A stretch of DNA of 64,000 bases from Acidobacteriota bacterium (GTDB taxonomy: Bacteria; Acidobacteriota; Thermoanaerobaculia; UBA5066), in assembly GCA_029781975.1 (NCBI GenBank), contig JAKOVQ010000025.1, positions 139,001 to 203,000 of the forward strand, in the 5' to 3' direction. The position numbers were made by a program, and so were the translations under genes. Shown here one piece after another: positions 1-64,000 of this stretch (its first letter is position 1; the number at the start of each line of letters is the position of its first letter). Below the pieces are notes generated by a model. The model ran no database searches. It had not been told where the DNA came from and saw nothing but the letters and a program-made list of their open reading frames with translations.

Positions 1-31
1 AGGGTCCGGTGCGCAAAAAGCGACCCCCTCC

Positions 32-1426
32 CTACTTCCAGTGCCCCCTCACCCACTCGTCGGTCTCGGGGAGCCCCCCCTGCATGACGAGGTAGCCGTT
101 GTGCGGCTCGCGCGGGGTGATCTCGTGGGAGATGGGGGTCGTCATCAGGCGCATCACCTCGGCGTGGTCGTCGGTGTGGCCGAGGACCCACGACAGCTTC
201 ATCAGCGCCGTCTCGGGGAGCATGTTGTCGAGCGGGACGATCCCGAGCTCCATCAGGTCGCGGCCGGTGTCGTAGACGTACATCTGGGCGAACCCCCAGA
301 GGGTCTGCACGGCCATGACGACGTGGACGCCCGCGGCGACGGCGCGCTCGAGCGCCGGGTAGAGCGGCTTGTTGACGTGGCCGAGGCCGGTCCCGGCGAT
401 GACGATGCCGCGATACCCCTTCTCCACCAGAGCGTCGACGAGGTCGGGCTTCATCCCCGGGTAGTAGTAGAGGATCGTCGTCCGGTCGTCGTAGACCGGG
501 TCCACCAGGGGGACGCGCACCTTGTCCCTCCTCCTGTAGTCGTCCGTGAGGTACTGGAACGAGTCGCGGCCGACGATCGCGAGCGGGACGTCGCCGATGG
601 TCCGGAAGGTCGACCGGTAGGAGCTGTGCATCTTCCGGCAGCGGGTGCCGCGGTGGAGGAGGCCGTAGCGGTCGGAGGTCGGCCCGAACATGCAGATGAC
701 GACCTCGGCGACGTCGGCGTAGGCGGCCGTCCTGACCGAGTGGATCAGGTTGAGCGCCGCGTCCGACGACGGCCGGTCCGACGAGCGCTGCGAGCCGACG
801 AGGACGATCGGCACCGGGCTCTCCTGGACCATGAACGAGAGGATCGCGGCGGTGTGGCCCATCGTGTCGGTGCCGTGGCCGATGACGATCCCGTCGGCCC
901 CGGCGGCGATCTCCTCGCCGATCGCCTTCGCCAGGACGAGGTAGTTCTCCTTCGCCATGTTCTCGGAGAAGACGCCGAAGATCTTCTTCGTCGTCAAATT
1001 GCAGATGTCCGCCAGCTCCGGCACCGCGCCGTAGAGCTCTCCCGGCGTGAAGGCGGGGATGACGGCGCCCGTCCGGTAGTCGAGGCGCGAGGCGATCGTC
1101 CCGCCCGTCCCGAGGAGCGTCACGTTGGGCAGGCTCGGCCGGGCCGGGAACTCCTTCTCCGGGATCTTGTAGCGCGCCTCCTTGTAGCCGACCTCGGTCA
1201 CGTGCTCGAGGCGGTCGACGTGGAGGCCGACGTTGTAGCCGTTCTTGAGCTTCAGGACGACGTGGAGGTCGTCGAGCGACTCGCTCCGGGGGAGGATCAC
1301 CCCCTCGAACACCGACCCGGCGTCGTTGACGACGCGGACGTCGCTCCAGACCTTGACGCCGAAGCGGGTGAGCGCCGCGCGCGCCTTCCCCTTGTACCCC
1401 TTGAGGGGATCGGTCATCTCGTTCAC
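32..1426 (-). CDS. gatD: Glu-tRNA(Gln) amidotransferase subunit D (asparaginase-like)
   Basis: GatD is the amidase half of the GatDE enzyme, which makes Gln-tRNA(Gln) from mischarged Glu-tRNA(Gln). It releases ammonia from Asn or Gln for GatE. The 464-residue product has the GatD N-terminal domain (about 1-95) and then a type I asparaginase fold. GTGGTIAS at 106-113 holds the nucleophile Thr110, HGTDTM supplies the Thr-Asp pair, VGSQRSSDRPSSDA follows, and RKMHSS carries the GatD-type Lys. The plain asparaginase AnsA lacks this N-terminal extension. The GTG at 1426 was chosen because GGAGG lies about 7 nt upstream and it overlaps the gatE stop by 4 bp; ATG at 1417 is the alternative. GatDE is classically archaeal, so its presence here is notable. 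Confidence 0.93.
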   Translation of the reverse strand: MNEMTDPLKGYKGKARAALTRFGVKVWSDVRVVNDAGSVFEGVILPRSESLDDLHVVLKLKNGYNVGLHVDRLEHVTEVGYKEARYKIPEKEFPARPSLPNVTLLGTGGTIASRLDYRTGAVIPAFTPGELYGAVPELADICNLTTKKIFGVFSENMAKENYLVLAKAIGEEIAAGADGIVIGHGTDTMGHTAAILSFMVQESPVPIVLVGSQRSSDRPSSDAALNLIHSVRTAAYADVAEVVICMFGPTSDRYGLLHRGTRCRKMHSSYRSTFRTIGDVPLAIVGRDSFQYLTDDYRRRDKVRVPLVDPVYDDRTTILYYYPGMKPDLVDALVEKGYRGIVIAGTGLGHVNKPLYPALERAVAAGVHVVMAVQTLWGFAQMYVYDTGRDLMELGIVPLDNMLPETALMKLSWVLGHTDDHAEVMRLMTTPISHEITPREPHNGYLVMQGGLPETDEWVRGHWK

Positions 1427-3411
1427 GCGCGGACCTCCTCCCGCCGCGTCGACTCCGCGAGGGCCGCCGAGACGGCCGCGGCGACCTCGTCGGCGGCGAC
1501 CCGGCCGAGGAGGCCCGGCATCAGGCGTGCGAGCGCGAGGCGCGCCACGAGGGCCGGGTCGTCCTTCCTGTAAGCCTTCTCGCGGGCGGACGCGAGCGCC
1601 TCGGCGAGGCCCGTGCGCCAGGCCGCCGGCTCCTCCCCGAGCCCGCGCGCGGCGAGGTGCCCGGCCACGGGACTCCCCGGCTCGGCGGCGACGGCCCTCA
1701 CGAGCGGCTCCCACGCCTGCTTCAGGACGGGCCTCGCTGCGAACGCGTGGAGGAGCTCCTCCCATCGCGGCTCCGGGACGGCGTCGACCGGGACCCCTTT
1801 CCGGCGGAGCCCCTTGAGCCTCTCGCCGAAGAGGAACGCGACGTCCCGGACGGAGGCGCCGGTCGCGGCCGCCAGCCGGTCGACGACGGCGGCGCCCCCG
1901 CGGCGGATGAGCCAGTGCGCCGTGGAGGCCGGGACGCCGGCGGCGGCGTAGCGGGCTTCCCGGTCCCAGGGCCGCTCGGGAAGGGGCCCGGCGAGGCGGG
2001 CGACCCTCTCGCGGGCGACGCGCGTCGGCGGGCTGTCGGTGTCGGGGTACATCCGGTCGGGGCCGGGGAGGATCCGCTCGAAGTCGGTCGAGCCGTCGGC
2101 GAACGGCTGGCGCGTCTCGTTGGGGACCCCCTGGACCGCGTCGACGTACCGGAGGCGAATCTCTTCGCAGGCGGTGACCGTGTCCTCCTCCGGGCCCCAG
2201 ACCACGACGACGGCGTCGTCCGGCCCGCAACGGAGCCGCCCGCGGAGCCTCTTCAGCTCCGACCGCGCCCCGCGCGTGTCGGGCCACGCCTCGGAGTGGA
2301 GGAGGACGGGCGGCTGGTCGAGGCCGGCGATGACGCGGACCCGCCCCGCCAGCTCGTGCGCGAAGACGTGCTCGGGCTGCGTCGGCCACGAGAGGGTCCC
2401 GGCCAGCCCCGCGAGCCGCGCGGCGCGGATCCGGAACGGCCCCTTTCCCAGCTCGAAGCCGGGGCGCATCCGCTCGGCCTCCACCCATCGTCCCCATCCC
2501 TCGGCCGTCAGGACCGGGATCTCCGTGGCGGCAAAGAGCTGCGTCACGTCCTGCGAGTCGACCCGGATCGAGCCGGGGTCGGCGAAGCCGCGCCGGTGGA
2601 GCTCGTCCCGGAGCTTCAGGAGGTTCACCTGCCGCCACGCCTCGCCGTGGACGAGGGCGGGGGCCCAGCCGGCCTTCGGCACCCCCTTGATCTCGACCCG
2701 CCGTCCCCCGCGGACGGAGACGTTCACGTCCTGGCGCGACGCGCCGAGGCCGGTCCTCACGTGCCCCGTCGACCGGCAGACGCGGCCGATCAGGAGGATC
2801 GCCTCCTCCACCTCGTCCGGAGTCCTCAGGTCGGGGCCGGTGACGGTCTCGATGAGCGGCATCCCGAGCCGGTCGGCCCTCCAGACGATGCAGTGCCCCC
2901 GGTCGCGCACCTCGCGGCAGGAGTCCTCCTCCACCGTCACCTGCGTCACGGAGAGGGTCCGCCCGCGGAACGGGATCCTCCCGTTCACGCCGACGACGGC
3001 CGTCCGCTGGAAGCCGGTCGGGATCGAGCCGTCGAGGTACTGCTTCCGGGCGATCTGGACCTCGTCGACGATGTCGCACCCCAGCATGAGGCACTGCTCG
3101 ATGGCGACGTCGATCGCCTCCTGGTTGACGAGGAAGGGGGGCGTGTCGTCCATCTCGTAGGTGCAGACGTTCTTCACGTTGAGGAGGTAGACGATGTTCT
3201 TCTTCGTCTTGAACTCCATCAGCGCGGTGCCGTCGTACTCGCCCAGCTCGGAAAGCGTCGGCCGCATGTGGCGCAGGACGGTCCCGTCGTGGGTCTCGGT
3301 GTAGAGCCCCGCGGGGCAGCGGCAGAAGAGCTTGGTCCGGGTCAGGAGCTGCTGGTGGACCTCCAGTCCGCAGACGAAGCCCGCCTCCGCGTAGTCGAGG
3401 GTCGGGATCAA
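1423..3411 (-). CDS. gatE: Glu-tRNA(Gln) amidotransferase subunit E
   Basis: GatE phosphorylates the Glu on tRNA(Gln) and amidates it with ammonia from GatD. The 662-residue product opens with a GatB/GatE cradle: GLEVHQQLLTRTKLFCRCP near residue 13, then METHDGT-like and GSIPTGFQRT stretches and the VTQVTVEEDSCR region. It is much longer than a GatB (about 480) because of a central insertion (about 350-480) characteristic of GatE. The C-terminus is an alanine/arginine-rich helical tail of YqeY type. The first plausible start is TTG at 3411, just upstream of IPTLDYAEAGF, with a purine-rich AAAGGGGGG upstream. It is translationally coupled to gatD by a 4-bp GTGA overlap. No gatA, gatB or gatC is in the window. 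Confidence 0.92.
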   Translation of the reverse strand: MIPTLDYAEAGFVCGLEVHQQLLTRTKLFCRCPAGLYTETHDGTVLRHMRPTLSELGEYDGTALMEFKTKKNIVYLLNVKNVCTYEMDDTPPFLVNQEAIDVAIEQCLMLGCDIVDEVQIARKQYLDGSIPTGFQRTAVVGVNGRIPFRGRTLSVTQVTVEEDSCREVRDRGHCIVWRADRLGMPLIETVTGPDLRTPDEVEEAILLIGRVCRSTGHVRTGLGASRQDVNVSVRGGRRVEIKGVPKAGWAPALVHGEAWRQVNLLKLRDELHRRGFADPGSIRVDSQDVTQLFAATEIPVLTAEGWGRWVEAERMRPGFELGKGPFRIRAARLAGLAGTLSWPTQPEHVFAHELAGRVRVIAGLDQPPVLLHSEAWPDTRGARSELKRLRGRLRCGPDDAVVVVWGPEEDTVTACEEIRLRYVDAVQGVPNETRQPFADGSTDFERILPGPDRMYPDTDSPPTRVARERVARLAGPLPERPWDREARYAAAGVPASTAHWLIRRGGAAVVDRLAAATGASVRDVAFLFGERLKGLRRKGVPVDAVPEPRWEELLHAFAARPVLKQAWEPLVRAVAAEPGSPVAGHLAARGLGEEPAAWRTGLAEALASAREKAYRKDDPALVARLALARLMPGLLGRVAADEVAAAVSAALAESTRREEVRA

Positions 3412-3616
3412 GGGCCCCCCTTTCCGCCCGCGGGCGGGGAGCCCGGGGCGAACGGGGCATCTTAGCGCCAGGGGTCCGGAGGGAGTCGGCGCGCGGGGGC
3501 GGCCGACGTGCGGACGTTGACAGCCTGCTGGCCCGTCGCGAAAATCCGTGGCGCTCGGAACGATCGACGCCGGAGCCAGCGCAGGCCCTGGGCTTCGCGC
3601 GGCGCAGGAGGACGCC

Positions 3617-5857
3617 GTGAAACGGACACGTGACGTGGGGACCTTGCTCGGGGCTCGCCTCTCGCGGGCGGCCCTCGTCCTGGCTTTCCTCGCCGCCGGA
3701 CCGGCCGGGGCGACGGTTTTCACGGTGAACGACGCGGGTGACGCCTTCGACGCGAGCCCGGGCGACGGGGTCTGCGCGACGGCCGGCAACGTCTGCACGC
3801 TGAGGGCCGCCGTCGAGGAGACGAACGCGCTCGCCGCCGGTGCGCCGCACGAGATCCGCTTCTCGGGAGCGATGACGATCGCCGTCGGCAGCATCCTCAC
3901 GCTCTCCAGGGCCGGGACCGTCGTCGACGGCATCGCCGGGAATCCCGCCTTCGCCGGGACGCCCGTGGTCGAGGTCACGCCTTCGGTCGGCCCCCCCGTC
4001 TCCAGCGGATTCGTCGTCAACGGGGGCACGACGACCCTCCGCGGGCTCGTCGTGCGCGGCTTCTTCGACGCGTCCATCGTCCTCCAGTCGTCGAGCAACG
4101 TCGTCCGGGGCTGCTTCGTCGGGACGAACGCCGCGGGGACGGCGGCCGCGGCGAACGGCTACGGCATCCGGGTCCAGGCGATCGGAACCACCGGCAACCT
4201 GATCGGGGGCACGGCCCCCGGGGACGGCAACCTCATCAGCGGGAACAGCGCGTACGGCATCGAGCTCTGGACCGGCGCCACGGCGACGGTGATCCAGGGG
4301 AACCGGATCGGCGTGAACGCGGCCGGGACGGCCGCCCTGCCCAACGGCTCGGGCGGCGTCCACGTCGCCTCGACCGGCGTCGCGGGCAGCGTCATCGGCG
4401 GCGCGACGGCCGCGGCGCGGAACGTGATCAGCGGCCACTCCGCTTCCAACGCCTTCGGGATCCAGCTTTCGGGGGCCGGTGTCACCGGCACGGTCATCCA
4501 GGGGAACTACATCGGAACGGACGTCACGGGGACCGTCGCGATCCCGAACTACTTCGGCATCGACCTCGCGGGGTCCGGGGCGAGCACGATCGGAGGGAGC
4601 GCGCCGGGCGAGGGGAACGTCGTCTCGGGGAGCTCGAACACGGGGATCCGGATCTCGAGCTCGAGCGGCAACGTCGTCCGGGGCAACGTCGTCGGCCTCG
4701 ACGCCACCGGGACCGCCGACCTCGGGAACGGGAACCAGGGGATCCGCGTCGACAACTCCTCCGGCAACCAGATCGGGGGCCCGGGCTCCGGCGACGGGAA
4801 CGTGATCTCGGGGAACGGGGACGTCGGGGTCCGCATCACGACCTCGGGCAACACCCTGGTTCAGGGGAACACGGTCGGGCTCGATGCCTCGGGGACGACC
4901 GTCGTCGACAACGCCGGGGGCGGCGTCCACGTCTACGGCGGAACGGGGAACCGGATCACGAGGAACCGGATCGCGAGCACGGTCGCCGGCCTCGCCATCG
5001 ACCTCGACGTCGACGGGAGCGCTCCGCCCGACGGGGTCACGCCGAACGACCCGCTCGACGCCGACACGGGGTCGAACCAGCTCCAGAACTTCCCGGTCCT
5101 CGCGTCGGCCGTGCCGGGCGTCGGAACGACGGCGATCGCGGGGACGCTCTCCTCTCTCGCCTCGACGACGTTCACCGTCGAGCTCTTCTCGAGCCCGTCC
5201 TGCCACCCCTCCGGGAACGGGGACGCGCGGACGTACCTCGGCGCGGTCGACGTGACGACGGACGGAGGCGGCGCCGCCTCCATCGCCTACACGCACGGTG
5301 CCGCCCTCACCCCGGGGAACGTCGTCACCGCCACCGCCACGGACCCCGCCGGGAACACCTCGGAGCTGTCGGCCTGCGTCGTCGTGTCGGCTCCCACGCT
5401 GCCCGACCTGACGGTGACGAAGTCCCACGCCGGGACGCTCGTCCAGGGACAGGTCGGGGCGACCTACACGATCAGCGTGACGAACGCCGGAACCGGCGCG
5501 ACGACCGGGACGACGACCCTCGTCGACACGCTTCCCCCGGGGCTGACGGCGACGGCGATCTCCGGCGCGGGGTGGAGCTGCACGCTGGCGACGCTCACCT
5601 GCACCTCGACGGACGTCGTGCCGCCGGCAGCGAGCTTCCCGCCCGTCACCCTCACGGTGAACGTCGCGCCCGGCGCGACGGGCACGCTCGTCAACTCCGT
5701 CACGGTCTCCGGCGGCGGGGAGACGAACGGGGCGAACAGCTCCGCCAGCGACCCGGCGACGGTGGTCTCCGAGGCCGCGGTTCCGGTCGGCTTCCCGGCC
5801 CTCGCCCTCCTCGCGGCAGCGATCCTCGCTGCGGGAGCCCTCCTCCTGCGGGGGTAG
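3617..5857 (+). CDS. Secreted right-handed parallel beta-helix protein with DUF11 domain
   Basis: This 746-residue exported protein has a signal peptide (hydrophobic stretch ending near AGPAGA) and a CSLREA-like start (TVNDAGDAFDASPGDGVC, TLRAAVEETNA). Then come about ten coils with recurring IGGxxPGDGNLISGN and VIQGNRIGxNAAGT units, typical of a right-handed beta-helix. A DUF11-like Ig module (about 590-690, containing TYTISVTNAGTGA) precedes a C-terminal hydrophobic segment ending in LLLRG that looks like an IPTL/PEP-CTERM-type sorting signal. GTG at 3617 is preferred because AGGAGG lies 6 nt upstream; an in-frame start at 3548 has no such site. The function is probably cell-surface or polysaccharide binding; substrate unknown. 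Confidence 0.85.
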   Translation: MKRTRDVGTLLGARLSRAALVLAFLAAGPAGATVFTVNDAGDAFDASPGDGVCATAGNVCTLRAAVEETNALAAGAPHEIRFSGAMTIAVGSILTLSRAGTVVDGIAGNPAFAGTPVVEVTPSVGPPVSSGFVVNGGTTTLRGLVVRGFFDASIVLQSSSNVVRGCFVGTNAAGTAAAANGYGIRVQAIGTTGNLIGGTAPGDGNLISGNSAYGIELWTGATATVIQGNRIGVNAAGTAALPNGSGGVHVASTGVAGSVIGGATAAARNVISGHSASNAFGIQLSGAGVTGTVIQGNYIGTDVTGTVAIPNYFGIDLAGSGASTIGGSAPGEGNVVSGSSNTGIRISSSSGNVVRGNVVGLDATGTADLGNGNQGIRVDNSSGNQIGGPGSGDGNVISGNGDVGVRITTSGNTLVQGNTVGLDASGTTVVDNAGGGVHVYGGTGNRITRNRIASTVAGLAIDLDVDGSAPPDGVTPNDPLDADTGSNQLQNFPVLASAVPGVGTTAIAGTLSSLASTTFTVELFSSPSCHPSGNGDARTYLGAVDVTTDGGGAASIAYTHGAALTPGNVVTATATDPAGNTSELSACVVVSAPTLPDLTVTKSHAGTLVQGQVGATYTISVTNAGTGATTGTTTLVDTLPPGLTATAISGAGWSCTLATLTCTSTDVVPPAASFPPVTLTVNVAPGATGTLVNSVTVSGGGETNGANSSASDPATVVSEAAVPVGFPALALLAAAILAAGALLLRG

Positions 5858-5913
5858 GGCGGCCGCCGCCCCCCCGGGATGGGGACCGGCGCCGCGAGAC
5901 CGCCCAGGTACGC

Positions 5914-5942
5914 GAAACGGGGCCGCATCGCGGCCCCGTTTC
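5914..5942. terminator. Bidirectional hairpin terminator
   Basis: A 13-bp perfect stem (GAAACGGGGCCGC pairing with GCGGCCCCGTTTC) with an ATC loop sits between the convergent beta-helix and DUF481 genes. The AAA/TTT flanks make it a plausible terminator for both strands. Confidence 0.8.
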
Positions 5943-5969
5943 CTCACCCGGCGCGCCCCGCTCGGGGCG

Positions 5970-6770
5970 TCAGAACTTGGCGACGAGCGCGACGAGGAAG
6001 GCCGAGTCGCTCTTCTTCAGAGTCGGGTCGACCGGCCTGTTCTTGTAGTCGAGGAGCCAGGCGACCTTCAGCTCGAGGAGCTTCGAGACCGAGGTGGCGA
6101 GGGCCACGTCGAAGTGGTAGTTGGCGTCGGAGGTGTCGTCGGTCTTCCAGAGGCCGGTCAGGTTCTGGGTCAGCTTGGAGCCCTTCGAGATCTGCCAGGC
6201 GAACGCCTCGCTCGCCTTGAAGGCCCCGCTCGAGGTGGCGTCCCGCCCCGAGTCCTTCTCGAAGGCGCCGCCGACGCCTCCCGAGAAGTCCAGCGTGATG
6301 GCGTCCGTCTTGACCACCTTGTAGCCCGCCCCCACCGTGGGGGAGATGAGGTAGTCGACGAGGGCGATCTTGTCGCGCGTGTAGCCGACCTCGCCGAAGA
6401 CGAAGAAGCGGTCGGTGATGCTGTACTCGTCGCGGGCGAGGAGCGCGGCCTTGTCGGCGGTGGTCCGGCTCTCCGTGTAGTAGGAGCCGTCGGGGTTCGT
6501 CACCTTCACGTCCGAGTCGGTCCGAAGGTAGAGCCCGGTCGCCTTGAAGACGTTCCGCGTCTTCGGGTCGTACTTGACCTCGAAGGAGAGGTTGAAGTTC
6601 GTCGAGCTGCTGTTGCCCGAGGTGATCGCGAGGCCCGCGCCGAGGCTGCCCGTCCAGGGCTTCGGCGGCGGCGGGGGCGGCGCGGCGGGCTTGTCCTGGG
6701 CGGCGGCCGAGCCCGCCGTCCCGAGGAGGGAGGCAGCGGCGAGGGCGAGGAGAAGGGCACGGGCACGCAT
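5970..6770 (-). CDS. DUF481 family outer-membrane beta-barrel protein
   Basis: The 266-residue product has a signal peptide (RARALLLALAAASLLGTAGSAAAQ), a Pro-rich linker (PPPPPPKPW), and a barrel that begins with GSLGAGLAITSGNSS and ends in Phe (ALVAKF), as outer-membrane insertion requires. The repeated amphipathic strands (FNLSFEVKYDPKTRNVFKA, FVFGEVGYTRDK, PTVGAGYKVV) match the DUF481/YdiY family, whose exact role is unknown. ATG at 6770 is preceded by GAGGAGG at 9 nt; an upstream GTG at 6788 overlapping mscL is less likely. It lies 14 bp after mscL on the same strand, so the two may be co-transcribed and both linked to envelope stress. Confidence 0.82.
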   Translation of the reverse strand: MRARALLLALAAASLLGTAGSAAAQDKPAAPPPPPPKPWTGSLGAGLAITSGNSSSTNFNLSFEVKYDPKTRNVFKATGLYLRTDSDVKVTNPDGSYYTESRTTADKAALLARDEYSITDRFFVFGEVGYTRDKIALVDYLISPTVGAGYKVVKTDAITLDFSGGVGGAFEKDSGRDATSSGAFKASEAFAWQISKGSKLTQNLTGLWKTDDTSDANYHFDVALATSVSKLLELKVAWLLDYKNRPVDPTLKKSDSAFLVALVAKF

Positions 6771-6784
6771 CGTGAAGGGCCTCC

Positions 6785-7201
6785 TCACTTCGTCTTCAGG
6801 AGGTCGCGGATCTCGGCGAGGAGCTTCTCCTCGTTCGAGGGCGGAGGCGGCGCCGCGGGGGCGGGCGCCGGCTCGCGCTTGAGGCGGTTGATCTGCTTGA
6901 CGAGGAGGAAGACGCAGAAGGCGACGATGAGGAACTCGAGCGTCGTGTTGAGGAAGACGCCGTAGTTCAGCGTCGCGAGGCCCGCCTTCTTGGCGTCCGC
7001 CAGGGAGGCGACGGGAGTCCCCGAGAGGTTGATGAACAGGTTGGAGAAGTCGACCTTCCCGAGGGCGAGGCCGATCGGCGGCATGATGACGTCCTGGACG
7101 AGCGAGGAGACGATCTTGCCGAAGGCGCCGCCGATGATGACGCCGACCGCCATGTCGATGACGTTCCCCTTGACCGCGAACTCCTTGAACTCTTTCAGCA
7201 T
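6785..7201 (-). CDS. mscL: Large-conductance mechanosensitive channel MscL
   Basis: MscL is an inner-membrane pentameric channel that opens under hypo-osmotic shock. The 138-residue protein begins with the family signature ([20 protein letters not shown]), in which the GxxxGxxxG-like first helix lines the pore. A second membrane helix ([20 protein letters not shown]) follows, then a Pro/Ala linker and the cytoplasmic helix [12 protein letters not shown]. Length and architecture are normal. A purine-rich AGAAAGGGGAC precedes the ATG. It fits the salt and osmotic theme seen later in the window. Confidence 0.96.
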
Positions 7202-7241
7202 GGGAAAGTCCCCTTTCTGATCCGGATCGGGCTCCGGTCAG

Positions 7242-7256
7242 TCAGGTTACACCTGA
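7242..7256. promoter_or_regulatory. Small dyad between divergent mscL and amidase genes
   Basis: TCAGGT-TAC-ACCTGA is a perfect 6-bp inverted repeat in the 153-bp divergent intergenic region, near a second palindrome GATCCGGATC (7219-7228). It could be an operator serving either gene. No known regulator is assigned. Confidence 0.3.
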
Positions 7257-7354
7257 TTCCGCCCGCGGGCTGCTCCGGGCACGCGCCGCCCTTGCCGTCC
7301 CGTCGAGCGCGAGTCAATCTCCCCGTCGTCCGGGGGACCCGGCGAGGAGGACGG

Positions 7355-9106
7355 ATGGACGGGAACGGGGCGCGAGACGACAGGACGGGACGGCGGCGGG
7401 TGCTCAAGGTCCTCGCGGCGGCGGGGGCGGGGGGCGTGGTCTTCGGGCGCGCGCTCTCGGTCCTGGCGGAGGGGAAGAAGGTGACCGCCGAGATGATCCG
7501 GCAGGCCGAGTGGGTGGCCGGGGTGTCGTTCACCGACGCCCAGCGGGAGCTGATGCTCGAGGACCTGGGGAAGAGGGAGGACGGCTACGCGGTCCTCCGC
7601 GCCCTCGCGCTCGACAACGGCGTCCCGCCGGCGCTGACGTTCGCGCCGTCCGCGGCGCTCGACGCGGCGGGAGCCGCCCCCGGGCCCGCGCCCCGCGACG
7701 TCCGGGCCGGACGGCCCGCCTCGGACGGGGACCTGGCGTTCCTCGACGTGGCCGCGCTCGGAACGCTCCTCGCCGAGCGGAAGGTGACCTCGGTCGAGCT
7801 GACGAGGCTCGCGCTCGCGCGGCTGAAGAGGTACGACCCGCTCCTCTCCTGCGTCGTCTCGCTCACCGAGGAGCTGGCCCTCGAGAAGGCCGAGGCAGCG
7901 GACCGGGAGCTGGCGGCCGGAAAGGTCCGGGGCCCGCTCCACGGGATCCCCTGGGCGGCGAAGGACCTGATCGCGGTGCCGGGCTACCGGACGACCTGGG
8001 GCTCGGTCCCGTTCAAGGACCAGGTCCGCCCCGAGACGGCGGAGGTCTACCGCCGGCTGACGGAGGCGGGGGCGATCCTCGTGGCGAAGACGTCGGTGGG
8101 GGAGCTGGCGTGGGGGGACGTCTGGTTCGGCGGGACGACGAAGAACCCCTGGAAGCTCGACCAGGGCTCGAGCGGCTCCTCGGCCGGCTCGGCGGCGGCG
8201 ACGTCGGCCGGCCTCGTCCCCTTCGCCCTCGGGACCGAGACGCTGGGGAGCATCGTCTCTCCCGCCACCCGCTGCGGCGTCACGGGACTGAGGCCCACCT
8301 TCGGCCGCGTCAGCCGGTACGGCGTCATGGCGCTGGCCTGGAGCATGGACAAGGTGGGGGTCCTCGCGCGGACCGCCGAGGGGTGCGGCCTCGTCTTCCA
8401 GGCGATCCACGGAGCCGACCCGCGCGACCCGTTCTCGCGCAGCCGGCCCTTCGCCTGGCCGCCGCGTGCGCTCGGGTCGATCCGGGTCGGCTACCTGGCC
8501 GACGCCTTCGAGGAGGACCGAACGAAGACCCTCGAGAAGGAGGACGAGAAGGCCCGCGCCCGCGAGGGGCAGGAGTACGACCGGCGGACGCTCGACATCC
8601 TCCGGGCGCTCGGAGTCGGCGCCGTCCCCCTCCGCCCGAAGGACCGGGTCCCGGTGGCGCCCCTCTCCTCGATCCTCACGGCCGAGGCCGCGACGGCGTT
8701 CGACGGGCTCGTGAGGAGCGGGAAGGTGGACGAGATGGTCCGGCAGGTGAAGGACGCCTGGCCCAACGTCTTCCGCCAGGGGGAGCTGATCCCGGCGGTT
8801 GAGTACCTCCGGGCGAGCCGCGTGAGGACTCTCGTGATGCGCGAGATGGACGAGGTGATGAAGGGGGTGGACGTCTACGTCGTCCCGAGCTTCGGCGGGG
8901 GAGACCTCCTCCGGACGAACCTGACGGGGCACCCGTGCGTCGTCGTCCCGAACGGCTTCCGCTCCTCCGACGGGACGCCGACGAGCATCACCTTCGTCGG
9001 GCGGCCCGACGGCGAGTCGGACCTCCTCGCCGTGGCGATGGCCTTCCAGCGCGCGACGGAGTTCCACCTGAAGCGGCCGCCTCTCGACGCCGCGAAGCGG
9101 GAATAG
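7355..9106 (+). CDS. Exported amidase, amidase-signature (GatA-like) family
   Basis: This 583-residue amidase-signature hydrolase acts on an unknown amide. The Ser-cisSer-Lys triad is visible: Lys in [12 protein letters not shown], the cis-Ser in [12 protein letters not shown], and the nucleophile Ser in [11 protein letters not shown]. The N-terminus has a twin-arginine-like signal ([21 protein letters not shown]), suggesting Tat export, and then a roughly 100-residue helical segment. ATG at 7355 has GAGGAGG 4 nt upstream; an in-frame start at 7292 lacks one. Despite the GatA-like fold it should not be called GatA: it is exported, no gatB/gatC partner is near, and the genome has GatDE. Confidence 0.88.
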
Positions 9107-9134
9107 GGGAGCCGCCGGGAGCGATAACGGGAGC

Positions 9135-9680
9135 ATGGGCCGGAACGCGCCGGGGCTCCTCGCCGTCCTCGTCCTCCTCCTCGTTCCCGCCGGGTGCCGG
9201 CGGACGGTGCGCGCGGGAGAGGGCGGGCCACCGGCGGGGCCCGCGGGCGGACGGGGACGGGAGGTCGCGGTGACGACGACGTGGGACGGCACGAAGGTCG
9301 CGAAGAGCGACGCGGAGTGGAAGGAGCTGCTGACTCCGCTCCAGTACCAGGTGACGCGGAAGAGGGGGACCGAGCGGGCCTTCACCGGCCCGCTCGCCGA
9401 GGAGCACCGGGAGGGGGTCTACGCCTGCGTCTGCTGCGGCCTCGTCCTCTTCGACTCGAAGGAGAAGTTCGACTCGGGGACCGGCTGGCCCAGCTTCCGG
9501 GCACCGGCCTCGGAGAGGAACGTGGAGACGGAGGAGGACCGGAGCTTCTTCATGAGCCGGGTCGAGGTCCGCTGTGCGCGGTGCGGGGCCCACCTGGGGC
9601 ACGTCTTTCCCGACGGCCCTCCCCCCACGGGCCAGCGCTACTGCATGAACTCGGCGTCGCTCACGTTCCACCCGCGGTAG
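9135..9680 (+). CDS. msrB: Peptide-methionine (R)-S-oxide reductase MsrB, lipoprotein
   Basis: MsrB reduces methionine-R-sulfoxide in oxidised proteins. The 181-residue product carries a lipoprotein signal (LLLVPAGC), so it probably acts in the periplasm. The MsrB domain (about 60-181) has both zinc CxxC pairs (CVCCG and CARCG), the [10 protein letters not shown] signature and the catalytic Cys in RYCMNSASL. The catalytic residue is Cys, not selenocysteine. It lies 28 bp after the amidase and is possibly co-transcribed, which groups two exported enzymes. Confidence 0.94.
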
Positions 9681-9720
9681 CCCGCGGTCCCCCTCCGGGC
9701 CGCGCGCCCCGGGCTCGCGG

Positions 9721-10260
9721 TCAGACGGCGGCCTTGAGCGCGGTGGCCGACGCGGCGGCCGTCATCTTCAGCGTCCAGCTGGTCTGGGCGGTCGCGTCGA
9801 GGCCGTGGTTCGTCCCCTTGGGGGGGGCGCTGTCGTAGAGGTCCTGGAGCTCGTCGCCCAGCTTCGACATCGCCGCGAAGGCATCGTCGCCCTGTTTCTG
9901 GGCCTCGGTCGAGGCGTCGTTGAGGTTGTCCATCGTGACCGAGATGGCCTTGAGCTTCGTCTCGAGCTCCTTCGCCGCCAGCTCCTCGATCCGGTAGTGA
10001 CCCTGCTCGTGGGCGAGGAGGGCGTCGGTCTTGTTCCCCTTCACGACCCAGCACTCGCCGAGCGTGACGCTCACCTTGATGTCCGTGAGCTTCACGGTGC
10101 TCTTGCCGCCGGCCGTCGTGTAGTCCTTGCCCCAGTCGGCGTCTATCCCGACGGACGTGCCGGCGCTGATGACGCTGTTGGGCGTCGGGCCCGGCTTCCC
10201 CTTGTCGACCTCGGTGTAGTTCGACCACGCGAGCTTCTTCCCCGCTCCGGCGACGGCCAT
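9721..10260 (-). CDS. DUF922-like putative zinc protease
   Basis: The 179-residue protein has an HEQGHY motif (His84, Glu85, His88) within LLAHEQGHYRIEE, the HExxH-type zinc motif of the DUF922 family of predicted zinc-dependent proteases. No signal peptide is evident, although DUF922 members are usually secreted. The C-terminal part is a helical region followed by an Ala-rich tail. Function is unproven. It is monocistronic, with a very strong palindrome just upstream that belongs to the preceding gene. Confidence 0.7.
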   Translation of the reverse strand: MAVAGAGKKLAWSNYTEVDKGKPGPTPNSVISAGTSVGIDADWGKDYTTAGGKSTVKLTDIKVSVTLGECWVVKGNKTDALLAHEQGHYRIEELAAKELETKLKAISVTMDNLNDASTEAQKQGDDAFAAMSKLGDELQDLYDSAPPKGTNHGLDATAQTSWTLKMTAAASATALKAAV

Positions 10261-10322
10261 GGCTTCCCCTCCTTCTCGACGGACAGAACGTAAGGTCCGG
10301 TCGGCGCCCCGTCAACGGCGAG

Positions 10323-10358
10323 CCGACGGGAGGGTGACGGCCGTCACCCTCCCGTCGG
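10323..10358 (-). terminator. Perfect 36-bp palindrome, terminator-like
   Basis: An 18-bp arm beginning CCGACGGGAGGG is followed immediately by its exact reverse complement with no spacer. It lies 15 bp past the stop of the minus-strand methyltransferase gene and before the DUF922-like gene, so transcription termination is the simplest role. Confidence 0.7.
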
Positions 10359-10373
10359 ACCCGTCCCGGCGGG

Positions 10374-11897
10374 TCATCCGACGAGGAGACCCATCCGCGC
10401 GAGGTTCGCGAGGGCGCTCTCGAGGCCGCCACGAACGAAGCTCCGGATGGCCTCCAGGTCCGACACGGGCTTCCCGTCGCCGTCCGAGAGGAGGCCCGCC
10501 GCGGCCACCTTCTCCGCGACGTCGACCGCGAGGGCCTCGCGGTCGCGGGTCCCGTCCGCGGCGCCGACCAGGAGGCGGCCGAACGGGTCGAGCTGGACGT
10601 TGCGGTGGAGGAGGCTGGGGACGAGAGGGTCCGCGGGGGGGTGGAGCCGGGCGACGCTCCAGGCCTCCGGGCGGTCCCCCGCGGTCCCGGCGCAGCGGGC
10701 GGGGGCGGCGTGCGGGTCGACGAAGCCCGACGCGAGGCAGGTGAGCATCGGCTGGCGGAGCGCGTCGCGCTCCCCGGAGGTCGCGCCCAGCTCGCTCAGG
10801 AGGAGCGGGCGGGGAGCCGCCCGCTGGAGCGAGAGGAGAGCGCGCTTGAGGACGGGGTCCGCGGCGGACAGGCGCCCGTGCGGCGCCACGAACTCCTCGT
10901 AGACCCCGGGCGCGAGGTCGGGCGCGGGGCTCGCGGCCTTCGCGCGGGAGGAGAAGAGGAGCGAGTCGAGCGCTCCCGGATCTGGCTCCTCGGGGACGGG
11001 GCTCCCCGCCCGCCCGAGGATCGCCTGGCGGAAGCGGCGGTTCCGGAGGAAGTCGAGGAGCTGCTCCCGCCCGTCGGCATCGGTCGCGTGCGCGGCGAGC
11101 TGGGCGTGGAGCTCGGGCCTCAGGCCCCCCATCGGCATCGAGGCGAGCCGCGCGTCGCCCACCGGGACGAGCCCGTGCTCCCGGGCGTGCGCCACGAAGT
11201 CGGCGTAGTAGAGCGGGTGGTTCTCCGCCTCGAGGTACTCGTGGAAGAGCTTGGCGTCCTCGAAGGCGCCGAACTGCTCGAGCTCCTCGGCCAGCGCCGC
11301 CCCGTACGCCGCGCTCCGGTCCCGCGCCGAGGCGGCGAGGAACTCGAGGAAGCCGCGGGCCCGGGCGATCCGCTCGGCCGGGTCCTTCGCGTCCCGCGTC
11401 GCGCGGAGGAGGATCTCCCTCACCATCCCCCGCTGGTGCCAGCCCGGGAAGGTGTTGAAGCTGACGTAGGCGAGGCCGTCCGGCGTCAGGAGCGCCCCGA
11501 GGAGGGCGAGGATCGTCTCCTGGAGCGGGACCGGCACCCACGAGAAGAGGCCGTGGGCGAGGACGTAGTCGAAGCTCCCGAGCCCTTCGCCGGCCTGGGC
11601 GACGTCCATCCGGAGGAGCTCGACGTTGGTCAGCCCGAGGGCGCGGCGGCGCTCCTCGGCCAGCGCGACCTGCCGCTCGGAGTAGTCGACGCCGACGAAC
11701 CGCGCGCCCGGAAGGCCGCCGGCCATCGGGAGGATGTTCCCTCCCTCCGCGCAACCCAGCTCGAGGACCCGCGCCCCGTCGACCGGGGGCGGCGTCCGGC
11801 TGAAGAGGATCGCGACCGCGGCGAGGTGGTCCGGGTGGGTCTCGCGGATCACCCGGCTCCCGTAGGGGAGGTCGTCGTAGCTGGCTGCTGTCGTCAC
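10374..11897 (-). CDS. Class I SAM methyltransferase with methyltransferase regulatory domain
   Basis: The 507-residue protein begins with YDDLPYGSRVIRETHPDHLAA, typical of this methyltransferase plus regulatory-domain family. The Rossmann motif I is VLELGCAEGGNILPMA (about 45-60), followed by FVGVDYSERQV and the motif FDYVLAHGLFSWVP. The middle (about 220-300) is the MethyTransf_Reg type domain, and a helical C-terminal winged region follows. The substrate is unknown. The start is GTG at 11897 in a short divergent gap with the next gene; an ATG nearby is out of frame. Confidence 0.82.
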   Translation of the reverse strand: MTTAASYDDLPYGSRVIRETHPDHLAAVAILFSRTPPPVDGARVLELGCAEGGNILPMAGGLPGARFVGVDYSERQVALAEERRRALGLTNVELLRMDVAQAGEGLGSFDYVLAHGLFSWVPVPLQETILALLGALLTPDGLAYVSFNTFPGWHQRGMVREILLRATRDAKDPAERIARARGFLEFLAASARDRSAAYGAALAEELEQFGAFEDAKLFHEYLEAENHPLYYADFVAHAREHGLVPVGDARLASMPMGGLRPELHAQLAAHATDADGREQLLDFLRNRRFRQAILGRAGSPVPEEPDPGALDSLLFSSRAKAASPAPDLAPGVYEEFVAPHGRLSAADPVLKRALLSLQRAAPRPLLLSELGATSGERDALRQPMLTCLASGFVDPHAAPARCAGTAGDRPEAWSVARLHPPADPLVPSLLHRNVQLDPFGRLLVGAADGTRDREALAVDVAEKVAAAGLLSDGDGKPVSDLEAIRSFVRGGLESALANLARMGLLVG

Positions 11898-11956
11898 GGC
11901 GGGCCATCCTAGCGCGGGGCCCCCCGCCGTCCCGGCGGTCGAGGTAGCGTAGGGAC

Positions 11957-12922
11957 GTGGCAGAGGAGACTCCCGACCGCTTCCGCGGCTGGACGCGCCC
12001 CGGGCCGCGGCCCCCGGGGGGGGAGGGGCCGGGACCGGAGGAGACGCTCGACGCGCTCTGCGGGCGCTGGCGGATCTTCCAGGCCCGCCGCGGCCACCGC
12101 TTCTCGACGGACGACCTCCTGACGGCCTGGTACGGCACCTCCTGGGCCCCGCGGGTCGAGAGGGCGCTCGACCTCGGCTCCGGCATCGGGTCGGTCGCGC
12201 TCGCGGCCGCCTGGCGGCTCCCCGCCGCGCGCTTCGTCACGGTGGAGGCCCAGCCCTTCTCGCTCGCGCTCGCCCGGCGAAGCGTCTCCTGGAACGGCCA
12301 GGCGGAGCGCTTCACCCTCCTTTCGGGCGACTTCCGCGACCCGGAGGTCCTCGCCGGCCTGGAGCCGTTCGACCTCGTCCTCGGCTCGCCCCCCTACTTC
12401 GCGCCGGGTGCCGCCACGCCTGCCGCGCACCCGCAGGCGGTGCCGGCCCGGATCGAGGTGCGCGGGACCGTCGCGGACTACGCGGCCGCGGCCGCCCGGA
12501 GCCTCGCCCCCGGCGGCCTCTTCGCGTGCGTCGCGCCCGCCCCGCGGCGGGAGGAGGTGGCGGCGGCGTTCGACGCGGCGGGCCTCCGGCTCCTGAGGCT
12601 CCGCACCGTCGTCTTTCGCGAAGGAGGGCCGGCGCGGATCGCCCTCTTCGCCGGGTCGCGGGCCGTGGACCTCCCGGCGGGGCTCCCGTCGGGCCCCGCC
12701 GGCTTCCCGGTCGAGGAGCCCCCGCTCACGGTCCGGCGCGCGGACGGACGCCACACGACGGAGTACGCCGGCGTCCGCCTCGCGATGGGGTTCCCGCCGG
12801 GCGACCTCGACTACGGGACGGGGGAGGAGGCCGCGGGGGCGGGCGCGACGGGGGCTGCGCCGGTCGCCGCCGGCCGCGGCCGCCGGAGCGGCTCCAGCGC
12901 CTCCCCCTTCCGGATCCGGTAG
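11957..12922 (+). CDS. tRNA1(Val) A37 N6-methyltransferase-like protein
   Basis: The 321-residue SAM-dependent methyltransferase has the TrmN6-like layout: FSTDDLLTAWYG before motif I, motif I ALDLGSGIGSVALAAA (about 70), and a catalytic SPPYF in place of NPPY (about 145), which indicates methylation of an exocyclic amine. The N-terminal 35 residues are Pro/Gly-rich and may not be translated as drawn. The last 37 codons overlap the end of the convergent FG-GAP gene by 112 bp and encode a low-complexity tail, so the folded part ends near residue 285. Confidence 0.75.
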   Translation: MAEETPDRFRGWTRPGPRPPGGEGPGPEETLDALCGRWRIFQARRGHRFSTDDLLTAWYGTSWAPRVERALDLGSGIGSVALAAAWRLPAARFVTVEAQPFSLALARRSVSWNGQAERFTLLSGDFRDPEVLAGLEPFDLVLGSPPYFAPGAATPAAHPQAVPARIEVRGTVADYAAAAARSLAPGGLFACVAPAPRREEVAAAFDAAGLRLLRLRTVVFREGGPARIALFAGSRAVDLPAGLPSGPAGFPVEEPPLTVRRADGRHTTEYAGVRLAMGFPPGDLDYGTGEEAAGAGATGAAPVAAGRGRRSGSSASPFRIR

Positions 12923-14631
12923 GCCCCGGCGGGAACCCGGCCGAGGTCCTGCTCGGTCCCGTCGGGCCAGCGGACCTTCACCGCCGCCTCGGCCGCCTCG
13001 CCCAGCCCGAAGCGGAGGGGGACCCACGAGCCGCTGGCGTAGGAGGGGACGACGAAGAACTCCCGCGTCCGCGACCCGACCGTCACCGCGGTGCCGACCA
13101 CCGTCGCGCGGTCGGCTCCGGCGACGGGGAGGACCTCGATCGCCTTCCCCCCCCGGGCGTGGTTCCGGAGGACCCGCGCCCGGGAGGAGATCGGGTTGAA
13201 GACGAGGTCCGCGCGGCCGTCTCCGTCGAGGTCCCCCGCGGCGAGGCCGCGGCCGACGACGACCATCCGCCCGAGGTCGCCCGCGACGGCGGAGACGTCA
13301 CGGAAGAGGAGCGTCCCGGGAGCGCTCTCGTTGTGGAAGAGGAACTGGCGCTGCGCGTAGCTCTTCTCCCCGACCGCGAAGTTCTTCGCCACCGGGTTGA
13401 ACCACTGGGAGAGGACCGTCCAGAAGCGGGAGAGGATCTGGCCGTTGGAGACGACGAGGTCGTCCCTGCCGTCGTCGTCGTAGTCGACGGCGACGACGCC
13501 CCATCCCGACAGCGGGATCGACGGGTCGGCGTCGCCGCCGAAGGCGACCCGCTCCCCCTGCTCGAACGTGACCCCCTCGACGTTCCGGAGGAGGGTGTTC
13601 GGCTCGGCGGCGTAGTTGGTCACGAAGAGGTCGGGGCGTCCGTCGCCGTCGAGGTCGTCGGCCACGAGGCCCATGCCGCTCCTCGTCTTCCGCCCGAAGG
13701 CGGTCGGCCCCTCCAGCGGGTAGCCGGTCCCGGTCTCGTCGGAGACGTCGCGGAAGCGCCCTCCCCCCTCGTTGTGGAAGAGGGAGTTGCGCCACTGGTC
13801 GTTCGAGACGTAGAGGTCGGTGAGGCCGTCGCCGTCGTAGTCGACGGCCACGGCGCCGATCGTCTTCGAGCCCGGGTCGCGGGTGCCGCTCGCGTCCGTG
13901 ACGTCCTCGAACCGGAGCCCGCCGAGCCCGCGGCAGAGGGCGTTGTCCTGCCCCGCGTACTCGTCGGGCGTCATGAAGGCCTTCGCCGGGATCTTCGACT
14001 CGCGGTTCGGGTCGGTGTCGAGGTAGTGGCCGAGGTAGACGTCCGCCACGCCGTCCCGGTCGGCGTCGAGGACGGCGACGCCGATGGTGAGGAGCCCGCT
14101 CTCGAGCCCCGAGCCCTCGACGTGCCGGAGCCTCCCGTCGCCCAGGTTCTCCCACAGCGTGTTCGGCTCGCCGGCGTTGCCGATCAGGAGGTCGGCGTCG
14201 CCGTCTCCGTCGAGGTCGGCCCAGGTGGCCGAGATCCCCCAGCCGCACGCCGCGAGGCCCGAGCGCTCGGTGACGTCTTCGAAGGTCCCGTCGCCGCGGC
14301 CGCGGAAGAGGCGGGTGCAGTCCGCCAGCGGCTGCGTATGCCCCGCCTTCCGGTAGCGCTTGGCGCTGCGGACCTGCTGGACGAGGACGAGGTCGAGGAC
14401 GCCGTCCCCGTCGAAGTCGGCGAGGGAGGCGCCCCCCCCCATCGTCGGGATCAGCTTGCCGTCGAAGAAGTCCCCCCGGAAGGTGAACGAGACCCCGGAC
14501 CGCTTCGTCCCGTCGACGAAGAGGTCGCCGGTCACGTCCTTGCGGGCGGAGCTCTCCCCCGCGAAGAAGGCGCGGTAGGCGATGAAGGCGGCGGTGACGA
14601 GGACCAGGAGGACGATGGCGAGCGGCTTCAA
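12811..14631 (-). CDS. Exported CRTAC1-like protein with FG-GAP repeats and ASPIC/UnbV domain (1)
   Basis: The 606-residue exported protein has a single N-terminal hydrophobic segment (LAIVLLVLVTAAFIAYRAFF), a signal or anchor. At least seven FG-GAP calcium loops follow (for example DFDGDGVLDL, DLDGDGDADL, DYDGDGLTDL, DLDGDGRPDL), which would form a beta-propeller. The ASPIC/UnbV domain lies at about 510-585 (SYASGSWVPLRFGLG, VRWPDGTEQ). The family is linked to surface adhesion or carbohydrate binding; the role here is unknown. The only sensible start is TTG at 14631, with a weak ribosome-binding site. The ending APAPAASSPVP is low-complexity and overlaps the convergent methyltransferase gene. 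It is paralogous to the proteins at 17196-18965 and 22229-24433. Confidence 0.83.
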   Translation of the reverse strand: MKPLAIVLLVLVTAAFIAYRAFFAGESSARKDVTGDLFVDGTKRSGVSFTFRGDFFDGKLIPTMGGGASLADFDGDGVLDLVLVQQVRSAKRYRKAGHTQPLADCTRLFRGRGDGTFEDVTERSGLAACGWGISATWADLDGDGDADLLIGNAGEPNTLWENLGDGRLRHVEGSGLESGLLTIGVAVLDADRDGVADVYLGHYLDTDPNRESKIPAKAFMTPDEYAGQDNALCRGLGGLRFEDVTDASGTRDPGSKTIGAVAVDYDGDGLTDLYVSNDQWRNSLFHNEGGGRFRDVSDETGTGYPLEGPTAFGRKTRSGMGLVADDLDGDGRPDLFVTNYAAEPNTLLRNVEGVTFEQGERVAFGGDADPSIPLSGWGVVAVDYDDDGRDDLVVSNGQILSRFWTVLSQWFNPVAKNFAVGEKSYAQRQFLFHNESAPGTLLFRDVSAVAGDLGRMVVVGRGLAAGDLDGDGRADLVFNPISSRARVLRNHARGGKAIEVLPVAGADRATVVGTAVTVGSRTREFFVVPSYASGSWVPLRFGLGEAAEAAVKVRWPDGTEQDLGRVPAGAYRIRKGEALEPLRRPRPAATGAAPVAPAPAASSPVP

Positions 14632-14766
14632 GGGCGGGACCGCCGCCTGACGATCCGACCGGGGCGCGGGGAACGGGTCACGGGCACTCCTCGATTCCGG
14701 GCCGGCCGAGCGGCCCCGTGGCCGCAAGGGTACGACGGTCGTTCCCCGTCCGGGCGGGGCTGTCGT

Positions 14767-17160
14767 ATGGTGACCGAAAGGATGGTGCCCGACCCTCCCT
14801 GGGAGGACCTGCCGCCGCTCACGAGCGTCCCGTTCGGCCGGGGAGCCGACGGGAGCCCCGTCCGTGACGTGAACGGGAAGCTGATCGCCGGGACGATCCG
14901 GCACGCCGCCGACCTCGCCGGCGAGCGGGCCTCGCGCGAGGCGCCGCCGGGGACCCCGGCCGGGGAGAGGGAGGCGAGGGCGCTGCGGGCCCGGGAGGAG
15001 CTGCTGCCGACCCTCGTCGAGAGGCTGAACGCCCTGATCCCCGACCCGCTCCACCGCGTGACCGCGGAGATGCTCCTGGTGGAGGGGAACAACTACTCCC
15101 ACGAGCTGGAGCTCTACGTCAACGAGCTCTGCCGGCACCTCTCCGGGGCCGAGGGCTTCTACTTCTCGCGGGGGATCAAGATCGTCCCCGCGTCGGTCGC
15201 GACGATCTTCCGGCCGTTCGGCCTGAGGCAGGCGTACGCGCTCGTGGCGCGCGCGACCGAGAAGTTCGTCCAGTCCGACGTCAAGGTCGTCGAGACGACG
15301 GCCCGGTCGGCGGTCATCCAGTGGAGGGCCGATCCCCAGCTCGGGCGGATCCGGCCGCAGCTGCGCCGCCGGTGGCTCCAGATGTCGTGCGCGGCCTACC
15401 AGGGGGCCTACGCCGCCATCCCGCCGCTCCTTCACCCGGGCCTCGCGTGGGCTGCGGTCGACGACCTGAGGTGCCAGCTGAAGGGGGATCCCTGCTGCGA
15501 GTGGCGCTTCACCTGGGAGAACCCGAAGCCGCGGCGGGCCGTCCGTCTCCTCCTCGGCGCGGCCGGGTCGGCGGCGCTCCTCGCCGTCTCGCTCTCCTCC
15601 CTCCCCGGCCGGGAGCTGGCGGCGCCGTTCGCGGCGCTGCCGCTGGCCGCCGCCTGGTTCGGCTGGCGGCTGGCGCACCTCAAGCACGACCGGCAGCAGC
15701 AGGACCTCCTCCTCGAGGAGCAGCGGGCCACGGCCGAGGAGCAGGTCGACCGGGTCCAGGCCGCGTACGCGGAGCTCCAGCAGTCGTCCTTCACGGTGAG
15801 GACCAAGCTCGCGGAGCTGACCGCGCTGCACGAGGTGGCGACCGCCGTCTCCTCGTCCCTCGACCCCGACGAGGTCGTCGACCTCAGCCTGAAGGCCGTG
15901 ACCCGCCACCTCCGCTACGACCGCGCGGCGGTGTTCCTCGTGGACGACGACCGCCGCTCCCTCGCGCGCGCCCACTCGTGCGGCCTCGAGCCCGAGCACG
16001 CCCGGGTCCTCGACGGCGTGTCGATCCCGCTCGACGACCCGAAGTCGCTCGTCGCCCCCGCCGTGAGGGAGCGGCGGGCGTTCCTCGTGACCGGCGTCGC
16101 GGGGAGGGGCGCCGACGGGCTCCGACACGTCGCACCGGCCCTGGGGGTCGACCAGTTCCTCGTGGCGCCGCTCCTCGCGCAGGGGGAGGCCCTCGGCGTC
16201 CTCCTCGTCGACAACGGCCGCTCGGGGCGCCCCCTCTCGGAGGAAGGGCTGCCGCTCCTGACGACCGTCGGCTCGACGATCGCGGCGGCCGTGGAGAACG
16301 CGCGGCTCTACCGGCAGATCGAGGCCCAGAACAGGACCCTGGAGGAGAGGGTCCGCGAGCGGACCCAGGAGCTCGCGGAGGCGACCCGCGTGGCCGAGGC
16401 GGCCAACCGGGCCAAGAGCGCCTTCCTCGCGGGGATGAGCCACGAGCTGCGGACCCCGCTCAACGCCATCCTCGGCTACAGCGAGATGCTCCTGGAGGAC
16501 GACGCGCGCGCCGGCGGGGAGCTCCAGCGGGCGGACGTCGAGCGGATCCAGTCCTCGGGGCGGTACCTCCTCGGGCTCGTCAACGACGTCCTCGACCTCT
16601 CCAAGGTCGAGGCGGGGAAGATGGAGCTCGTGATCGAGGCGTTCGACCTCGCGCCGTTCCTCAAGGGCGTCGTCGACACCGCCCGGCCGCTCGTCGAGAG
16701 GAACGGGAACGTCCTGGAGATCGACGGGGCCGAGGCCCCGGCGGTCCTGAGGACAGACGAGACGAAGGTGCGGCAGGTCCTCCTCAACCTCCTCGGGAAC
16801 GCGGGGAAGTTCACCCGGAAGGGGCGCGTCTCGCTGCGCGTCGCGCGGGAGGAGGGGCCGGAGGGGGCGCCCTGGGTCCGGTTCGACGTGGCGGACACGG
16901 GGATCGGGATGAGCGCCGAGCAGCTGGAACGCCTCTTCGAGCCGTTCGCGCAGGCGGGCGCGGGGACCAACCGCCAGTTCGGCGGCACCGGCCTCGGCCT
17001 CGCCCTGAGCCGGCGGCTGGCGGGGCTCCTGGGCGGCGAGGTCGCCGTCGTCAGCGAGCCAGGGAGCGGCTCCACCTTCACCCTCCGGCTCCCCGTGGTC
17101 GCCACGCGGCCGCGCGGGAGCGCGCCCGCCTCGTGGGAGAGGCTCAAGCTCCTGCGCTGA
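14767..17160 (+). CDS. Sensor histidine kinase with V4R-like and GAF domains
   Basis: The 797-residue hybrid sensor starts with a domain (about 70-250) ending in CQLKGDPCCEWRFTW, resembling the cysteine-rich end of V4R-type ligand-binding domains. A two-helix membrane segment (about 260-310, VRLLLGAAGSAALLAVSL) and a coiled-coil follow, then a GAF domain (about 350-515) and a HisKA domain with SHELRTPLNAILGYSEML (His559). The HATPase has the N box NLLGNAGKFT and G boxes DTGIGMS and GGTGLGLAL. No receiver domain is attached and no response regulator is adjacent, so its partner must be elsewhere. It lies between divergent FG-GAP genes and may regulate them (inference). ATG at 14782 is an alternative start. 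Confidence 0.85.
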   Translation: MVTERMVPDPPWEDLPPLTSVPFGRGADGSPVRDVNGKLIAGTIRHAADLAGERASREAPPGTPAGEREARALRAREELLPTLVERLNALIPDPLHRVTAEMLLVEGNNYSHELELYVNELCRHLSGAEGFYFSRGIKIVPASVATIFRPFGLRQAYALVARATEKFVQSDVKVVETTARSAVIQWRADPQLGRIRPQLRRRWLQMSCAAYQGAYAAIPPLLHPGLAWAAVDDLRCQLKGDPCCEWRFTWENPKPRRAVRLLLGAAGSAALLAVSLSSLPGRELAAPFAALPLAAAWFGWRLAHLKHDRQQQDLLLEEQRATAEEQVDRVQAAYAELQQSSFTVRTKLAELTALHEVATAVSSSLDPDEVVDLSLKAVTRHLRYDRAAVFLVDDDRRSLARAHSCGLEPEHARVLDGVSIPLDDPKSLVAPAVRERRAFLVTGVAGRGADGLRHVAPALGVDQFLVAPLLAQGEALGVLLVDNGRSGRPLSEEGLPLLTTVGSTIAAAVENARLYRQIEAQNRTLEERVRERTQELAEATRVAEAANRAKSAFLAGMSHELRTPLNAILGYSEMLLEDDARAGGELQRADVERIQSSGRYLLGLVNDVLDLSKVEAGKMELVIEAFDLAPFLKGVVDTARPLVERNGNVLEIDGAEAPAVLRTDETKVRQVLLNLLGNAGKFTRKGRVSLRVAREEGPEGAPWVRFDVADTGIGMSAEQLERLFEPFAQAGAGTNRQFGGTGLGLALSRRLAGLLGGEVAVVSEPGSGSTFTLRLPVVATRPRGSAPASWERLKLLR

Positions 17161-17195
17161 GAGGTCGCGGCTTCCCGGCGGGCGCCGGGCCCCGG

Positions 17196-18965
17196 TCAGC
17201 GCCGGAACGGCCGGAGCGGGTCGAGCGTCCCGTCGCGGAGCCGGTAGAGGCGGCCCGCCGCGACCCGCTCGAACCTCAGCGCAGGTCCCGTCGCCCCCGG
17301 AGGGATCACCTCCACCGTCGCCTCCGCGGCCGCGCCGATCCCGAAGTGGAGCGGGACCCACGAGCCCGAGGCGTAGGAGGGGCGGAGGATGAACTCCTGG
17401 ACCTGCCGCCGCCCGCCCGCGGTGACGGCCACCTTCGTCCCGAGGACGGTCCTCCGGCCGGCGCCCGCGACGGGGAGGATCTCGAGCGCGTGGCCCGACG
17501 GGCCGCTCGCGTTTCGGAAGAGGTGGACGCCGCCCGAGGTGCCGGCGGTCGCCAGGTCGAGCCGGCCGTCGCCGTCGAGGTCGCCGGCCGCGAGGCCGCG
17601 CCCCGCGACGTGGAGCTTCGCGAGGTCCCCCGAGGTGGCCGTGACCTCCTCGAACCGCCCGCCTCCGGTCGCGTGCCAGAGGACGGCCGGCTGCCGGTAC
17701 GACTGGTCCCCGACGGCGTAGAGCCCCATGGAGCCCTTCCGGAACATCTTCCCCAGCATCAGGACGAGGCGCGGGACGAGGTGGCCGGAGAGGGCGACGG
17801 CGTCCGGCCAGCCGTCGTCGTCGAGGTCGGGGACCTCGGCGCCCCACTGGACGTAGGGCCACGAGCCCCTCGTCAGCCCCGCGGCGTCGGTCCCGTCGTC
17901 GAAGAGGAGCCCCTCGACGCTCCGGTAGAGGGTGACCGGCTCGCCGCCGAAGTTGGTGACGAGGATGTCCGGGTGGCCGTCGCCGTCGACGTCGCCGACG
18001 GCGATCCCCATCCCCGCGCGCGGCTGCGCCATCTCGCGGACGCCCGCCCCGGCCTCCACCGTCACGTCCGTGAACGTCCCGTCGCCGTGTCCCTTGTAGA
18101 GCCGGTTCGTCACCCGGTCGTTCGTGACGTAGAGGTCCTCGGCCCCGTCGCCGTCGTAGTCGAAGAGGACCGCCTGCAGCCCCTTCCCGCCGTGGTTCGT
18201 GCAGCCGGCGGCGCCCGCCCGCTCCTCGAACGAGCCGTCGGGGCGCTGGACGAAGAGGAGGGCGTCCTGCCCCTCGTAGTCCTCGGGGATCCTCACCTGG
18301 AACTGCGGGAACGCCCTCTCGCGGGCGTAGTCGGTGTCGAGGTAGTCGACGACGTAGAGGTCCGGACGGCCGTCGCCGTTCACGTCCCCGGCCGCGAGGC
18401 CGATGGCGAACTTCCCGGCGACGAGCCCGCGCGCGGCGGAGGTCTCGCGGAACGTCCCGTCCCCCTGGTTCTCCCAGAGGGTCGTCTCCCCGAGGCCCGT
18501 GACGACGAGGTCGAGCCGCCCGCTCCCCGAGAGGTCGACGAACGACGCTCCCATCGTCCAGCCGCAGGCGCGGATCCCCGCTTTCCCCGTCACGTCCTCG
18601 AACGTCCCGTCGCCCCGGTTGCGGTAGAGGGCGCCGCACGGCCCCTTCCGAGGCTTCTTCCCGTTGGCGACCGACCCGGTGAAGAAGAGGTCGAGCCAGC
18701 CGTCGCCGTCGTAATCGCCCATAGCGAGGCCCCCGCCCATCGTCGCGATCATCCGGCCGCGCCGCAGGTCGGTGGCGTACCGGAACCGGATCCCGGCCGC
18801 CTTCGTCACGTCCTCGAAGCGGAGGGGAGACGAGGCGGCCACGCCGGCCGGGGTCCCCGGCCGCGCCGGGGGCGGCTCGAGCCGGAGCGCGGGAGCGCAC
18901 GCGGCGAGGGCGAGGAGCGCCGCCAGGGCGAGCGCCCCTCCCCGGGCGGGGAGGCCGCGCCTCAC
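17196..18965 (-). CDS. CRTAC1-like lipoprotein with FG-GAP repeats and ASPIC/UnbV domain (2)
   Basis: The 589-residue lipoprotein (signal ALAALLALAACAP) is a close paralogue of the 12811-14631 product; the two share MGGG-, SYASGSWVPL- and VAGRGLAAGDLDGDGR-type stretches. FG-GAP loops include DYDGDGWLDL, DVNGDGRPDL, DYDGDGAEDL and DLDGDGRLDL; one (DLSGSGRLDL) is degenerate. The ASPIC/UnbV domain is at about 490-570. The GTG start at 18965 overlaps the stop of the upstream TPR/FG-GAP gene by 4 bp, so the two are translationally coupled and likely work together at the cell surface. Confidence 0.85.
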   Translation of the reverse strand: MRRGLPARGGALALAALLALAACAPALRLEPPPARPGTPAGVAASSPLRFEDVTKAAGIRFRYATDLRRGRMIATMGGGLAMGDYDGDGWLDLFFTGSVANGKKPRKGPCGALYRNRGDGTFEDVTGKAGIRACGWTMGASFVDLSGSGRLDLVVTGLGETTLWENQGDGTFRETSAARGLVAGKFAIGLAAGDVNGDGRPDLYVVDYLDTDYARERAFPQFQVRIPEDYEGQDALLFVQRPDGSFEERAGAAGCTNHGGKGLQAVLFDYDGDGAEDLYVTNDRVTNRLYKGHGDGTFTDVTVEAGAGVREMAQPRAGMGIAVGDVDGDGHPDILVTNFGGEPVTLYRSVEGLLFDDGTDAAGLTRGSWPYVQWGAEVPDLDDDGWPDAVALSGHLVPRLVLMLGKMFRKGSMGLYAVGDQSYRQPAVLWHATGGGRFEEVTATSGDLAKLHVAGRGLAAGDLDGDGRLDLATAGTSGGVHLFRNASGPSGHALEILPVAGAGRRTVLGTKVAVTAGGRRQVQEFILRPSYASGSWVPLHFGIGAAAEATVEVIPPGATGPALRFERVAAGRLYRLRDGTLDPLRPFRR

Positions 18966-21900
18966 GGCGTCTGCCGCGCCCCGGCCGCGAGGCCGTCGAG
19001 GGCCCTGCGGAAAGCCTCCGGGCCGGTCCTCCGCGTCTGGTACTCGCGGAGGAACGCGGGGTCCGGATGGTGCTCCGTTTCGGGATAGGGGTAGGCCGAC
19101 ATCGCGTGGAAGGGCCACGGCTCGACGCTCTGGCCCGTGACGGTGTTCTTGTCGAAGTCCTTGTCCCACCCGTCGGAGACGAGCACCCAGTCGCGCCGCC
19201 ATCCCGCGGGGAGCGGCGGCAGGCGCGAGGCGTCGTAGGCGATCCGGATCGCGTCGCCCCCCTGGAAGACGACGTAGCGGTCGTCGGTCGCCGTCAGGAG
19301 CGGCGTCACGTCGCCGAGCCTCGTCAGGAGCCCCGGCACGTCCTCCCAGGCCGGGGCGGTGGAGACGTCGTCGTGGTCGAAGAGCTCGGGGCCGTCCGGC
19401 GTCTCGCGGTAGCGCCGCGAGAAGCCGCGGACCGAGAGCGTCGCCTTCTCCGGGGCGAGGGGCGTCGTGACGACGGGGACCGCCGGGTCGTTCACGGTGA
19501 CGAACGCCTCGTCCCAGAAGATCGCCATCGTCGTCCGGATCCTGACGCGCGGGTCGTTCGGGTCGACGATGCCCGTCAGGTCGACGGGCATCGTCTTCGT
19601 CTTCCCGGCGGGGAAGCCGAACGACTCCATCGCCACCTTCCAGCCGCCCCGGCCGTCCGGCACCTCGAGGAGGGGCGGGAAGTGGGCCAGCCCCTTCTGC
19701 TGCGACATCGCGACGTTGATCGAGGTGTCGGTGTAGAAGATCCAGCCGTCGAGGAAGAGGACGATCCGGTCTCCCTTCGCGACCGGCCCGAGGTCGAGGA
19801 CGAGGTCGTGCTCGGCGCGATGCCCCTGGTAGCGGGTCTCGGGGCCCGGGTCGACGTAGACGTGGTCCGCGCGCGCCAGCCGGCCGGTGACGTCGGTCGT
19901 CACGCCCTCCACGGTCGAGAGGGCCGACCGGACGGGGCGCGGACGCGCGACGGTGAAGAGCTTCCGCTCCAGGGGGCCGGGGACCATCCGCTCGTTCGGG
20001 ACGACGCGGGTCCCCTCGGGGTGGTCGACCGCCGTCAGCGTCGCCTCGTCGAGGTAGGCGGCCTCCCAGAGCTCCTCGGTGTAGTCGAGGAGGAGCTTGC
20101 CCGCGGGGTCGGGGGAGAGGATCGACCCGTCGATGAAGAGTCCCTCGCGCGTGTCGGCCCCGGCCAGGTGGACGCCGTCGTAGAGGAGGCCGATCGGCGC
20201 GCGGCCGAGGGCGTCGCTGACGAAGCTCCAGCGTGAGGTTGCGCCGTCGAAGGCGTAGACGAAGGGGCAGGAGCCCTTCAGGAGCTGGACCTCCTTCACC
20301 GTCGTCCTCGCCTTCGCGTCGAAGGTGTTCTGCGGGATCCCGTTCGTGAAGAGGGTCCTCACGACGTCCGCCTTGCCGCGCGGCCCGAGCCCGATGTGGG
20401 TCGGGAGGGGGCCGACGGTCTGTGACACGTAGAGGTCTCCGGCCTTCACCTCGACCGTCGAGCCGAGGCCTTCTCGGTTCACCTTCCCCGACCCCAGCGG
20501 GAGCCCCTCGAGGACGACGACCAGCCAGCCGTTCGCGTTCCCTCCGCCGTTCGTGACGACGCGCCCCTTCCCTCCCTCGGAGAGGACGAGGTCGAGGTCG
20601 CCGTCGCCGTCCACGTCGAGGCCGACGACGCGGGACGCGGCGGGGAGCCCCTTCGGCGCGGCGGGGCCGGGGCCGAACGAGGAGAGGGAGCTGCGGCGGA
20701 AGACGGCGAGCCCCGAGGCGCCGGAGACGGCGAGGTCCGGGTAGCCGTCGTTGTCGAGGTCGGCGAGGGCGACGGCCGCCGGGCCGAAGGCCGCGCCGAG
20801 CTTCGCGAGCTCGGCCGACTCCTCGCGCGCGAACGTCCCGTCCCCCCTGTTGACGAGGACGACGACGCCCTCCTTCGTCGCGGCGACGACGTCGAGGGCG
20901 CCGTCGGCGTTGAGGTCGTCGGCCGCGGCGTCGACCGCCCCCTTCACCCCGAGGGGGACGCTCCGGAAGCGCCCCTGGCGGAGGTTCGACCTGAGGACGA
21001 GGTCGCCGCGGGCGTCGACGCAGAGGAGGTCGAGGTCGCCGTCCCGGTCGAAGTCGCCGACGAGGGCGCGGCGCGAGGAGAAGGCCGGGTCCCCGGTGGC
21101 GGAGGTCACGTCGGCCCACGTCCCGTCCAGGTTGTTCCGGAGGAGAGCGTCCGGGCCGGCGGCGCCGACGAGGTAGACGTCGAGGTCGCCGTCGAGGTCG
21201 AAGTCGAGGAAGGCGGCGTCCCGGTGCGGGGCGCGGACGGCATAGGGCTCCGTCTTTCCCGTGTTGCCGAGGTCGACCCGGCGAAGGGTGACCGCCGGGT
21301 CCTCGGCGGTGCCTCCCGCCGCGAGGGTTACCGGGATCGGGCTCCCGAGGGCGGGGCGAAGCGATCGCTCGAGCGGCGCCGCGAAAGACGCGAGGGGGAG
21401 GCCGACGACGTTCGTGAAGAGCTCCGCGAGCGACTGCTGGTAGCGCGGCGTGACGCGGAGGAGGTTCTCGAGGACGCGGGCCTTCAGCCCGGCGCCCTTG
21501 AGGTCGCCCGCCGCGAGGGCGGTCTCGGCCTCGGCGAGGAACTTCCTCTGCCGCGGATCGGAGTCGGACAGGAGCTTCGCCAGCTCGGCCAGGTTCGCCT
21601 TCGCGGCGGCCCCGTCCCCCTCGTCGAGGTCGGCGAGGAGGAGCTTCAGGCGCGCCGGGAGGTTGGCGGGGGAGGCGGCGACCACCTCGCGGAGGGCCTT
21701 GCGGCGCTGCTCCTTCAGGGCCGGGGCGGGGGACGGGGTTGCCTCCACGGAGCGGACGAGCCGCCAGCGCGACTCGAGGTCCCGCGGGTCGAGGGCCACG
21801 GCCTTCGCCAGGGCGGCCCGGGCCTCCTCGGGCCGGTTCCGGGCCTCCTCGAGGGCGGCCCTCAGGGCCCAGAGGTCGGCGCGGTCGCCGCCCGCCTGGA

Positions 21901-22189
21901 AGGCGCGCGCGAGGAGCCTCTCCGCCGAGGCGAAGTCGTTGTCGCGCAGCGCGGCCACGGCGCCGTTCGCCCAGGGGAGCGCGTCCGACGGGACGAGCTC
22001 GGCGAGCCGGTCGAAGGTCTTCCGCGCCTCCTTGCTCTTCCCCTCCTCCAGCTGCGCGAGGCCGAGGTTGCGCGCCGAGAGGATGCGGGACGCCTGCTCC
22101 GCCGACGGAGGGGCCGCCGCGAGGGGAGCGAAGGAGAGGAGGGGCAGGGCCAGGGCGAGGGTGGCGGAGAGGAATCGTCCCGCGAGCAT
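18962..22189 (-). CDS. Large exported TPR plus FG-GAP (VCBS-like) repeat protein
   Basis: The 1075-residue exported protein (signal SATLALALPLLSFAPLAAA) has an N-terminal TPR solenoid (about 30-250, with LAQLEEGKSKEARKTFDRLA and a 34-residue periodicity). A central FG-GAP propeller (about 320-520) holds DFDLDGDLDV, DFDRDGDLDL, DLDNDGYPDL and DVDGDGDLDL. A unique C-terminal half of about 480 residues contains VYAFDGATSRWSFVSDALG and DRIVLFLDGWIFYTDTS. That half recurs with this TPR/FG-GAP arrangement, but I cannot name it. The gene is the 5' partner of the lipoprotein gene at 17196-18965. Confidence 0.85.
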   Translation of the reverse strand: MLAGRFLSATLALALPLLSFAPLAAAPPSAEQASRILSARNLGLAQLEEGKSKEARKTFDRLAELVPSDALPWANGAVAALRDNDFASAERLLARAFQAGGDRADLWALRAALEEARNRPEEARAALAKAVALDPRDLESRWRLVRSVEATPSPAPALKEQRRKALREVVAASPANLPARLKLLLADLDEGDGAAAKANLAELAKLLSDSDPRQRKFLAEAETALAAGDLKGAGLKARVLENLLRVTPRYQQSLAELFTNVVGLPLASFAAPLERSLRPALGSPIPVTLAAGGTAEDPAVTLRRVDLGNTGKTEPYAVRAPHRDAAFLDFDLDGDLDVYLVGAAGPDALLRNNLDGTWADVTSATGDPAFSSRRALVGDFDRDGDLDLLCVDARGDLVLRSNLRQGRFRSVPLGVKGAVDAAADDLNADGALDVVAATKEGVVVLVNRGDGTFAREESAELAKLGAAFGPAAVALADLDNDGYPDLAVSGASGLAVFRRSSLSSFGPGPAAPKGLPAASRVVGLDVDGDGDLDLVLSEGGKGRVVTNGGGNANGWLVVVLEGLPLGSGKVNREGLGSTVEVKAGDLYVSQTVGPLPTHIGLGPRGKADVVRTLFTNGIPQNTFDAKARTTVKEVQLLKGSCPFVYAFDGATSRWSFVSDALGRAPIGLLYDGVHLAGADTREGLFIDGSILSPDPAGKLLLDYTEELWEAAYLDEATLTAVDHPEGTRVVPNERMVPGPLERKLFTVARPRPVRSALSTVEGVTTDVTGRLARADHVYVDPGPETRYQGHRAEHDLVLDLGPVAKGDRIVLFLDGWIFYTDTSINVAMSQQKGLAHFPPLLEVPDGRGGWKVAMESFGFPAGKTKTMPVDLTGIVDPNDPRVRIRTTMAIFWDEAFVTVNDPAVPVVTTPLAPEKATLSVRGFSRRYRETPDGPELFDHDDVSTAPAWEDVPGLLTRLGDVTPLLTATDDRYVVFQGGDAIRIAYDASRLPPLPAGWRRDWVLVSDGWDKDFDKNTVTGQSVEPWPFHAMSAYPYPETEHHPDPAFLREYQTRRTGPEAFRRALDGLAAGARQTP

Positions 22190-22228
22190 CGGCCGATTAT
22201 GCGAGCGGGGAGGAGGCCGCGGGCGGCG

Positions 22229-24433
22229 TCAGCCGCCGGGGCCGCCTTCGCCGGGCCCGGGAGGGGGAACGACTCGGGGCTCCTCCCCTTCCGTAAAGAG
22301 GACGCGGCTCCCGGCGGGGACGTCGCGCAGCGCATCGCGCCGCCCGCCGGGCCAGCGGACCTCGATCGTCTCGGCCCCCTTCAGCGGGCCGATCCCGAAG
22401 AGGAGCTCGAGCGAGGACTCGGAGAGGAACGAGGAGCCGGCCCGCACCTCGCGCAGCTGCGTCCTCCCGCCGGCGGTGAGCCGGACCACGGCCCCGACGG
22501 CGTCGCGGTTCCCGGCTCCGGCGCCGCGAAGGAGGAGCCGGATCCTCCCCGCGTCGCTCCAGCGGTTCCGGTAGAGGAGGAGCGGACCCCGGAAGACCGA
22601 GACCGCGACGTCGGGCGCGCCGTCGCCGTCCACGTCGCCGGTGGCGAGGCCCCGCGCGTTCGCGAGGGTGTCGAACCCCTCGACGAAGGCCCTCTCCTCG
22701 AACGTCCCGTCCCCCCGGTTCAGGAAGAGCTTCTTCGGGCTCCGCCACCCCATGCCGTGCGACCCCAGGTCGATCGCCCCCCAGACGCCGTCGTGGAAGT
22801 CCTCGCCCCCCTTCCCCATCAGGTCCCAGAAGACGACGTCGTCGTCGGCGCCGGTCGTCCCCTCGAACATCCCCGAGACGACGAGGAGGTCCTCCCGCCC
22901 GTCGCCGTCGAGGTCGGCGAACTCGGTCCCCCAGGCCCACCCTCCGTCGGCCACGCCGGCCCGATCCGTCGTCCGCTCGAAGCGGCGGCCCCCGAGGCTC
23001 CGGAAGAGGCTGTCGCCGCGGGTCCTCCGGGTCATCCTCCGCGCGATGAAGGGGCGGACGAGGAACGCCCCCGGGATCGGCGGCATCGGCCAGAGGCCCG
23101 TGCGGAGGACCCAGGTCGAGGGGGACCAGAAGTTCGAGACGTGGAGGTCCCAGCGGCCGTCCCCGTCGTAGTCGGCCCAGGCGACCCCCATCCCGAACCC
23201 CTCGTCCTCGGTCCCCGTCTCCTTCGCCACGTCGACGAAGCGGGGGTGCCCGGGAGTCGAGCGGTTCTCCCAGAAGGAGTTGACGCCGAAGTCGTTCGCG
23301 ACGTAGAGGTCGTCGTCGCCGTCGTCGTCGTAGTCGCAGGCCGAGGCGGCGAGGCCCCAACCGGTGGACCTGATCCCCGCGGCGGCGGTGGCGTCGACGA
23401 AGAACGGCGCGCCGTCCCGGAGGGTCCCGAGGAGGAGCCGGTCGCCGAGCCCGTTGAAGCCGTCGTACGCCACGCCCCCCGCGCGGGCGTCGCCGTACGA
23501 GACGAGGTAGAGATCGAGCCTCCCGTCGCCGTCGGCGTCGAAGATCACCGCCGCCGAGGTCGGCCCGTCGAGGCCGGCGAGCCCCCACGCCTCGGTCACG
23601 TCGCGGAAGAGGCCCCGTCCCTCGTTCCGGAGGAGGCGCGTCGGTCCGTCGTGGGCGGTGAGGAGGAGCTCGGGAAGGCCGTCCCCGTCGAGGTCCGCCG
23701 CCACCGCGGCCGAGGCGTCGGAGGGGGGGAGGAGGTCGAGGCCGGAGCCGCGCGTCGCGTCGCGAAAGCTCCCGCGGCCGTCGTTGAGGAAGAGCCGCGT
23801 CGGGGCGCCGGGGAGGACGACGTCGGGGCTCCCGTCGCCGTCGAGGTCCGTCAGGAGGACGCCGGGGCGGTGGTGCGTCGCGGGGATGACGAGGTTGGTC
23901 CGCTCCGCCGGGTCGACCGGATCGTGCCGCCCCGTCAGGCCGCGGGCCGTCGCCTCCTCGACGAGGTGGGGCCGTCCCCGCTGGAAGGGGGAGTCCGGCC
24001 CGTCGAGGCGGGCGGAGGCCACCCGCCAGCGGCCGTCTGCTCCCCGCTCCAGGCCGACGGAGGCGTGCCGGAGCGTCGCCACGCGGATCGCGCCGTCGTC
24101 CCGGGCGAACCCCCGGAGCGAGAGCTCGAGGGCGAGCCGGGCGCTTCCTTCGCCTGCGCGCGCGTACCCCTCCGCCCGGACCCGGACGCTCCGGTCGTCG
24201 CGCGTGGCCGCGGCGAACCGGCGAGCGAGGTCGAGGAGGGGGGCGAGGGCGTCCGGTCCCGTCCCGAGCCCGTCCGGGGCCCTCCCGCCGGAAGCGAGCG
24301 CCTGCTCGATGCCGGGAAGGACCGCCGATGCCCCGCCGGTGTAGTCGTCGAGCGTCGGGAGGGGCCGGCTGGAGCAGGCGCCCAGGACGAGCGCGAGCGT
24401 GACGGCCGCCACGGGCCGGACGGACCGGATCAC
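22229..24433 (-). CDS. CRTAC1-like lipoprotein with FG-GAP repeats and ASPIC/UnbV domain (3)
   Basis: The 734-residue lipoprotein (signal VTLALVLGACSS) starts at GTG 24433. Its N-terminal 180 residues form a separate domain with no FG-GAP loops. At least eight calcium-loop repeats follow, such as DLDGDGSPDV, DLDGDGLPEL, DADGDGRLDL, DYDDDGDDDL, DYDGDGRWDL and DLDGDGREDL. The ASPIC/UnbV module (about 640-720) holds VGAVVRLTAGGRTQLREV and IEVRWPGG. It is more divergent than the other two paralogues and lies 39 bp upstream of the TPR gene on the same strand, so one transcript 24433-17196 is likely. Confidence 0.84.
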   Translation of the reverse strand: MIRSVRPVAAVTLALVLGACSSRPLPTLDDYTGGASAVLPGIEQALASGGRAPDGLGTGPDALAPLLDLARRFAAATRDDRSVRVRAEGYARAGEGSARLALELSLRGFARDDGAIRVATLRHASVGLERGADGRWRVASARLDGPDSPFQRGRPHLVEEATARGLTGRHDPVDPAERTNLVIPATHHRPGVLLTDLDGDGSPDVVLPGAPTRLFLNDGRGSFRDATRGSGLDLLPPSDASAAVAADLDGDGLPELLLTAHDGPTRLLRNEGRGLFRDVTEAWGLAGLDGPTSAAVIFDADGDGRLDLYLVSYGDARAGGVAYDGFNGLGDRLLLGTLRDGAPFFVDATAAAGIRSTGWGLAASACDYDDDGDDDLYVANDFGVNSFWENRSTPGHPRFVDVAKETGTEDEGFGMGVAWADYDGDGRWDLHVSNFWSPSTWVLRTGLWPMPPIPGAFLVRPFIARRMTRRTRGDSLFRSLGGRRFERTTDRAGVADGGWAWGTEFADLDGDGREDLLVVSGMFEGTTGADDDVVFWDLMGKGGEDFHDGVWGAIDLGSHGMGWRSPKKLFLNRGDGTFEERAFVEGFDTLANARGLATGDVDGDGAPDVAVSVFRGPLLLYRNRWSDAGRIRLLLRGAGAGNRDAVGAVVRLTAGGRTQLREVRAGSSFLSESSLELLFGIGPLKGAETIEVRWPGGRRDALRDVPAGSRVLFTEGEEPRVVPPPGPGEGGPGG

Positions 24434-24479
24434 GCCACCATTCTAAGATCCGCGGCCACCGAGCCCGACCGGAGACGAC

Positions 24480-25172
24480 ATGCCGACCCTCTACGCGATC
24501 AAGCCCGCGTTCGTGCGGAGCCTCCAGCCCGCCATCGCGCTCTGCGCCCGCCGGGGGATCACCCCGAACGCGCTCACCGGGGCGGCGCTCGCCCTCTCGG
24601 CCGGGTGCGGGGCGGCGCTGGCCCTCTTTCCGCGGGAGCGCACCGTCCTCGGGGGGGTGGCCTTCCTGCTCCTCGTCCGGATGGCGCTCAACGCGATGGA
24701 CGGCGCCCTCGCCCGCCAGACCGGGCAGTCGTCCGCGGCGGGGGAGGTCTTCAACGAGGCGAGCGACGTCCTGGCCGACGCGGTCCTCTTCCTCCCGCTC
24801 CTCGCCGTCTCCTCCGCCGCGCCCCTCGCCGTGATCCTCTTCGTCCTCCTCGCCGGGTGGACGGAGCTCTGCGGCGTCGCGGTGAAGGCGGCGGGGGGCT
24901 CCCGCCGGTACGACGGGCCGCTCGGAAAGAGCGACCGGGCGCTGGCCGTGGGGCTCCTCCTCGTCGTGCGTGCCGGGGGCGCCCCACCCGGCGCGTGGGA
25001 GACCGTCCTCTTCGCTCTCCTCGACGGGCTCCTCGTCCTGACGTGCGCGAACCGGCTCCGCGGCGTCGGCGGTGTCGGCGGTGTCGGCGGCGCCGCCGGC
25101 GCCGCCGGCGCCGCCGCGGCGGCGGAGCGTGCGGCCGCCCTCTCCTCGTCGGCGGGGGAGGCGGGCCGGTGA
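24480..25172 (+). CDS. CDP-alcohol phosphatidyltransferase, YnbA-like
   Basis: The 230-residue integral membrane enzyme is predicted to transfer a phosphatidyl group from CDP-diacylglycerol to an alcohol. The motif region LNAMDGALARQTGQSSAAGE is followed by VFNEASD. Compared with the canonical DxxDGxxAR...GxxxDxxxD, the first and third Asp are Asn. The opening TLYAIKPAF, RMALNAMDG and GPLGKSDRA closely resemble E. coli YnbA as I recall it, which has the same substitutions. The C-terminus is a simple-repeat Gly/Val/Ala tail. It is followed with a 4-bp overlap by a CdsA-like gene, as in ynbAB. The head-group acceptor is unknown. Confidence 0.82.
   Translation: MPTLYAIKPAFVRSLQPAIALCARRGITPNALTGAALALSAGCGAALALFPRERTVLGGVAFLLLVRMALNAMDGALARQTGQSSAAGEVFNEASDVLADAVLFLPLLAVSSAAPLAVILFVLLAGWTELCGVAVKAAGGSRRYDGPLGKSDRALAVGLLLVVRAGGAPPGAWETVLFALLDGLLVLTCANRLRGVGGVGGVGGAAGAAGAAAAAERAAALSSSAGEAGR
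25065..25118 (+). repeat. Short tandem repeats in the YnbA-like C-terminus
   Basis: Three 9-bp copies of GTCGGCGG(T/C) (25065, 25074, 25083) are followed by GCCGCCGGC units (25092, 25101 and a partial). They encode VGG and AAG triplets. Copy number changes in steps of 9 bp would keep the frame. Confidence 0.75.
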
Positions 25173-26101
25173 CGCCGCTCCCCGCGCCGCTCCTCGTCCC
25201 GGTCGCCCTGGTCGCCGGGATCCTCGTCGTGGCGACGGCCGCCTGGGGCCTCCTGAAGCTCCTCCGCCCGCAGGCGGACTTCACCGAGCTCGGCCTGAGG
25301 ATCCGGTCGTGGTGGGTCATGGCGACCGTCTTCCTCGCCGTGGTCCTCGTGTCGCAGACCGGGGCGCTCGTCCTCTGGGCCGTCGTCTGCTTCTGGGCGC
25401 TCCGCGAGTTCTTCAGCCTGGTGCCGGGGCGCTGGGAGGACCGCTCGGCCCTCCTCCTCGCCTACCTCGCCATCCCGGTCCAGTTCCTCTGGATCGGGAC
25501 CGGCTGGTACGGGATGTTCATCATCTTCATCCCCGTCTACCTCTTCCTCATGGTCCCCTTCGCCCTGATCCTGACCGGCGAGCCGAAGGGGTTCACGGCG
25601 TCCGCGTCGCGGATCCACTGGGGGCTGATGACCTTCGTCTTCGGCCTCTCGCACGCGGCCTTCCTCCTGGAGCTGCCGGAGCGGCCGGGCTTCGCCGCCG
25701 GGCCGCGCGGCCTCCTCCTCTACCTCGTCCTCCTCGGCCAGCTCAACGACGTCCTCCAGTACGTCACCGGCAAGACCCTCGGCCGGCACCGGATCACCCC
25801 GGTCATCTCGCCGAAGAAGACGTGGGAGGGGTTCCTCGGGGGCGTCCTCCTGACGACGCCGCTCGCCGTCCTCCTCCGCTTCCTCACTCCCCTCTCGCCC
25901 CTCCAGGCGGCCGGGGCGGGGCTCCTCATCTCGGTCTTCGGCTTCGTCGGCGACGTCGTCGTCTCGGCCGTCAAGCGCGACGTCGGCGTGAAGGACTCGT
26001 CGTCGGCCATCCCCGGGCACGGCGGAGTCCTCGACCGGATCGACTCCCTCTGCTATGCCGCACCCCTCTTCTTCCACTACGTCCGCTACCTCTGCTACTG
26101 A
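25169..26101 (+). CDS. Phosphatidate cytidylyltransferase, YnbB/CdsA-like
   Basis: The enzyme makes CDP-diacylglycerol from phosphatidate and CTP, the substrate of the preceding gene. The 310-residue membrane protein has about eight membrane helices and the full CdsA signature near the C-terminus: SPKKTWEGFLGG (about 215), then VKRDVGVKDSSSAIPGHGG and DRIDS with the catalytic acidic residues. It starts at GTG 25169, overlapping the ynbA-like stop by 4 bp, and its end overlaps the next gene by 47 bp, so the three are tightly coupled. This may be a dedicated CDP-diacylglycerol source rather than the housekeeping CdsA. Confidence 0.88.
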   Translation: MTPLPAPLLVPVALVAGILVVATAAWGLLKLLRPQADFTELGLRIRSWWVMATVFLAVVLVSQTGALVLWAVVCFWALREFFSLVPGRWEDRSALLLAYLAIPVQFLWIGTGWYGMFIIFIPVYLFLMVPFALILTGEPKGFTASASRIHWGLMTFVFGLSHAAFLLELPERPGFAAGPRGLLLYLVLLGQLNDVLQYVTGKTLGRHRITPVISPKKTWEGFLGGVLLTTPLAVLLRFLTPLSPLQAAGAGLLISVFGFVGDVVVSAVKRDVGVKDSSSAIPGHGGVLDRIDSLCYAAPLFFHYVRYLCY

Positions 26102-26765
26102 GCGGCGGGGAGGGGGGCTCGCCTCCCTCGCGCGCGTCGCCCTCGCGGCGGCCGCGATCCGCCCCTTCGTGAAGGGGCTGGTCGGCCTCGAGGTCCACGG
26201 GGCGGGGAACCTCCCGGCGCGAGACCCGTTCCTCCTGGTGGCGAACCACGACAGCCACCTCGACACCCTCGTCCTCCTCTCGCTCTTCCCGCTCGGGAGG
26301 CTCGGGCGCATCCGTCCCGTCGCCGCGGCCGACTACTGGCTCTCGTCCCCGCTGAAGCGCTTTGCCGCGTCGGCCTGCCTGAACGTCCTTCCCGTCGTGC
26401 GGGGGGCGAGGGCGGGCGACGACCCGCTCGCCCCCCTCTCGGCGGCCCTCGCGCGCGGGGAGTCGCTGATCCTCTTCCCCGAGGGGACGCGGGGCGAGCC
26501 CGAGGTGCTCGAGAGGTTCAAGACCGGGGCGGCCCGGCTGGCGCTCGCGCACCCCGAGGTCCCCCTCGTCCCGGTCTACCTCGCGGGGAGCGGGCGGAGC
26601 CTTCCCCGCGGGACGGCGCTCTTCGTCCCGCTGGTCGTCCGGGTGGCGATCGGCGAGCCGCTGGCCCTCTCCGGGACGCCGCGGGAGGCCACGGCGCGGC
26701 TCGAGGAGGCGGTGCGGGCCCTCGGGCGGGAGGTCGTCCCGGAAGCGGCGGGCGAGGCGCGGTAG
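26055..26765 (+). CDS. Lysophospholipid (1-acylglycerol-3-phosphate) acyltransferase, PlsC-like
   Basis: The 236-residue membrane-associated acyltransferase has the HX4D motif (NHDSHLD), the FPEGTRG glycerol-phosphate motif and a PLVPVYLAG block typical of PlsC. It would acylate lysophosphatidate to phosphatidate, feeding the CdsA-like enzyme. The ATG at 26055 lies inside the previous gene and gives a 47-bp overlap. The first 18 residues are Ser/Thr-rich and unconserved in look, so a later start cannot be excluded. Confidence 0.85.
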   Translation: MPHPSSSTTSATSATERRGGGLASLARVALAAAAIRPFVKGLVGLEVHGAGNLPARDPFLLVANHDSHLDTLVLLSLFPLGRLGRIRPVAAADYWLSSPLKRFAASACLNVLPVVRGARAGDDPLAPLSAALARGESLILFPEGTRGEPEVLERFKTGAARLALAHPEVPLVPVYLAGSGRSLPRGTALFVPLVVRVAIGEPLALSGTPREATARLEEAVRALGREVVPEAAGEAR

Positions 26766-26819
26766 GCGCGAGGCGGCGCGCTCCTGCTAACCTGTGCCGA
26801 TCGCGCGGGGGAAGACGCC

Positions 26820-28448
26820 ATGTCGTTCGACTTCGACTTCCTGATCGTCGGCTCCGGCTTCGGCGGCAGCGTCAGCGCCCTTCGGCTGACGGAGAAGGGC
26901 TACAAGGTCGTCGTCCTCGAGAAGGGAGGGCGCTTCGGCGCGGCCGACTTCGCGAAGACCAACTGGAACGTGAAGCGGTGGATGTGGCTCCCGCAGCTCG
27001 GCTGCCGCGGGATCTTCAAGATGACCTTCCTCAAGCACGTCACGGCGCTCTCGGGCGTCGGCGTCGGGGGAGGGTCCCTCGTCTACGCGAACACCCTCCC
27101 GATCCCCAAGCGTCCGTTCTTCGAGGCCCCCTCGTGGGCCCGCCTGGCGGACTGGGAGAAGGAGCTGGCGCCCCACTACCAGACGGCGCTGAGGATGCTC
27201 GGGACCGCCCGGACCCCCTTCCTCACGGAGCCGGACGAGGTGATCCGCGAGGTGGGGCGGCAGATCGGGCGGGAGGACGGCTTCGAGAGCACGAACGTCG
27301 CGGTCTTCTTCGGCCGGGACGGCGAGAAGGACAAGCCGGGGGACGAGGTCCCCGACCCCTACTTCGGCGGCGAGGGCCCCCCGCGGACCGTCTGCACCCG
27401 CTGCGGCGGCTGCATGGTCGGCTGCCGCCACGGGGCTAAGAACACCCTCGACAGGAACTACCTCTGGCTGGCCGAGAAGCGGGGCCTGACGATCCGTCCC
27501 GACACGGAGGTCGTCGGCGTCCGCCCGCTCCCCGGCGGGGGCTACGAGGTCACCGCACGCGAGGGGAGGTCCCCGTTCCCCGCCTTCAAACGGAAGGTCG
27601 CGCTGAGGGCCCGGAACGTCGTCTTCTCGGGGGGCTCCCTCGGGACGACGAAGCTCCTCCTCCAGCTGAAGGAGCGCCCCGGCGACCTCCCGAACCTCTC
27701 GGAGCGCCTCGGGGACTTCGTCCGGACGAACTCCGAGGTCCTGGTCGGCGTCGTCACCTCGAAGGACAAGGACCTCTCGCAGGGGATCGCGATCGGCTCG
27801 ATCCTCCACACCGACGAGCACTCGCACCTCGAGCCGGTCCGCTACCCGGCGGGCTCGGGCTTCTTCCGGCCCCTGATGCTCCCGTTCGCGCCCGGGGACA
27901 CGCTCGGCGAACGGTTCGCGCGTGCCCTCTCCGCCTGGGTGAGGCAGCCGTGGAAGTCGATCCGGACCTTCCTCGTCCCCGACTTCGCCAAGCGGACGAT
28001 GATCCTCCTCTACATGAGGACCGTGGACGGGACGCTCCGGATGAAGCTCGGCCGGTCGTGGCGGACGGGGTTCCTCCGGGGGCTCGACACGGCGCGCGGG
28101 TCGGGGCCCGCGGCGAAGTCGTGGGTCCCCGAGGCGAACGACCTGACGGAGCGGGTATCGAAGACGCTCGACGGCTACCCGGTCAGCCTGATGACCGAGA
28201 CCCTCCTCGGGATCCCGACGACCGCGCACATCCTCGGCGGCTGCCCGATGGGGGACTCGCCGGAGACCGGCGTCATCGACCACCGCCACCGGGTCTTCGG
28301 GTACGAGGGGCTCTACGTCGTCGACGGCGCGGCGATGTCGGCGAACCCAGGAGTCAACCCGTCCCTGACGATCACGGCGCTGGCCGAGCGGGCGATGACC
28401 TTCATCCCGGAGAAGGCGATCGACGTCCCGGCGCGCGGCGCGGCCTGA
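26820..28448 (+). CDS. GMC family FAD oxidoreductase (cholesterol oxidase-like)
   Basis: The 542-residue flavoprotein has the N-terminal FAD Rossmann motif LIVGSGFGGSVSA (about 8-20) and GVGVGGGSLVYANT (about 80), and the C-terminal GMC block (TAHILGGCPMG, YVVDGAAMSANPGVNPS). This resembles cholesterol-oxidase-like GMC enzymes more than choline dehydrogenases. A ferredoxin-like cysteine cluster CTRCGGCMVGC near residues 191-201 is typical of this subgroup and may hold an iron-sulfur cluster or be structural. No signal peptide is seen. It sits between the phospholipid module and a glycosyltransferase, so a lipid substrate is plausible but unproven. Confidence 0.85.
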   Translation: MSFDFDFLIVGSGFGGSVSALRLTEKGYKVVVLEKGGRFGAADFAKTNWNVKRWMWLPQLGCRGIFKMTFLKHVTALSGVGVGGGSLVYANTLPIPKRPFFEAPSWARLADWEKELAPHYQTALRMLGTARTPFLTEPDEVIREVGRQIGREDGFESTNVAVFFGRDGEKDKPGDEVPDPYFGGEGPPRTVCTRCGGCMVGCRHGAKNTLDRNYLWLAEKRGLTIRPDTEVVGVRPLPGGGYEVTAREGRSPFPAFKRKVALRARNVVFSGGSLGTTKLLLQLKERPGDLPNLSERLGDFVRTNSEVLVGVVTSKDKDLSQGIAIGSILHTDEHSHLEPVRYPAGSGFFRPLMLPFAPGDTLGERFARALSAWVRQPWKSIRTFLVPDFAKRTMILLYMRTVDGTLRMKLGRSWRTGFLRGLDTARGSGPAAKSWVPEANDLTERVSKTLDGYPVSLMTETLLGIPTTAHILGGCPMGDSPETGVIDHRHRVFGYEGLYVVDGAAMSANPGVNPSLTITALAERAMTFIPEKAIDVPARGAA

Positions 28449-28458
28449 GGAGGAGAGG

Positions 28459-30195
28459 CTGCTCGGCGCCCGGACCCGGACGCGGCGGGCGCCCGCGCTC
28501 TGGTGCCTCGCGACCGTCGCCTTCCTCGCGGTCCTCGGCCCGTGGAGGTTCCCCCTCTCGAGCGACGGCCTGGCGACGTTCCGGACGGGGGTCTCCCTCG
28601 CCTTCGACGGCACCTTCGTCCTGCCGCCCGCCCCGCCGGGTGCGCGTCTCGACCCCTTCTACTTCCGGCCGGCGCCGGAGGGGCGCGGGGTCGTAGCGGT
28701 CTACCCGCCGCTCGGCGCCCTCCTGAGGGCGGCGACCCTGCTCGTGTCCCTCGCGGTTCCCGCGGGAGTCGTCCGCGGGGCCGTGGCCGACGGGCTCGCG
28801 GGCCTCCTCCCTATCCTCGCCACCGCGCTTCTGGCGACCGTCGCCGGGCGGCTCGCGCGGCTCGGCGGGACGCCGAAGCGGTGGGCGCCTCCGCTCGGAG
28901 CGGCCGTCGTCGTCACCACCTTTCTCGGACCCCTGGGCACCTCCGACTTTCAGGAACCCTACCTGGCTCTCCTGGCCGCCTCGGCCCTCGAGCGCGGGCT
29001 GGTGAGCCGGCGGTTGAGGGGCCGCCGCCGGCTCCGGGCTCTCGCCGCGAGCGGCCTCCTCGTCGGGGCCGCTCTTCTGGCGAAGCCCTCGGCGATCGTC
29101 CTGGTTCCCGCCGTCGCGGCCGCGGCGCTTGCGGCCCGACCGGGCGAAGTCAAGGGGCGGGGGCTCGCGGCCGCCGGCCTCGGGCTCCTCCCCGGCCTCG
29201 CCGTGCTCCTTCATCTCGACGTCGTCCGATTCGGGAGCGTCTGGGAAGGCGGTTACTCGGGTCAGGTCTCGCACCCGCTGACCCACCGCGTCGCATTCGT
29301 CTGGACCGTCCTGAGGCTGACCGTCCTGCCGAACCGGGGCCTTCTCTGGTATGCGCCTCTGATTCTTCTCGCAATCCCGGGTCTTCTGGCCCTCGGCCGC
29401 ACCGCGGCGCGGCGTCCCGACCGTCTCGCGGGGCTTCTCGCGGGCGGAGGGTTCTTTGCCGTCAACGCATTCTGGTGGGCATGGGAGGGGGGAATGGGGT
29501 GGGGGCCCCGTCTCCTCGCCCCAGCGGTCGCCTGCTCTGCGCCTCTCCTCCTCGTCCGGACGGCTGGTGCGCGGCGGGCGGCCTTCTTCCTCGCGGCCGC
29601 GGGCCTCCTCCTCAACGCTTCCGGCTACCTCCTCGACGCGGGGCGCGTCTACCGAGTCGTCGCCGCCGGACCGGCAGCCGAGCCGCTCGGCCCCGTCGTC
29701 CCGATTCACCGGACCCGTGCCGGCACGGGAGAGCTCGAACCGCTCCAGCGTGTCCACTACGTCCCGCGGCAGGCGGCGCTCTTCGTCGCTCCCGGGATCG
29801 TCTGGCGGCTCGTCGCCCACGGCGACGGCCCCGCTGCGGGCGGCCTGCCCCCCGGATCGGGGCCCGCCCCGGACGCTTGGGTGATGCGTCTCCTCCTCCG
29901 CGGAGAGCGACCTCGGCCAGGCTCCTACACCGGTGCCCTCCTTCTGCAGGACGCGTGGGTCAGCCGTCCCGTCGCACCGGATCGGGCCCTGACGCTGGCG
30001 AGGGCGGCGGTGGCATTCGGCGGCCCGCCCGTCGAGAGCCGGCTGTTCGCCGGCGCGCTCCTTCTGGGCCGCGGCGACGCGAGCGAGGCCCTGCGCCTCG
30101 CGCGGGAGGCGGCCCTGCGGGAGCCGGGGAATCCCCAGGCCCGCGCCCTCATCGACGCCGCCACGCGGTCGGGAGGGCGTTCCGACCAGAAGTGA
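28459..30195 (+). CDS. Polytopic membrane glycosyltransferase-like protein, apparent CTG start
   Basis: The frame encodes about 578 residues with 9-11 membrane helices, a PMT/GT-C-like protein. The N-terminal block is WCLATVAFLAVLGPWRFPLS followed by SDGLATFRTG, then VVAVYPPLGALL. An acidic residue follows in TSDFQEPYLALL, and VHYVPRQAALFVAPG is in the C-terminal third. No ATG, GTG or TTG occurs between the frame's opening stop at 28396 and GTG 28744. The first 95 residues look genuine, and AGGAGG lies 5 nt before CTG 28459. I therefore assign CTG; annotation from 28744 would lose two helices. The start is 10 bp after the GMC stop. The sequence looks slightly less GC-rich than its neighbours. 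Confidence 0.65.
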   Translation: MLGARTRTRRAPALWCLATVAFLAVLGPWRFPLSSDGLATFRTGVSLAFDGTFVLPPAPPGARLDPFYFRPAPEGRGVVAVYPPLGALLRAATLLVSLAVPAGVVRGAVADGLAGLLPILATALLATVAGRLARLGGTPKRWAPPLGAAVVVTTFLGPLGTSDFQEPYLALLAASALERGLVSRRLRGRRRLRALAASGLLVGAALLAKPSAIVLVPAVAAAALAARPGEVKGRGLAAAGLGLLPGLAVLLHLDVVRFGSVWEGGYSGQVSHPLTHRVAFVWTVLRLTVLPNRGLLWYAPLILLAIPGLLALGRTAARRPDRLAGLLAGGGFFAVNAFWWAWEGGMGWGPRLLAPAVACSAPLLLVRTAGARRAAFFLAAAGLLLNASGYLLDAGRVYRVVAAGPAAEPLGPVVPIHRTRAGTGELEPLQRVHYVPRQAALFVAPGIVWRLVAHGDGPAAGGLPPGSGPAPDAWVMRLLLRGERPRPGSYTGALLLQDAWVSRPVAPDRALTLARAAVAFGGPPVESRLFAGALLLGRGDASEALRLAREAALREPGNPQARALIDAATRSGGRSDQK

Positions 30196-30301
30196 CACGT
30201 GACGGGTTCAGCCCGACTCGCTTCGCCGGGTCCAGCCGGCCGCCGCTGCGGGACGAGCGGGACCTGCGCGGCCGGCGTGCCCGGCTGCTAGAGTCGGGAG
30301 G

Positions 30302-31591
30302 GTGAGCTCCCAGGCCCCGGCTTCGGTCCTGACGTTCGTCACCACCATCCACGTCGCCCTCCTCGTCCTCCTGAAGCACCGACGCGCACCGCGGGGAGCC
30401 CGTCTCCTCCTCCTCCTCCCGTCGCTCCTCCTGGTCGGGACCCCGTGGCTCCTTCCAGGTGCGGGATGGCTCGCGGTGGCGCTGGCCGCCCACGTCGCGT
30501 GGCTCCTGGCCTGCGAGAAGGTGGTCGGCGCCCCGGCAACCGCGGGGCGTGGCCGCCCCACGGGCGGCCGATCCGCCGGGAGTGCAAAGGGACCGACCGG
30601 CCCTCACGAGGTGAAGGTCCTCGCCACGGTCGACGAGACTCCGGAGATCCGGACCATCCGGATGGAGCGGCCCGCGGGGTTCCGTTTCAAGGCGGGCCAG
30701 TTCCTGATGGTGCGGGTCCCGGACGGGGGCCGGACCCACGTGAGGTGCTACTCGATCAGCTCCGCGCCGGAGGCCGCGGACCGCCTCGAGATCTCCGTCC
30801 GGAGGCAGGGCCTCGTCTCCGGCCTCCTCCACGAGAGGGTGCGCGCGGGGGGCTCGCTCGCGATCCAGGGTCCCGGGGGCCGGTTCGTCTACCCCGAGGG
30901 GCCCGAGCCGCTCGTCCTCCTCGCGGCGGGCGTCGGCATCACGCCGGTGATCAGCATGCTCCGCCACGCCCTCGCGGCGGAGCCCGGCAGGTCCGTCACC
31001 CTCCTCTACGGCGTCCGGACCCCGGCCGACGTGGCCTACCGGGAGGAGCTCGCCGGTCTCGCGGCGAGCCGCCCCTCGTTCCGCCTCGTCGTCGCCGTCA
31101 GCCGCGGGGCTGCGCCCCCCGGCTTCCGCGCGGGGCGCCTCGACGCGGCCCTCGTCGCGGAGACGGTGGCGCGCCCGGGCGAGGCCGTCTACGCGATCTG
31201 CGGCCCGGGCCCGATGATCGAGACGATGCGGGCCGCGCTCCGGGGGCTCGGCGTCCCGGACGCGCGCGTCGGCTACGAGGCGTTCGAGGCGGCGGTCGCT
31301 GAGGCGAAGGGGGCCGCGGGGGAGCCCGGCTCCCCGCACGAGGTCAGGTTCTCCCGCTCGGCGCGGACCGCGACGGCGGGGCCCGCCGATTCGCTCCTCG
31401 ACGTCGCGGAGAGCGCTGGCGTCGAGATCGCGTCGATGTGCCGGGCCGGCGTCTGCGGCACCTGCCGCACCCGCCTCCTCGAGGGAGCGGTCGACGGCCA
31501 CGGCGAGGGCCTCGACCCGGCGGACGCTGACGCGGGCTACGTCCTCGCCTGCGTGTCGCGCCCTCGAGCCGCCTGCGTCGTCGACGCCTAG
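30302..31591 (+). CDS. Membrane-anchored FAD/NAD oxidoreductase with 2Fe-2S ferredoxin domain
   Basis: The 429-residue protein has two N-terminal membrane helices (about 5-70), then a ferredoxin-reductase-type FAD domain (RCYSISSAP, the RxYS flavin motif) and an NAD domain (LAAGVGITPVISML, ICGPGPM). A plant-type 2Fe-2S domain holds Cys380, Cys385, Cys388 and Cys417 (MCRAGVCGTC). Electrons from NADH would pass via FAD to the cluster and then to a redox partner. It lies just upstream of the cytochrome operon, which suggests it feeds or drains that chain, although a direct repeat and a regulatory region separate them. The GTG start at 30302 has GGGAGG immediately adjacent and is uncertain. Confidence 0.85.
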   Translation: MSSQAPASVLTFVTTIHVALLVLLKHRRAPRGARLLLLLPSLLLVGTPWLLPGAGWLAVALAAHVAWLLACEKVVGAPATAGRGRPTGGRSAGSAKGPTGPHEVKVLATVDETPEIRTIRMERPAGFRFKAGQFLMVRVPDGGRTHVRCYSISSAPEAADRLEISVRRQGLVSGLLHERVRAGGSLAIQGPGGRFVYPEGPEPLVLLAAGVGITPVISMLRHALAAEPGRSVTLLYGVRTPADVAYREELAGLAASRPSFRLVVAVSRGAAPPGFRAGRLDAALVAETVARPGEAVYAICGPGPMIETMRAALRGLGVPDARVGYEAFEAAVAEAKGAAGEPGSPHEVRFSRSARTATAGPADSLLDVAESAGVEIASMCRAGVCGTCRTRLLEGAVDGHGEGLDPADADAGYVLACVSRPRAACVVDA

Positions 31592-31603
31592 GCCGCCGTC
31601 TCC
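31581..31603 (+). repeat. Direct repeat, left copy, flanking the cytochrome operon
   Basis: The core CGCCTAGGCCGCCGTCTCC (31585-31603) recurs exactly at 38604-38622, and the match extends to 22 of 23 bp. This copy covers the TAG stop of the FAD/2Fe-2S oxidoreductase gene. The interval between the copies holds the cytochrome genes. Confidence 0.7.
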
Positions 31604-31673
31604 CGACGCTCGACCCCGGTAGAGCCTGGCCGAGACCCGGTCCGGCGGTCGGCTAGACGGTTGGCGATCAAAA

Positions 31674-31689
31674 TGTGATCTCCGTCACA
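31674..31689. promoter_or_regulatory. CRP/FNR-superfamily binding site (TGTGA-N6-TCACA)
   Basis: TGTGATCTCCGTCACA is a perfect match to the TGTGA-N6-TCACA palindrome bound by CRP-type regulators and HcpR-like relatives. It lies 131 bp upstream of the cytochrome b ATG, in an unusually AT-rich non-coding gap. It fits control of a respiratory operon by redox or energy status. No CRP/FNR gene is in the window. Confidence 0.65.
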
Positions 31690-31765
31690 GGGATCTCGGA
31701 TTCCGGATCGACCCCCCTTCGCGCGCGTGGGATTTCGAGACGCCGTCCGCACTTTCGCGCATATC

Positions 31766-31798
31766 GAACGATCGTTCTCTTATGAGACGCAATCTCAT
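31766..31798. promoter_or_regulatory. Two adjacent operator-like dyads before the cytochrome operon
   Basis: GAACGATCGTTC (31766-31777) is a perfect 12-bp palindrome of the kind bound by TetR-type repressors. ATGAGA-CGCAA-TCTCAT (31782-31798) is a 6-bp inverted repeat just 21 bp before the cytochrome b ATG. Both lie in locally AT-rich sequence, consistent with promoter or operator function. Confidence 0.4.
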
Positions 31799-31819
31799 GA
31801 AGACGATCGAGGGGGGGAG

Positions 31820-32767
31820 ATGAACGAGACCGTCCTGGGGTGGAGGTCCCGGACCGCGGCGTCGACGGCGAAGCGCCCGGCAGAGGGCTGGCTGAAGCTC
31901 TCGGCCCTCTCCCACGTCCTCGTCCTCTCGGCGCTCGCCGCGGCGGCCGTCGCGCTCGTCGTCCTGCTGGGCCTCGGGGGCGCGCGCTACTACGCGACGC
32001 CGCTGAAGGACCGCCCGCGCCAGCCGCTCCACCAGGTCCTCAAGCCGTCCGGGAGCGTCGGACGGACCCTCGGCATCGCGGGCGTGATCGTCATGGGAGG
32101 GACCCTGGCGTACGTGGCGCGCAAGAAGGTGAAGGCGATGCGGAGCTGGGGGTCGCTCCAGACGTGGCTCGAGGTCCACATCTTCTGCGGGATCCTCGGC
32201 CCGACCCTCGTCACGTTCCACACGGCGTTCAAGTTCGGCGGCGTCATCTCGGTGGCCTACTGGTCGATGCTCCTCGTCGTCGCCTCAGGCTTCGTCGGCC
32301 GCTACCTCTACGTCCGGGTGCCGCGCAACCTGCGGGGCGCCGAGCTCGACAGGAAGGCGCTCGAGTCGAAGGCCGCGGAGCTCCGGGCCGTCCTCGCGGA
32401 CTCCACGATGCCCCTCGACCTCGTCCTCAAGGTCGAGGAGTTCGAGCGCTCGGTCGTCCCCGCCGACGGCGAGCGGAGGAGGCTCTCGGGACTGGTCCTC
32501 GGGGACGTCCGGACGCGGATCGGCCTGCGCCGGCTCCGCGGGGAGATCCGGGCGACGGGGGTCTCGGCCGACCTCCTCGACGAGGCGTGCGCGGTCGCGG
32601 CCGAGAGGGCGTTTCTCCTGCGGCGGATCGCGTACCTCGAGCTGACCCGCCGGCTCCTCGCCCTCTGGCACGTCTTCCATCGCCCCCTCGTCTGGGTGCT
32701 CGCCGCCGTCGCCCTCCTCCACGTGGGGGTGGCGATCTACTTCGGCTACGCCCTGGGAGGGCGCTGA
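31820..32767 (+). CDS. Cytochrome b-type integral membrane protein
   Basis: The 315-residue protein has about five membrane helices: 25-50, 77-97, 118-145, 152-175 and a C-terminal helix at about 288-312. Their histidines are suited to bind haem b (VHIFCGILGPTLVTFHTAF; WHVFHRPLVWVLAAVALLHV). The middle loop (about 185-265) is hydrophilic and helical. It is probably a quinol-oxidising or quinone-reducing membrane partner for the multihaem cytochrome gene that starts 4 bp downstream. It matches no subfamily that I can name. ATG 31820 is preceded by a strong GAGGGGGGGAG. Confidence 0.7.
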   Translation: MNETVLGWRSRTAASTAKRPAEGWLKLSALSHVLVLSALAAAAVALVVLLGLGGARYYATPLKDRPRQPLHQVLKPSGSVGRTLGIAGVIVMGGTLAYVARKKVKAMRSWGSLQTWLEVHIFCGILGPTLVTFHTAFKFGGVISVAYWSMLLVVASGFVGRYLYVRVPRNLRGAELDRKALESKAAELRAVLADSTMPLDLVLKVEEFERSVVPADGERRRLSGLVLGDVRTRIGLRRLRGEIRATGVSADLLDEACAVAAERAFLLRRIAYLELTRRLLALWHVFHRPLVWVLAAVALLHVGVAIYFGYALGGR

Positions 32768-32771
32768 GGCG

Positions 32772-35700
32772 ATGGCCGGTCCGAGCGCGCGACGTCTCCT
32801 GACGGTCCTCCTCCTGCTTCTCGGCGCGGCGTTCCTCCTCCTCGCGGCCGAAGAGGGGAACGCGCAGGTGGGTCAGCTCGTCTCCCCGGGGCCCCTCTCG
32901 AAGGCCCACGCCTCCCTCTCGGGGATCGCGAGCTGCCAGAAATGCCACGAGAGGGGAGAAGGCGTCACCGCCGAGAAGTGCCTCGCCTGCCACAAGCCGG
33001 TGGCGCAGCGGATCGCGGAACGGAAGGGGGTCCACCGGGACGTGAAGGGGGAATGCGCGTCGTGCCACGCCGAGCACGCCGGCCGCGACGCCGACGTCCG
33101 CGGGTTCGACCCGCGGGGGTTCGACCACGCGCGCGAGACGGGCTTCCCTCTCGACGGGCTCCACGCGCGCCTCGCCTCGAGCTGCGCCTCCTGCCACAAG
33201 ACGCGCTCGTTCCTGGCGGCGAAGCCCGACTGCGCCTCCTGTCATGCCGATCCCCACAAGGGAGCCCTCGGCGCGGCGTGCGCCACCTGCCACTCCACGG
33301 CGGTCGCCTTCAAGGAGACGCGCCGGTCCTTCGACCACGCGAGGACCGCCTTCCCCCTGACGGGGGCCCACGTCCGGGTCGACTGCGGAAAGTGCCACGC
33401 GAACGGCGTCTTCAAGGGGGTCCGCTTCGCCTCCTGTGCCGACTGCCACAAGAGCCCGCACCGGCAGGCCTTCGTCGCAACCTGCGCGACCTGCCACGGG
33501 ACCGAGACCTTCCGGACACGGAAGGTCGAGCACGACAGGACCGCCTTTCCGCTGAAAGGGAAGCACGCGACCGTTCCCTGCGCCTCCTGCCACAAGGAGC
33601 CGCCGATGAAGGCGCGCGTGAAGGCGGCCCTCTGCCGGGACTGCCACGCCGACCCGCACCGCGGCGGCTTCCCCCAGGACTGCTCCTCCTGCCACTCCGA
33701 GAACGGCTTCCGCGGCGTCCCGTTCGACCACGCGGCGAAGGCCCGGTTCACGCTCGAGGGGAGGCACGCCGACCTCCCCTGCGCGCGCTGCCACGCGGCC
33801 CCCCCGGCGGGCGGGCGAGGCGGAACCGCTTCGGCGGGGCCCGCGGGCAGGAGGGCCGGGAAGGGGGCTCCTTCCGCCGCCCTCGACTTCCGCGGGCTGA
33901 AGCCCGCGTGCGCCTCCTGCCACAAGGACCCCCACCGCGGTTCGCTCGGGGCGACCTGCGCGTCCTGCCACTCGGCGTCGTCGTTCCGGGTGACGACGTT
34001 CCGCCACCCCGGGGACCAGGCCTTCTTCGCGGGAGGCCACGCGGCGGCCTCCTGCGCGGCGTGCCACCGGGGGGCGACGGCGGGTGGGAAGCAGCCGGTC
34101 CCCGTCGGCGACAGGACCTACCACGGCCTCTCGCGGGCCTGCGCGTCCTGCCACAAGGACCCCCACCTCGGCCAGGTGGGGACCTCCTGCGAGAGCTGTC
34201 ACGCGGTCGACGGCGCGAAGTTCGCCCCGAAGCTCTTCGACCACGCGAAGGCCGCATTCCCCCTGCAGGGGAGGCACGTGACGGTGCCGTGCGCCTCCTG
34301 CCACAGGAAGGAGACCGGGGCTTTCCCGTCGGGGACCGGCACGGCGGTAAGGCTCAAGGGCCTCCGGACGACCTGCACGCCCTGCCACACGGACGTCCAC
34401 AAGGGGCAGCTGGGCCCCACCTGCCAGAGCTGCCACACGCAGACCTCCTTCGCGGTGAAGGAGTACCGGCACCGCGGAGAGCCGGGCTTCTTCGTGGGCG
34501 GCCACCTGACGGCGCCGTGCGCGAAGTGCCACGCGCGGCCCGCGGCGGGGGCGCCGCCGAGGCTCGCCGGGACTCCGACCACCTGCGGCTCCTGCCACAG
34601 GGACCCGCACCAGGGGACCCTCGGGGCGTCGTGCGCCACCTGCCACTCGCCGGCGGCGCGGTGGGCGACGGCGTCGCGCGCCTTTCACAAGGCGACGCAG
34701 TTCCCGCTCGAGGGGAAGCACCTCGCCGTTCCGTGCGCCGCGTGCCACCTGAACGGCGTGACGAAGGGGACGCCGACGCGCTGCTCCGACTGCCACTGGA
34801 TCAGGAAGCAGGACGACCCGTTCCGGACGCGCCTCGGCACCCAGTGCGAGACGTGTCACCGGCCGATCTCCTGGAAGGCGGTCACCTGGACGCACGGCGG
34901 CGCGACGGGGTTCGCTCTCGCGGGAGCGCACGCCACCCTCGACTGCGTCACGTGCCACACGAACGGCGTCTTCGAGTCCGGTCGCGGGACGGCCTGCGTC
35001 AGCTGCCACCTCGCCGACTACCAGAAAGCGAAGGACCCGGACCACGTGGCCCTCGGGTTCCCGACGCAGTGCGAGGTCTGCCACCGGGTGTCGGACCCGT
35101 CGTGGGACCGGGGCCGGTTCGACCACGCGGGGACCTTCCCCCTGCTCGGAGTCCACGCCACGCAGCCGTGCGCGGCCTGCCACCGGAACGGGGTCTACGA
35201 GGGGACGGCGCGCGACTGCGCGGGGTGCCACGCGGACGCCTACAGGAAGACGACCTCCCCGAACCACATCGCCGCCGGCTTCCCATCGACGTGCGAGACG
35301 TGCCACAAGGCGACCGACTCCAGCTTCACGCAGGGGAAGTTCGACCACGGCACGTGGCCTCTCCAGGGAGTCCACGCGACGCAGGCGTGCACGGCCTGCC
35401 ACCGGAACCTCGTCTACAAGGGCCTCCCGACGAGCTGCGACTCGTGCCACCTTCCCCAGTACCAGGCGGCGAAGCAGCCGGACCACGTCGCGGCGGGGTT
35501 CCCGACCACGTGCGAGACGTGCCACCGGTTCTCGGACCCGTCGTGGAAGAACGGGCAGTTCAACCACGCGACGGTCTTCCCGCTGATGGGGGTCCACGCG
35601 ACGCAGACGTGCGCGACGTGCCACAAGAACGGGGTCTACAAGGGGACGCCGCGGGACTGCGTCGGGTGCCACCTGGCGCAGTACCAGGCGACGAAGGACC

Positions 35701-36875
35701 CGAACCACGCGGCGGCGGGGTTCCCGACGACGTGCGAGACGTGCCACAAGGCGACGGACACGGCGTGGACGCAGGGGGTCTTCAACCACGCGACGGTCTT
35801 TCCGCTGGTGGGGGTCCACGCGACGCAGGCGTGCGCGTCGTGTCACAAGGGCGGGGTCTACAAGGGGACGCCACGGGACTGCGCGGGGTGCCACCTGGCG
35901 CAGTACCAGGCGACGAAGGACCCGAACCACGCGGCGGCGGGGTTCCCGACGACGTGCGAGACGTGCCACAAGGCGACGGACACGTCCTGGGGCCAGGGGC
36001 AGTTCAACCACGCGACGGTCTTCCCGCTGGTGGGGGTCCACGCGACGCAGGCGTGCGCGTCGTGCCACAAGAACGGGGTCTACAAGGGGACGCCGCGGGA
36101 CTGCGCGGGGTGCCATCAGGCGCAGTACCAGGCCGCGACGAACCCGAACCACATCGCCGCAGGATTCGCGTCGACCTGCGAGAGCTGCCACAGGGCGACC
36201 GACGCGACGTGGCAGCAGGGGACCTACGCCCACACGACGTGGCCGCTCCTGGGGCTCCACGCGGCCCAGGCGTGCACGGCGTGCCACCGAAGCCTCGTCT
36301 TCAAGGGGCTCCCGTCCGCCTGCAGCTCGTGCCACATGGCGCAGTACCAGGCGACGACGAACCCGAACCACGTGCAGGCCGGGTTCCCGACGACGTGCGA
36401 GACGTGCCACAAGGCGTCCGACACCTCCTGGCAGCAGGGGACCTTCAACCACGCGACGGTCTTCCCGCTCGTGGGGGTGCACGCGACGCAGCCCTGCGTG
36501 GCGTGCCACAAGAACGGGGTCTACTCCGGCACGCCGCGCGACTGCGCCGGCTGCCACCTCCCGCAGTACCAGGCGACGACGAACCCGAACCACCAGGCGG
36601 CCGGGTTCCCGACGACGTGCGAGACCTGCCACCGGGCGACCGACACGTCGTGGCAGCAGGGGACCTTCAACCACACCTGGTTCCCCATCACGAGCGGCAA
36701 GCACGCCGGCAACCCCTGCTCGGCCTGCCACACGTCCCCGAGCAACTTCGCCGTCTTCACCTGCATCACCTGCCACGGCAGGACGCAGACGGACTCGCAT
36801 CACCGCGGGGTCAGCGGCTACCGGTACGACTCGCTGGCCTGCTACGCGTGCCACCCGCAGGGGCGGGGCGACTGA
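32772..36875 (+). CDS. Giant multihaem c-type cytochrome (54 CXXCH motifs)
   Basis: The 1367-residue exported protein (signal LLTVLLLLLGAAFLLLA) contains 54 CXXCH haem c sites by my count, about one per 25 residues. The first half has irregular spacing of cytochrome-c3/c7 type with CxxCH-KDPHxG units. The second half (from about residue 692) has eight units of about 74 residues, each with three haems. The C-terminus (GKHAGNPCSACHT, CYACHPQG) is the usual end of long cytochrome c3-family proteins. It should be periplasmic or extracellular and act as an electron conduit between the cytochrome b and the outer-membrane barrel encoded next. No S-layer, anchor or catalytic domain is visible. Haem maturation genes are not in the window. 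Confidence 0.93.
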   Translation: MAGPSARRLLTVLLLLLGAAFLLLAAEEGNAQVGQLVSPGPLSKAHASLSGIASCQKCHERGEGVTAEKCLACHKPVAQRIAERKGVHRDVKGECASCHAEHAGRDADVRGFDPRGFDHARETGFPLDGLHARLASSCASCHKTRSFLAAKPDCASCHADPHKGALGAACATCHSTAVAFKETRRSFDHARTAFPLTGAHVRVDCGKCHANGVFKGVRFASCADCHKSPHRQAFVATCATCHGTETFRTRKVEHDRTAFPLKGKHATVPCASCHKEPPMKARVKAALCRDCHADPHRGGFPQDCSSCHSENGFRGVPFDHAAKARFTLEGRHADLPCARCHAAPPAGGRGGTASAGPAGRRAGKGAPSAALDFRGLKPACASCHKDPHRGSLGATCASCHSASSFRVTTFRHPGDQAFFAGGHAAASCAACHRGATAGGKQPVPVGDRTYHGLSRACASCHKDPHLGQVGTSCESCHAVDGAKFAPKLFDHAKAAFPLQGRHVTVPCASCHRKETGAFPSGTGTAVRLKGLRTTCTPCHTDVHKGQLGPTCQSCHTQTSFAVKEYRHRGEPGFFVGGHLTAPCAKCHARPAAGAPPRLAGTPTTCGSCHRDPHQGTLGASCATCHSPAARWATASRAFHKATQFPLEGKHLAVPCAACHLNGVTKGTPTRCSDCHWIRKQDDPFRTRLGTQCETCHRPISWKAVTWTHGGATGFALAGAHATLDCVTCHTNGVFESGRGTACVSCHLADYQKAKDPDHVALGFPTQCEVCHRVSDPSWDRGRFDHAGTFPLLGVHATQPCAACHRNGVYEGTARDCAGCHADAYRKTTSPNHIAAGFPSTCETCHKATDSSFTQGKFDHGTWPLQGVHATQACTACHRNLVYKGLPTSCDSCHLPQYQAAKQPDHVAAGFPTTCETCHRFSDPSWKNGQFNHATVFPLMGVHATQTCATCHKNGVYKGTPRDCVGCHLAQYQATKDPNHAAAGFPTTCETCHKATDTAWTQGVFNHATVFPLVGVHATQACASCHKGGVYKGTPRDCAGCHLAQYQATKDPNHAAAGFPTTCETCHKATDTSWGQGQFNHATVFPLVGVHATQACASCHKNGVYKGTPRDCAGCHQAQYQAATNPNHIAAGFASTCESCHRATDATWQQGTYAHTTWPLLGLHAAQACTACHRSLVFKGLPSACSSCHMAQYQATTNPNHVQAGFPTTCETCHKASDTSWQQGTFNHATVFPLVGVHATQPCVACHKNGVYSGTPRDCAGCHLPQYQATTNPNHQAAGFPTTCETCHRATDTSWQQGTFNHTWFPITSGKHAGNPCSACHTSPSNFAVFTCITCHGRTQTDSHHRGVSGYRYDSLACYACHPQGRGD
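34845..36617 (+). repeat. Tandem 219-225 bp coding repeats in the multihaem cytochrome
   Basis: Eight units begin with a C(E)xCH codon block at 34845, 35070, 35292, 35511, 35733, 35955, 36177 and 36396, and a diverged end unit begins at 36618. Each unit encodes three CXXCH sites. The three units from 35511 to 36176 are nearly identical DNA, which suggests recent duplication. This is a coding repeat, not a CRISPR array. Confidence 0.9.
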
Positions 36876-36893
36876 GGGAGGGGGAGCGAGACC

Positions 36894-38237
36894 ATGCCGC
36901 GACGCCTCCTCCTCGTCCTGGTCCTCTTCGTCTCCGGCGGGGCCGGCCGTTCGGGGCGGCTCGCGGCCCAGACCGCTTCGCCGGCCTCGGCCCCGTCGTG
37001 GGGATGGGGCCGCTTCTCCCTCTTCGCCCAGGGGGGCTCGATCCGCCCGGACGACGGCGGCGCGAGCACCTCGTTCAACGACTTCTCGGCGAACCTGACG
37101 GTCCGGTCCCGCGAGGCCGAGACAGGCGGGCTCGAGTACGCGATCGACGGAAGGGGCGCGACGACGGGGACGGGTGGCGGCGACCGGCAGAGCCGGCTCC
37201 TCCTCTGGGACGCCTGGGTCGGCGGGAGGACGAAGGGGGGCCGGATCGGGTTCCGCCTCGGGCAGATGTGGCTGACCGACCTCGGCGCGCTCGGCTCCGT
37301 CGGGGGGCTCCTCGCCGAATGGCGTCCCCCGGTGAGCTGGAAGGCGGGGAAGCTCCGGCTGGGCCTCTTCGGGGGGGTCGAGCCGAAGGGGTTCGAGCTC
37401 GGGTACGTCTCGGGAGTGAGGAAGGCGGGCGCGTACGCGATCCTCGAGGGGGAGCGGGCGCGGCGCCACGTCCTCGGCTTCGTGACGATCCGGAACTCGG
37501 GGCTCACCGAGCGCTCCGTCCTGACGATGACGAACTTCGTGCCGGCGGGGACGACGTTCTTCCTCTACCAGATGGCCGAGGTGGACCTGGTGGGGCCCGG
37601 CGGAAACGGGTCGGGCGGCCTGACGTACCTCTTCGTGAACGCCCGCTGGTCCCCGTCGCGCGCCGTCGAGCTCCAGGGCCTCTACCACCGCGGCCGCTCG
37701 ATCGACACGCGGACGATCACCGAGGACCAGCTGGCCGGGCGCCCCGTCTCCGCGAAGGCGCTCGAGGGGTTCCTCTTCGAGTCGATGGGCGGCCGGCTCT
37801 GGGTGGAGCCGCTCCGGAACGTCCGGCTCCTCATCGGGTACAGCCGCGACCGGGGCGGGGCGGACGAGTCCGCCTACAACCGGTACACGGCGGGGGTCTA
37901 CCTCCGGGACCTCCTCGGGAGCGGGCTCGACCTCTCGGTCTCCGACAACAGGAGCGACCGCGCCTCGGGCGCGTACGACTCGTGGTACGCCTCCCTCGGC
38001 CGCAGCATCGGCCCGCGAGCCTACCTCTCGGCGGACTACAGCACCGCCCTCTCGGTCCTGCGGTTCACCTCCGCGGGGGGGGTGCAGGTCGAGAGCCGCC
38101 CCCAGATCCGGCGCTGGGGCCTGAACGGGACGTTCAACCTCTCGCGGACGCTCTCGCTCCTCCTGATCCTCGAGGAGACCCGGGACGGGTCGACGCGAGA
38201 GGACCGCGGGATGCTGGGGCTGACCGTCCGGTTCTGA
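36894..38237 (+). CDS. Outer-membrane beta-barrel protein of the cytochrome operon
   Basis: The 447-residue protein has a signal peptide (RRLLLVLVLFVSGGAGRSGRLAAQ), many alternating amphipathic strands (GRFSLFAQGGS, KLRLGLFGGVEPKGFELGYVS, RLLIGYSRDRGG) and the C-terminal Phe (GLTVRF) typical of outer-membrane proteins. It lies 18 bp downstream of the 54-haem cytochrome and probably belongs to the same operon. By analogy with porin-cytochrome complexes it could be the pore that lets cytochrome or haems reach the outside. It has no CXXCH motif, and the pairing is an inference. Confidence 0.78.
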   Translation: MPRRLLLVLVLFVSGGAGRSGRLAAQTASPASAPSWGWGRFSLFAQGGSIRPDDGGASTSFNDFSANLTVRSREAETGGLEYAIDGRGATTGTGGGDRQSRLLLWDAWVGGRTKGGRIGFRLGQMWLTDLGALGSVGGLLAEWRPPVSWKAGKLRLGLFGGVEPKGFELGYVSGVRKAGAYAILEGERARRHVLGFVTIRNSGLTERSVLTMTNFVPAGTTFFLYQMAEVDLVGPGGNGSGGLTYLFVNARWSPSRAVELQGLYHRGRSIDTRTITEDQLAGRPVSAKALEGFLFESMGGRLWVEPLRNVRLLIGYSRDRGGADESAYNRYTAGVYLRDLLGSGLDLSVSDNRSDRASGAYDSWYASLGRSIGPRAYLSADYSTALSVLRFTSAGGVQVESRPQIRRWGLNGTFNLSRTLSLLLILEETRDGSTREDRGMLGLTVRF

Positions 38238-38271
38238 ACGGCGCCCCCGGGCGCCGTGCTATGGTCGCGTC

Positions 38272-38610
38272 GTGACCTGGCGATCCGTCGCTCACGCGGC
38301 GGGAGGAGGCTGGGCGCTCCTGGCAGCGGCTCTCGCCGTCGCCCTCGTCGTCACGGGCCTCCTCCCCGCGCTCGCCCCCGTCGCGGTGGCCACGGCCGAC
38401 CTGCGGCTCGAGGCGCCGTCGGGGGGGGACCGCCCCGTTCCCGCGGACCAGACCGTCCCGCTCCTCCTGGTGATGGGAGGAACGCCTCCGGAATCGGCCG
38501 TCGCGCTGCCCGTGCCGCTCCCTTCGGGTCGAATCGCCGACCGGGTCGAGCCGGCGCCCTCCGCGCGGGCCGACAGGGTTCCCTCCCCTCCACCCCGAAT
38601 CGTCGCCTAG
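38272..38610 (+). CDS. Small hypothetical membrane or exported protein
   Basis: The 112-residue protein starts at GTG 38272. It has one hydrophobic segment (WALLAAALAVALVVTGLLPAL) and a Pro/Ala-rich tail (PSARADRVPSPPPRIVA). No family is recognised and there are no cysteines for haem. It lies 34 bp after the barrel gene in the same direction, so it may be the operon's last gene. Its stop codon lies inside the right copy of the 23-bp direct repeat. Confidence 0.5.
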   Translation: MTWRSVAHAAGGGWALLAAALAVALVVTGLLPALAPVAVATADLRLEAPSGGDRPVPADQTVPLLLVMGGTPPESAVALPVPLPSGRIADRVEPAPSARADRVPSPPPRIVA

Positions 38611-38622
38611 GCCGCCGTCTCC
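38600..38622 (+). repeat. Direct repeat, right copy, flanking the cytochrome operon
   Basis: This second copy of CGCCTAGGCCGCCGTCTCC (38604-38622) differs from the left copy by one base over 23. It covers the TAG stop of the small protein gene. The two copies lie 7.0 kb apart. Confidence 0.7.
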
Positions 38623-38677
38623 GTCCGTCCGCCGTCCGGGCCGTCCGGCCCGGATCGCATCGATTGGAGGTCCGACG

Positions 38678-38830
38678 ATGCCCCCCAAGACGACACCCGA
38701 CACCCGGAACGAGCAGAATCCGTCTCCGCCGGTCCCTCCGGAGGAGAGGAGGAACGCCGTCAAGGCGGCTCTCTTCTTCTTCGGGGCGATCGCGTTCCTC
38801 GTTATCCTGAAGGTCGTCCTCGGCTACTGA
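38678..38830 (+). CDS. 50-residue single-span membrane protein
   Basis: The ATG is preceded by GGAGG at a 7-nt spacing. The product has a hydrophilic start (MPPKTTPDTRNEQNPSPPVP) and one membrane helix (ALFFFGAIAFLVILKVVLGY). It resembles the tiny membrane proteins found near respiratory and envelope genes, but I recognise no family. A run of three 8-bp direct repeats begins at its last codons. Confidence 0.55.
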   Translation: MPPKTTPDTRNEQNPSPPVPPEERRNAVKAALFFFGAIAFLVILKVVLGY

Positions 38831-38849
38831 ACCACTGAACCACTGAACC
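38826..38849 (+). repeat. Three tandem copies of ACTGAACC
   Basis: The 8-bp unit is repeated exactly three times, starting in the last codons of the small membrane protein gene and ending 6 bp before the next ATG. It is AT-richer than its surroundings. Copy-number change would alter the spacing before the phosphatase gene. Confidence 0.8.
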
Positions 38850-38855
38850 ACGCTC

Positions 38856-39629
38856 ATGCGCCCTTCGGTCGTCTTCACCGACCTCGACGCGACGCTCCTC
38901 GAGCCCGACGGGCGGATCGGGGGGGAGGCCCGGGCCGCGCTCGCCGCGCTCTCGGCGGCGCGGATCCCGGTGGTCCCGCTCACGAGCAAGACCGAGCGGG
39001 AGCTCGCGGCGCTCCTCGAGGAGCTCGGCTCGGGCGGGATCGGCTCGTTCGAGAACGGCGCCGGCGTCGTGACGCCGGGCGGACGGGAGGTCCTTCCCGC
39101 CGCCCGGCCGGTCGGGCGGCTCGCCGGGGCGCTCCAGGAGATTTCCGCCAGCGCGGGGGTCCCGCTGACGTCCGCCCTCGAGCTGCCGCACGCCGAGCTC
39201 GCCCGGCTCACCGGGCTCCCCGAGGGGCGGATCCCCGCCATGCTGTCCCGGCAGTTCGACCTCCCGTTCCTCGCGCCCGAGGGGACCGGAGAGGCGCTGT
39301 CCGCGGCCGCCGGGACGCTCCCCGACGTCCGCCTGACCCGCGGCGGCCGGTTCTTCCACCTCCTCGGCCGGCACGACAAGGAGGACGCCGTCCGCTGGCT
39401 CCTCGACCGCGGCGTCGTCTCGCGCCCCGCGGCGGGGTTCGGCGACGCGCCGAACGACGCCGGCTTCCTCGCGCTCTGCGACGTCGCCGTCGTCGTCCCG
39501 GGGCCGGGCGGGCCGGACCCCTCCCTCCTGTCGCGGCTCCCCGGGGCGCGCGTCGCCCCGGCCCCCGGCGGGCGCGGCTGGGCCGCCGTCGTCCACGCTC
39601 TCCTCGAGGGAAAGGAGGGGCCCCGGTGA
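38856..39629 (+). CDS. HAD-IIB phosphatase, mannosyl/glucosyl-3-phosphoglycerate phosphatase-like
   Basis: The 257-residue HAD hydrolase has Asp9 and Asp11 in FTDLDATLL, motif II PLTSKTERE, the FENGAGV block and motif IV GFGDAPNDAGF. This pattern matches the MpgP/GpgP branch, which dephosphorylates mannosyl- or glucosyl-3-phosphoglycerate to give the compatible solute. The following glycosyltransferase gene overlaps by 4 bp (GTGA), and a GT81-like synthase lies 9 kb away, both consistent with a solute pathway. The sugar cannot be told from sequence. Confidence 0.8.
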   Translation: MRPSVVFTDLDATLLEPDGRIGGEARAALAALSAARIPVVPLTSKTERELAALLEELGSGGIGSFENGAGVVTPGGREVLPAARPVGRLAGALQEISASAGVPLTSALELPHAELARLTGLPEGRIPAMLSRQFDLPFLAPEGTGEALSAAAGTLPDVRLTRGGRFFHLLGRHDKEDAVRWLLDRGVVSRPAAGFGDAPNDAGFLALCDVAVVVPGPGGPDPSLLSRLPGARVAPAPGGRGWAAVVHALLEGKEGPR

Positions 39630-40912
39630 CGTCCCCTCGCGCGACCCCGGCCCTCCCCCCGCTCGACGCGTCCGTCGCCGAGAAGGTGAAGCGTCTCGGG
39701 CCGGTGGACGTCCTGGTCGGGATCCCGTCGTTCAACAACGAGCGGACGATCGGTCACGTCGTCCGGGCCGTCGTGGCGGGCCTGGCGCGCCACTTCCCGG
39801 GGGCCCGGGCCGTCCTCGTGAACAGCGACGGAGGGTCGACGGACGGGACGCGGGAGATCGTCGAGAGGACCGACGTCGGGAGCCTCGCCGAGATCCTCGT
39901 CGACGCCGTCCCGGTCGCGCCGGCGGCCCGCATCGTCACCGGCTACCACGGCGTCCCCGGGAAGGGGAGCGCGTTCCGGACGATCTTCCGGATCGCCGCC
40001 GAGCTCGAGGCGAAGGCCTGCTGCGTCGTCGACTCGGACCTCAGGAGCATCACGCCGGAGTGGGTCGAGCTCCTCCTCGAGCCGGTGACCGCCCACGGGT
40101 ACGAGTTCGTCGCGCCCCTCTACGGCCGCCACCGGTACGACGGGACGATCACGAACACCATCGTCTACCCGCTGACGCGCGCCCTCTACGGGAAGCGGAT
40201 CCGCCAGCCCATCGGGGGGGACTTCGGCTTCTCCGGGAAGCTGGCCGCGCGGTTCCTGGAGTTCGACGACTGGGAAGGGCCGGTCGCGCGCTACGGGATC
40301 GACATCTTCATGACGACGACGGCCGTCGCCGAGAAGCTGAAGGTGGCGCAGGCGTACCTGGGGGCGAAGATCCACGACCCGAAGGACCCGGGGGGCGACC
40401 TGCAGCCGATGATGGTGCAGGTCGTGTCGACCCTCTTCGCGCTGATGGAGCGGTACGAGCCCTCCTGGAAGGGCGTCGCCGGCTCCGAGGCCGTGCCGCT
40501 CTTCGGCTTCCCGTACACCGTCGGGCTTGAGCCCGTGCCGGTGAAGGTGGAGCGGCTCGCCTCGATCTTCCAGCAGGCGGCGGCCGACCTCGTCCCGATC
40601 TGGGAGGGGTTCCTCTCGGAGCGCTCGCTGGCCGAGATCGACGAGGCGGCGCGGGGACGTCTCCCGGCGCTCCGGGACGACACCTGGGTCCGGATCGTCT
40701 CGGAGACCGCCGCCGGGTGGCGTCACCGGCTCCTGCCCGGCGAGACGCTCATCAAGTCCCTCGTCCCCCTCTACCTCGGAAAGGTGGCGACCTTCGTGGC
40801 CGAGACGGAGGCGGGAACGGCCGACGAGGCCGAGGCCCGCCTCGAGGAGCTCGCCCTCGCCTACGAACGCGGCAAGCCGGAGCTCGAGGCCCTCTGGGCC
40901 CGGCGAAGCTGA
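39626..40912 (+). CDS. GT-A glycosyltransferase, probable sugar-glycerate synthase
   Basis: The 428-residue cytosolic glycosyltransferase begins its GT-A fold at VDVLVGIPSFNNERTIGHVV. It has the DxD metal site in CCVVDSDLRSITPEW, an active-site block RIRQPIGGDFGFSG, and YGIDIFMTTTAV, a pattern seen in mannosylglycerate or glucosylglycerate synthases. The C-terminal half is helical. Coupling to the HAD phosphatase suggests it makes or extends glucosyl- or mannosylglycerate (inference). The start is GTG at 39626. Confidence 0.7.
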   Translation: MTSPRATPALPPLDASVAEKVKRLGPVDVLVGIPSFNNERTIGHVVRAVVAGLARHFPGARAVLVNSDGGSTDGTREIVERTDVGSLAEILVDAVPVAPAARIVTGYHGVPGKGSAFRTIFRIAAELEAKACCVVDSDLRSITPEWVELLLEPVTAHGYEFVAPLYGRHRYDGTITNTIVYPLTRALYGKRIRQPIGGDFGFSGKLAARFLEFDDWEGPVARYGIDIFMTTTAVAEKLKVAQAYLGAKIHDPKDPGGDLQPMMVQVVSTLFALMERYEPSWKGVAGSEAVPLFGFPYTVGLEPVPVKVERLASIFQQAAADLVPIWEGFLSERSLAEIDEAARGRLPALRDDTWVRIVSETAAGWRHRLLPGETLIKSLVPLYLGKVATFVAETEAGTADEAEARLEELALAYERGKPELEALWARRS

Positions 40913-40923
40913 AGGAGACGGAC

Positions 40924-41625
40924 ATGTCCCACCCCCTGAGCCAGCAGATCGCAGCCGCCTTCGAGCGCCTCGTCGACGCCCTGGTCGCGGTCGTCCCCGC
41001 CGTCCTCGTCATCGTCACCGCCCTCCTGCTCGGGGTCCTGGCGGGCGCCCTCCTGAAGGCCACGCTCCGCCTCGCGTTCCGGCTGACCCGGCACCGGCGC
41101 GAGGGGGCGGCGCCGGGCGCGCCGCGCGGCCTCCTCAGGGCGGCGGGGCTGAAGGCCTCCCCCGAGGTGGTCGCCGGCACGGCCTCGTTCTGGACCGCGG
41201 TCGTCGTCGCCCTCGCCGTCGGGGTGAACGCCCTCGAGCCGGGCGCCCTGAAGAACGTCCTCCAGGACATCGTCGGCTTCTTCCCGCGCCTCCTCGCCGC
41301 GGCCCTCCTCTTCCTGGTCGGCCTCGGCGTCGGAGCCCTCGTCCGGAGGAGCGTCCTCCTGGGGGCGGTCAACGCCGGCCTCCCGTGGGCCCGGCCCGGC
41401 TCCCGTGCGGCCTACGCGGTCGTCGTCGCCTTCTTCGCGGCCGCGGCCCTCGACCACCTCGGCGTCGGCCGGTCGATCCTGGTCGCGGCCTTCTCCATCG
41501 TGGCGGGGGGGATCGTCCTGGCCCTCGCGCTCGCCTTCGGCCTCGGGGCGCGGGACCTGGCGCGCGGCTACCTGGAGCGGAAGCTCCGGGCCGAGCACGA
41601 GGACACGGGGATCCGGCACGTCTGA
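40924..41625 (+). CDS. Membrane protein with TM-helix repeats (mechanosensitive-channel-like)
   Basis: The 233-residue protein has five or six membrane helices in repeated pairs. One conserved stretch is IVGFFPRLLAAALLFLVGLG, as in the conserved TM-helix repeat family related to small mechanosensitive channels. The beta-domain of MscS is absent, so channel activity is not assured. It sits 11 bp after the glycosyltransferase gene and 64 bp before mrpA, inside a stretch of osmotic and sodium genes. Confidence 0.65.
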   Translation: MSHPLSQQIAAAFERLVDALVAVVPAVLVIVTALLLGVLAGALLKATLRLAFRLTRHRREGAAPGAPRGLLRAAGLKASPEVVAGTASFWTAVVVALAVGVNALEPGALKNVLQDIVGFFPRLLAAALLFLVGLGVGALVRRSVLLGAVNAGLPWARPGSRAAYAVVVAFFAAAALDHLGVGRSILVAAFSIVAGGIVLALALAFGLGARDLARGYLERKLRAEHEDTGIRHV

Positions 41626-41689
41626 GCGTGAGGACGCCCGCACGCCGTCACGGCACCGGTGACGCTCCCGACGCGCCTCGGGGCGCCGC

Positions 41690-44011
41690 GTGATCGCCGC
41701 CGTCCTCTCCGGCTTCGCCGTCGCCCTCCTCGCCCCGGCGCTCGCGAAGCGGCTGGGCCGGGGCGCGGGCGCCGTCCTGGCGCTCTACCCGGCGGCGCTC
41801 TTTTTCCGCTTCCTCTCCCGCGTCCCCGCCGTCGTCGCGGGGGAGACGCCTTCCGCTTCGCTCCCTTTCGTCCCGGAGCTCGGCATCTCCCTCTCCTTCC
41901 GCCTCGACGGGCTCGCGCTCCTGATGGCCCTCCTCGTGACGGGGATCGGAGCGATCGTCCTCGTCTACGCCGGGACCTACCTGGAGGGACATCCCCGTCG
42001 GGGCCCGCTCCTCGGCCTGCTCGTCGCCTTCCTCTCGGCGATGGCCGGCCTCGTCCTGTGCGACGACCTGCTCGCCCTCTTCGCGTTCTGGGAGGCGACG
42101 AGCATCCTGTCGTACTTCCTGATCGGCTTCGAGCGCGAGGAGGCCGAGGCTCGCGCGGCGGCCCTCCAGGCGCTCCTCGTGACCGGGGGCGGCGGGCTCG
42201 CGCTCCTCGCCGGCTTCGTCCTCCTCGGGCAGGCGGGGGGGACCCTCGAGGTCTCCGCCCTGGCCGCGAACGCCGAGGCGCTGAAGGCGCACCCCCTCTA
42301 CCTCCCCGCGCTCCTCCTCGTCCTCGCCGGCGCGTTCACGAAGTCGGCCCAGGTCCCGTTCCACTTCTGGCTCCCCGGGGCGATGGCCGCGCCGACACCG
42401 GTCTCCGCCTACCTCCACTCGGCGACGATGGTGAAGGCGGGCGTCTTCCTCCTGGCGCGCCTCCACCCGGCGCTGGGGGGGACGCGCGAGTGGGTCTGGG
42501 TCGTCACCTCCGTCGGCGCCGCGACGATGCTCACGGGCGCGCTCCTTTCGGTCGGGCAGAGGGACCTCAAGCGCCTCCTCGCCTTCTCGACCGTCTCGGC
42601 GCTCGGCTCGCTGACGATGCTCGTCGGCGTCGGGACCCCCGCGGCCCTCGGCGCGGCGATGGTCTTCCTCCTCGCCCACGCGCTCTACAAGGCCGCGCTC
42701 TTCCTCGTCGCCGGCATCCTCGACCACGAGGCGGGGACGCGCGACGCGACGCGGCTCGGCGGCCTCCTCCCGCTCCTTCCGGCGACGGGCGTCGCCGCGA
42801 TGGCCGCGGCCTTCTCGATGGCCGGCCTCCCCCCGCTCCTCGGCTTCGTCTCGAAGGAGCTCCTCTACGACGCGGCGCTCCGCGCCTCGCCGCTTCCCTT
42901 CGTCCTCGTCCCCGTCGCCGTCGGCTCGAACATGCTCCTCGTCGCCGTCGCCCTGACCGTCGGCTTCGGGCCGTTCACCGGCCCGCGCGGCGCGACGTCG
43001 AAGCTCCCCCACGAGGCGCCGGTCGCGATGTGGGCCGGCCCCGCGCTCCTCGGGTTCGGGAGCCTCGCGGCGGGCGTCTTCTCGGGGGCGCTCTCCCCGT
43101 TCCTCTCCGCGGCCGCCTCCTCGGCCCTCGGGCACCCGTACGGCGTCAGGCTCGAGCTCTGGCACGGCTTCAGCCTCGTCCTCCTCAAGAGCCTCGTCAC
43201 GCTCGTCGTCGGCGTCGCGCTCTACCGGGGGCGCCACCGCCTCCGGGCCTTCGCGGAGCGCTTCGCGCCTCTCGGCGCCCTCGGGCCGGCGCGCCTCTGG
43301 CGCGCCGGCCTCGCCGGCCTCGTGAGCGTCGCGAAGGGGACGGCGGCGTTCCTCTCGTCGGGCTCCCTCCGCCAGGACGTGAGGGTCGTCGTCGTCGCGG
43401 CCGTCGCCCTCCTCGGGCCCCTCCTCCTCTCCCGGGGCACGTTCGGCGCCGCGGATGCCCTCCCCTCCGTCCGCCCGATCGAGGCGGTCCTCGCGCTCCT
43501 CGTCGTCGCGGGCGCGGTCGGGGCGGTCGTCGCCGGCTCGCGCCTCTCGGCCGTCGTCGGCCTCGGCGTCACCGGCTACGGCATCGCGCTCCTCTTCCTC
43601 GTCTTCGGCGCGCCGGACCTGTCGATGACGCAGTTCGCCGTCGAGACGCTCTCCGTCCTCCTCTTCGTCGCGGTCCTCCGTCGTCTCCCGCGCCTGAGGA
43701 GCCGGTCGGCGCCCCGGTCGCGCGCCGTCGACGCCGCCCTCGCCGCCGCGGTCGGCGCCCTCATGGCCGGCCTCGTCCTCGCGGTCCACGCGGGGCCGCT
43801 CCGCTCCCGCCTCTCGGGCTTCTTCGCCGAGTCGAGCCTGCCGCTCGCGAAGGGGCGGAACGTCGTCAACGTCATCCTCGTCGACTTCCGCGGCCTCGAC
43901 ACGCTCGGGGAGATCACGGTCCTCGCCGTCGCCGCGCTCGGCGTCCTCTCGCTCGTGAGGCTCCGCCTCGCGGCGAAGGGGACGGCCGGCGCGAAGGAGG
44001 GCGGGCGATGA
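41690..44011 (+). CDS. mrpA: Mrp Na+/H+ antiporter subunit A
   Basis: MrpA is a large complex-I-like subunit (related to NuoL) of the Mrp cation/proton antiporter. The 773-residue protein has about 20 membrane helices, the conserved [20 protein letters not shown] block, the proton-channel block [35 protein letters not shown], and the C-terminal MrpA-specific domain with [18 protein letters not shown] and [16 protein letters not shown]. Length is normal. The start GTG at 41690 lacks a strong ribosome-binding site. It is the first gene of a seven-gene operon in which all but one join is a 4-bp overlap. Confidence 0.95.
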
Positions 44012-44424
44012 GGTCCGTCATCCTCTCCGCGGCGGCGCGCCTCCTCTTCCCGCTCCTCCTCCTCTTCTCCGTCTTCCTCCTCTTCCGCGGGCACAACGAC
44101 CCGGGCGGCGGCTTCGTCGGCGGCCTCGTCGCCGCGACGGCCTACGCCCTCCTCTCGCTGACCGGGGGCGTTTCCTCCGCCCGCCGCGTCCTCCCCGCGC
44201 GGCCGGAGGTCCTCGTCGGGACGGGCCTCCTCCTCGCGCTCGGGAGCGGCCTCCCCTCGCTCGCCGCGGGGCGCCCCTTCATGACGGGCCTCTGGGCCGG
44301 CTTCGCGCTCCCGGTGGTCGGAAAGCCCGGGACGCCCGTCCTCTTCGACACGGGCGTCTACGTGACCGTCCTCGGGATCGTCCTCCTGATCCTCTTCACG
44401 CTCCAGGAGGAGGACGAGGCGTGA
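44008..44424 (+). CDS. mrpB: Mrp antiporter subunit B
   Basis: The 138-residue four-helix protein has the MrpB hallmark [18 protein letters not shown] and a final [17 protein letters not shown]. The ATG overlaps the mrpA stop by 4 bp (ATGA). Confidence 0.95.
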
Positions 44425-44768
44425 CGGTCCTCCTCGCGCTCGCGATCGGCGTCCTCTACGCCGCCGGGACGTACCTCCTCCTCCGGCGGAGCGCCGTGCG
44501 GGTCGTCTTCGGCCTCGCCCTCCTCGGCCACGCCGCGAACCTCCTCGTCTTCACGGCCGGGCGCCTCGTCCGCGAGGGGCCGCCCATCGTCCCGCCGGGC
44601 GCCCTCGCGCCGCCGACCCCGTCCGCCGACCCCCTCCCGCAGGCGCTCGTCCTGACGGCGATCGTCATCGGCTTCGGCGTCCAGGCGTTCGCCCTCGTCC
44701 TCCTCAGGCGCGCCTGCCAGGAGGCCGGGACCGACGACGTCGACGCGATGCGGGAGGAGCGGCCGTGA
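44421..44768 (+). CDS. mrpC: Mrp antiporter subunit C (NuoK-like)
   Basis: The 115-residue, three-helix NuoK-like subunit has [16 protein letters not shown] and [20 protein letters not shown], the MrpC signature. The GTG start overlaps mrpB by 4 bp. Confidence 0.94.
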
Positions 44769-46270
44769 ACGTCCTCCTCGTCCTCCCGCTCCTCGTCCCG
44801 CTCGCCACCGCCGTCGCCGGGATCCTCCTCCTCCGCGTGCCGCGCGCGGCGCGCGCTGCGAGCGCCCTCGGCGCCGCGGGCCTCCTCGCCGCCTCGATCG
44901 CGCTCCTCTCGGCGACGCTCGACGGGACGATCCTCGTCACGCAGGCCGGGGCCTGGCCGGCGCCCTTCGGCATCACCCTCGTCGCGGACCGGTTCGCGGC
45001 CGCCATGGTCGTCGTCGGCGCGGTCCTCCTCGCCGCCGTCGTCGCCTCCTCCGTGCGGGGCCTCGACGCGGCGCGGGAGAGGGCGGGCTTCCACCCGCTC
45101 GTCCACGCCCTCGCGATGGGGGTCTCGGGCGCCTTCCTGACGGGCGACCTCTTCAACCTCTACGTCTGGTTCGAGGTCATGCTCATGTCGTCGTTCGTCC
45201 TCGTCTCCCTCGGGGGCGAGCGCGAGCAGCTGACCGGAGGTCTTCGCTACGTCGTCCTGAACCTCGTCTCCTCGGCCCTCTTCCTCGCCGGCGCCGGTCT
45301 CCTCTACGGCACCGTGGGGACGCTCAACATGGCCGACGCCGCCGTCGCCCTCCGCGCCATGCCGGCGCAGGGGACGACGAGCGTCGTGGCGGCGCTCTTC
45401 CTCCTCGCCTTCGGGATCAAGGCGGCCGCCTTCCCGCTCTTCTTCTGGCTTCCCGCCTCGTACCACACGCCGCCGATGCCGATCGCGGCCCTCTTCGCCG
45501 GGCTCCTGACGAAGGTCGGCGTCTACGCCCTCGTGCGGACCGGGACGCTCGTCTTCGACCGGGACCGCGCGTTCACCGACCCGCTCCTCCTCGCCGTCGC
45601 GGCGCTCACGATGGTGACGGGCGTCCTCGGCGCGATGGCGCAGACGGACGTGAGGAAGGTCCTCTCCTTCCACATCGTCAGCCAGATCGGCTACATGCTC
45701 ATGGGCCTCGGCCTCGGGACGCGCCTCGCCCTCGCCGGGACGGTCTTCTACGTCCTCCACCACATCGTCGTGAAGGGGAACCTCTTCCTCGTCGCGGGCG
45801 TGATCCGCCGCGTCGGCGGGAGCTTCTCGCTCGACCGCCTCGGCGGCCTCCTCACCCGCTCGCCGCTCCTCGCGGCGGCCTTCCTCGTCCCGGCCCTCTC
45901 GCTCGCGGGGCTTCCGCCCCTCTCCGGCTTCTGGGCGAAGTACCTCCTCGTTCGCGCGGGGCTCGAGGCGGGGCACGGGGCGATCGTCGGCGTCGCCCTC
46001 GCGGTCAGCCTCCTGACGCTCTTCTCGATGACGAAGATCTGGGCGGAGGCCTTCTGGAAGCCGGCGCCGGAGGGGTCCGACCCCGCGCCGCTCGGCGCCG
46101 GGGAGCGCCTCTCGCTCCTCGGGCCGGTCCTCGCGCTCGGCGCGGTCACGGTCGCGATCGGCCTCGGGGCGGGGGTCCTCTTCCGCTTCGCCGACGCGGC
46201 CGCGGCGCAGCTCCTCGAGCCGGGGCTCTACGTCCGCGCCGTCCTCGGCGCCCGCGGCGGGGGGGGCTGA
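44765..46270 (+). CDS. mrpD: Mrp antiporter subunit D (NuoN/M-like)
   Basis: The 501-residue, 14-helix subunit is homologous to NuoM/NuoN and should form a second proton path with MrpA. Key blocks are [18 protein letters not shown] (with the conserved Glu), [38 protein letters not shown] and [12 protein letters not shown]. The GTG start at 44765 overlaps mrpC by 4 bp. Confidence 0.95.
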
Positions 46271-46273
46271 CGC

Positions 46274-46741
46274 GTGCCGGGAGTCCTCGTCGTCCTCGCG
46301 CTCGCGTGGGTCGCCGTCACAGGAGAGGTCTCCCTCGGGAACCTCCTCGAGGGGGCGGTGCTGTCGGCCCTCCTCCTCGTCCTGCTGCGCCGGCCGCCCC
46401 GGCGCGCCCTCCGGCTCGGGCGGGTGCCGAAGGCCCTCGGGCTCCTCCTCTACTTCCTCAGGGAGCTCCTCCTCGCGAACGCCGTCGTCGCCCGGACCAT
46501 CCTCTCGGCGCGGCCGTCCCTCGCGCCCGGCGTCGTCGCCGTCCCGCTCGACCTGACGAGCGACGCGGGGATCGCGACGCTCGCGAACCTGATCTCCCTG
46601 ACGCCCGGGACGCTGAGCCTCGACGTCTCGGAGGACCGCAGGACGCTCTTCGTCCACGCCCTCCACGTGTCGGACCCCGAGGCCTTCCGCCGGGAGGTCA
46701 AGGAGGGGTTCGAGAGGCGGGTGAAGGAGGTCTTCGAGTGA
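46274..46741 (+). CDS. mrpE: Mrp antiporter subunit E
   Basis: The 155-residue membrane protein has the MrpE pattern: LLYFLRELLLANAVVARTIL, then VVAVPLDLTSDAGIATLANL, ISLTPGTLSLDVSEDRRTLF and HALHV. It starts at GTG 46274, 3 bp after mrpD, the only non-overlapping join in the operon. Confidence 0.93.
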   Translation: MPGVLVVLALAWVAVTGEVSLGNLLEGAVLSALLLVLLRRPPRRALRLGRVPKALGLLLYFLRELLLANAVVARTILSARPSLAPGVVAVPLDLTSDAGIATLANLISLTPGTLSLDVSEDRRTLFVHALHVSDPEAFRREVKEGFERRVKEVFE

Positions 46742-47007
46742 CGCTCCTCTCCTCGCTCGCCCTCCACGTCGGGCTGCCGGTCCTCGGCCTCGCGCTCCTG
46801 CTGACGCTCGTCCGCCTCGCGAAGGGACCGACGATCGCCGACCGCGTCGTCGCCCTCGACCTCCTCGGGACGCTCGGCATCAGCGTCGTCGGCGTCGTGG
46901 CCGTCGCGGCGCGGAACGCCGTCTACCTCGACGTCGCGATCGTCCTCGCCCTCCTCTCCTTCCTCGGGACGGTCGCCTTCGCCGCCTACCTGGAGCGGAG
47001 CCGGTGA
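46738..47007 (+). CDS. mrpF: Mrp antiporter subunit F
   Basis: The 89-residue, three-helix protein has the MrpF core RLAKGPTIADRVVALDLLGT and YLDVAIVLALLSFLGTVAFA. It begins at GTG 46738 with a 4-bp overlap to mrpE. A longer frame here starts at 46306 but lies within mrpE and is not real. Confidence 0.93.
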   Translation: MTLLSSLALHVGLPVLGLALLLTLVRLAKGPTIADRVVALDLLGTLGISVVGVVAVAARNAVYLDVAIVLALLSFLGTVAFAAYLERSR

Positions 47008-47360
47008 GCCTCCGCGACCTCCTCGCCGCCGCGCTCCTCCTCGCCGGGGTCCTGACGGCCCTCCTCGCCGCGATCGGCCTCCTCCGGATGCCGGACGTCT
47101 ACACCCGGATGTCGGCGTCGTCGAAGGCGGTGACGCTCGCGAAGATGTGCGTCTTCCTCGCGCTCGCCCTCGAGTTCGGCGCGCTCGGCGTGACGACGCG
47201 GGCGCTCGCGGCGGTCGCCTTCGTCTTCCTGACCGCCCCCCTCGCCGCGCACGCCATCGGCCGCGCCGCCGTCGCCCTCGGGGTCCCGTTCGCCCCCGGG
47301 ACGATGCCGAACGAGATGCCGCCCCGGGAGCCCGCCTCGGCGGAGGACGCCGACCCGTGA
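47004..47360 (+). CDS. mrpG: Mrp antiporter subunit G
   Basis: The 118-residue, three-helix protein has the MrpG/PhaG signature GLLRMPDVYTRMSASSKAVT and FVFLTAPLAAHAIGRAA. GTG 47004 overlaps mrpF by 4 bp and closes the complete mrpABCDEFG set. Confidence 0.94.
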   Translation: MSLRDLLAAALLLAGVLTALLAAIGLLRMPDVYTRMSASSKAVTLAKMCVFLALALEFGALGVTTRALAAVAFVFLTAPLAAHAIGRAAVALGVPFAPGTMPNEMPPREPASAEDADP

Positions 47361-47404
47361 GCGCGGGCTCCCTCGACCGGCCGGGTGCCACAATCCGGTC
47401 TCCG

Positions 47405-48907
47405 ATGAAGCGCCCCCTCCTCCGCCCCTTCCCGGGGCGGCTCTCCGCCCTCGTCGCCCCGCTCCTCCTCGCCCCGGCGGTGCTGGCCGCCGAGGGCCTC
47501 CCGGCGGACGGAGAGCCGCTCCCGATCCCGCTCGAGGCCTACGACGGCGAGGCGGGGATGACCCTCTGGCAGGTCCTCGTCCACCGCGTGCACGAGGACC
47601 CGGTCAACCTCGTGGCGACCGCCGTCTTCCTCCTCGCGATCGTCCACACCTTCGCCGCGGCGCGGATCACGGCGGCGGCGCACCGCCTCCAGCACCGGAT
47701 CGAGAAGGAGACCGGCCGGCCGGGGCACAGCTTCGGCGTCGAGATGCTCCACTTCCTGGGGGAGGTGGAGGCGGTCTTCGGCATCTGGGCGATCCCGCTC
47801 CTCCTGGCGGCCGCCGCGATGAAGGGCTGGCGTCCCGTGGAGGACTACGTCGCGCACGTCCACTTCACCGAGCCGATGTTCGTCGTCGTCATCATGGCGA
47901 TCGCCTCGACGCGGCCGGTGCTCGCGTTCGCGGAGCGGTGCCTGGGCGCGGTCGCCTCCCTCGGCGGCGGGACGCCCCTCGCCTGGTGGGCCGCGATCCT
48001 GACGATCGGCCCGCTCCTCGGCTCGTTCATCACGGAGCCGGCGGCGATGACGATCTGCGCGCTCCTCCTCGCCCGGCACCTCTTCGAGCTCGACCCCTCG
48101 CCGCGCCTGAGGTACGGGACGCTCGGCCTCCTCTTCGTGAACGTCTCCGTCGGCGGGACGCTGACCCACTTCGCCGCGCCCCCCGTCCTGATGGTCGCCA
48201 CCAAGTACGGCTGGGGCCTCACGTTCATGCTGCGGAGCTTCGGCTGGAAGGCGGCGATCGCGATCCTCGTCGCGACGGCGGCCTACGCCGCCTTCTTCCG
48301 GAAGGAGTTCTCCGTCCTCGCGGGGCGGAGGCAGGCGCGCCTCGCGGACCCCGCCGAGCGCCCCTCGGAGCGCTCGGTCCCGGGCTGGATCGTCGTCGCG
48401 CACCTCCTCTTCCTCGGCTGGACGGTCTTCACGGCGCACACGCCGGCGCTCTTCGTCGCCGGGTTCCTCTACTTCCTCGCCTTCACGCAGGCGACGGCGC
48501 CGCACCAGAACCCGGTGAACCTGAGGCCCCCGCTCCTCGTCGGCTTCTTCCTCGCGGGCCTCGTCCTCCACGGGACTCTCCAGCAGTGGTGGATCGCGCC
48601 CGTCCTCGCCCGCCTCGAGGAGCTTCCGCTCTTCCTCGGCGCGACGGTCCTGACGGCGTTCAACGACAACGCCGCCATCACCTACCTCGCCTCGCTCGTC
48701 CCCGGGTTCACGCCCGAGCTGAAGTACGCCGTCGTCGCGGGCGCGGTGGCGGGGGGCGGGCTGACCGTCATCGCGAATGCCCCGAACCCCGCGGGGCAGT
48801 CGCTCCTCTCCCGCTACTTCCCGGACGGCGTCGTGCCGGCGCGCCTGTTCCTCGGGGCGCTCCTGCCGACGGTGCTCGTCGCCCTGGCCTTCCTCCTCCT
48901 CCCCTGA
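47405..48907 (+). CDS. Putative Na+/H+ antiporter (DUF1504 family)
   Basis: The 500-residue protein has a signal-like first segment and about 12 membrane helices. Conserved-looking stretches are LTIGPLLGSFITEPAAMTIC, GGTLTHFAAPPVLMVA, TVLTAFNDNAAITYLASLVP and VIANAPNPAG, typical of the putative Na+/H+ antiporter family related to arsenite-permease/NhaD folds. It lies 44 bp after mrpG in the same direction, which adds a second sodium exporter to the island. Its stop TGA abuts the stop of the convergent GT81-like gene with no gap. Confidence 0.82.
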   Translation: MKRPLLRPFPGRLSALVAPLLLAPAVLAAEGLPADGEPLPIPLEAYDGEAGMTLWQVLVHRVHEDPVNLVATAVFLLAIVHTFAAARITAAAHRLQHRIEKETGRPGHSFGVEMLHFLGEVEAVFGIWAIPLLLAAAAMKGWRPVEDYVAHVHFTEPMFVVVIMAIASTRPVLAFAERCLGAVASLGGGTPLAWWAAILTIGPLLGSFITEPAAMTICALLLARHLFELDPSPRLRYGTLGLLFVNVSVGGTLTHFAAPPVLMVATKYGWGLTFMLRSFGWKAAIAILVATAAYAAFFRKEFSVLAGRRQARLADPAERPSERSVPGWIVVAHLLFLGWTVFTAHTPALFVAGFLYFLAFTQATAPHQNPVNLRPPLLVGFFLAGLVLHGTLQQWWIAPVLARLEELPLFLGATVLTAFNDNAAITYLASLVPGFTPELKYAVVAGAVAGGGLTVIANAPNPAGQSLLSRYFPDGVVPARLFLGALLPTVLVALAFLLLP

Positions 48908-50128
48908 TCAGCCGTCGAGGATCCCTCCCTCCGTCTGGACCGCCTCGAGGAGGAGGTCGCCGGCGTCGGGCACGGCTGAGAGGACGCGGGCCCAGTTCGG
49001 GATGAGCGGCGCCCCGAAGGGGTCCTGGAGGAACTGCTCGACGCCCGAGCGGAGCGCCACGGCGAAGGTGGCGACGGCCATCTCCTCCTCGTGCCGGGGG
49101 AACGTCAGGCCGTTGATCTTGGCGACGGCGTAGTAGGCGCCGACGGCGTCCTCGGCGCGGCGCTGGTAGGACGCCAGGAGCGACTTGAGCCCCCCCTCGG
49201 AGAGGACGACGTCGGCGGCGGCGAGCGTCCGGAGGAGGTGCTTGGCGATGTCGGAGGCCATCCGGTGGAGCCCCTGGGCCGGGTCGTCGGGAGAGAGCGC
49301 CTGGTGCTTGTGGTCGTAGCGGTCGGCGATGTCGCTCTGGCAGATGCGGCGGGGCGAGCGGTGGCGGAAGACCTCGGAGAGGACGCCGACCTCGAGGCCC
49401 CAGTCGGCCGGGACGCGCAGGTGAAGGGAGAGCTCGCGGGCGAGCGCGAACTCCCCGGCGAGCGGGTAACGGAAGGACGACAGGAACTCGAGGTAGGGGT
49501 GCGTCCCGAGGAGGGCGCGGAGCGACTGGAGGAGCGGCGCGACGAAGAGGCGGGCGACCCGCCCGTTCAGCCGGTCGGTGTAGCGGGCGTAGAAGCCCTT
49601 GCAGAAGTCGAAGTTGAGGATCGGGTCGGTGACCGGGTAGAGGAGGCGCGCGAGCATCGCCCGGTCGTAGTCGAGGACGTCGCCGTCGTGGAGGGCGATG
49701 TACTCGATGTTCCCCTGGGCGAGGAGGTAGCCGAACGCGATCCAGCAGGCACGCCCCTTGCCGCGCTCGCCCAGGTGGAGGTCGGCCGCCTCGAGCCTGG
49801 CGAGGAGGTTGACGACGCCCGGGCCGTCGTTCCAGAGCACGACGGTTCGCCGCTTGAGCCGCTTGAAGTAGCCGAGCGCGAAGCGGTAGCCCTCCTCGTC
49901 CGCCCGGTCGAGGGAGATCAGGACGGTGTCCAGGTAGGGGACCTGGGAGATCTCGTCGCAGATCCGCAGGAGCGCCGGGCGCTCGAGCTCGCTGATGAGG
50001 CACGGGATCAGGAGCGCGGCCTTGCTCCGCCGCGTCGCCCGGGTGATCGACTCCTCGAGCTCGACGAGCGGCCGCTCCCCCAGCCGCTGGAGCGTGGTGA
50101 TGGCGCCGGTCTGGTGGAAGTCGCTCAT
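48908..50128 (-). CDS. GT81-like glucosyl-3-phosphoglycerate synthase
   Basis: The 406-residue glycosyltransferase opens with FHQTGAITTLQRLG and a GT-A core ALLIPCLISELERPALLRIC, as in GpgS-type synthases. It has the DxD site ALHDGDVLDYD and a later WGLEVGVLSEVFRH block. GpgS transfers glucose from a nucleotide sugar to 3-phosphoglycerate, the first step to glucosylglycerate. A matching phosphatase lies at 38856-39629. ATG 50128 is preceded by GGAGGTGG. The donor sugar (glucose or mannose) is not settled by sequence. Confidence 0.8.
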   Translation of the reverse strand: MSDFHQTGAITTLQRLGERPLVELEESITRATRRSKAALLIPCLISELERPALLRICDEISQVPYLDTVLISLDRADEEGYRFALGYFKRLKRRTVVLWNDGPGVVNLLARLEAADLHLGERGKGRACWIAFGYLLAQGNIEYIALHDGDVLDYDRAMLARLLYPVTDPILNFDFCKGFYARYTDRLNGRVARLFVAPLLQSLRALLGTHPYLEFLSSFRYPLAGEFALARELSLHLRVPADWGLEVGVLSEVFRHRSPRRICQSDIADRYDHKHQALSPDDPAQGLHRMASDIAKHLLRTLAAADVVLSEGGLKSLLASYQRRAEDAVGAYYAVAKINGLTFPRHEEEMAVATFAVALRSGVEQFLQDPFGAPLIPNWARVLSAVPDAGDLLLEAVQTEGGILDG

Positions 50129-50181
50129 GGGACCACCTCCGGCCCCACTCTACCGTCCCGGGCGGCCCCGGGGAACCCGCG

Positions 50182-50598
50182 TCAGGCGGGCGAGGCGCAG
50201 GCCGCGACGACGCGCCCGAGCGCCGCGGCGACCTGGGCGCCGACCTCGGCGAGCTCGGGCTTGCCGACGAGGGCCATCACGCTCCGCGGGTCCATCGCCC
50301 GGACGACGGTCCGGCCGTCCTCCACGGAGACGGTCACGTTGCACGGCAGGAGGACGCCGACGTCGGGGGCGGCCGAGAGCGACCGGTGGGCCGACGGCGG
50401 GTGGCAGGCCCCGAGGATGAGGTAGGGCGGTCCGTCGACGTCGAGCTTCTTCTTGAGCGTCGCCGAGACGTCGATCTCGGTGAGGACCCCGAAGCCCTCC
50501 TTCGCGAGGGCCTCCCGGGCGCGGGCGACCGCCTCCGCGAAGGGGAGCGGCGAGACCGTCTGGATGGCGACGGCGGAGGGGGCGAGGGGGGTGCTCAT
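50182..50598 (-). CDS. DUF302 family protein
   Basis: The 138-residue protein has the DUF302 pattern: FAEAVARAREALAKEGFGVL, then TEIDVSATLKKKLDVDGPPY, ILGACHPPSAHRSL and VGVLLPCNVTVSV. The two Cys could bind metal or act in redox. Its role is unknown, but DUF302 genes often sit with metal or redox regulators as here. ATG 50598 is followed by a normal-length product. A hairpin 85 bp upstream separates it from the FmdB-type gene. Confidence 0.85.
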   Translation of the reverse strand: MSTPLAPSAVAIQTVSPLPFAEAVARAREALAKEGFGVLTEIDVSATLKKKLDVDGPPYLILGACHPPSAHRSLSAAPDVGVLLPCNVTVSVEDGRTVVRAMDPRSVMALVGKPELAEVGAQVAAALGRVVAACASPA

Positions 50599-50682
50599 GG
50601 GCGGGTCCTCCGGGAGGCCGGGGACGCGGCGACGGGCCGCGGCCGGCGGGTGGCGGGAGGGAGGGGGAGCGATGGGCGGAAG

Positions 50683-50699
50683 GGGGCCCGACGGGCCCC
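50683..50699 (-). terminator. GC-rich hairpin after the FmdB-type gene
   Basis: GGGGCCC-GAC-GGGCCCC is a 7-bp perfect stem with a 3-nt loop, 11 nt beyond the FmdB-type stop on the minus strand. It has no T-tract. It most likely ends the arsR-FmdB transcript. Read on the minus strand it also has SECIS-like spacing to the FmdB TGA (see findings). Confidence 0.5.
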
Positions 50700-50710
50700 G
50701 GTCACGCCGC

Positions 50711-50926
50711 TCACGTGAAGCCGCGCGACCCGCCGCCGCAGCTCCCCCCGCCGGACCCTCTCGAGCCCGAGCCGGAGGGGCTGGAGGTGGCGAACGCGGC
50801 CAGCTGCCGCTTCACGTCCTCCGAGCCGCAGGCGGGGCAGGCGACCCCGTCGTCGGCGTCGGAGAAGCTGCGGAACTCCTCGAAGCGGTCGTCGCACGAC
50901 GCGCAGCGGTACTCGTAGAGAGGCAT
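50711..50926 (-). CDS. FmdB-family zinc ribbon protein
   Basis: The 71-residue protein has the FmdB start MPLYEYRCASCDDRFE and the second zinc pair CPACGSEDV, so a zinc ribbon of two CxxC knuckles (Cys8/Cys11, then 30/33). A Gly/Ser tail ends in GGSCGGGSRGFT. The ATG lies 4 bp after the stop of the zinc-ribbon gene at 50931-51143. FmdB-like proteins are often called regulators, but the function is unclear. The final TGA is preceded by ACG, as in the two genes upstream. Confidence 0.85.
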   Translation of the reverse strand: MPLYEYRCASCDDRFEEFRSFSDADDGVACPACGSEDVKRQLAAFATSSPSGSGSRGSGGGSCGGGSRGFT

Positions 50927-50930
50927 CGGG

Positions 50931-51143
50931 TCAGTCTCCGCACCCGCCGGAGATCCGCATCCAGACCTCGGAGGGGATCCCGTCGGGGTAGATGTCGTCG
51001 GTCAGGTACATCTGCCAGCAGCTCGGGCACCGCCAGAGCAGCCGGCCTCACGTGGGGACCGGCTCGACGGTCTCCCCGCAGCGGCGGCAGGCGCCGGCGG
51101 GGCGGTCGGGCTCGGTCTCCTTCGGCGTCGGGACGTTCCTCAT
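50931..51143 (-). CDS. Zinc-ribbon protein with in-frame TGA, candidate selenoprotein
   Basis: From ATG 51143 the frame reads 31 codons to TGA (51048-51050), then stays open for 38 more codons to TGA at 50931. The downstream half looks like real protein (LLWRCPSCWQMYL, DGIPSEVWMRISGGCGD). The two halves supply matching zinc knuckles (CRRC at 19-22, CPSC at 39-42), and the gap to the FmdB ATG is only 4 bp. A hairpin with a GGU loop lies 16 nt past the TGA, as bacterial SECIS elements require. If read as selenocysteine, Sec is residue 32 (VPT-U-GRLL) of a 70-residue protein. A nonsense-mutated pseudogene is the main alternative. No selA/B/C/D gene is in the window. Confidence 0.5.
51018..51042 (-). 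promoter_or_regulatory. SECIS-like hairpin downstream of the in-frame TGA
   Basis: Read on the minus strand, GC-U-GCUC-U-GGC pairs with GCC-C-GAGC-U-GC around a GGU loop (51029-51031). The stem has one U-U and one U-C mismatch. The loop begins 17 nt after the TGA and carries G in its first two positions, matching the bacterial SECIS model (loop about 16-37 nt past UGA). Confidence 0.4.
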
Positions 51144-51355
51144 CGGGGCTCCATCTTACCGGGGGCGTCCGCGGCCCCGCCCGGGCGGGGCTCGGCGTCG
51201 CCGCCGGCGCTCGTTCTCTTCGGAAGGCCGCAGCTTCCCCCTCGCCCGGAGGGGCCCGGGCTCGCTCACGTGGGGACGCCGAGCCGCGGCAGGACGACCC
51301 ACTGGAGGAGGAGCCAGACGGCGAGGAAGGCGAGGGCCGAGAGGGCGTCGTTCAC
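51140..51355 (-). CDS. Small membrane protein, possibly continuing through a TGA
   Basis: The GTG start at 51355 overlaps the arsR stop by 4 bp. The first 29 codons encode one membrane helix ending WVVLPRLGVPT, then TGA (51266-51268). If this TGA is a stop, the gene is 51266-51355 and only 29 residues long. If it is read through, the frame continues for 41 codons, includes a Cys (GRGGSCGLP) and ends in a TGA that overlaps the next gene's ATG by 4 bp, the join typical of this genome. A 6-bp hairpin (CCCCUC-CGGGC-GAGGGG, 51238-51254) starts its loop 18 nt past the TGA. The extension is Gly/Pro/Ala-rich, so it could be chance. Confidence 0.35.
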
Positions 51356-51726
51356 CCGCGCGCCCCCTCGCCGACGAAGGCCCGGCCCTTCGCCAGCCCC
51401 GCCCGCCTCACGTCCAGGTCGCGCTGGATCGAGTTGCATACGGCCTCGCAGATCGTGAAGACGGTCGGGTCGACGATCCGGTAGTAGACGTTCACCCCGT
51501 CGCGCCGGCAGTCGACGAGGCCGGCGGCCTTCAGGACCGACAGGTGCTTGGAGACGTTCGCCTGGCTGCACGCGAGGTCGGCGAGGAGCTCGGTGACGCA
51601 CCGCTCGCCCGCCTGCAGGGCGTGGAGGATCCTGAGGCGCGTCGGGTCCGCCATGGCCTTGAGCCAGGCGGCGATCTCGCCGAGGAGCCGCTCGCGGGCG
51701 GGGCCGGAGACTCTCTTCACGCTCAT
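51352..51726 (-). CDS. ArsR-family metal or redox-responsive repressor
   Basis: The 124-residue winged-helix regulator has MADPTRLRILHALQAGERCV, then the recognition helix CSQANVSKHLSVLKAAGL and wing CRRDGVNVYYRI. Cysteines lie in the helix-turn-helix (GERCV, DLACSQ), before the wing (VDCRRD) and in the last helix (TICEAVCNS), enough for metal or persulfide sensing. The ATG at 51726 is embedded in an AT-rich motif that recurs before the tolC gene of the efflux operon, so it probably autoregulates and controls that operon. The downstream small genes follow with overlaps. Confidence 0.88.
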   Translation of the reverse strand: MSVKRVSGPARERLLGEIAAWLKAMADPTRLRILHALQAGERCVTELLADLACSQANVSKHLSVLKAAGLVDCRRDGVNVYYRIVDPTVFTICEAVCNSIQRDLDVRRAGLAKGRAFVGEGARG

Positions 51727-51743
51727 ATAACCATCTAGTAATG
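51725..51743. promoter_or_regulatory. Putative ArsR operator at the arsR start
   Basis: ATATAACCATCTAGTAATG matches the sequence at 58124-58142 in 16 of 19 bases and is strikingly AT-rich for this genome. It overlaps the arsR ATG, a good position for autorepression. Confidence 0.55.
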
Positions 51744-51779
51744 TACGGGCGGCCGGGCAGGCTGTCAAGGCCGCCCCTC

Positions 51780-52064
51780 TCACACGACCTCCTCGACCCC
51801 CCACGTCACCATCCGGACCCTCTCGCCGCACTCCGAGCAGTAGGAGCGGAGCTCCTGGGCGAGCCGCGGGGCCGCGTCGTCCTCGACGAAGGTGAAGATC
51901 ACGGCCGACGTCTTCGGGAACGCGGCCGAGCCGAGGCGGGGGCCGGTCGTCCCCACGCCGGAGGCGTGCGGGAGCTCGGTGTAGCCGGCGACGCCGGAGC
52001 GGCGCAGGACGACCTCGAGCTCCTCCTTCTTGTCGTCGTCGACGATCACCATGAGGAGCTTCAC
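51780..52064 (-). CDS. PII-like signalling or transporter-associated small protein
   Basis: The 94-residue protein (VKLLMVIVDDDKKEELEVVL, GYTELPHASGVGTTGPRLG, AVIFTFVEDDAAPRL, CSECGERVRMVTWGVEEV) looks like the PII-superfamily proteins found at the end of RND efflux operons. A C-terminal CSEC pair could bind metal. The GTG start at 52064 overlaps the DUF2892-like stop by 4 bp. Its suggested role is metal or ligand sensing for the pump (inference). Confidence 0.75.
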   Translation of the reverse strand: MKLLMVIVDDDKKEELEVVLRRSGVAGYTELPHASGVGTTGPRLGSAAFPKTSAVIFTFVEDDAAPRLAQELRSYCSECGERVRMVTWGVEEVV

Positions 52065-52261
52065 GGGCAGGTCTCCCTCACCCCCGCCTTGCGGAGGATG
52101 GCCATCATCGGGCACCACTTCGTGAAGGCCGACTGGAAGAGGTTCAGCCCCACGAAGGCCGTGAAGGCGAAGAACCACGGGCTCTGGAGGAAGTACCCCA
52201 GGGCGACGGAGAGGACGACGAAGAAGCCGGCGATCGCCCGGAGCCAGTCGTTGACGGTCAT
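52061..52261 (-). CDS. DUF2892 (YgaP-like) small membrane protein
   Basis: The 66-residue protein has two membrane helices and the family pattern VNDWLRAIAGFFVVLSVALG, FVGLNLFQSAFTKWCPM with a conserved Cys. Such domains occur with rhodanese and RND genes and hold a thiol near the membrane. It starts 13 bp after the RND gene, with GGAGG before the ATG. Confidence 0.88.
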   Translation of the reverse strand: MTVNDWLRAIAGFFVVLSVALGYFLQSPWFFAFTAFVGLNLFQSAFTKWCPMMAILRKAGVRETCP

Positions 52262-52274
52262 GGAAGCCTCCTTC

Positions 52275-55200
52275 TCAGGCCTCGGCCGCCTCGGGCGGCA
52301 CGGCCTTCTCGACCCCCACGGTCGAGAGGTACATGTAGTAGAGGAGCGGGATGACGACGAGGGTCAGCGCCGTCGCGACGACGACGCCCGAGATGAGGGC
52401 CACGGCGAGGCCCTGGAAGATCGGGTCGAGGAGGATGACGAGGCCGCCGACGACGAGGGCCGCCGCGGTCAGGGCGATCGGGCGGAACCGCACGGCGCCC
52501 GCCTTGACGACGGCGTTCTCGAGCGTCTCGCCCATCTCCAGCTCGAGGTTGATGAAGTCGACGAGGAGGATCGAGTTGCGGACGATGATCCCGGCGAGCG
52601 CGATGAAGCCGATCATCGAGGTGGCGGTGAAGAAGACGCCGCCGAGGCCGTGCGCCGGGAGGATGCCGATGAGCGTGAGCGGGATCGGCGCCATGATGAT
52701 GAGCGGCGTCACGAAGGAGCGGAACCAGCCGACGACGAGGAAGTAGATCAGGACGAGCACCGCGGCGAAGGCGATCCCCATGTCGCGGAAGACCTCGTAC
52801 GTGATGTGCCACTCGCCGTCCCACTTCATCGCGTAGCGCGTCGAGTCGGTCGGCAGGTGGGTCGACATCACCTGGAGCGGCGCGCCGTCCGGGTCCTTCA
52901 GGGCCTCGATGCGCGACCCCATGTCGAGGATCCCGTAGACCGGCGCCTCGGCCACCCCCGCCATCTCGGCGAGGACGTACGTCACGGGCTGGAGGTTCTT
53001 GTGGTAGATGAAGCGCTCCCGCTTCGTCTCGTTCACGGTGACGAGCTCGCGGAGCGGGACGAGCTGACCCGCGCCGCCGTGGACCGACGTCTGCAGGAGA
53101 CCGTCGAGCGTGGAGCGCTGGGCCCTCTGGAGCCTCAGGACGATCGGGACGGGGTTGCGCGCGTCCTCGTCGCGCAGGAGCCCGGCGTCGGCCCCGTCGA
53201 GGGCCACGCGGAGGGTCCGCGTGATCGCCTCGGAGGTGATCCCGGCGCGCACCGCCTTCTCGCGGTCGACGGCGAGCTCCACCTTCGGCGACTGGTCCTC
53301 GACCAGCCAGTCGACGTCGACGATGCCCGGCGTCTCCTCGAAGACCTTCTTCACCTGGGCGGCCAGGGCGACGCGCTTGGACAGCTCGGGCCCGTAGACC
53401 TCGGCCACCATCGTGGAGAGGACGGGCGGACCGGGCGGGACCTCCGTCACCTTGACGTTCGCCCCGTGGCGCTTGCCGATGGGGTCCAGGAGCGTCCGGA
53501 CCTCCTTGGCGAAGGGGTGGCTCGCGAGCCTCCTCTCGTCCTTGGGGAGGAGGTTGACCTGGAGGTCGGCGACGAGCGGGCCCGACCGGAGGAAGTAGTG
53601 CCTCACGAGGCCGTTGAAGTTGAACGGGGCGGACGTCCCCACGTAGACCTGGACGTCGGTCACCTCGGGGAGCTTCCGCACCTCGAGCGCCATGTCCCGG
53701 GCCGCGGCCGCGGTCGCCTCCAGGGTCGTCCCCTCCGGCATGTCGAGGACGACCTGGATCTCGCTCTTGTTGTCGTACGGGAGCATCTTGACCTTGGCGA
53801 CCTTGAAGTAGACGAGGGAGCAGGCGAGGAGGAGGAGGACGACGACGCTCCCGAGGAGCGTCCAGCGCTTCGCCGCGCTCGACAGGAGCGGGGTGAAGAG
53901 CTTCTTGTAGAAGCGGTGGAGGCGGTCCTCCTGCGGCGTCTCCGCGTCGACCTCGAAGCCCTTCCCGTGGCGGGCCGCGTGCTCCTCGGCGTACTTGCGG
54001 AAGAGCTTGAAGGTGAGCCACGGGGAGACGACGAACGCGACGAAGAGCGAGAAGAGCATCGCCGCCGAGGCGTTGATCGGGATGGGACGCATGTAGGGCC
54101 CCATCAGGCCCGAGACGAAGGCGAGCGGGAGGAGCGCGCCGACGACGGTGAAGGTGGCGAGGATGGTCGGGTTCCCGACCTCGTCGACGGCGTAGACCGT
54201 GGTCAGCTTCGGGGGTCCCCAGCCCAGCTCGTAGTGCCGGTGGATGTTCTCCACGACGACGATGGCGTCGTCGACCAGGATGCCGATCGCGAAGATGAGG
54301 GCGAAGAGGGTGACCCGGTTGAGGGTGTAGCCGAAGGCGTAGGACGCCGCGAGGGTCAGGGCGAGCGTCATCGGGACGGCGACGAGGACGACGACCGCCT
54401 CGCGCCTCCCGAGGGCGAGGGCCATCAGGAGGACGACCGAGAGGGTCGCGAGCCCCATGTGGAAGATCAGCTCGTTCGACTTCTCGTCCGCGGTGTGGCC
54501 GTAGTCGCGGGTCTTGGTGACGTGGACGTTCGACGGGATGACGGGGCCCTTCATCCCGTCGACCCGGGCGTCGAGCTCGCGGACGAGCTCGACGGCGTTG
54601 GTCCCCGGCTTCTTGGCGACGGCGACCGTCACGGCCGGGGTGTCGGTCCCCTCGGGGAGGTTCTTGGCCCGGGCGCCCGCGCCGGCGAGCATCCAGACGT
54701 ACTGGGAGGGCTCGTCGGGGCCGTCGGTCACCTTCGCCACGTCGCGGAGGAAGACCGGCCTGCCGTTCCAGACGGCGACCACGGCGTTCCCGACCTCGTC
54801 GGCGCTCCGGAAGAGCGAGCCGACCTCCACCTGGGTCTCGGCGTTGTCCGACGAGAGGTTCCCCGCGGGGAGGCGCCAGTTGAGGCCCGAGAGGGCCATG
54901 TACGCCTGCAGGAGCGAGACGTGGTGGGCCGCGAGGCGGTCGCGGTCGAACGAGACCTTCACCACCCGCCGCTCGCCGCCGAGGACGGTCACCTGAGCGA
55001 CGCGGGGGTGCCGGGTCAGCTCGACCTTCAGCTCCTCGGCCACCTGCTTCAGCTGCATCGGGCTCGCCGACTCGGACCAGAGGGTGTAGGCGACGACCGG
55101 GACGTCGTCGATGCCGCGGGGGACCACGACGGGAGGCATCGCCCCGGGCGGGAGCTGGGGCTCCTGCTCCGCGAGCTTCGCCTTGACGCGGACGATCGCC

Positions 55201-55604
55201 TGGTCCGGGTCCGTGCCGACGAGGAAACGGACGATGATCATCCCGCCCGAGGGCTGGGTCGTGGAGTAGACGTACTCGACGTTGGGGATCTCGAAGATCG
55301 CCTTCTCGAGCGGGGTCGTGAGACGCCGCTCCACCTCCTGGGCCGTCGCGCCGGGCATGGCCAGGAAGACGTCGATCATCGGGACCTTGATCTGGGGCTC
55401 CTCCTCGCGGGGCGTCACCATCACGGCGAAGGCGCCGACGAGGAGGGAGAAGACGACGATGAGGGGGGTCAGCTTCGACTCGAGGAACGCCTTCGCGATC
55501 CGGCCCGAGGCCCCGATGGGGCGCCGCGTCATCTTGAGGCGGAGCGCCTCGCGCCGGGTCTCCTCGACGGAGGGGCGCGGGCTCCCGCTTTCGGGGGCGC
55601 TCAC
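52275..55604 (-). CDS. RND efflux transporter permease
   Basis: The 1109-residue inner-membrane pump of the AcrB/CusA superfamily has about 12 membrane helices. The N-terminal helix KLTPLIVVFSLLVGAFAVMV precedes the porter domain with PMIDVFLAMPGATAQEVERR and TTPLEKAI. FAIGILVDDAIVVVENIHRH is the conserved acidic proton-relay helix. The second half repeats the fold (ATSMIGFIALAGIIVRNSIL). It forms a tripartite pump with the HlyD and TolC products directly upstream. The substrate may be a metal or an organic cation; the sequence does not settle this. GTG 55604 starts 4 bp past the hlyD stop. Confidence 0.93.
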   Translation of the reverse strand: MSAPESGSPRPSVEETRREALRLKMTRRPIGASGRIAKAFLESKLTPLIVVFSLLVGAFAVMVTPREEEPQIKVPMIDVFLAMPGATAQEVERRLTTPLEKAIFEIPNVEYVYSTTQPSGGMIIVRFLVGTDPDQAIVRVKAKLAEQEPQLPPGAMPPVVVPRGIDDVPVVAYTLWSESASPMQLKQVAEELKVELTRHPRVAQVTVLGGERRVVKVSFDRDRLAAHHVSLLQAYMALSGLNWRLPAGNLSSDNAETQVEVGSLFRSADEVGNAVVAVWNGRPVFLRDVAKVTDGPDEPSQYVWMLAGAGARAKNLPEGTDTPAVTVAVAKKPGTNAVELVRELDARVDGMKGPVIPSNVHVTKTRDYGHTADEKSNELIFHMGLATLSVVLLMALALGRREAVVVLVAVPMTLALTLAASYAFGYTLNRVTLFALIFAIGILVDDAIVVVENIHRHYELGWGPPKLTTVYAVDEVGNPTILATFTVVGALLPLAFVSGLMGPYMRPIPINASAAMLFSLFVAFVVSPWLTFKLFRKYAEEHAARHGKGFEVDAETPQEDRLHRFYKKLFTPLLSSAAKRWTLLGSVVVLLLLACSLVYFKVAKVKMLPYDNKSEIQVVLDMPEGTTLEATAAAARDMALEVRKLPEVTDVQVYVGTSAPFNFNGLVRHYFLRSGPLVADLQVNLLPKDERRLASHPFAKEVRTLLDPIGKRHGANVKVTEVPPGPPVLSTMVAEVYGPELSKRVALAAQVKKVFEETPGIVDVDWLVEDQSPKVELAVDREKAVRAGITSEAITRTLRVALDGADAGLLRDEDARNPVPIVLRLQRAQRSTLDGLLQTSVHGGAGQLVPLRELVTVNETKRERFIYHKNLQPVTYVLAEMAGVAEAPVYGILDMGSRIEALKDPDGAPLQVMSTHLPTDSTRYAMKWDGEWHITYEVFRDMGIAFAAVLVLIYFLVVGWFRSFVTPLIIMAPIPLTLIGILPAHGLGGVFFTATSMIGFIALAGIIVRNSILLVDFINLELEMGETLENAVVKAGAVRFRPIALTAAALVVGGLVILLDPIFQGLAVALISGVVVATALTLVVIPLLYYMYLSTVGVEKAVPPEAAEA

Positions 55605-55608
55605 CGCG

Positions 55609-56709
55609 TCACCTCCCCTGGACCGGGGCGCCGTCGCGCGGCGCCGACGCGAGGCCCACGAGGACGGTCTCGCCCCCGGTCAGGCCCGAGAGGACCTCGA
55701 CGAGGCCGTCGCCGGCCGGGGCGCCGACCGTGACGGCCCTCGAGCGGGCCTTCCCCTCGTCGTCCTTCACGACGACGAGGTGCATCCCGCCCTGCGACAG
55801 GACGGCGCCGGCGGGGACGACGACCGCCTTGCGGGTCCCCGCGTCGACGAGGGCCCGCCCCGTGGCGCCGGTCGGGACGGCGGTCCCGACGACCTCGACC
55901 TTGACCGTGTAGGTGTGGCTCGCCGGGTCGGCGCCGGGGGACATCTCGACGACCTTCCCCTTCAGGGTCCCGAGCCGGGGGAGGGTGTCGATCGTGACGC
56001 CGATCGCCTTGCCGGAGGAGAGGCCGGCGCCGGCCATGAGGCTCTCGGGGACCGAGACGACGAGGCGGCGTCCGACGGCCGACTCGACCATCACGAGGGG
56101 GCGGCCGGGGGCCGCGAGGTCGCCCGGGTCGACCATCTTCCGGCCGACCCGCCCGTCGAAGGGGGCGACGACCCGCGAGTCCGCGGCGACGGACGAGGCC
56201 GCCTCGACCGCGCCGCTGGCCTGCTCGACGGCGCCCTTGGCCTGCTCGTACTGCATCCGCGCCATGTCGAGCTCGAGCTCGGAGGCGGAGCTGGTCTTGT
56301 TCAGGCTCTTGAACCGCTCGTAGTTCCGCTCGGCGAGCGAGAGGGCGGCCTTCGCCTGGGCGAGGGCGCCGCGGGCCTGGGCCACCTGCCCCCTGGCGGC
56401 CTGCGGGTCGATCTCCGCGAGGACCTGGCCCTTCCTCACGAGGTCCCCTTCGTTGACGGGGACCGACGTGACGGACGCCATGACCCGGCTCGACACCGCG
56501 GCCGACTTGTCGGCCATGACGGTGCCGTAGAGCTCGAGCTGCTGGGGGATCTCGCGCGCCTCGGCCTTCGCGAGGGTGGCCGCGACCGGCGGGACGGGGG
56601 CCTCGGCGCCGGCCTTCTCGTGCGATCCGCCGCAGGCGGCCAGGGTCGTCAGGGCGACCGAAAGGCCGAAGGCGGCGAGGGGGGCGGCACTCTTCCGGGG
56701 GAAACGCAT
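55609..56709 (-). CDS. HlyD/MFP-family efflux adaptor lipoprotein
   Basis: The 366-residue periplasmic adaptor has a lipoprotein signal (LSVALTTLAACGG), the barrel-sandwich block SVPVNEGDLVRKGQVLAEID (lipoyl-like), a coiled-coil hairpin (about 105-185), VVAPFDGRVGRKMVDPGDL and a C-terminal membrane-proximal domain. The ATG at 56709 has GAGGAG 7 nt upstream; ATG 56724 is possible. It is the middle gene of the tolC-hlyD-RND operon and connects pump to outer-membrane channel. Confidence 0.92.
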   Translation of the reverse strand: MRFPRKSAAPLAAFGLSVALTTLAACGGSHEKAGAEAPVPPVAATLAKAEAREIPQQLELYGTVMADKSAAVSSRVMASVTSVPVNEGDLVRKGQVLAEIDPQAARGQVAQARGALAQAKAALSLAERNYERFKSLNKTSSASELELDMARMQYEQAKGAVEQASGAVEAASSVAADSRVVAPFDGRVGRKMVDPGDLAAPGRPLVMVESAVGRRLVVSVPESLMAGAGLSSGKAIGVTIDTLPRLGTLKGKVVEMSPGADPASHTYTVKVEVVGTAVPTGATGRALVDAGTRKAVVVPAGAVLSQGGMHLVVVKDDEGKARSRAVTVGAPAGDGLVEVLSGLTGGETVLVGLASAPRDGAPVQGR

Positions 56710-56738
56710 CTCCTGTCTCCTCATCTCTCTCTCGTCTC

Positions 56739-58073
56739 TCAGGGAAGGACGCTCTCGGGGCGCCGGCCGGCGGCCTGGGCGAGCCTCAGCGCGCTCGCCT
56801 GCGCGTCGGCGCGGGCCACGAGCTCGCGCGTCTCGGCCTCGCGCCGGGCGGTGGCGGCGTCGAGGAGGTCGATCGTCTTGACGACCCCGCTCTTCCACCG
56901 CTCGTCGGTGATCCGCTCCGTCTCGCGGGCGGCTTCCAGCGCCTTGACGGCCGTCGCGTGGCGGGCCCGGGCGGTGACGGCCTCCTCGTAGGCCTGCCGG
57001 ACCTGGAGGGCGATCCCCTCCTCGAACCGGGCCACGTCCTCGCGTCCGGCGCGGGCGTCCTCGCGGGCGGCGGCGAGGGCCGCGCGGTCGGAGAGGCCGG
57101 TGCTGAAGCTGAGGGAGGCGAACGCCATCACGGTCGTCCCGCGGTTGCTCGAGGTGAAGAGCCGCTGGCCGAAGATGTCGTGCCGGGCGAGGACCCCGAT
57201 CTTCGGGAGGAAGGCCGCGCGCTTCACCTTCTCCTCGAGCACGCCGGCCGCCAGGAGGCTCCTGGCGGCGAGGAGGTCCTGCCGGCCGGCGGCGGTGGCG
57301 ATCCAGGCGTCGACCCCCTCCCCGAGCGGGGCGGGGGCGGGGAGAGGGGCGAGCTCCCAGGTCGAGGACTGGGGCTCGCCGAGCCGGAAGGCGAGGGCCG
57401 CGTTGGCGACCCGGACGTTCCCCTTCGCCGACTCCAGGAGGTCGTCCACCCGGGAGAGCTCGACCTCGGCGCGGAGGAGCTCCGACCGGACGAGCATCCC
57501 TTCCTCCGCGTACCGCCTCGCGAGGTCGACGTGGGCCTTCACGGTCTCGCGTGACTTCGTCAGGAGGGAGACGTACTCCTCGGCCTGGGCGAGCATCACG
57601 TAGGCCTCGGCCGCCTCGCGCGCGGCGGTGTCCGACGCGAAGGAGGCCGTGCTCTCGGCGGCCTTCGCGGCGTTCCTCGCCTGCCCGATCCTCCCGGAAA
57701 GCTCGCCCCCGGTGAAGAGCGGCAGGACCGCCTCGAACCGGGTGATCGAGGTGGCCTGCGTCTCGGGGTGGTTGGGGTCGCTCATGACGAAGTCGCCGAA
57801 GGTGAACTCCCCGCGGTTGAGCTTGAACGCGAAGTTCTCGGCCGGTGAGTCGGTCCTCGCGTACGTCTCCGAGACCGAGAGGACCGGCAGGCGGGAGCCC
57901 GACGCCTGCCGGGCGCGCTCTTCGGCGGCCGCCCTGCGGGCGTTCGCCGCGGCCACCTCCCGCGAGCGCTCGCGGGCCCGCGCCATCGCGTCCGCCAGCG
58001 TCAGCGGGCCCTCGGAGCGCGCCGTCCCGGCCAGGACGAGGGCCGCGAGGGCCAGGGGAACGAATCGCCTCAT
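56739..58073 (-). CDS. TolC-family outer-membrane efflux protein
   Basis: The 444-residue protein has a signal peptide (VPLALAALVLAGTARS) and two long TolC repeats (about 25-215 and 240-430). The helices start with LTLADAMARARERSREVAAA and EEKVKRAAFLPKIGVLARHD. As the first gene of the minus-strand operon it lies 51 bp downstream of the putative ArsR operator. ATG 58073 is preceded by AAGGAGGAGAC; an in-frame start at 58115 is less likely. Confidence 0.92.
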   Translation of the reverse strand: MRRFVPLALAALVLAGTARSEGPLTLADAMARARERSREVAAANARRAAAEERARQASGSRLPVLSVSETYARTDSPAENFAFKLNRGEFTFGDFVMSDPNHPETQATSITRFEAVLPLFTGGELSGRIGQARNAAKAAESTASFASDTAAREAAEAYVMLAQAEEYVSLLTKSRETVKAHVDLARRYAEEGMLVRSELLRAEVELSRVDDLLESAKGNVRVANAALAFRLGEPQSSTWELAPLPAPAPLGEGVDAWIATAAGRQDLLAARSLLAAGVLEEKVKRAAFLPKIGVLARHDIFGQRLFTSSNRGTTVMAFASLSFSTGLSDRAALAAAREDARAGREDVARFEEGIALQVRQAYEEAVTARARHATAVKALEAARETERITDERWKSGVVKTIDLLDAATARREAETRELVARADAQASALRLAQAAGRRPESVLP

Positions 58074-58123
58074 GTCTCCTCCTTGGGGCCGTCCCCGGGG
58101 GTCCGGGGAGGACATTCATGAGA

Positions 58124-58143
58124 ATATAACCATGTAGCGATGG
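58124..58143. promoter_or_regulatory. Putative ArsR operator before the efflux operon
   Basis: ATATAACCATGTAGCGATG matches the motif at the arsR start in 16 of 19 bases. It includes a CCAT-N6-ATGG dyad (58130-58143). It lies 51 bp before the tolC start, in the gap shared with the divergent CBS gene. Confidence 0.55.
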
Positions 58144-58277
58144 ATGTCAAGAGGGGGCCCGTCCCCTGCCGGGACGGGGCCGCGGGGACCCGCGCCCCTC
58201 GGCGGGTCCTTCCGCCGAGCGGCTATCATTCTCGCGCCGCCGGACGAGGGGAATGGCCGAAAAGAGGGTGGGGCTCG

Positions 58278-58709
58278 ATGATCTCAAGCATTTCGAGAAT
58301 CGACGAATTCATGACGCGCTGTCCCGTCGTGGTGGCCCCGCGCACGACCGTCACCGAGGCGGCGCGCCTCCTCCGGGAGAACGGCATCCGCCACCTGCCG
58401 GTGGTGGACGGCGGGGCGCTCGTGGGCCTCGTGACGGACCGGGACCTCCACCTGGTCCAGTCGCTCGTCGACGTCGAGCCCGGGACGGTCACGGTCGGGA
58501 ACGTGATGGAGCCCGACCCGTTCTGCGTCGCTTCCTCGACGCCGCTCCACGAGGTGGTCTCCCGGATGGCCGCCGGCAAGCTCGGGTCGGCGGTCGTCCT
58601 GGAGGGGACGGGAGTGTCCGGGATCTTCACGACGATCGACGCCCTGCGCGCGCTCGGGCGGATGCTCCTCGGCGAGGGTCCCCCTCCGGGCCGGGACGGG
58701 GAGCCTTGA
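58278..58709 (+). CDS. CBS domain pair protein
   Basis: The 143-residue protein is a stand-alone tandem CBS (Bateman) module. The first repeat holds DEFMTRCPVVVAPRTTVTEA and RLLRENGIRHLPVV; the second begins GNVMEPDPFCVASSTPLHEV. It probably binds an adenine nucleotide and regulates another protein. ATG 58278 follows GAGGGTGGGG; an in-frame start at 58140 would add residues without family character. It is divergent from the efflux operon. Confidence 0.85.
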   Translation: MISSISRIDEFMTRCPVVVAPRTTVTEAARLLRENGIRHLPVVDGGALVGLVTDRDLHLVQSLVDVEPGTVTVGNVMEPDPFCVASSTPLHEVVSRMAAGKLGSAVVLEGTGVSGIFTTIDALRALGRMLLGEGPPPGRDGEP

Positions 58710-58853
58710 AAAGCGCCCCGCCGCGCCCCAGATTCTGAGTGCGGCCGTCCGGGGGCCGGTCCCCCGCGGTGACGCGAAGAGCCGCGCGGACCCCGTCGAG
58801 GCCGATCCGGAGGGTTTGGGGCCGCGCGACGTGACCCGGTCTCCCCCCGAGGG

Positions 58854-58969
58854 AGCTGCCGGCAGCTGCCACGACCCTGCGCAGCCACGCCTGCATTTCT
58901 GGCAGCGAGAGTGGAACCGGCAGAGGAGGCGTGGCGGTAAAGGGCGGGCCGACCGGCGGTCCGCCCTTT
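58854..58969 (+). ncRNA. Candidate small structured RNA
   Basis: A palindromic hairpin, an 8-bp closing stem enclosing about 36 nt, and a terminator hairpin follow in close order. The element does not match any riboswitch or 4.5S RNA pattern that I recognise. The strand is assumed from the TTT after the terminator stem. Confidence 0.25.
58939..58969 (+). terminator. Strong GC-rich terminator hairpin
   Basis: AAAGGGCGG pairs with CCGCCCTTT (9 bp) around an inner GCC-GACC-GGC hairpin. It lies 229 bp after the CBS stop and 64 bp before the GGDEF/EAL start. Confidence 0.7.
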
Positions 58970-59033
58970 CGTCGTCCGCCCCGGGACGCCGGGTCCCGCG
59001 ACGCTCCCGCGCAGGACTATCATCGCGCCGCTT

Positions 59034-62000
59034 GTGACGGTCAGAGACGAACAGGGGGGCGGACTCCGCAAAGTGAGACGTGTCACCCCCACGCCGACCC
59101 AGGAGGCCACCTACCGGATCGCGGAGGCTGTCACGGCCGCGGGCGGCCTGCACGAGCTCTTCGAGCGGATCCACGGGATCGTCTCGAAGCTCCTCGCGGC
59201 CCGGAACTTCTACGTCGCCCTCGTCGAGCCTTCCGGGGAGTCGTTGACCTTCCCCTACTGGCGGGACGAGATCGACGAGGCCCCCCCCGTCTCGCAGCGG
59301 ATCGGGCGCGGGCTGACCGCGTACGTCCTGCGGACCGGGCTCCCCCTCCTGGCGACGCCCGAGGTCTTCGACGACCTGACCGCCCGCGGGGAGGTGGAGC
59401 TGGTGGGCGCCGCGTCGATCGACTGGCTGGGCGTCCCGCTCAGGGTGGGGGACCGGACCATCGGCGTGATCGCGGTCCAGAGCTACACGGGCGACGTCCG
59501 GTACACCGAGGAGGACCTCTCGCTCCTCGGCTTCGTCGCGGCGCAGGCGTCCCTGGCGATCGAGCGCCGGAGGACCGAGGAGGCGCTGCGCGAGAGCGAG
59601 ACCCGTCAGCGGGCGATCCTCGAGGCCCTGCCTGACCTCCTCTTCTCGATCGGCAGGGACGGGCGATACCTCTCCGTCCACGCCGCGAGCCCCGACCGCC
59701 TGGCGGCGCCGCGGGACGTCCTCCTCGGGACGTCGGTCCAGGAGGCGCTGCCGGGGCCGGTCGGAGCGGCGTGGCTCGAGGCGATCGGGCGGTGCCTCGG
59801 CTCGGGGGAGCTGCAGACGCTCGAGTACGCGCTCGAGGTCCCCGCGGGCCGCCGGATCTTCGAGGCCCGGATCGTCCCCGCCCGGCCCGACGCCGTCCTC
59901 TCGATCGTCCGGGACGTCACCGACCAGGTGGAGTCGGCCCGCGCCCTGAAGCAGCGGGAGGCCGAGCTCCAGCGGCTGCTCGACAACATGCGGGACGTCC
60001 TGGCGGAGACCGACCTCCACGGCGTGGTCCGCTTCGCCACCCCCTCCCACCGGGCGGCGACCGGCTGGGAGGTGGAGGAGCTGGTGGGGCGTCCGGCGTG
60101 GGAGCTGATCCACCCGGACGACGTGGAGCGGGTCCGGCGCGACCTCGGCAGGCGGGCGATCGAGTCGGGCGGGGGCGCGGCCCGCTTCCGGTTCCGCCGG
60201 AAGGACGGGGACTGGCTCTGGGTGGAGGCGGTGGCGCGCGCCCTGCCGGGTCCCGACGGCCGGCCCGACGGCCTCGTCGTCGCGACACGGGACGTGACGG
60301 AGAAGGAGAGGGCCGACGCCGTCCTGGCCCTCCTCCACGAGACCGAGCGGAGCCTCCTCCGGGGGGCGGACGTCTCCTCGATCCTCCAGCGGATCTGCGA
60401 GCGCGTTGCCGAGACCTTCGATTACCCGGCGGTCTGGATCGGGCTGAAGCGCCCGGGGGGGGAGATCGACCCTCGCGCCGTCGCCGGGCGGGCGGAGGGC
60501 TTCGTGAGGCAGAGCCGCTTCCGGTGGGACGACACCCCGGAGGGCCAGGGGCCGAGCGGGCGGGCGATCCGGACGGGCCAGCCCCAGGTGATCCGGAACG
60601 CCCTCGACCCCCGCATCGCGGCGTGGAAGGCGGCTGCCGAGGCGTGGGGCCTCGGCTCCGCCCTCTCGATCCCGCTCGTGGCGGGCGACCGGATCCTGGG
60701 CGCCCTCTCCCTCTACGCGGGGAGGCCGCACGCCTTCGACGAGGCGACCCAGTCCCTCCTCTCCCGGTTCTCCGACCAGGTCGCCCTCTCGCTCCTCGAG
60801 GCCGAGAGGCTGGAGAGGATCGAGATCCAGACGGCGGCCCTCGAGGCGGCCGCCAACGCCGTCGTCATCACGGACGCGGACGGGATCGTGGAGTGGGTGA
60901 ACCCCGCGTTCACCCGGCTGACGGGCTACACCCTCGAGCAGTCCCGCGCCCTGGCCGCCGGCACGTTCGTCCTCGGGGGGCGCACGGGAGCGCGCACCGA
61001 GGAGGCCCTGGAGGCGCTGCGTTCCGGCCGCGTCTGGCGCGGCGAGTCGACGAGCCGGCGCCGGGACGGAACCGTCTACGTCGAGGAGCAGACGGTCACG
61101 CCGGTCGCAGGCGCGGACGGGACCGTGCGCCACCTCGTCGCCGTCAAGGAGGACGTGACGGCGCGGAAGCGGAACGAGGAGCGGATCCGCTACCTCGCGC
61201 TCCACGACCCGCTGACGGAGCTCGGCAACCGCCGGTCGATCGAGGAGGGGCTCGAGCGGATGATCGCGCGTGCGAGCCGGGGGGCGCGGGGAAGCCTCCT
61301 CCTCCTCGACCTCGACAACTTCAAGACCGTCAACGACTCGCTCGGCCACCCCGCGGGCGACCAGGTCCTCGCCGAGATGGCCGGGCTCCTCCGCGGGCTC
61401 GTGAGGCCGGGGGACGAGGTCGCCCGGCTCGGGGGCGACGAGTTCGTCGTCCTTCTCGAGGACGCGTCCGGGGACGGGGGCCGGCTGACCGCGGAGCGCC
61501 TCCGCCAGTCGATGGAGGAGCACCGGTTCCAGGTGGGGGACCGGTTCTTCGACCTGGGGATCTCCGTCGGCGTGGTCCGCGTCGACGGGACGCTCGACCC
61601 TCCCGCCGTCCTCGCCGCCGCCGACTCGGCCCTCTACGCGGCCAAGGAGCGCGGCCGCAACCGGGTCGTCATCCACGACCCCGCGGCGGGGTCGCCGTCC
61701 TCCCTCTCCGAGGCGAGCCTCTGGGCCTCGCGGGTGAAGGAGGCCCTCCGGGCCGGGCGCTTCCTCCTCCACTACCAGCCGGTCTTCCGGCTGGCGACGG
61801 GCCGTGCCGCCCACCACGAGGCGCTCCTGCGGCTCCGGGACGAGACGGGCGCGGTGCACCTGCCCGGGCTCTTCCTCCCGGCGGCCGAGAGGTTCGGGCT
61901 GATCTCGCAGGTCGACCTCTGGGTGGTCGAGGCGGTCCTCTCGACGCTCCGCGCCAGCGAGGGGACGGAGGTCTTCGTGAACCTCTCGGGGACGAGCGTG

Positions 62001-62471
62001 GGCGACGCGGACCTCCTGGACCGGATCGCGCGGATGGTCTCCGGCTCGGGCGTCGAGGCGGGGCGCCTCGGCTTCGAGATCACCGAGTCCCTGGCGGTGC
62101 GGGACCTCTTCGCGGCGCAGGAGTGGATGCGCCGGCTCTCGGACCTCGGCTGCCGCTTCGCCCTGGACGACTTCGGGATCGGCTTCTCGACCTTCTCGTA
62201 CCTGCAGGGCCTTCCCGCCGACCTCGTGAAGATCGACGGCTCCTTCATCCGGGGCCTCGACGGGAACGAGGCGAACCGGGCGCTGGTCCGCGCCATCGAC
62301 ACGGTGGCGCACACCCTCGGGAAGGAGACGGTCGCCGAGTCGGTGGAGAGCCCGGCGGTCCTCCCCGTCCTCCTCGACCTCGGGATCGAGTACGCGCAGG
62401 GCTTCGCGCTCGCCCCGCCGGGCGAGACCCTCGACCCGGAGGTCCGCCTGGAGCCGGCGCCCCGGGGCTGA
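59034..62471 (+). CDS. Multi-sensor GGDEF-EAL cyclic-di-GMP protein
   Basis: The 1145-residue cytosolic sensor has the order GAF (about 20-180), PAS (about 190-310), PAS (about 315-425), GAF (about 430-600), PAS (about 605-720), GGDEF (about 720-880) and EAL (about 895-1145). The GGDEF active site (RLGGDEFVVLLED, about 800) is intact, so it may make c-di-GMP. The EAL domain has EALLRL, GFEITES, FALDDFGIGFS, VKIDGSFI and AESVES, so most metal and catalytic residues remain and it may also degrade it. No membrane segment is seen. The start is GTG 59034, without a clear ribosome-binding site; an internal GTG near 59073 is possible. Confidence 0.88.
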   Translation: MTVRDEQGGGLRKVRRVTPTPTQEATYRIAEAVTAAGGLHELFERIHGIVSKLLAARNFYVALVEPSGESLTFPYWRDEIDEAPPVSQRIGRGLTAYVLRTGLPLLATPEVFDDLTARGEVELVGAASIDWLGVPLRVGDRTIGVIAVQSYTGDVRYTEEDLSLLGFVAAQASLAIERRRTEEALRESETRQRAILEALPDLLFSIGRDGRYLSVHAASPDRLAAPRDVLLGTSVQEALPGPVGAAWLEAIGRCLGSGELQTLEYALEVPAGRRIFEARIVPARPDAVLSIVRDVTDQVESARALKQREAELQRLLDNMRDVLAETDLHGVVRFATPSHRAATGWEVEELVGRPAWELIHPDDVERVRRDLGRRAIESGGGAARFRFRRKDGDWLWVEAVARALPGPDGRPDGLVVATRDVTEKERADAVLALLHETERSLLRGADVSSILQRICERVAETFDYPAVWIGLKRPGGEIDPRAVAGRAEGFVRQSRFRWDDTPEGQGPSGRAIRTGQPQVIRNALDPRIAAWKAAAEAWGLGSALSIPLVAGDRILGALSLYAGRPHAFDEATQSLLSRFSDQVALSLLEAERLERIEIQTAALEAAANAVVITDADGIVEWVNPAFTRLTGYTLEQSRALAAGTFVLGGRTGARTEEALEALRSGRVWRGESTSRRRDGTVYVEEQTVTPVAGADGTVRHLVAVKEDVTARKRNEERIRYLALHDPLTELGNRRSIEEGLERMIARASRGARGSLLLLDLDNFKTVNDSLGHPAGDQVLAEMAGLLRGLVRPGDEVARLGGDEFVVLLEDASGDGGRLTAERLRQSMEEHRFQVGDRFFDLGISVGVVRVDGTLDPPAVLAAADSALYAAKERGRNRVVIHDPAAGSPSSLSEASLWASRVKEALRAGRFLLHYQPVFRLATGRAAHHEALLRLRDETGAVHLPGLFLPAAERFGLISQVDLWVVEAVLSTLRASEGTEVFVNLSGTSVGDADLLDRIARMVSGSGVEAGRLGFEITESLAVRDLFAAQEWMRRLSDLGCRFALDDFGIGFSTFSYLQGLPADLVKIDGSFIRGLDGNEANRALVRAIDTVAHTLGKETVAESVESPAVLPVLLDLGIEYAQGFALAPPGETLDPEVRLEPAPRG

Positions 62472-62546
62472 CGCCGCCCGGGACCGCGGCGCCGTTCTCT
62501 AGAATCGATGGCCGCTCTCCCCCGCGGAGGGCGGCGGAGGCGGATC

Positions 62547-64000
62547 ATGTCGACCTCGAGACCGAAACGGCTGGCCCTCCTGACGAGCGGCGGCGACGCG
62601 CCCGGCATGAACGCCGTGGTCCGGGCGGCGGTGAGGACCGCGCTCGAGCGCGGCGCGGAGGTCTTCGCGATCGAGGAGGGGTACCAGGGGCTCGTGGACG
62701 GCGGCGAGAGGATCCGCCGGATGACGTGGGACTCGGTCGGCGGGATCCTCCACAGGGGGGGGACCGTGATCGGGACCGCCCGGTGCTCCGAGATGCGGGG
62801 CCGGGAGGGACGGCTCTCCGCGGCGCGGAACCTCCTGAAGGAGCGGATCGACGGGCTGGTCGCCGTGGGCGGGGACGGGACGCTCACCGGCGCCGACGCG
62901 CTCCGGAGGGAGTGGCCCGGCCTCCTCGCCGAGCTCGTCGAGAAGGGCGAGGCCACCGCCGAGGCGGCCCGGGCGCACGCGCACCTCGTCGTCGTCGGCC
63001 TCGTCGGCTCGATCGACAACGACATGGCCGGGACCGACATGACGATCGGGGCCGACACCGCCCTCCACCGGATCGTGGAGGCGGTGGACGCCCTCTCGAG
63101 CACGGCGGCGAGCCACCAGCGGACCTTCGTCGTGGAGGTGATGGGGCGCGACTGCGGCTACCTCGCGCTGATGAGCGCCCTGGCGACGGGCGCCAACTGG
63201 GTCCTGATCCCGGAGGCCCCGCCCGACGTCGACGACTGGGAGGCGCGGATGGTCGAGGTCCTCCGCGAGGGGCGGAGGGCCGGGCGGCGGCACTCGACCG
63301 TGATCGTCGCGGAGGGGGCGCGCGACCGGCACGGCGAGCCGATCTCCGGCGAGAGGGTGCGCAGGGTCCTCGAGGAGAGGCTCCGCGCGGAGTCGCGCGT
63401 GACCGTCCTCGGGCACGTCCAGCGCGGGGGGGCGCCGAGCGCCTTCGACCGGACGATGGGGACGCTCCTCGGCGCGGCCGCCGTCGACGAGATCCTCGGG
63501 ATGGGCCCCGACGACGGCCCCTGCCTGATCGGCATCCGCGAGAACCGCGTCTTCCGCTCGCCCCTGATGGAGAACGTCCAGAAGACCCGAAGCGTCGGGG
63601 AGGCGATGGCCGCGAAGGAGTTCGACCGGGCGATGGAGCTCCGCGGCGTCGGCTTCCGCTCGAGCTTCCGGATCTTCCGGACCCTCGTCCGCGCGCTCCC
63701 CCACGAGCCGCGCCCGGGCCTGAGGCCGCGCCGCTTCGCGATCCTGACGGCCGGGGCGCCCGCCCCGGGGATGAACACGGCGGTCCGCGTCGCCGTGAGG
63801 CTCGCGATCGACCGGGGCCACCGCGCGGCGGGAGTCCGGAACGGCTTCGAGGGGCTCGTCCGGGGCGAGGTCGAGGAGCTCGGCTGGATGAGCGTCCACG
63901 GCTGGGTCGCCCTCGGAGGGGCCGAGCTGGGGACGAACCGGACGGTGCCCCGCGAGGAGGAGCTCCCGGCGATCGCCCGGACGCTCGAGAAGGGGCAGAT
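62547..64000 (+). CDS. pfkA: 6-phosphofructokinase, eukaryotic-type tandem enzyme (partial)
   Basis: The gene runs off the window after about 484 residues. ATG 62547 is preceded by GGAGG. The first PFK domain has LLTSGGDAPGMNAVVRAAV, AVGGDGTLTGAD (GGDGT indicates ATP rather than PPi as donor), GSIDNDMAGTDMTIGADTAL, MGRDCGYLALMSAL, VIVAEGA and VTVLGHVQRGGAPSAFDR. A second PFK half begins at about 392 (FAILTAGAPAPGMNTAVRVA). That tandem plan, and wording such as the VGSIDND block and SHQRTFVVEVMGR, match animal and fungal PFKs far better than the short bacterial enzyme. It makes fructose-1,6-bisphosphate in glycolysis. The second half may be regulatory, as in eukaryotes. Confidence 0.9.
   Translation, partial: MSTSRPKRLALLTSGGDAPGMNAVVRAAVRTALERGAEVFAIEEGYQGLVDGGERIRRMTWDSVGGILHRGGTVIGTARCSEMRGREGRLSAARNLLKERIDGLVAVGGDGTLTGADALRREWPGLLAELVEKGEATAEAARAHAHLVVVGLVGSIDNDMAGTDMTIGADTALHRIVEAVDALSSTAASHQRTFVVEVMGRDCGYLALMSALATGANWVLIPEAPPDVDDWEARMVEVLREGRRAGRRHSTVIVAEGARDRHGEPISGERVRRVLEERLRAESRVTVLGHVQRGGAPSAFDRTMGTLLGAAAVDEILGMGPDDGPCLIGIRENRVFRSPLMENVQKTRSVGEAMAAKEFDRAMELRGVGFRSSFRIFRTLVRALPHEPRPGLRPRRFAILTAGAPAPGMNTAVRVAVRLAIDRGHRAAGVRNGFEGLVRGEVEELGWMSVHGWVALGGAELGTNRTVPREEELPAIARTLEKGQ

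Follow-up and report, generated by a model that had tools for sequence, protein, structure and literature searches.

Within a 64,000-nucleotide stretch of DNA from an Acidobacteriota bacterium (hereafter, the window), a short zinc-ribbon gene is interrupted by an in-frame TGA, which raises the question of whether the gene is broken or whether this codon is read as selenocysteine (Sec). The frame given in the original prediction (31 codons, TGA, 38 codons, two CxxC motifs, and a stop 4 bp before the next ATG) is correct and lies on the minus strand, which the prediction had left unstated. The gene (50931-51143) starts with the ATG at 51143-51141, meets the internal TGA at 51050-51048, and ends with a TGA stop at 50933-50931, 4 nt before the ATG of an FmdB gene at 50926. 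Its 70-residue product, MRNVPTPKETEPDRPAGACRRCGETVEPVPT-U-GRLLWRCPSCWQMYLTDDIYPDGIPSEVWMRISGGCGD, would carry Sec at position 32, and it has CxxC pairs at residues 19/22 and 39/42 and a further cysteine at position 68. A single open frame of such size in GC-rich DNA is weak evidence; this one is lifted above chance by a TGA column shared with homologues, by coding constraint in its own frame, and by synonymous-recoding tests. We put the probability that the zinc ribbon contains Sec at about 0.92 to 0.95, because the TGA is conserved, the genome holds the sel machinery, a SECIS hairpin follows the TGA, and purifying selection acts past it. The computations establish that both TGAs, the hairpins, the machinery, and the gene order are conserved; insertion of Sec at residue 32 is inferred. 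The apparently broken gene is almost certainly an intact gene for a small selenoprotein.

A search of 61 related genomes returned 13 strong homologues besides the window, each with one internal TGA. A profile search over 149 genomes of the class recovered the gene in 23, every one of which has a TGA at this column; where a few rows show a second TGA, it is an upstream or a terminal stop lying at the edge of the match. The carriers are Acidobacteriota, mainly Thermoanaerobaculia, and no homologue was found beyond the class among 396 genomes of the phylum or among the plasmid and viral sequences searched. No Cys occupies the Sec column in the 23 homologues. Nor does Trp or any other residue, whose presence there the original prediction had named as evidence against itself. 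Of the two kinds of homologue that it had proposed to look for, those with TGA plus a hairpin at the same column were recovered (23/23), and Cys forms, the classical second line of support though no strict condition for a selenoprotein, were absent from the 396 phylum genomes. A sequencing error at 51048-51050, also raised at the outset, is excluded, as the same TGA occurs in 22 other genomes from independent assemblies.

The alignment of the 23 rows is invariant at C19, C22, P28, P30, T31, U32, G33, L36, W37, R38, C39, and C42, and further at G55, P57, W61, and C68. Past the TGA, substitution is protein-like and coding constraint is seen only in the gene's own frame, where pN/pS is 0.25/0.51; the two remaining frames give 0.31/0.30 and 0.34/0.23. 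These data bear on the standard reading of the code, under which the TGA would be an ordinary stop that closes a 31-residue peptide, with the next 38 codons belonging to a decayed or separately started gene. The organism does use TGA for ordinary termination, and this very gene ends with one. However, the second half keeps its frame in 23 genomes with W37, R38, C39, C42, W61, and C68 unchanged, its substitutions are those of a protein, the PTUG around the TGA does not vary, and the hairpin past the TGA is under selection, so that we consider an ordinary stop highly improbable.

The hairpin that follows the TGA (51014-51046, minus strand) has a GGU loop at 51031-51029 and a core stem in which 51039-51032 pairs with 51028-51021. 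The published model of bacterial SECIS elements specifies a loop of 3 to 9 nt with G in the first two positions, a stem of 4 to 16 bp, a spacing of 16 to 37 nt, and an energy of -7.5 kcal/mol or less (PMC13188914). The predicted GGU-loop hairpin is real and, with 16 nt from UGA to loop, within the published limits, as are the hairpins of all 23 zinc-ribbon genes. Their loops are of 3 nt with G first (GGU in 22 genes, GUU in one) and lie 16 or 19 nt past the UGA, their stems are of at least 7 bp, and their energies are below -7.5 kcal/mol (23/23). No feature falls outside the model (PMC13188914), and the hairpin sequence is almost invariant. The window's own fold after the TGA just mildly beats dinucleotide shuffles (z of -1.84). 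When the genes were recoded synonymously so as to preserve the protein, hairpin strength gave a mean z of -2.08, against 0.03 (standard deviation, 0.95) for 295 control windows from neighboring genes; the 23 sequences share ancestry, and the hairpin tests are accordingly non-independent trials. Total fold energy scored -1.79 in the same kind of comparison (control, -0.15), whereas in these genes the stretches just ahead of the TGA and farther downstream score -0.32 and 0.13. Covariation is uninformative for this stem because most pairs never vary (five of eight are constant), and an Rfam search returned matches at chance level only, with no SECIS family among them.

The search for sel genes that the original prediction had suggested was positive throughout, since the genome contains selA, selB, a tRNA-Sec with anticodon UCA, and two selD genes. 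An in-frame TGA interrupts one selD (SACAG-U-ASKLP; L019; genome contig C15:537242-538171), which is likely to encode a Sec-containing SelD; this TGA lies near the N terminus, the region known to hold the Sec of SelD proteins. The other copy, on contig C2, is without an internal TGA. Across the class, selB is present in 132 of 149 genomes, so its co-occurrence with the zinc ribbon is uninformative, and three carriers with fragmented assemblies (G009, G142, and G145) gave no selB match at a strict threshold. A reading of the TGA as Trp or some other amino acid, through a changed code or general suppression, is also highly improbable. Such Sec-free readthrough would likewise keep the frame open, but the genome has tRNA-Sec(UCA), selA, selB, and selD, TGA terminates the zinc-ribbon gene and neighboring genes, Trp is encoded by TGG within the zinc-ribbon gene itself, and the structured element past the UGA fits SECIS.

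The original prediction had placed the gene beside an ArsR regulator. ArsR does belong to the same operon, and a further TGA-containing gene lying between the two had been missed. We are highly confident that this gene, directly upstream of the zinc ribbon (51140-51355, minus strand, GTG start at 51355), encodes a second selenoprotein. Its start overlaps the ArsR stop and its own stop overlaps the zinc-ribbon ATG. The product is a one-helix membrane peptide of 71 residues with Sec at position 30, which begins VNDALSALAFLAVWLLLQWVVLPRLGVPT-U-ASPGPSGRGGSC and displays the motif LPRLGVPT-U-...C; the TGA lies at 51266-51268 and a SECIS-like hairpin at 51238-51254. The peptide is present at 20 of the 23 zinc-ribbon loci, with TGA each time, and the three loci without it (L067, L071, and L072) had no informative extra neighbor that we could recognize. 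Related genes elsewhere in the phylum mostly read LGxxT-U-xxxxC, frequently U-M-S/R-x-x-C. We inspected 83 distinct genes, namely the 20 beside the zinc ribbon, 23 at loci L105 to L127, and 40 at loci L128 to L167, with some 19 weaker matches left out; the Sec column is TGA in all 83 and Cys in none, despite Cys at that column in the search model. At an E value of 0.01, 83 of the 396 phylum genomes have any match to the peptide, a genome count that is an upper estimate. A stretch of 12 bases, GTCCCCACGTGA (Val-Pro-Thr-Sec), occurs identically at 51266-51277 and 51048-51059 on the minus strand, once at each of the two Sec codons. In homologues, the Pro-Thr codons before both TGAs vary synonymously, and PT-Sec is thus kept at the protein level in two unrelated proteins.

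For the membrane peptide, the signal came from the hairpin test at SECIS spacing and from covariation. The recoding test gave mean z values of -1.28, -1.75, and -1.76 in the three gene sets listed above, the last two with approximate codon usage. In an alignment of 25 sequences, pairing holds in 91% of cells, compared to 29 to 58% in slid registers; both sides have changed in five of seven pairs, and 19 cells are changed on both sides versus 3.4 ± 1.6 in shuffles (0 of 500 reach this number). Total fold energy showed no signal (mean z, -0.20) because the stretch is very GC- and Gly/Pro-rich. A neighboring TGA gene with a covarying hairpin counts in favor of the Sec reading of the zinc ribbon. 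The positive residues that follow the helix suggest a cytoplasmic position for the Sec of the peptide. No NCBIfam model matches the peptide, nor does any Pfam family match the form tested, and it is apparently an undescribed selenoprotein that recurs across the phylum. We give even odds to the broader proposal that the operon encodes a matched pair of new selenoproteins, one a soluble zinc ribbon and the other a membrane peptide with a single helix (LPxLGxPT-U, then Cys). On this view, the peptide would represent a new Sec-only family in up to a fifth of the sampled Acidobacteriota genomes, overlooked as tiny and without Cys counterparts, and the two Sec residues would cooperate at the membrane surface. 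Cooperation between the two proteins is itself speculative.

Both selenoprotein genes belong to an ArsR-led operon that usually stands behind an RND efflux pump. All genes of the window's cluster are on the minus strand, in the order TolC-like outer membrane efflux protein (56739-58115), RND periplasmic adaptor subunit (55609-56700), RND efflux permease (ACR_tran; 52275-55604), YgaP-like transmembrane protein (PF11127; 52061-52261), transporter-associated P-II-like protein of the PG0541 family (51780-52073), ArsR/SmtB-type regulator (HTH_metalloreg; 51352-51726), membrane selenoprotein, zinc-ribbon selenoprotein, FmdB family zinc ribbon protein (TIGR02605, 70 bits; 50711-50926), and DUF302 protein (50182-50598). 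ArsR and FmdB are present at 23 of 23 zinc-ribbon loci and DUF302 at 19. The P-II-like and YgaP-like genes are found at 17, and the RND permease, upstream in most loci, also at 17, including two short loci that show just its end. Cysteines 93 and 97 of ArsR are invariant over the 23 loci, as are the CxxC of the P-II-like protein, five cysteines of FmdB, and two of DUF302. Beyond DUF302, the product of 48908-50128 (minus strand) is similar to glucosyl-3-phosphoglycerate synthase, with a strong but sub-cut-off score (324 bits; cut-off, 700), and a putative Na+/H+ antiporter gene adjoins it at 47147-48907 (plus strand). The distant membrane-peptide genes have mixed neighbors, many with relatives of DUF302, FmdB, ArsR, and the P-II-like and YgaP-like proteins, others unrelated. 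At two of these loci (L116, 1-1473, and L118, 1071-1496), translations inspected by eye include adjoining rhodanese-like proteins, which hints at reactive-sulfur metabolism. P-II-like genes are known beside metal exporters, as in Geobacter, where a cobalt-induced PII-NG gene clusters with CzcABC (PMC7726332), and this may offer a lead on function.

The structure model of the product (pLDDT, 82) is a zinc ribbon in which Sec32 is flanked by strands 27-30 and 35-38, and it has a C-terminal helix. Foldseek found no match to it at an E value of 0.001, the nearest being the ZifS and RPB9 ribbons at E values above 0.05, and VIA-align gave Z scores of 3.7 or less; the best matches among solved structures are ribbons of RNA polymerase subunits, ribosomal proteins, and ZifS. 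Zinc ribbons match each other generically, and the fold searches say just "zinc ribbon." In the mechanism that we propose, SelB with Sec-tRNA(UCA) would read UGA 51050-51048 as Sec, directed by the hairpin 16 nt downstream, to yield a 70-residue cytosolic selenoprotein. The two CxxC pairs of this small ribbon would probably hold one zinc; Sec32, in the turn between two ribbon strands, would be the residue that reacts, and Cys68 could plausibly serve as the resolving thiol. The membrane peptide would span the membrane once, its Sec following the helix. The most likely role would lie in stress defense, with thiol/selenol chemistry as part of a cassette that counters soft metal(loid)s or reactive sulfur, may be switched by the cysteine-bearing ArsR, and is often coupled to an RND exporter. 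This assignment to metal(loid) or reactive-sulfur defense, drawn from the neighbors only, is tentative.

Alternatively, the zinc ribbon may be a selenoprotein of regulatory function that binds nucleic acid or protein, works with ArsR and FmdB, and has in its Sec a redox switch and not a catalyst. The constant presence of ArsR and FmdB next to it (23/23) and the RNA polymerase subunit, ribosomal protein, and ZifS ribbons among its best structural matches point this way. However, those matches are of the generic kind (Foldseek E values above 0.05, VIA Z scores up to 3.7), the pump and the membrane selenoprotein next door are not regulatory, and in the proteins known to contain it Sec mostly serves catalysis. 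We regard a regulatory role as less likely than not.

A 2026 review puts the list of bacterial selenoproteins at 119 families or subfamilies (PMC13188914). The operon would extend it by a divergent selenoprotein and an apparently undescribed one, both from Acidobacteriota, which are largely uncultured. Reliance on Cys homologues is a stated limit of selenoprotein finders (PMC12013277), and the membrane family, with TGA in every homologue inspected, would be filtered out by finders of this kind. Overlapping genes for two Sec proteins beside ArsR would also make a concrete, testable system for the use of Sec in metal or sulfur stress.

Among known systems, the Tso neighborhood (NF045707 and related NCBIfam models, with the ArsR-type TsoR) likewise associates selenoprotein genes with an ArsR/SmtB regulator. 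In contrast to that system, the window's ArsR reaches 59 bits against a TsoR cut-off of 115, and neither selenoprotein of the window matches a Tso model. The small zinc ribbon DUF7479 (Pfam PF24292) scores 14.4 bits with the window protein, short of its gathering cut-off of 27. FmdB (TIGR02605) is, like the zinc ribbon, a small double-CxxC ribbon, an ordinary FmdB gene comes next at all 23 loci, and the FmdB family includes a Sec form (PMC13188914). The window protein nevertheless differs in giving no TIGR02605 match (cut-off, 31.3 bits), and the model matches 4 of the 23 members weakly (best E value, 0.013; one at 15.5 bits).

The closest resemblance is to the NCBIfam model NF041197, "dual CXXC motif small (seleno)protein," which covers OS_HP3 (motif RxU) and "hypothetical protein DW" (motif GxU) (PMC13188914 and PMC12013277). 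The original prediction was wrong in stating that no described family has this layout; NF041197 has it, though the protein scores below the family cut-off. The arrangement C-x2-C-x9-U-x6-C-x2-C is shared, with spacing identical to that of an NF041197 member from the same class (L053), and residues 19 to 46 match profile positions 1 to 28 without gaps and with coinciding Sec columns. An hhalign comparison of the zinc-ribbon family with L053 also aligns the Sec columns, at 75% probability. Unlike NF041197 members, the window protein scores 20.0 to 20.2 bits and two other members of its family score 24.7 and 25.1, against a cut-off of 40, and scores drop by about 8 bits once the Sec column is masked, to about 16 or below, the level of unrelated zinc ribbons. 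The motif PTU-G-x-LLWRC and the C-terminal Cys are not in L053, and the zinc ribbon further differs in its confinement to one class and in having no Cys forms among the 396 phylum genomes. We describe the zinc ribbon as laid out like NF041197 and, judged by these alignments, at best a putative divergent sister group, and we claim no membership because of the scores of 20 to 25 bits and their fall to the level of unrelated ribbons once Sec is masked. The L053 gene (1501-1632, minus strand, genome G051) reads CPLCGGPADLRGR-U-ASAVIVCRSC, and NF041197 is seemingly unannotated in the class. With its TGA taken as Sec/Cys, L053 scores 41.6 bits, above the cut-off of 40, so that the NF041197 type and the zinc-ribbon type coexist in the same class.
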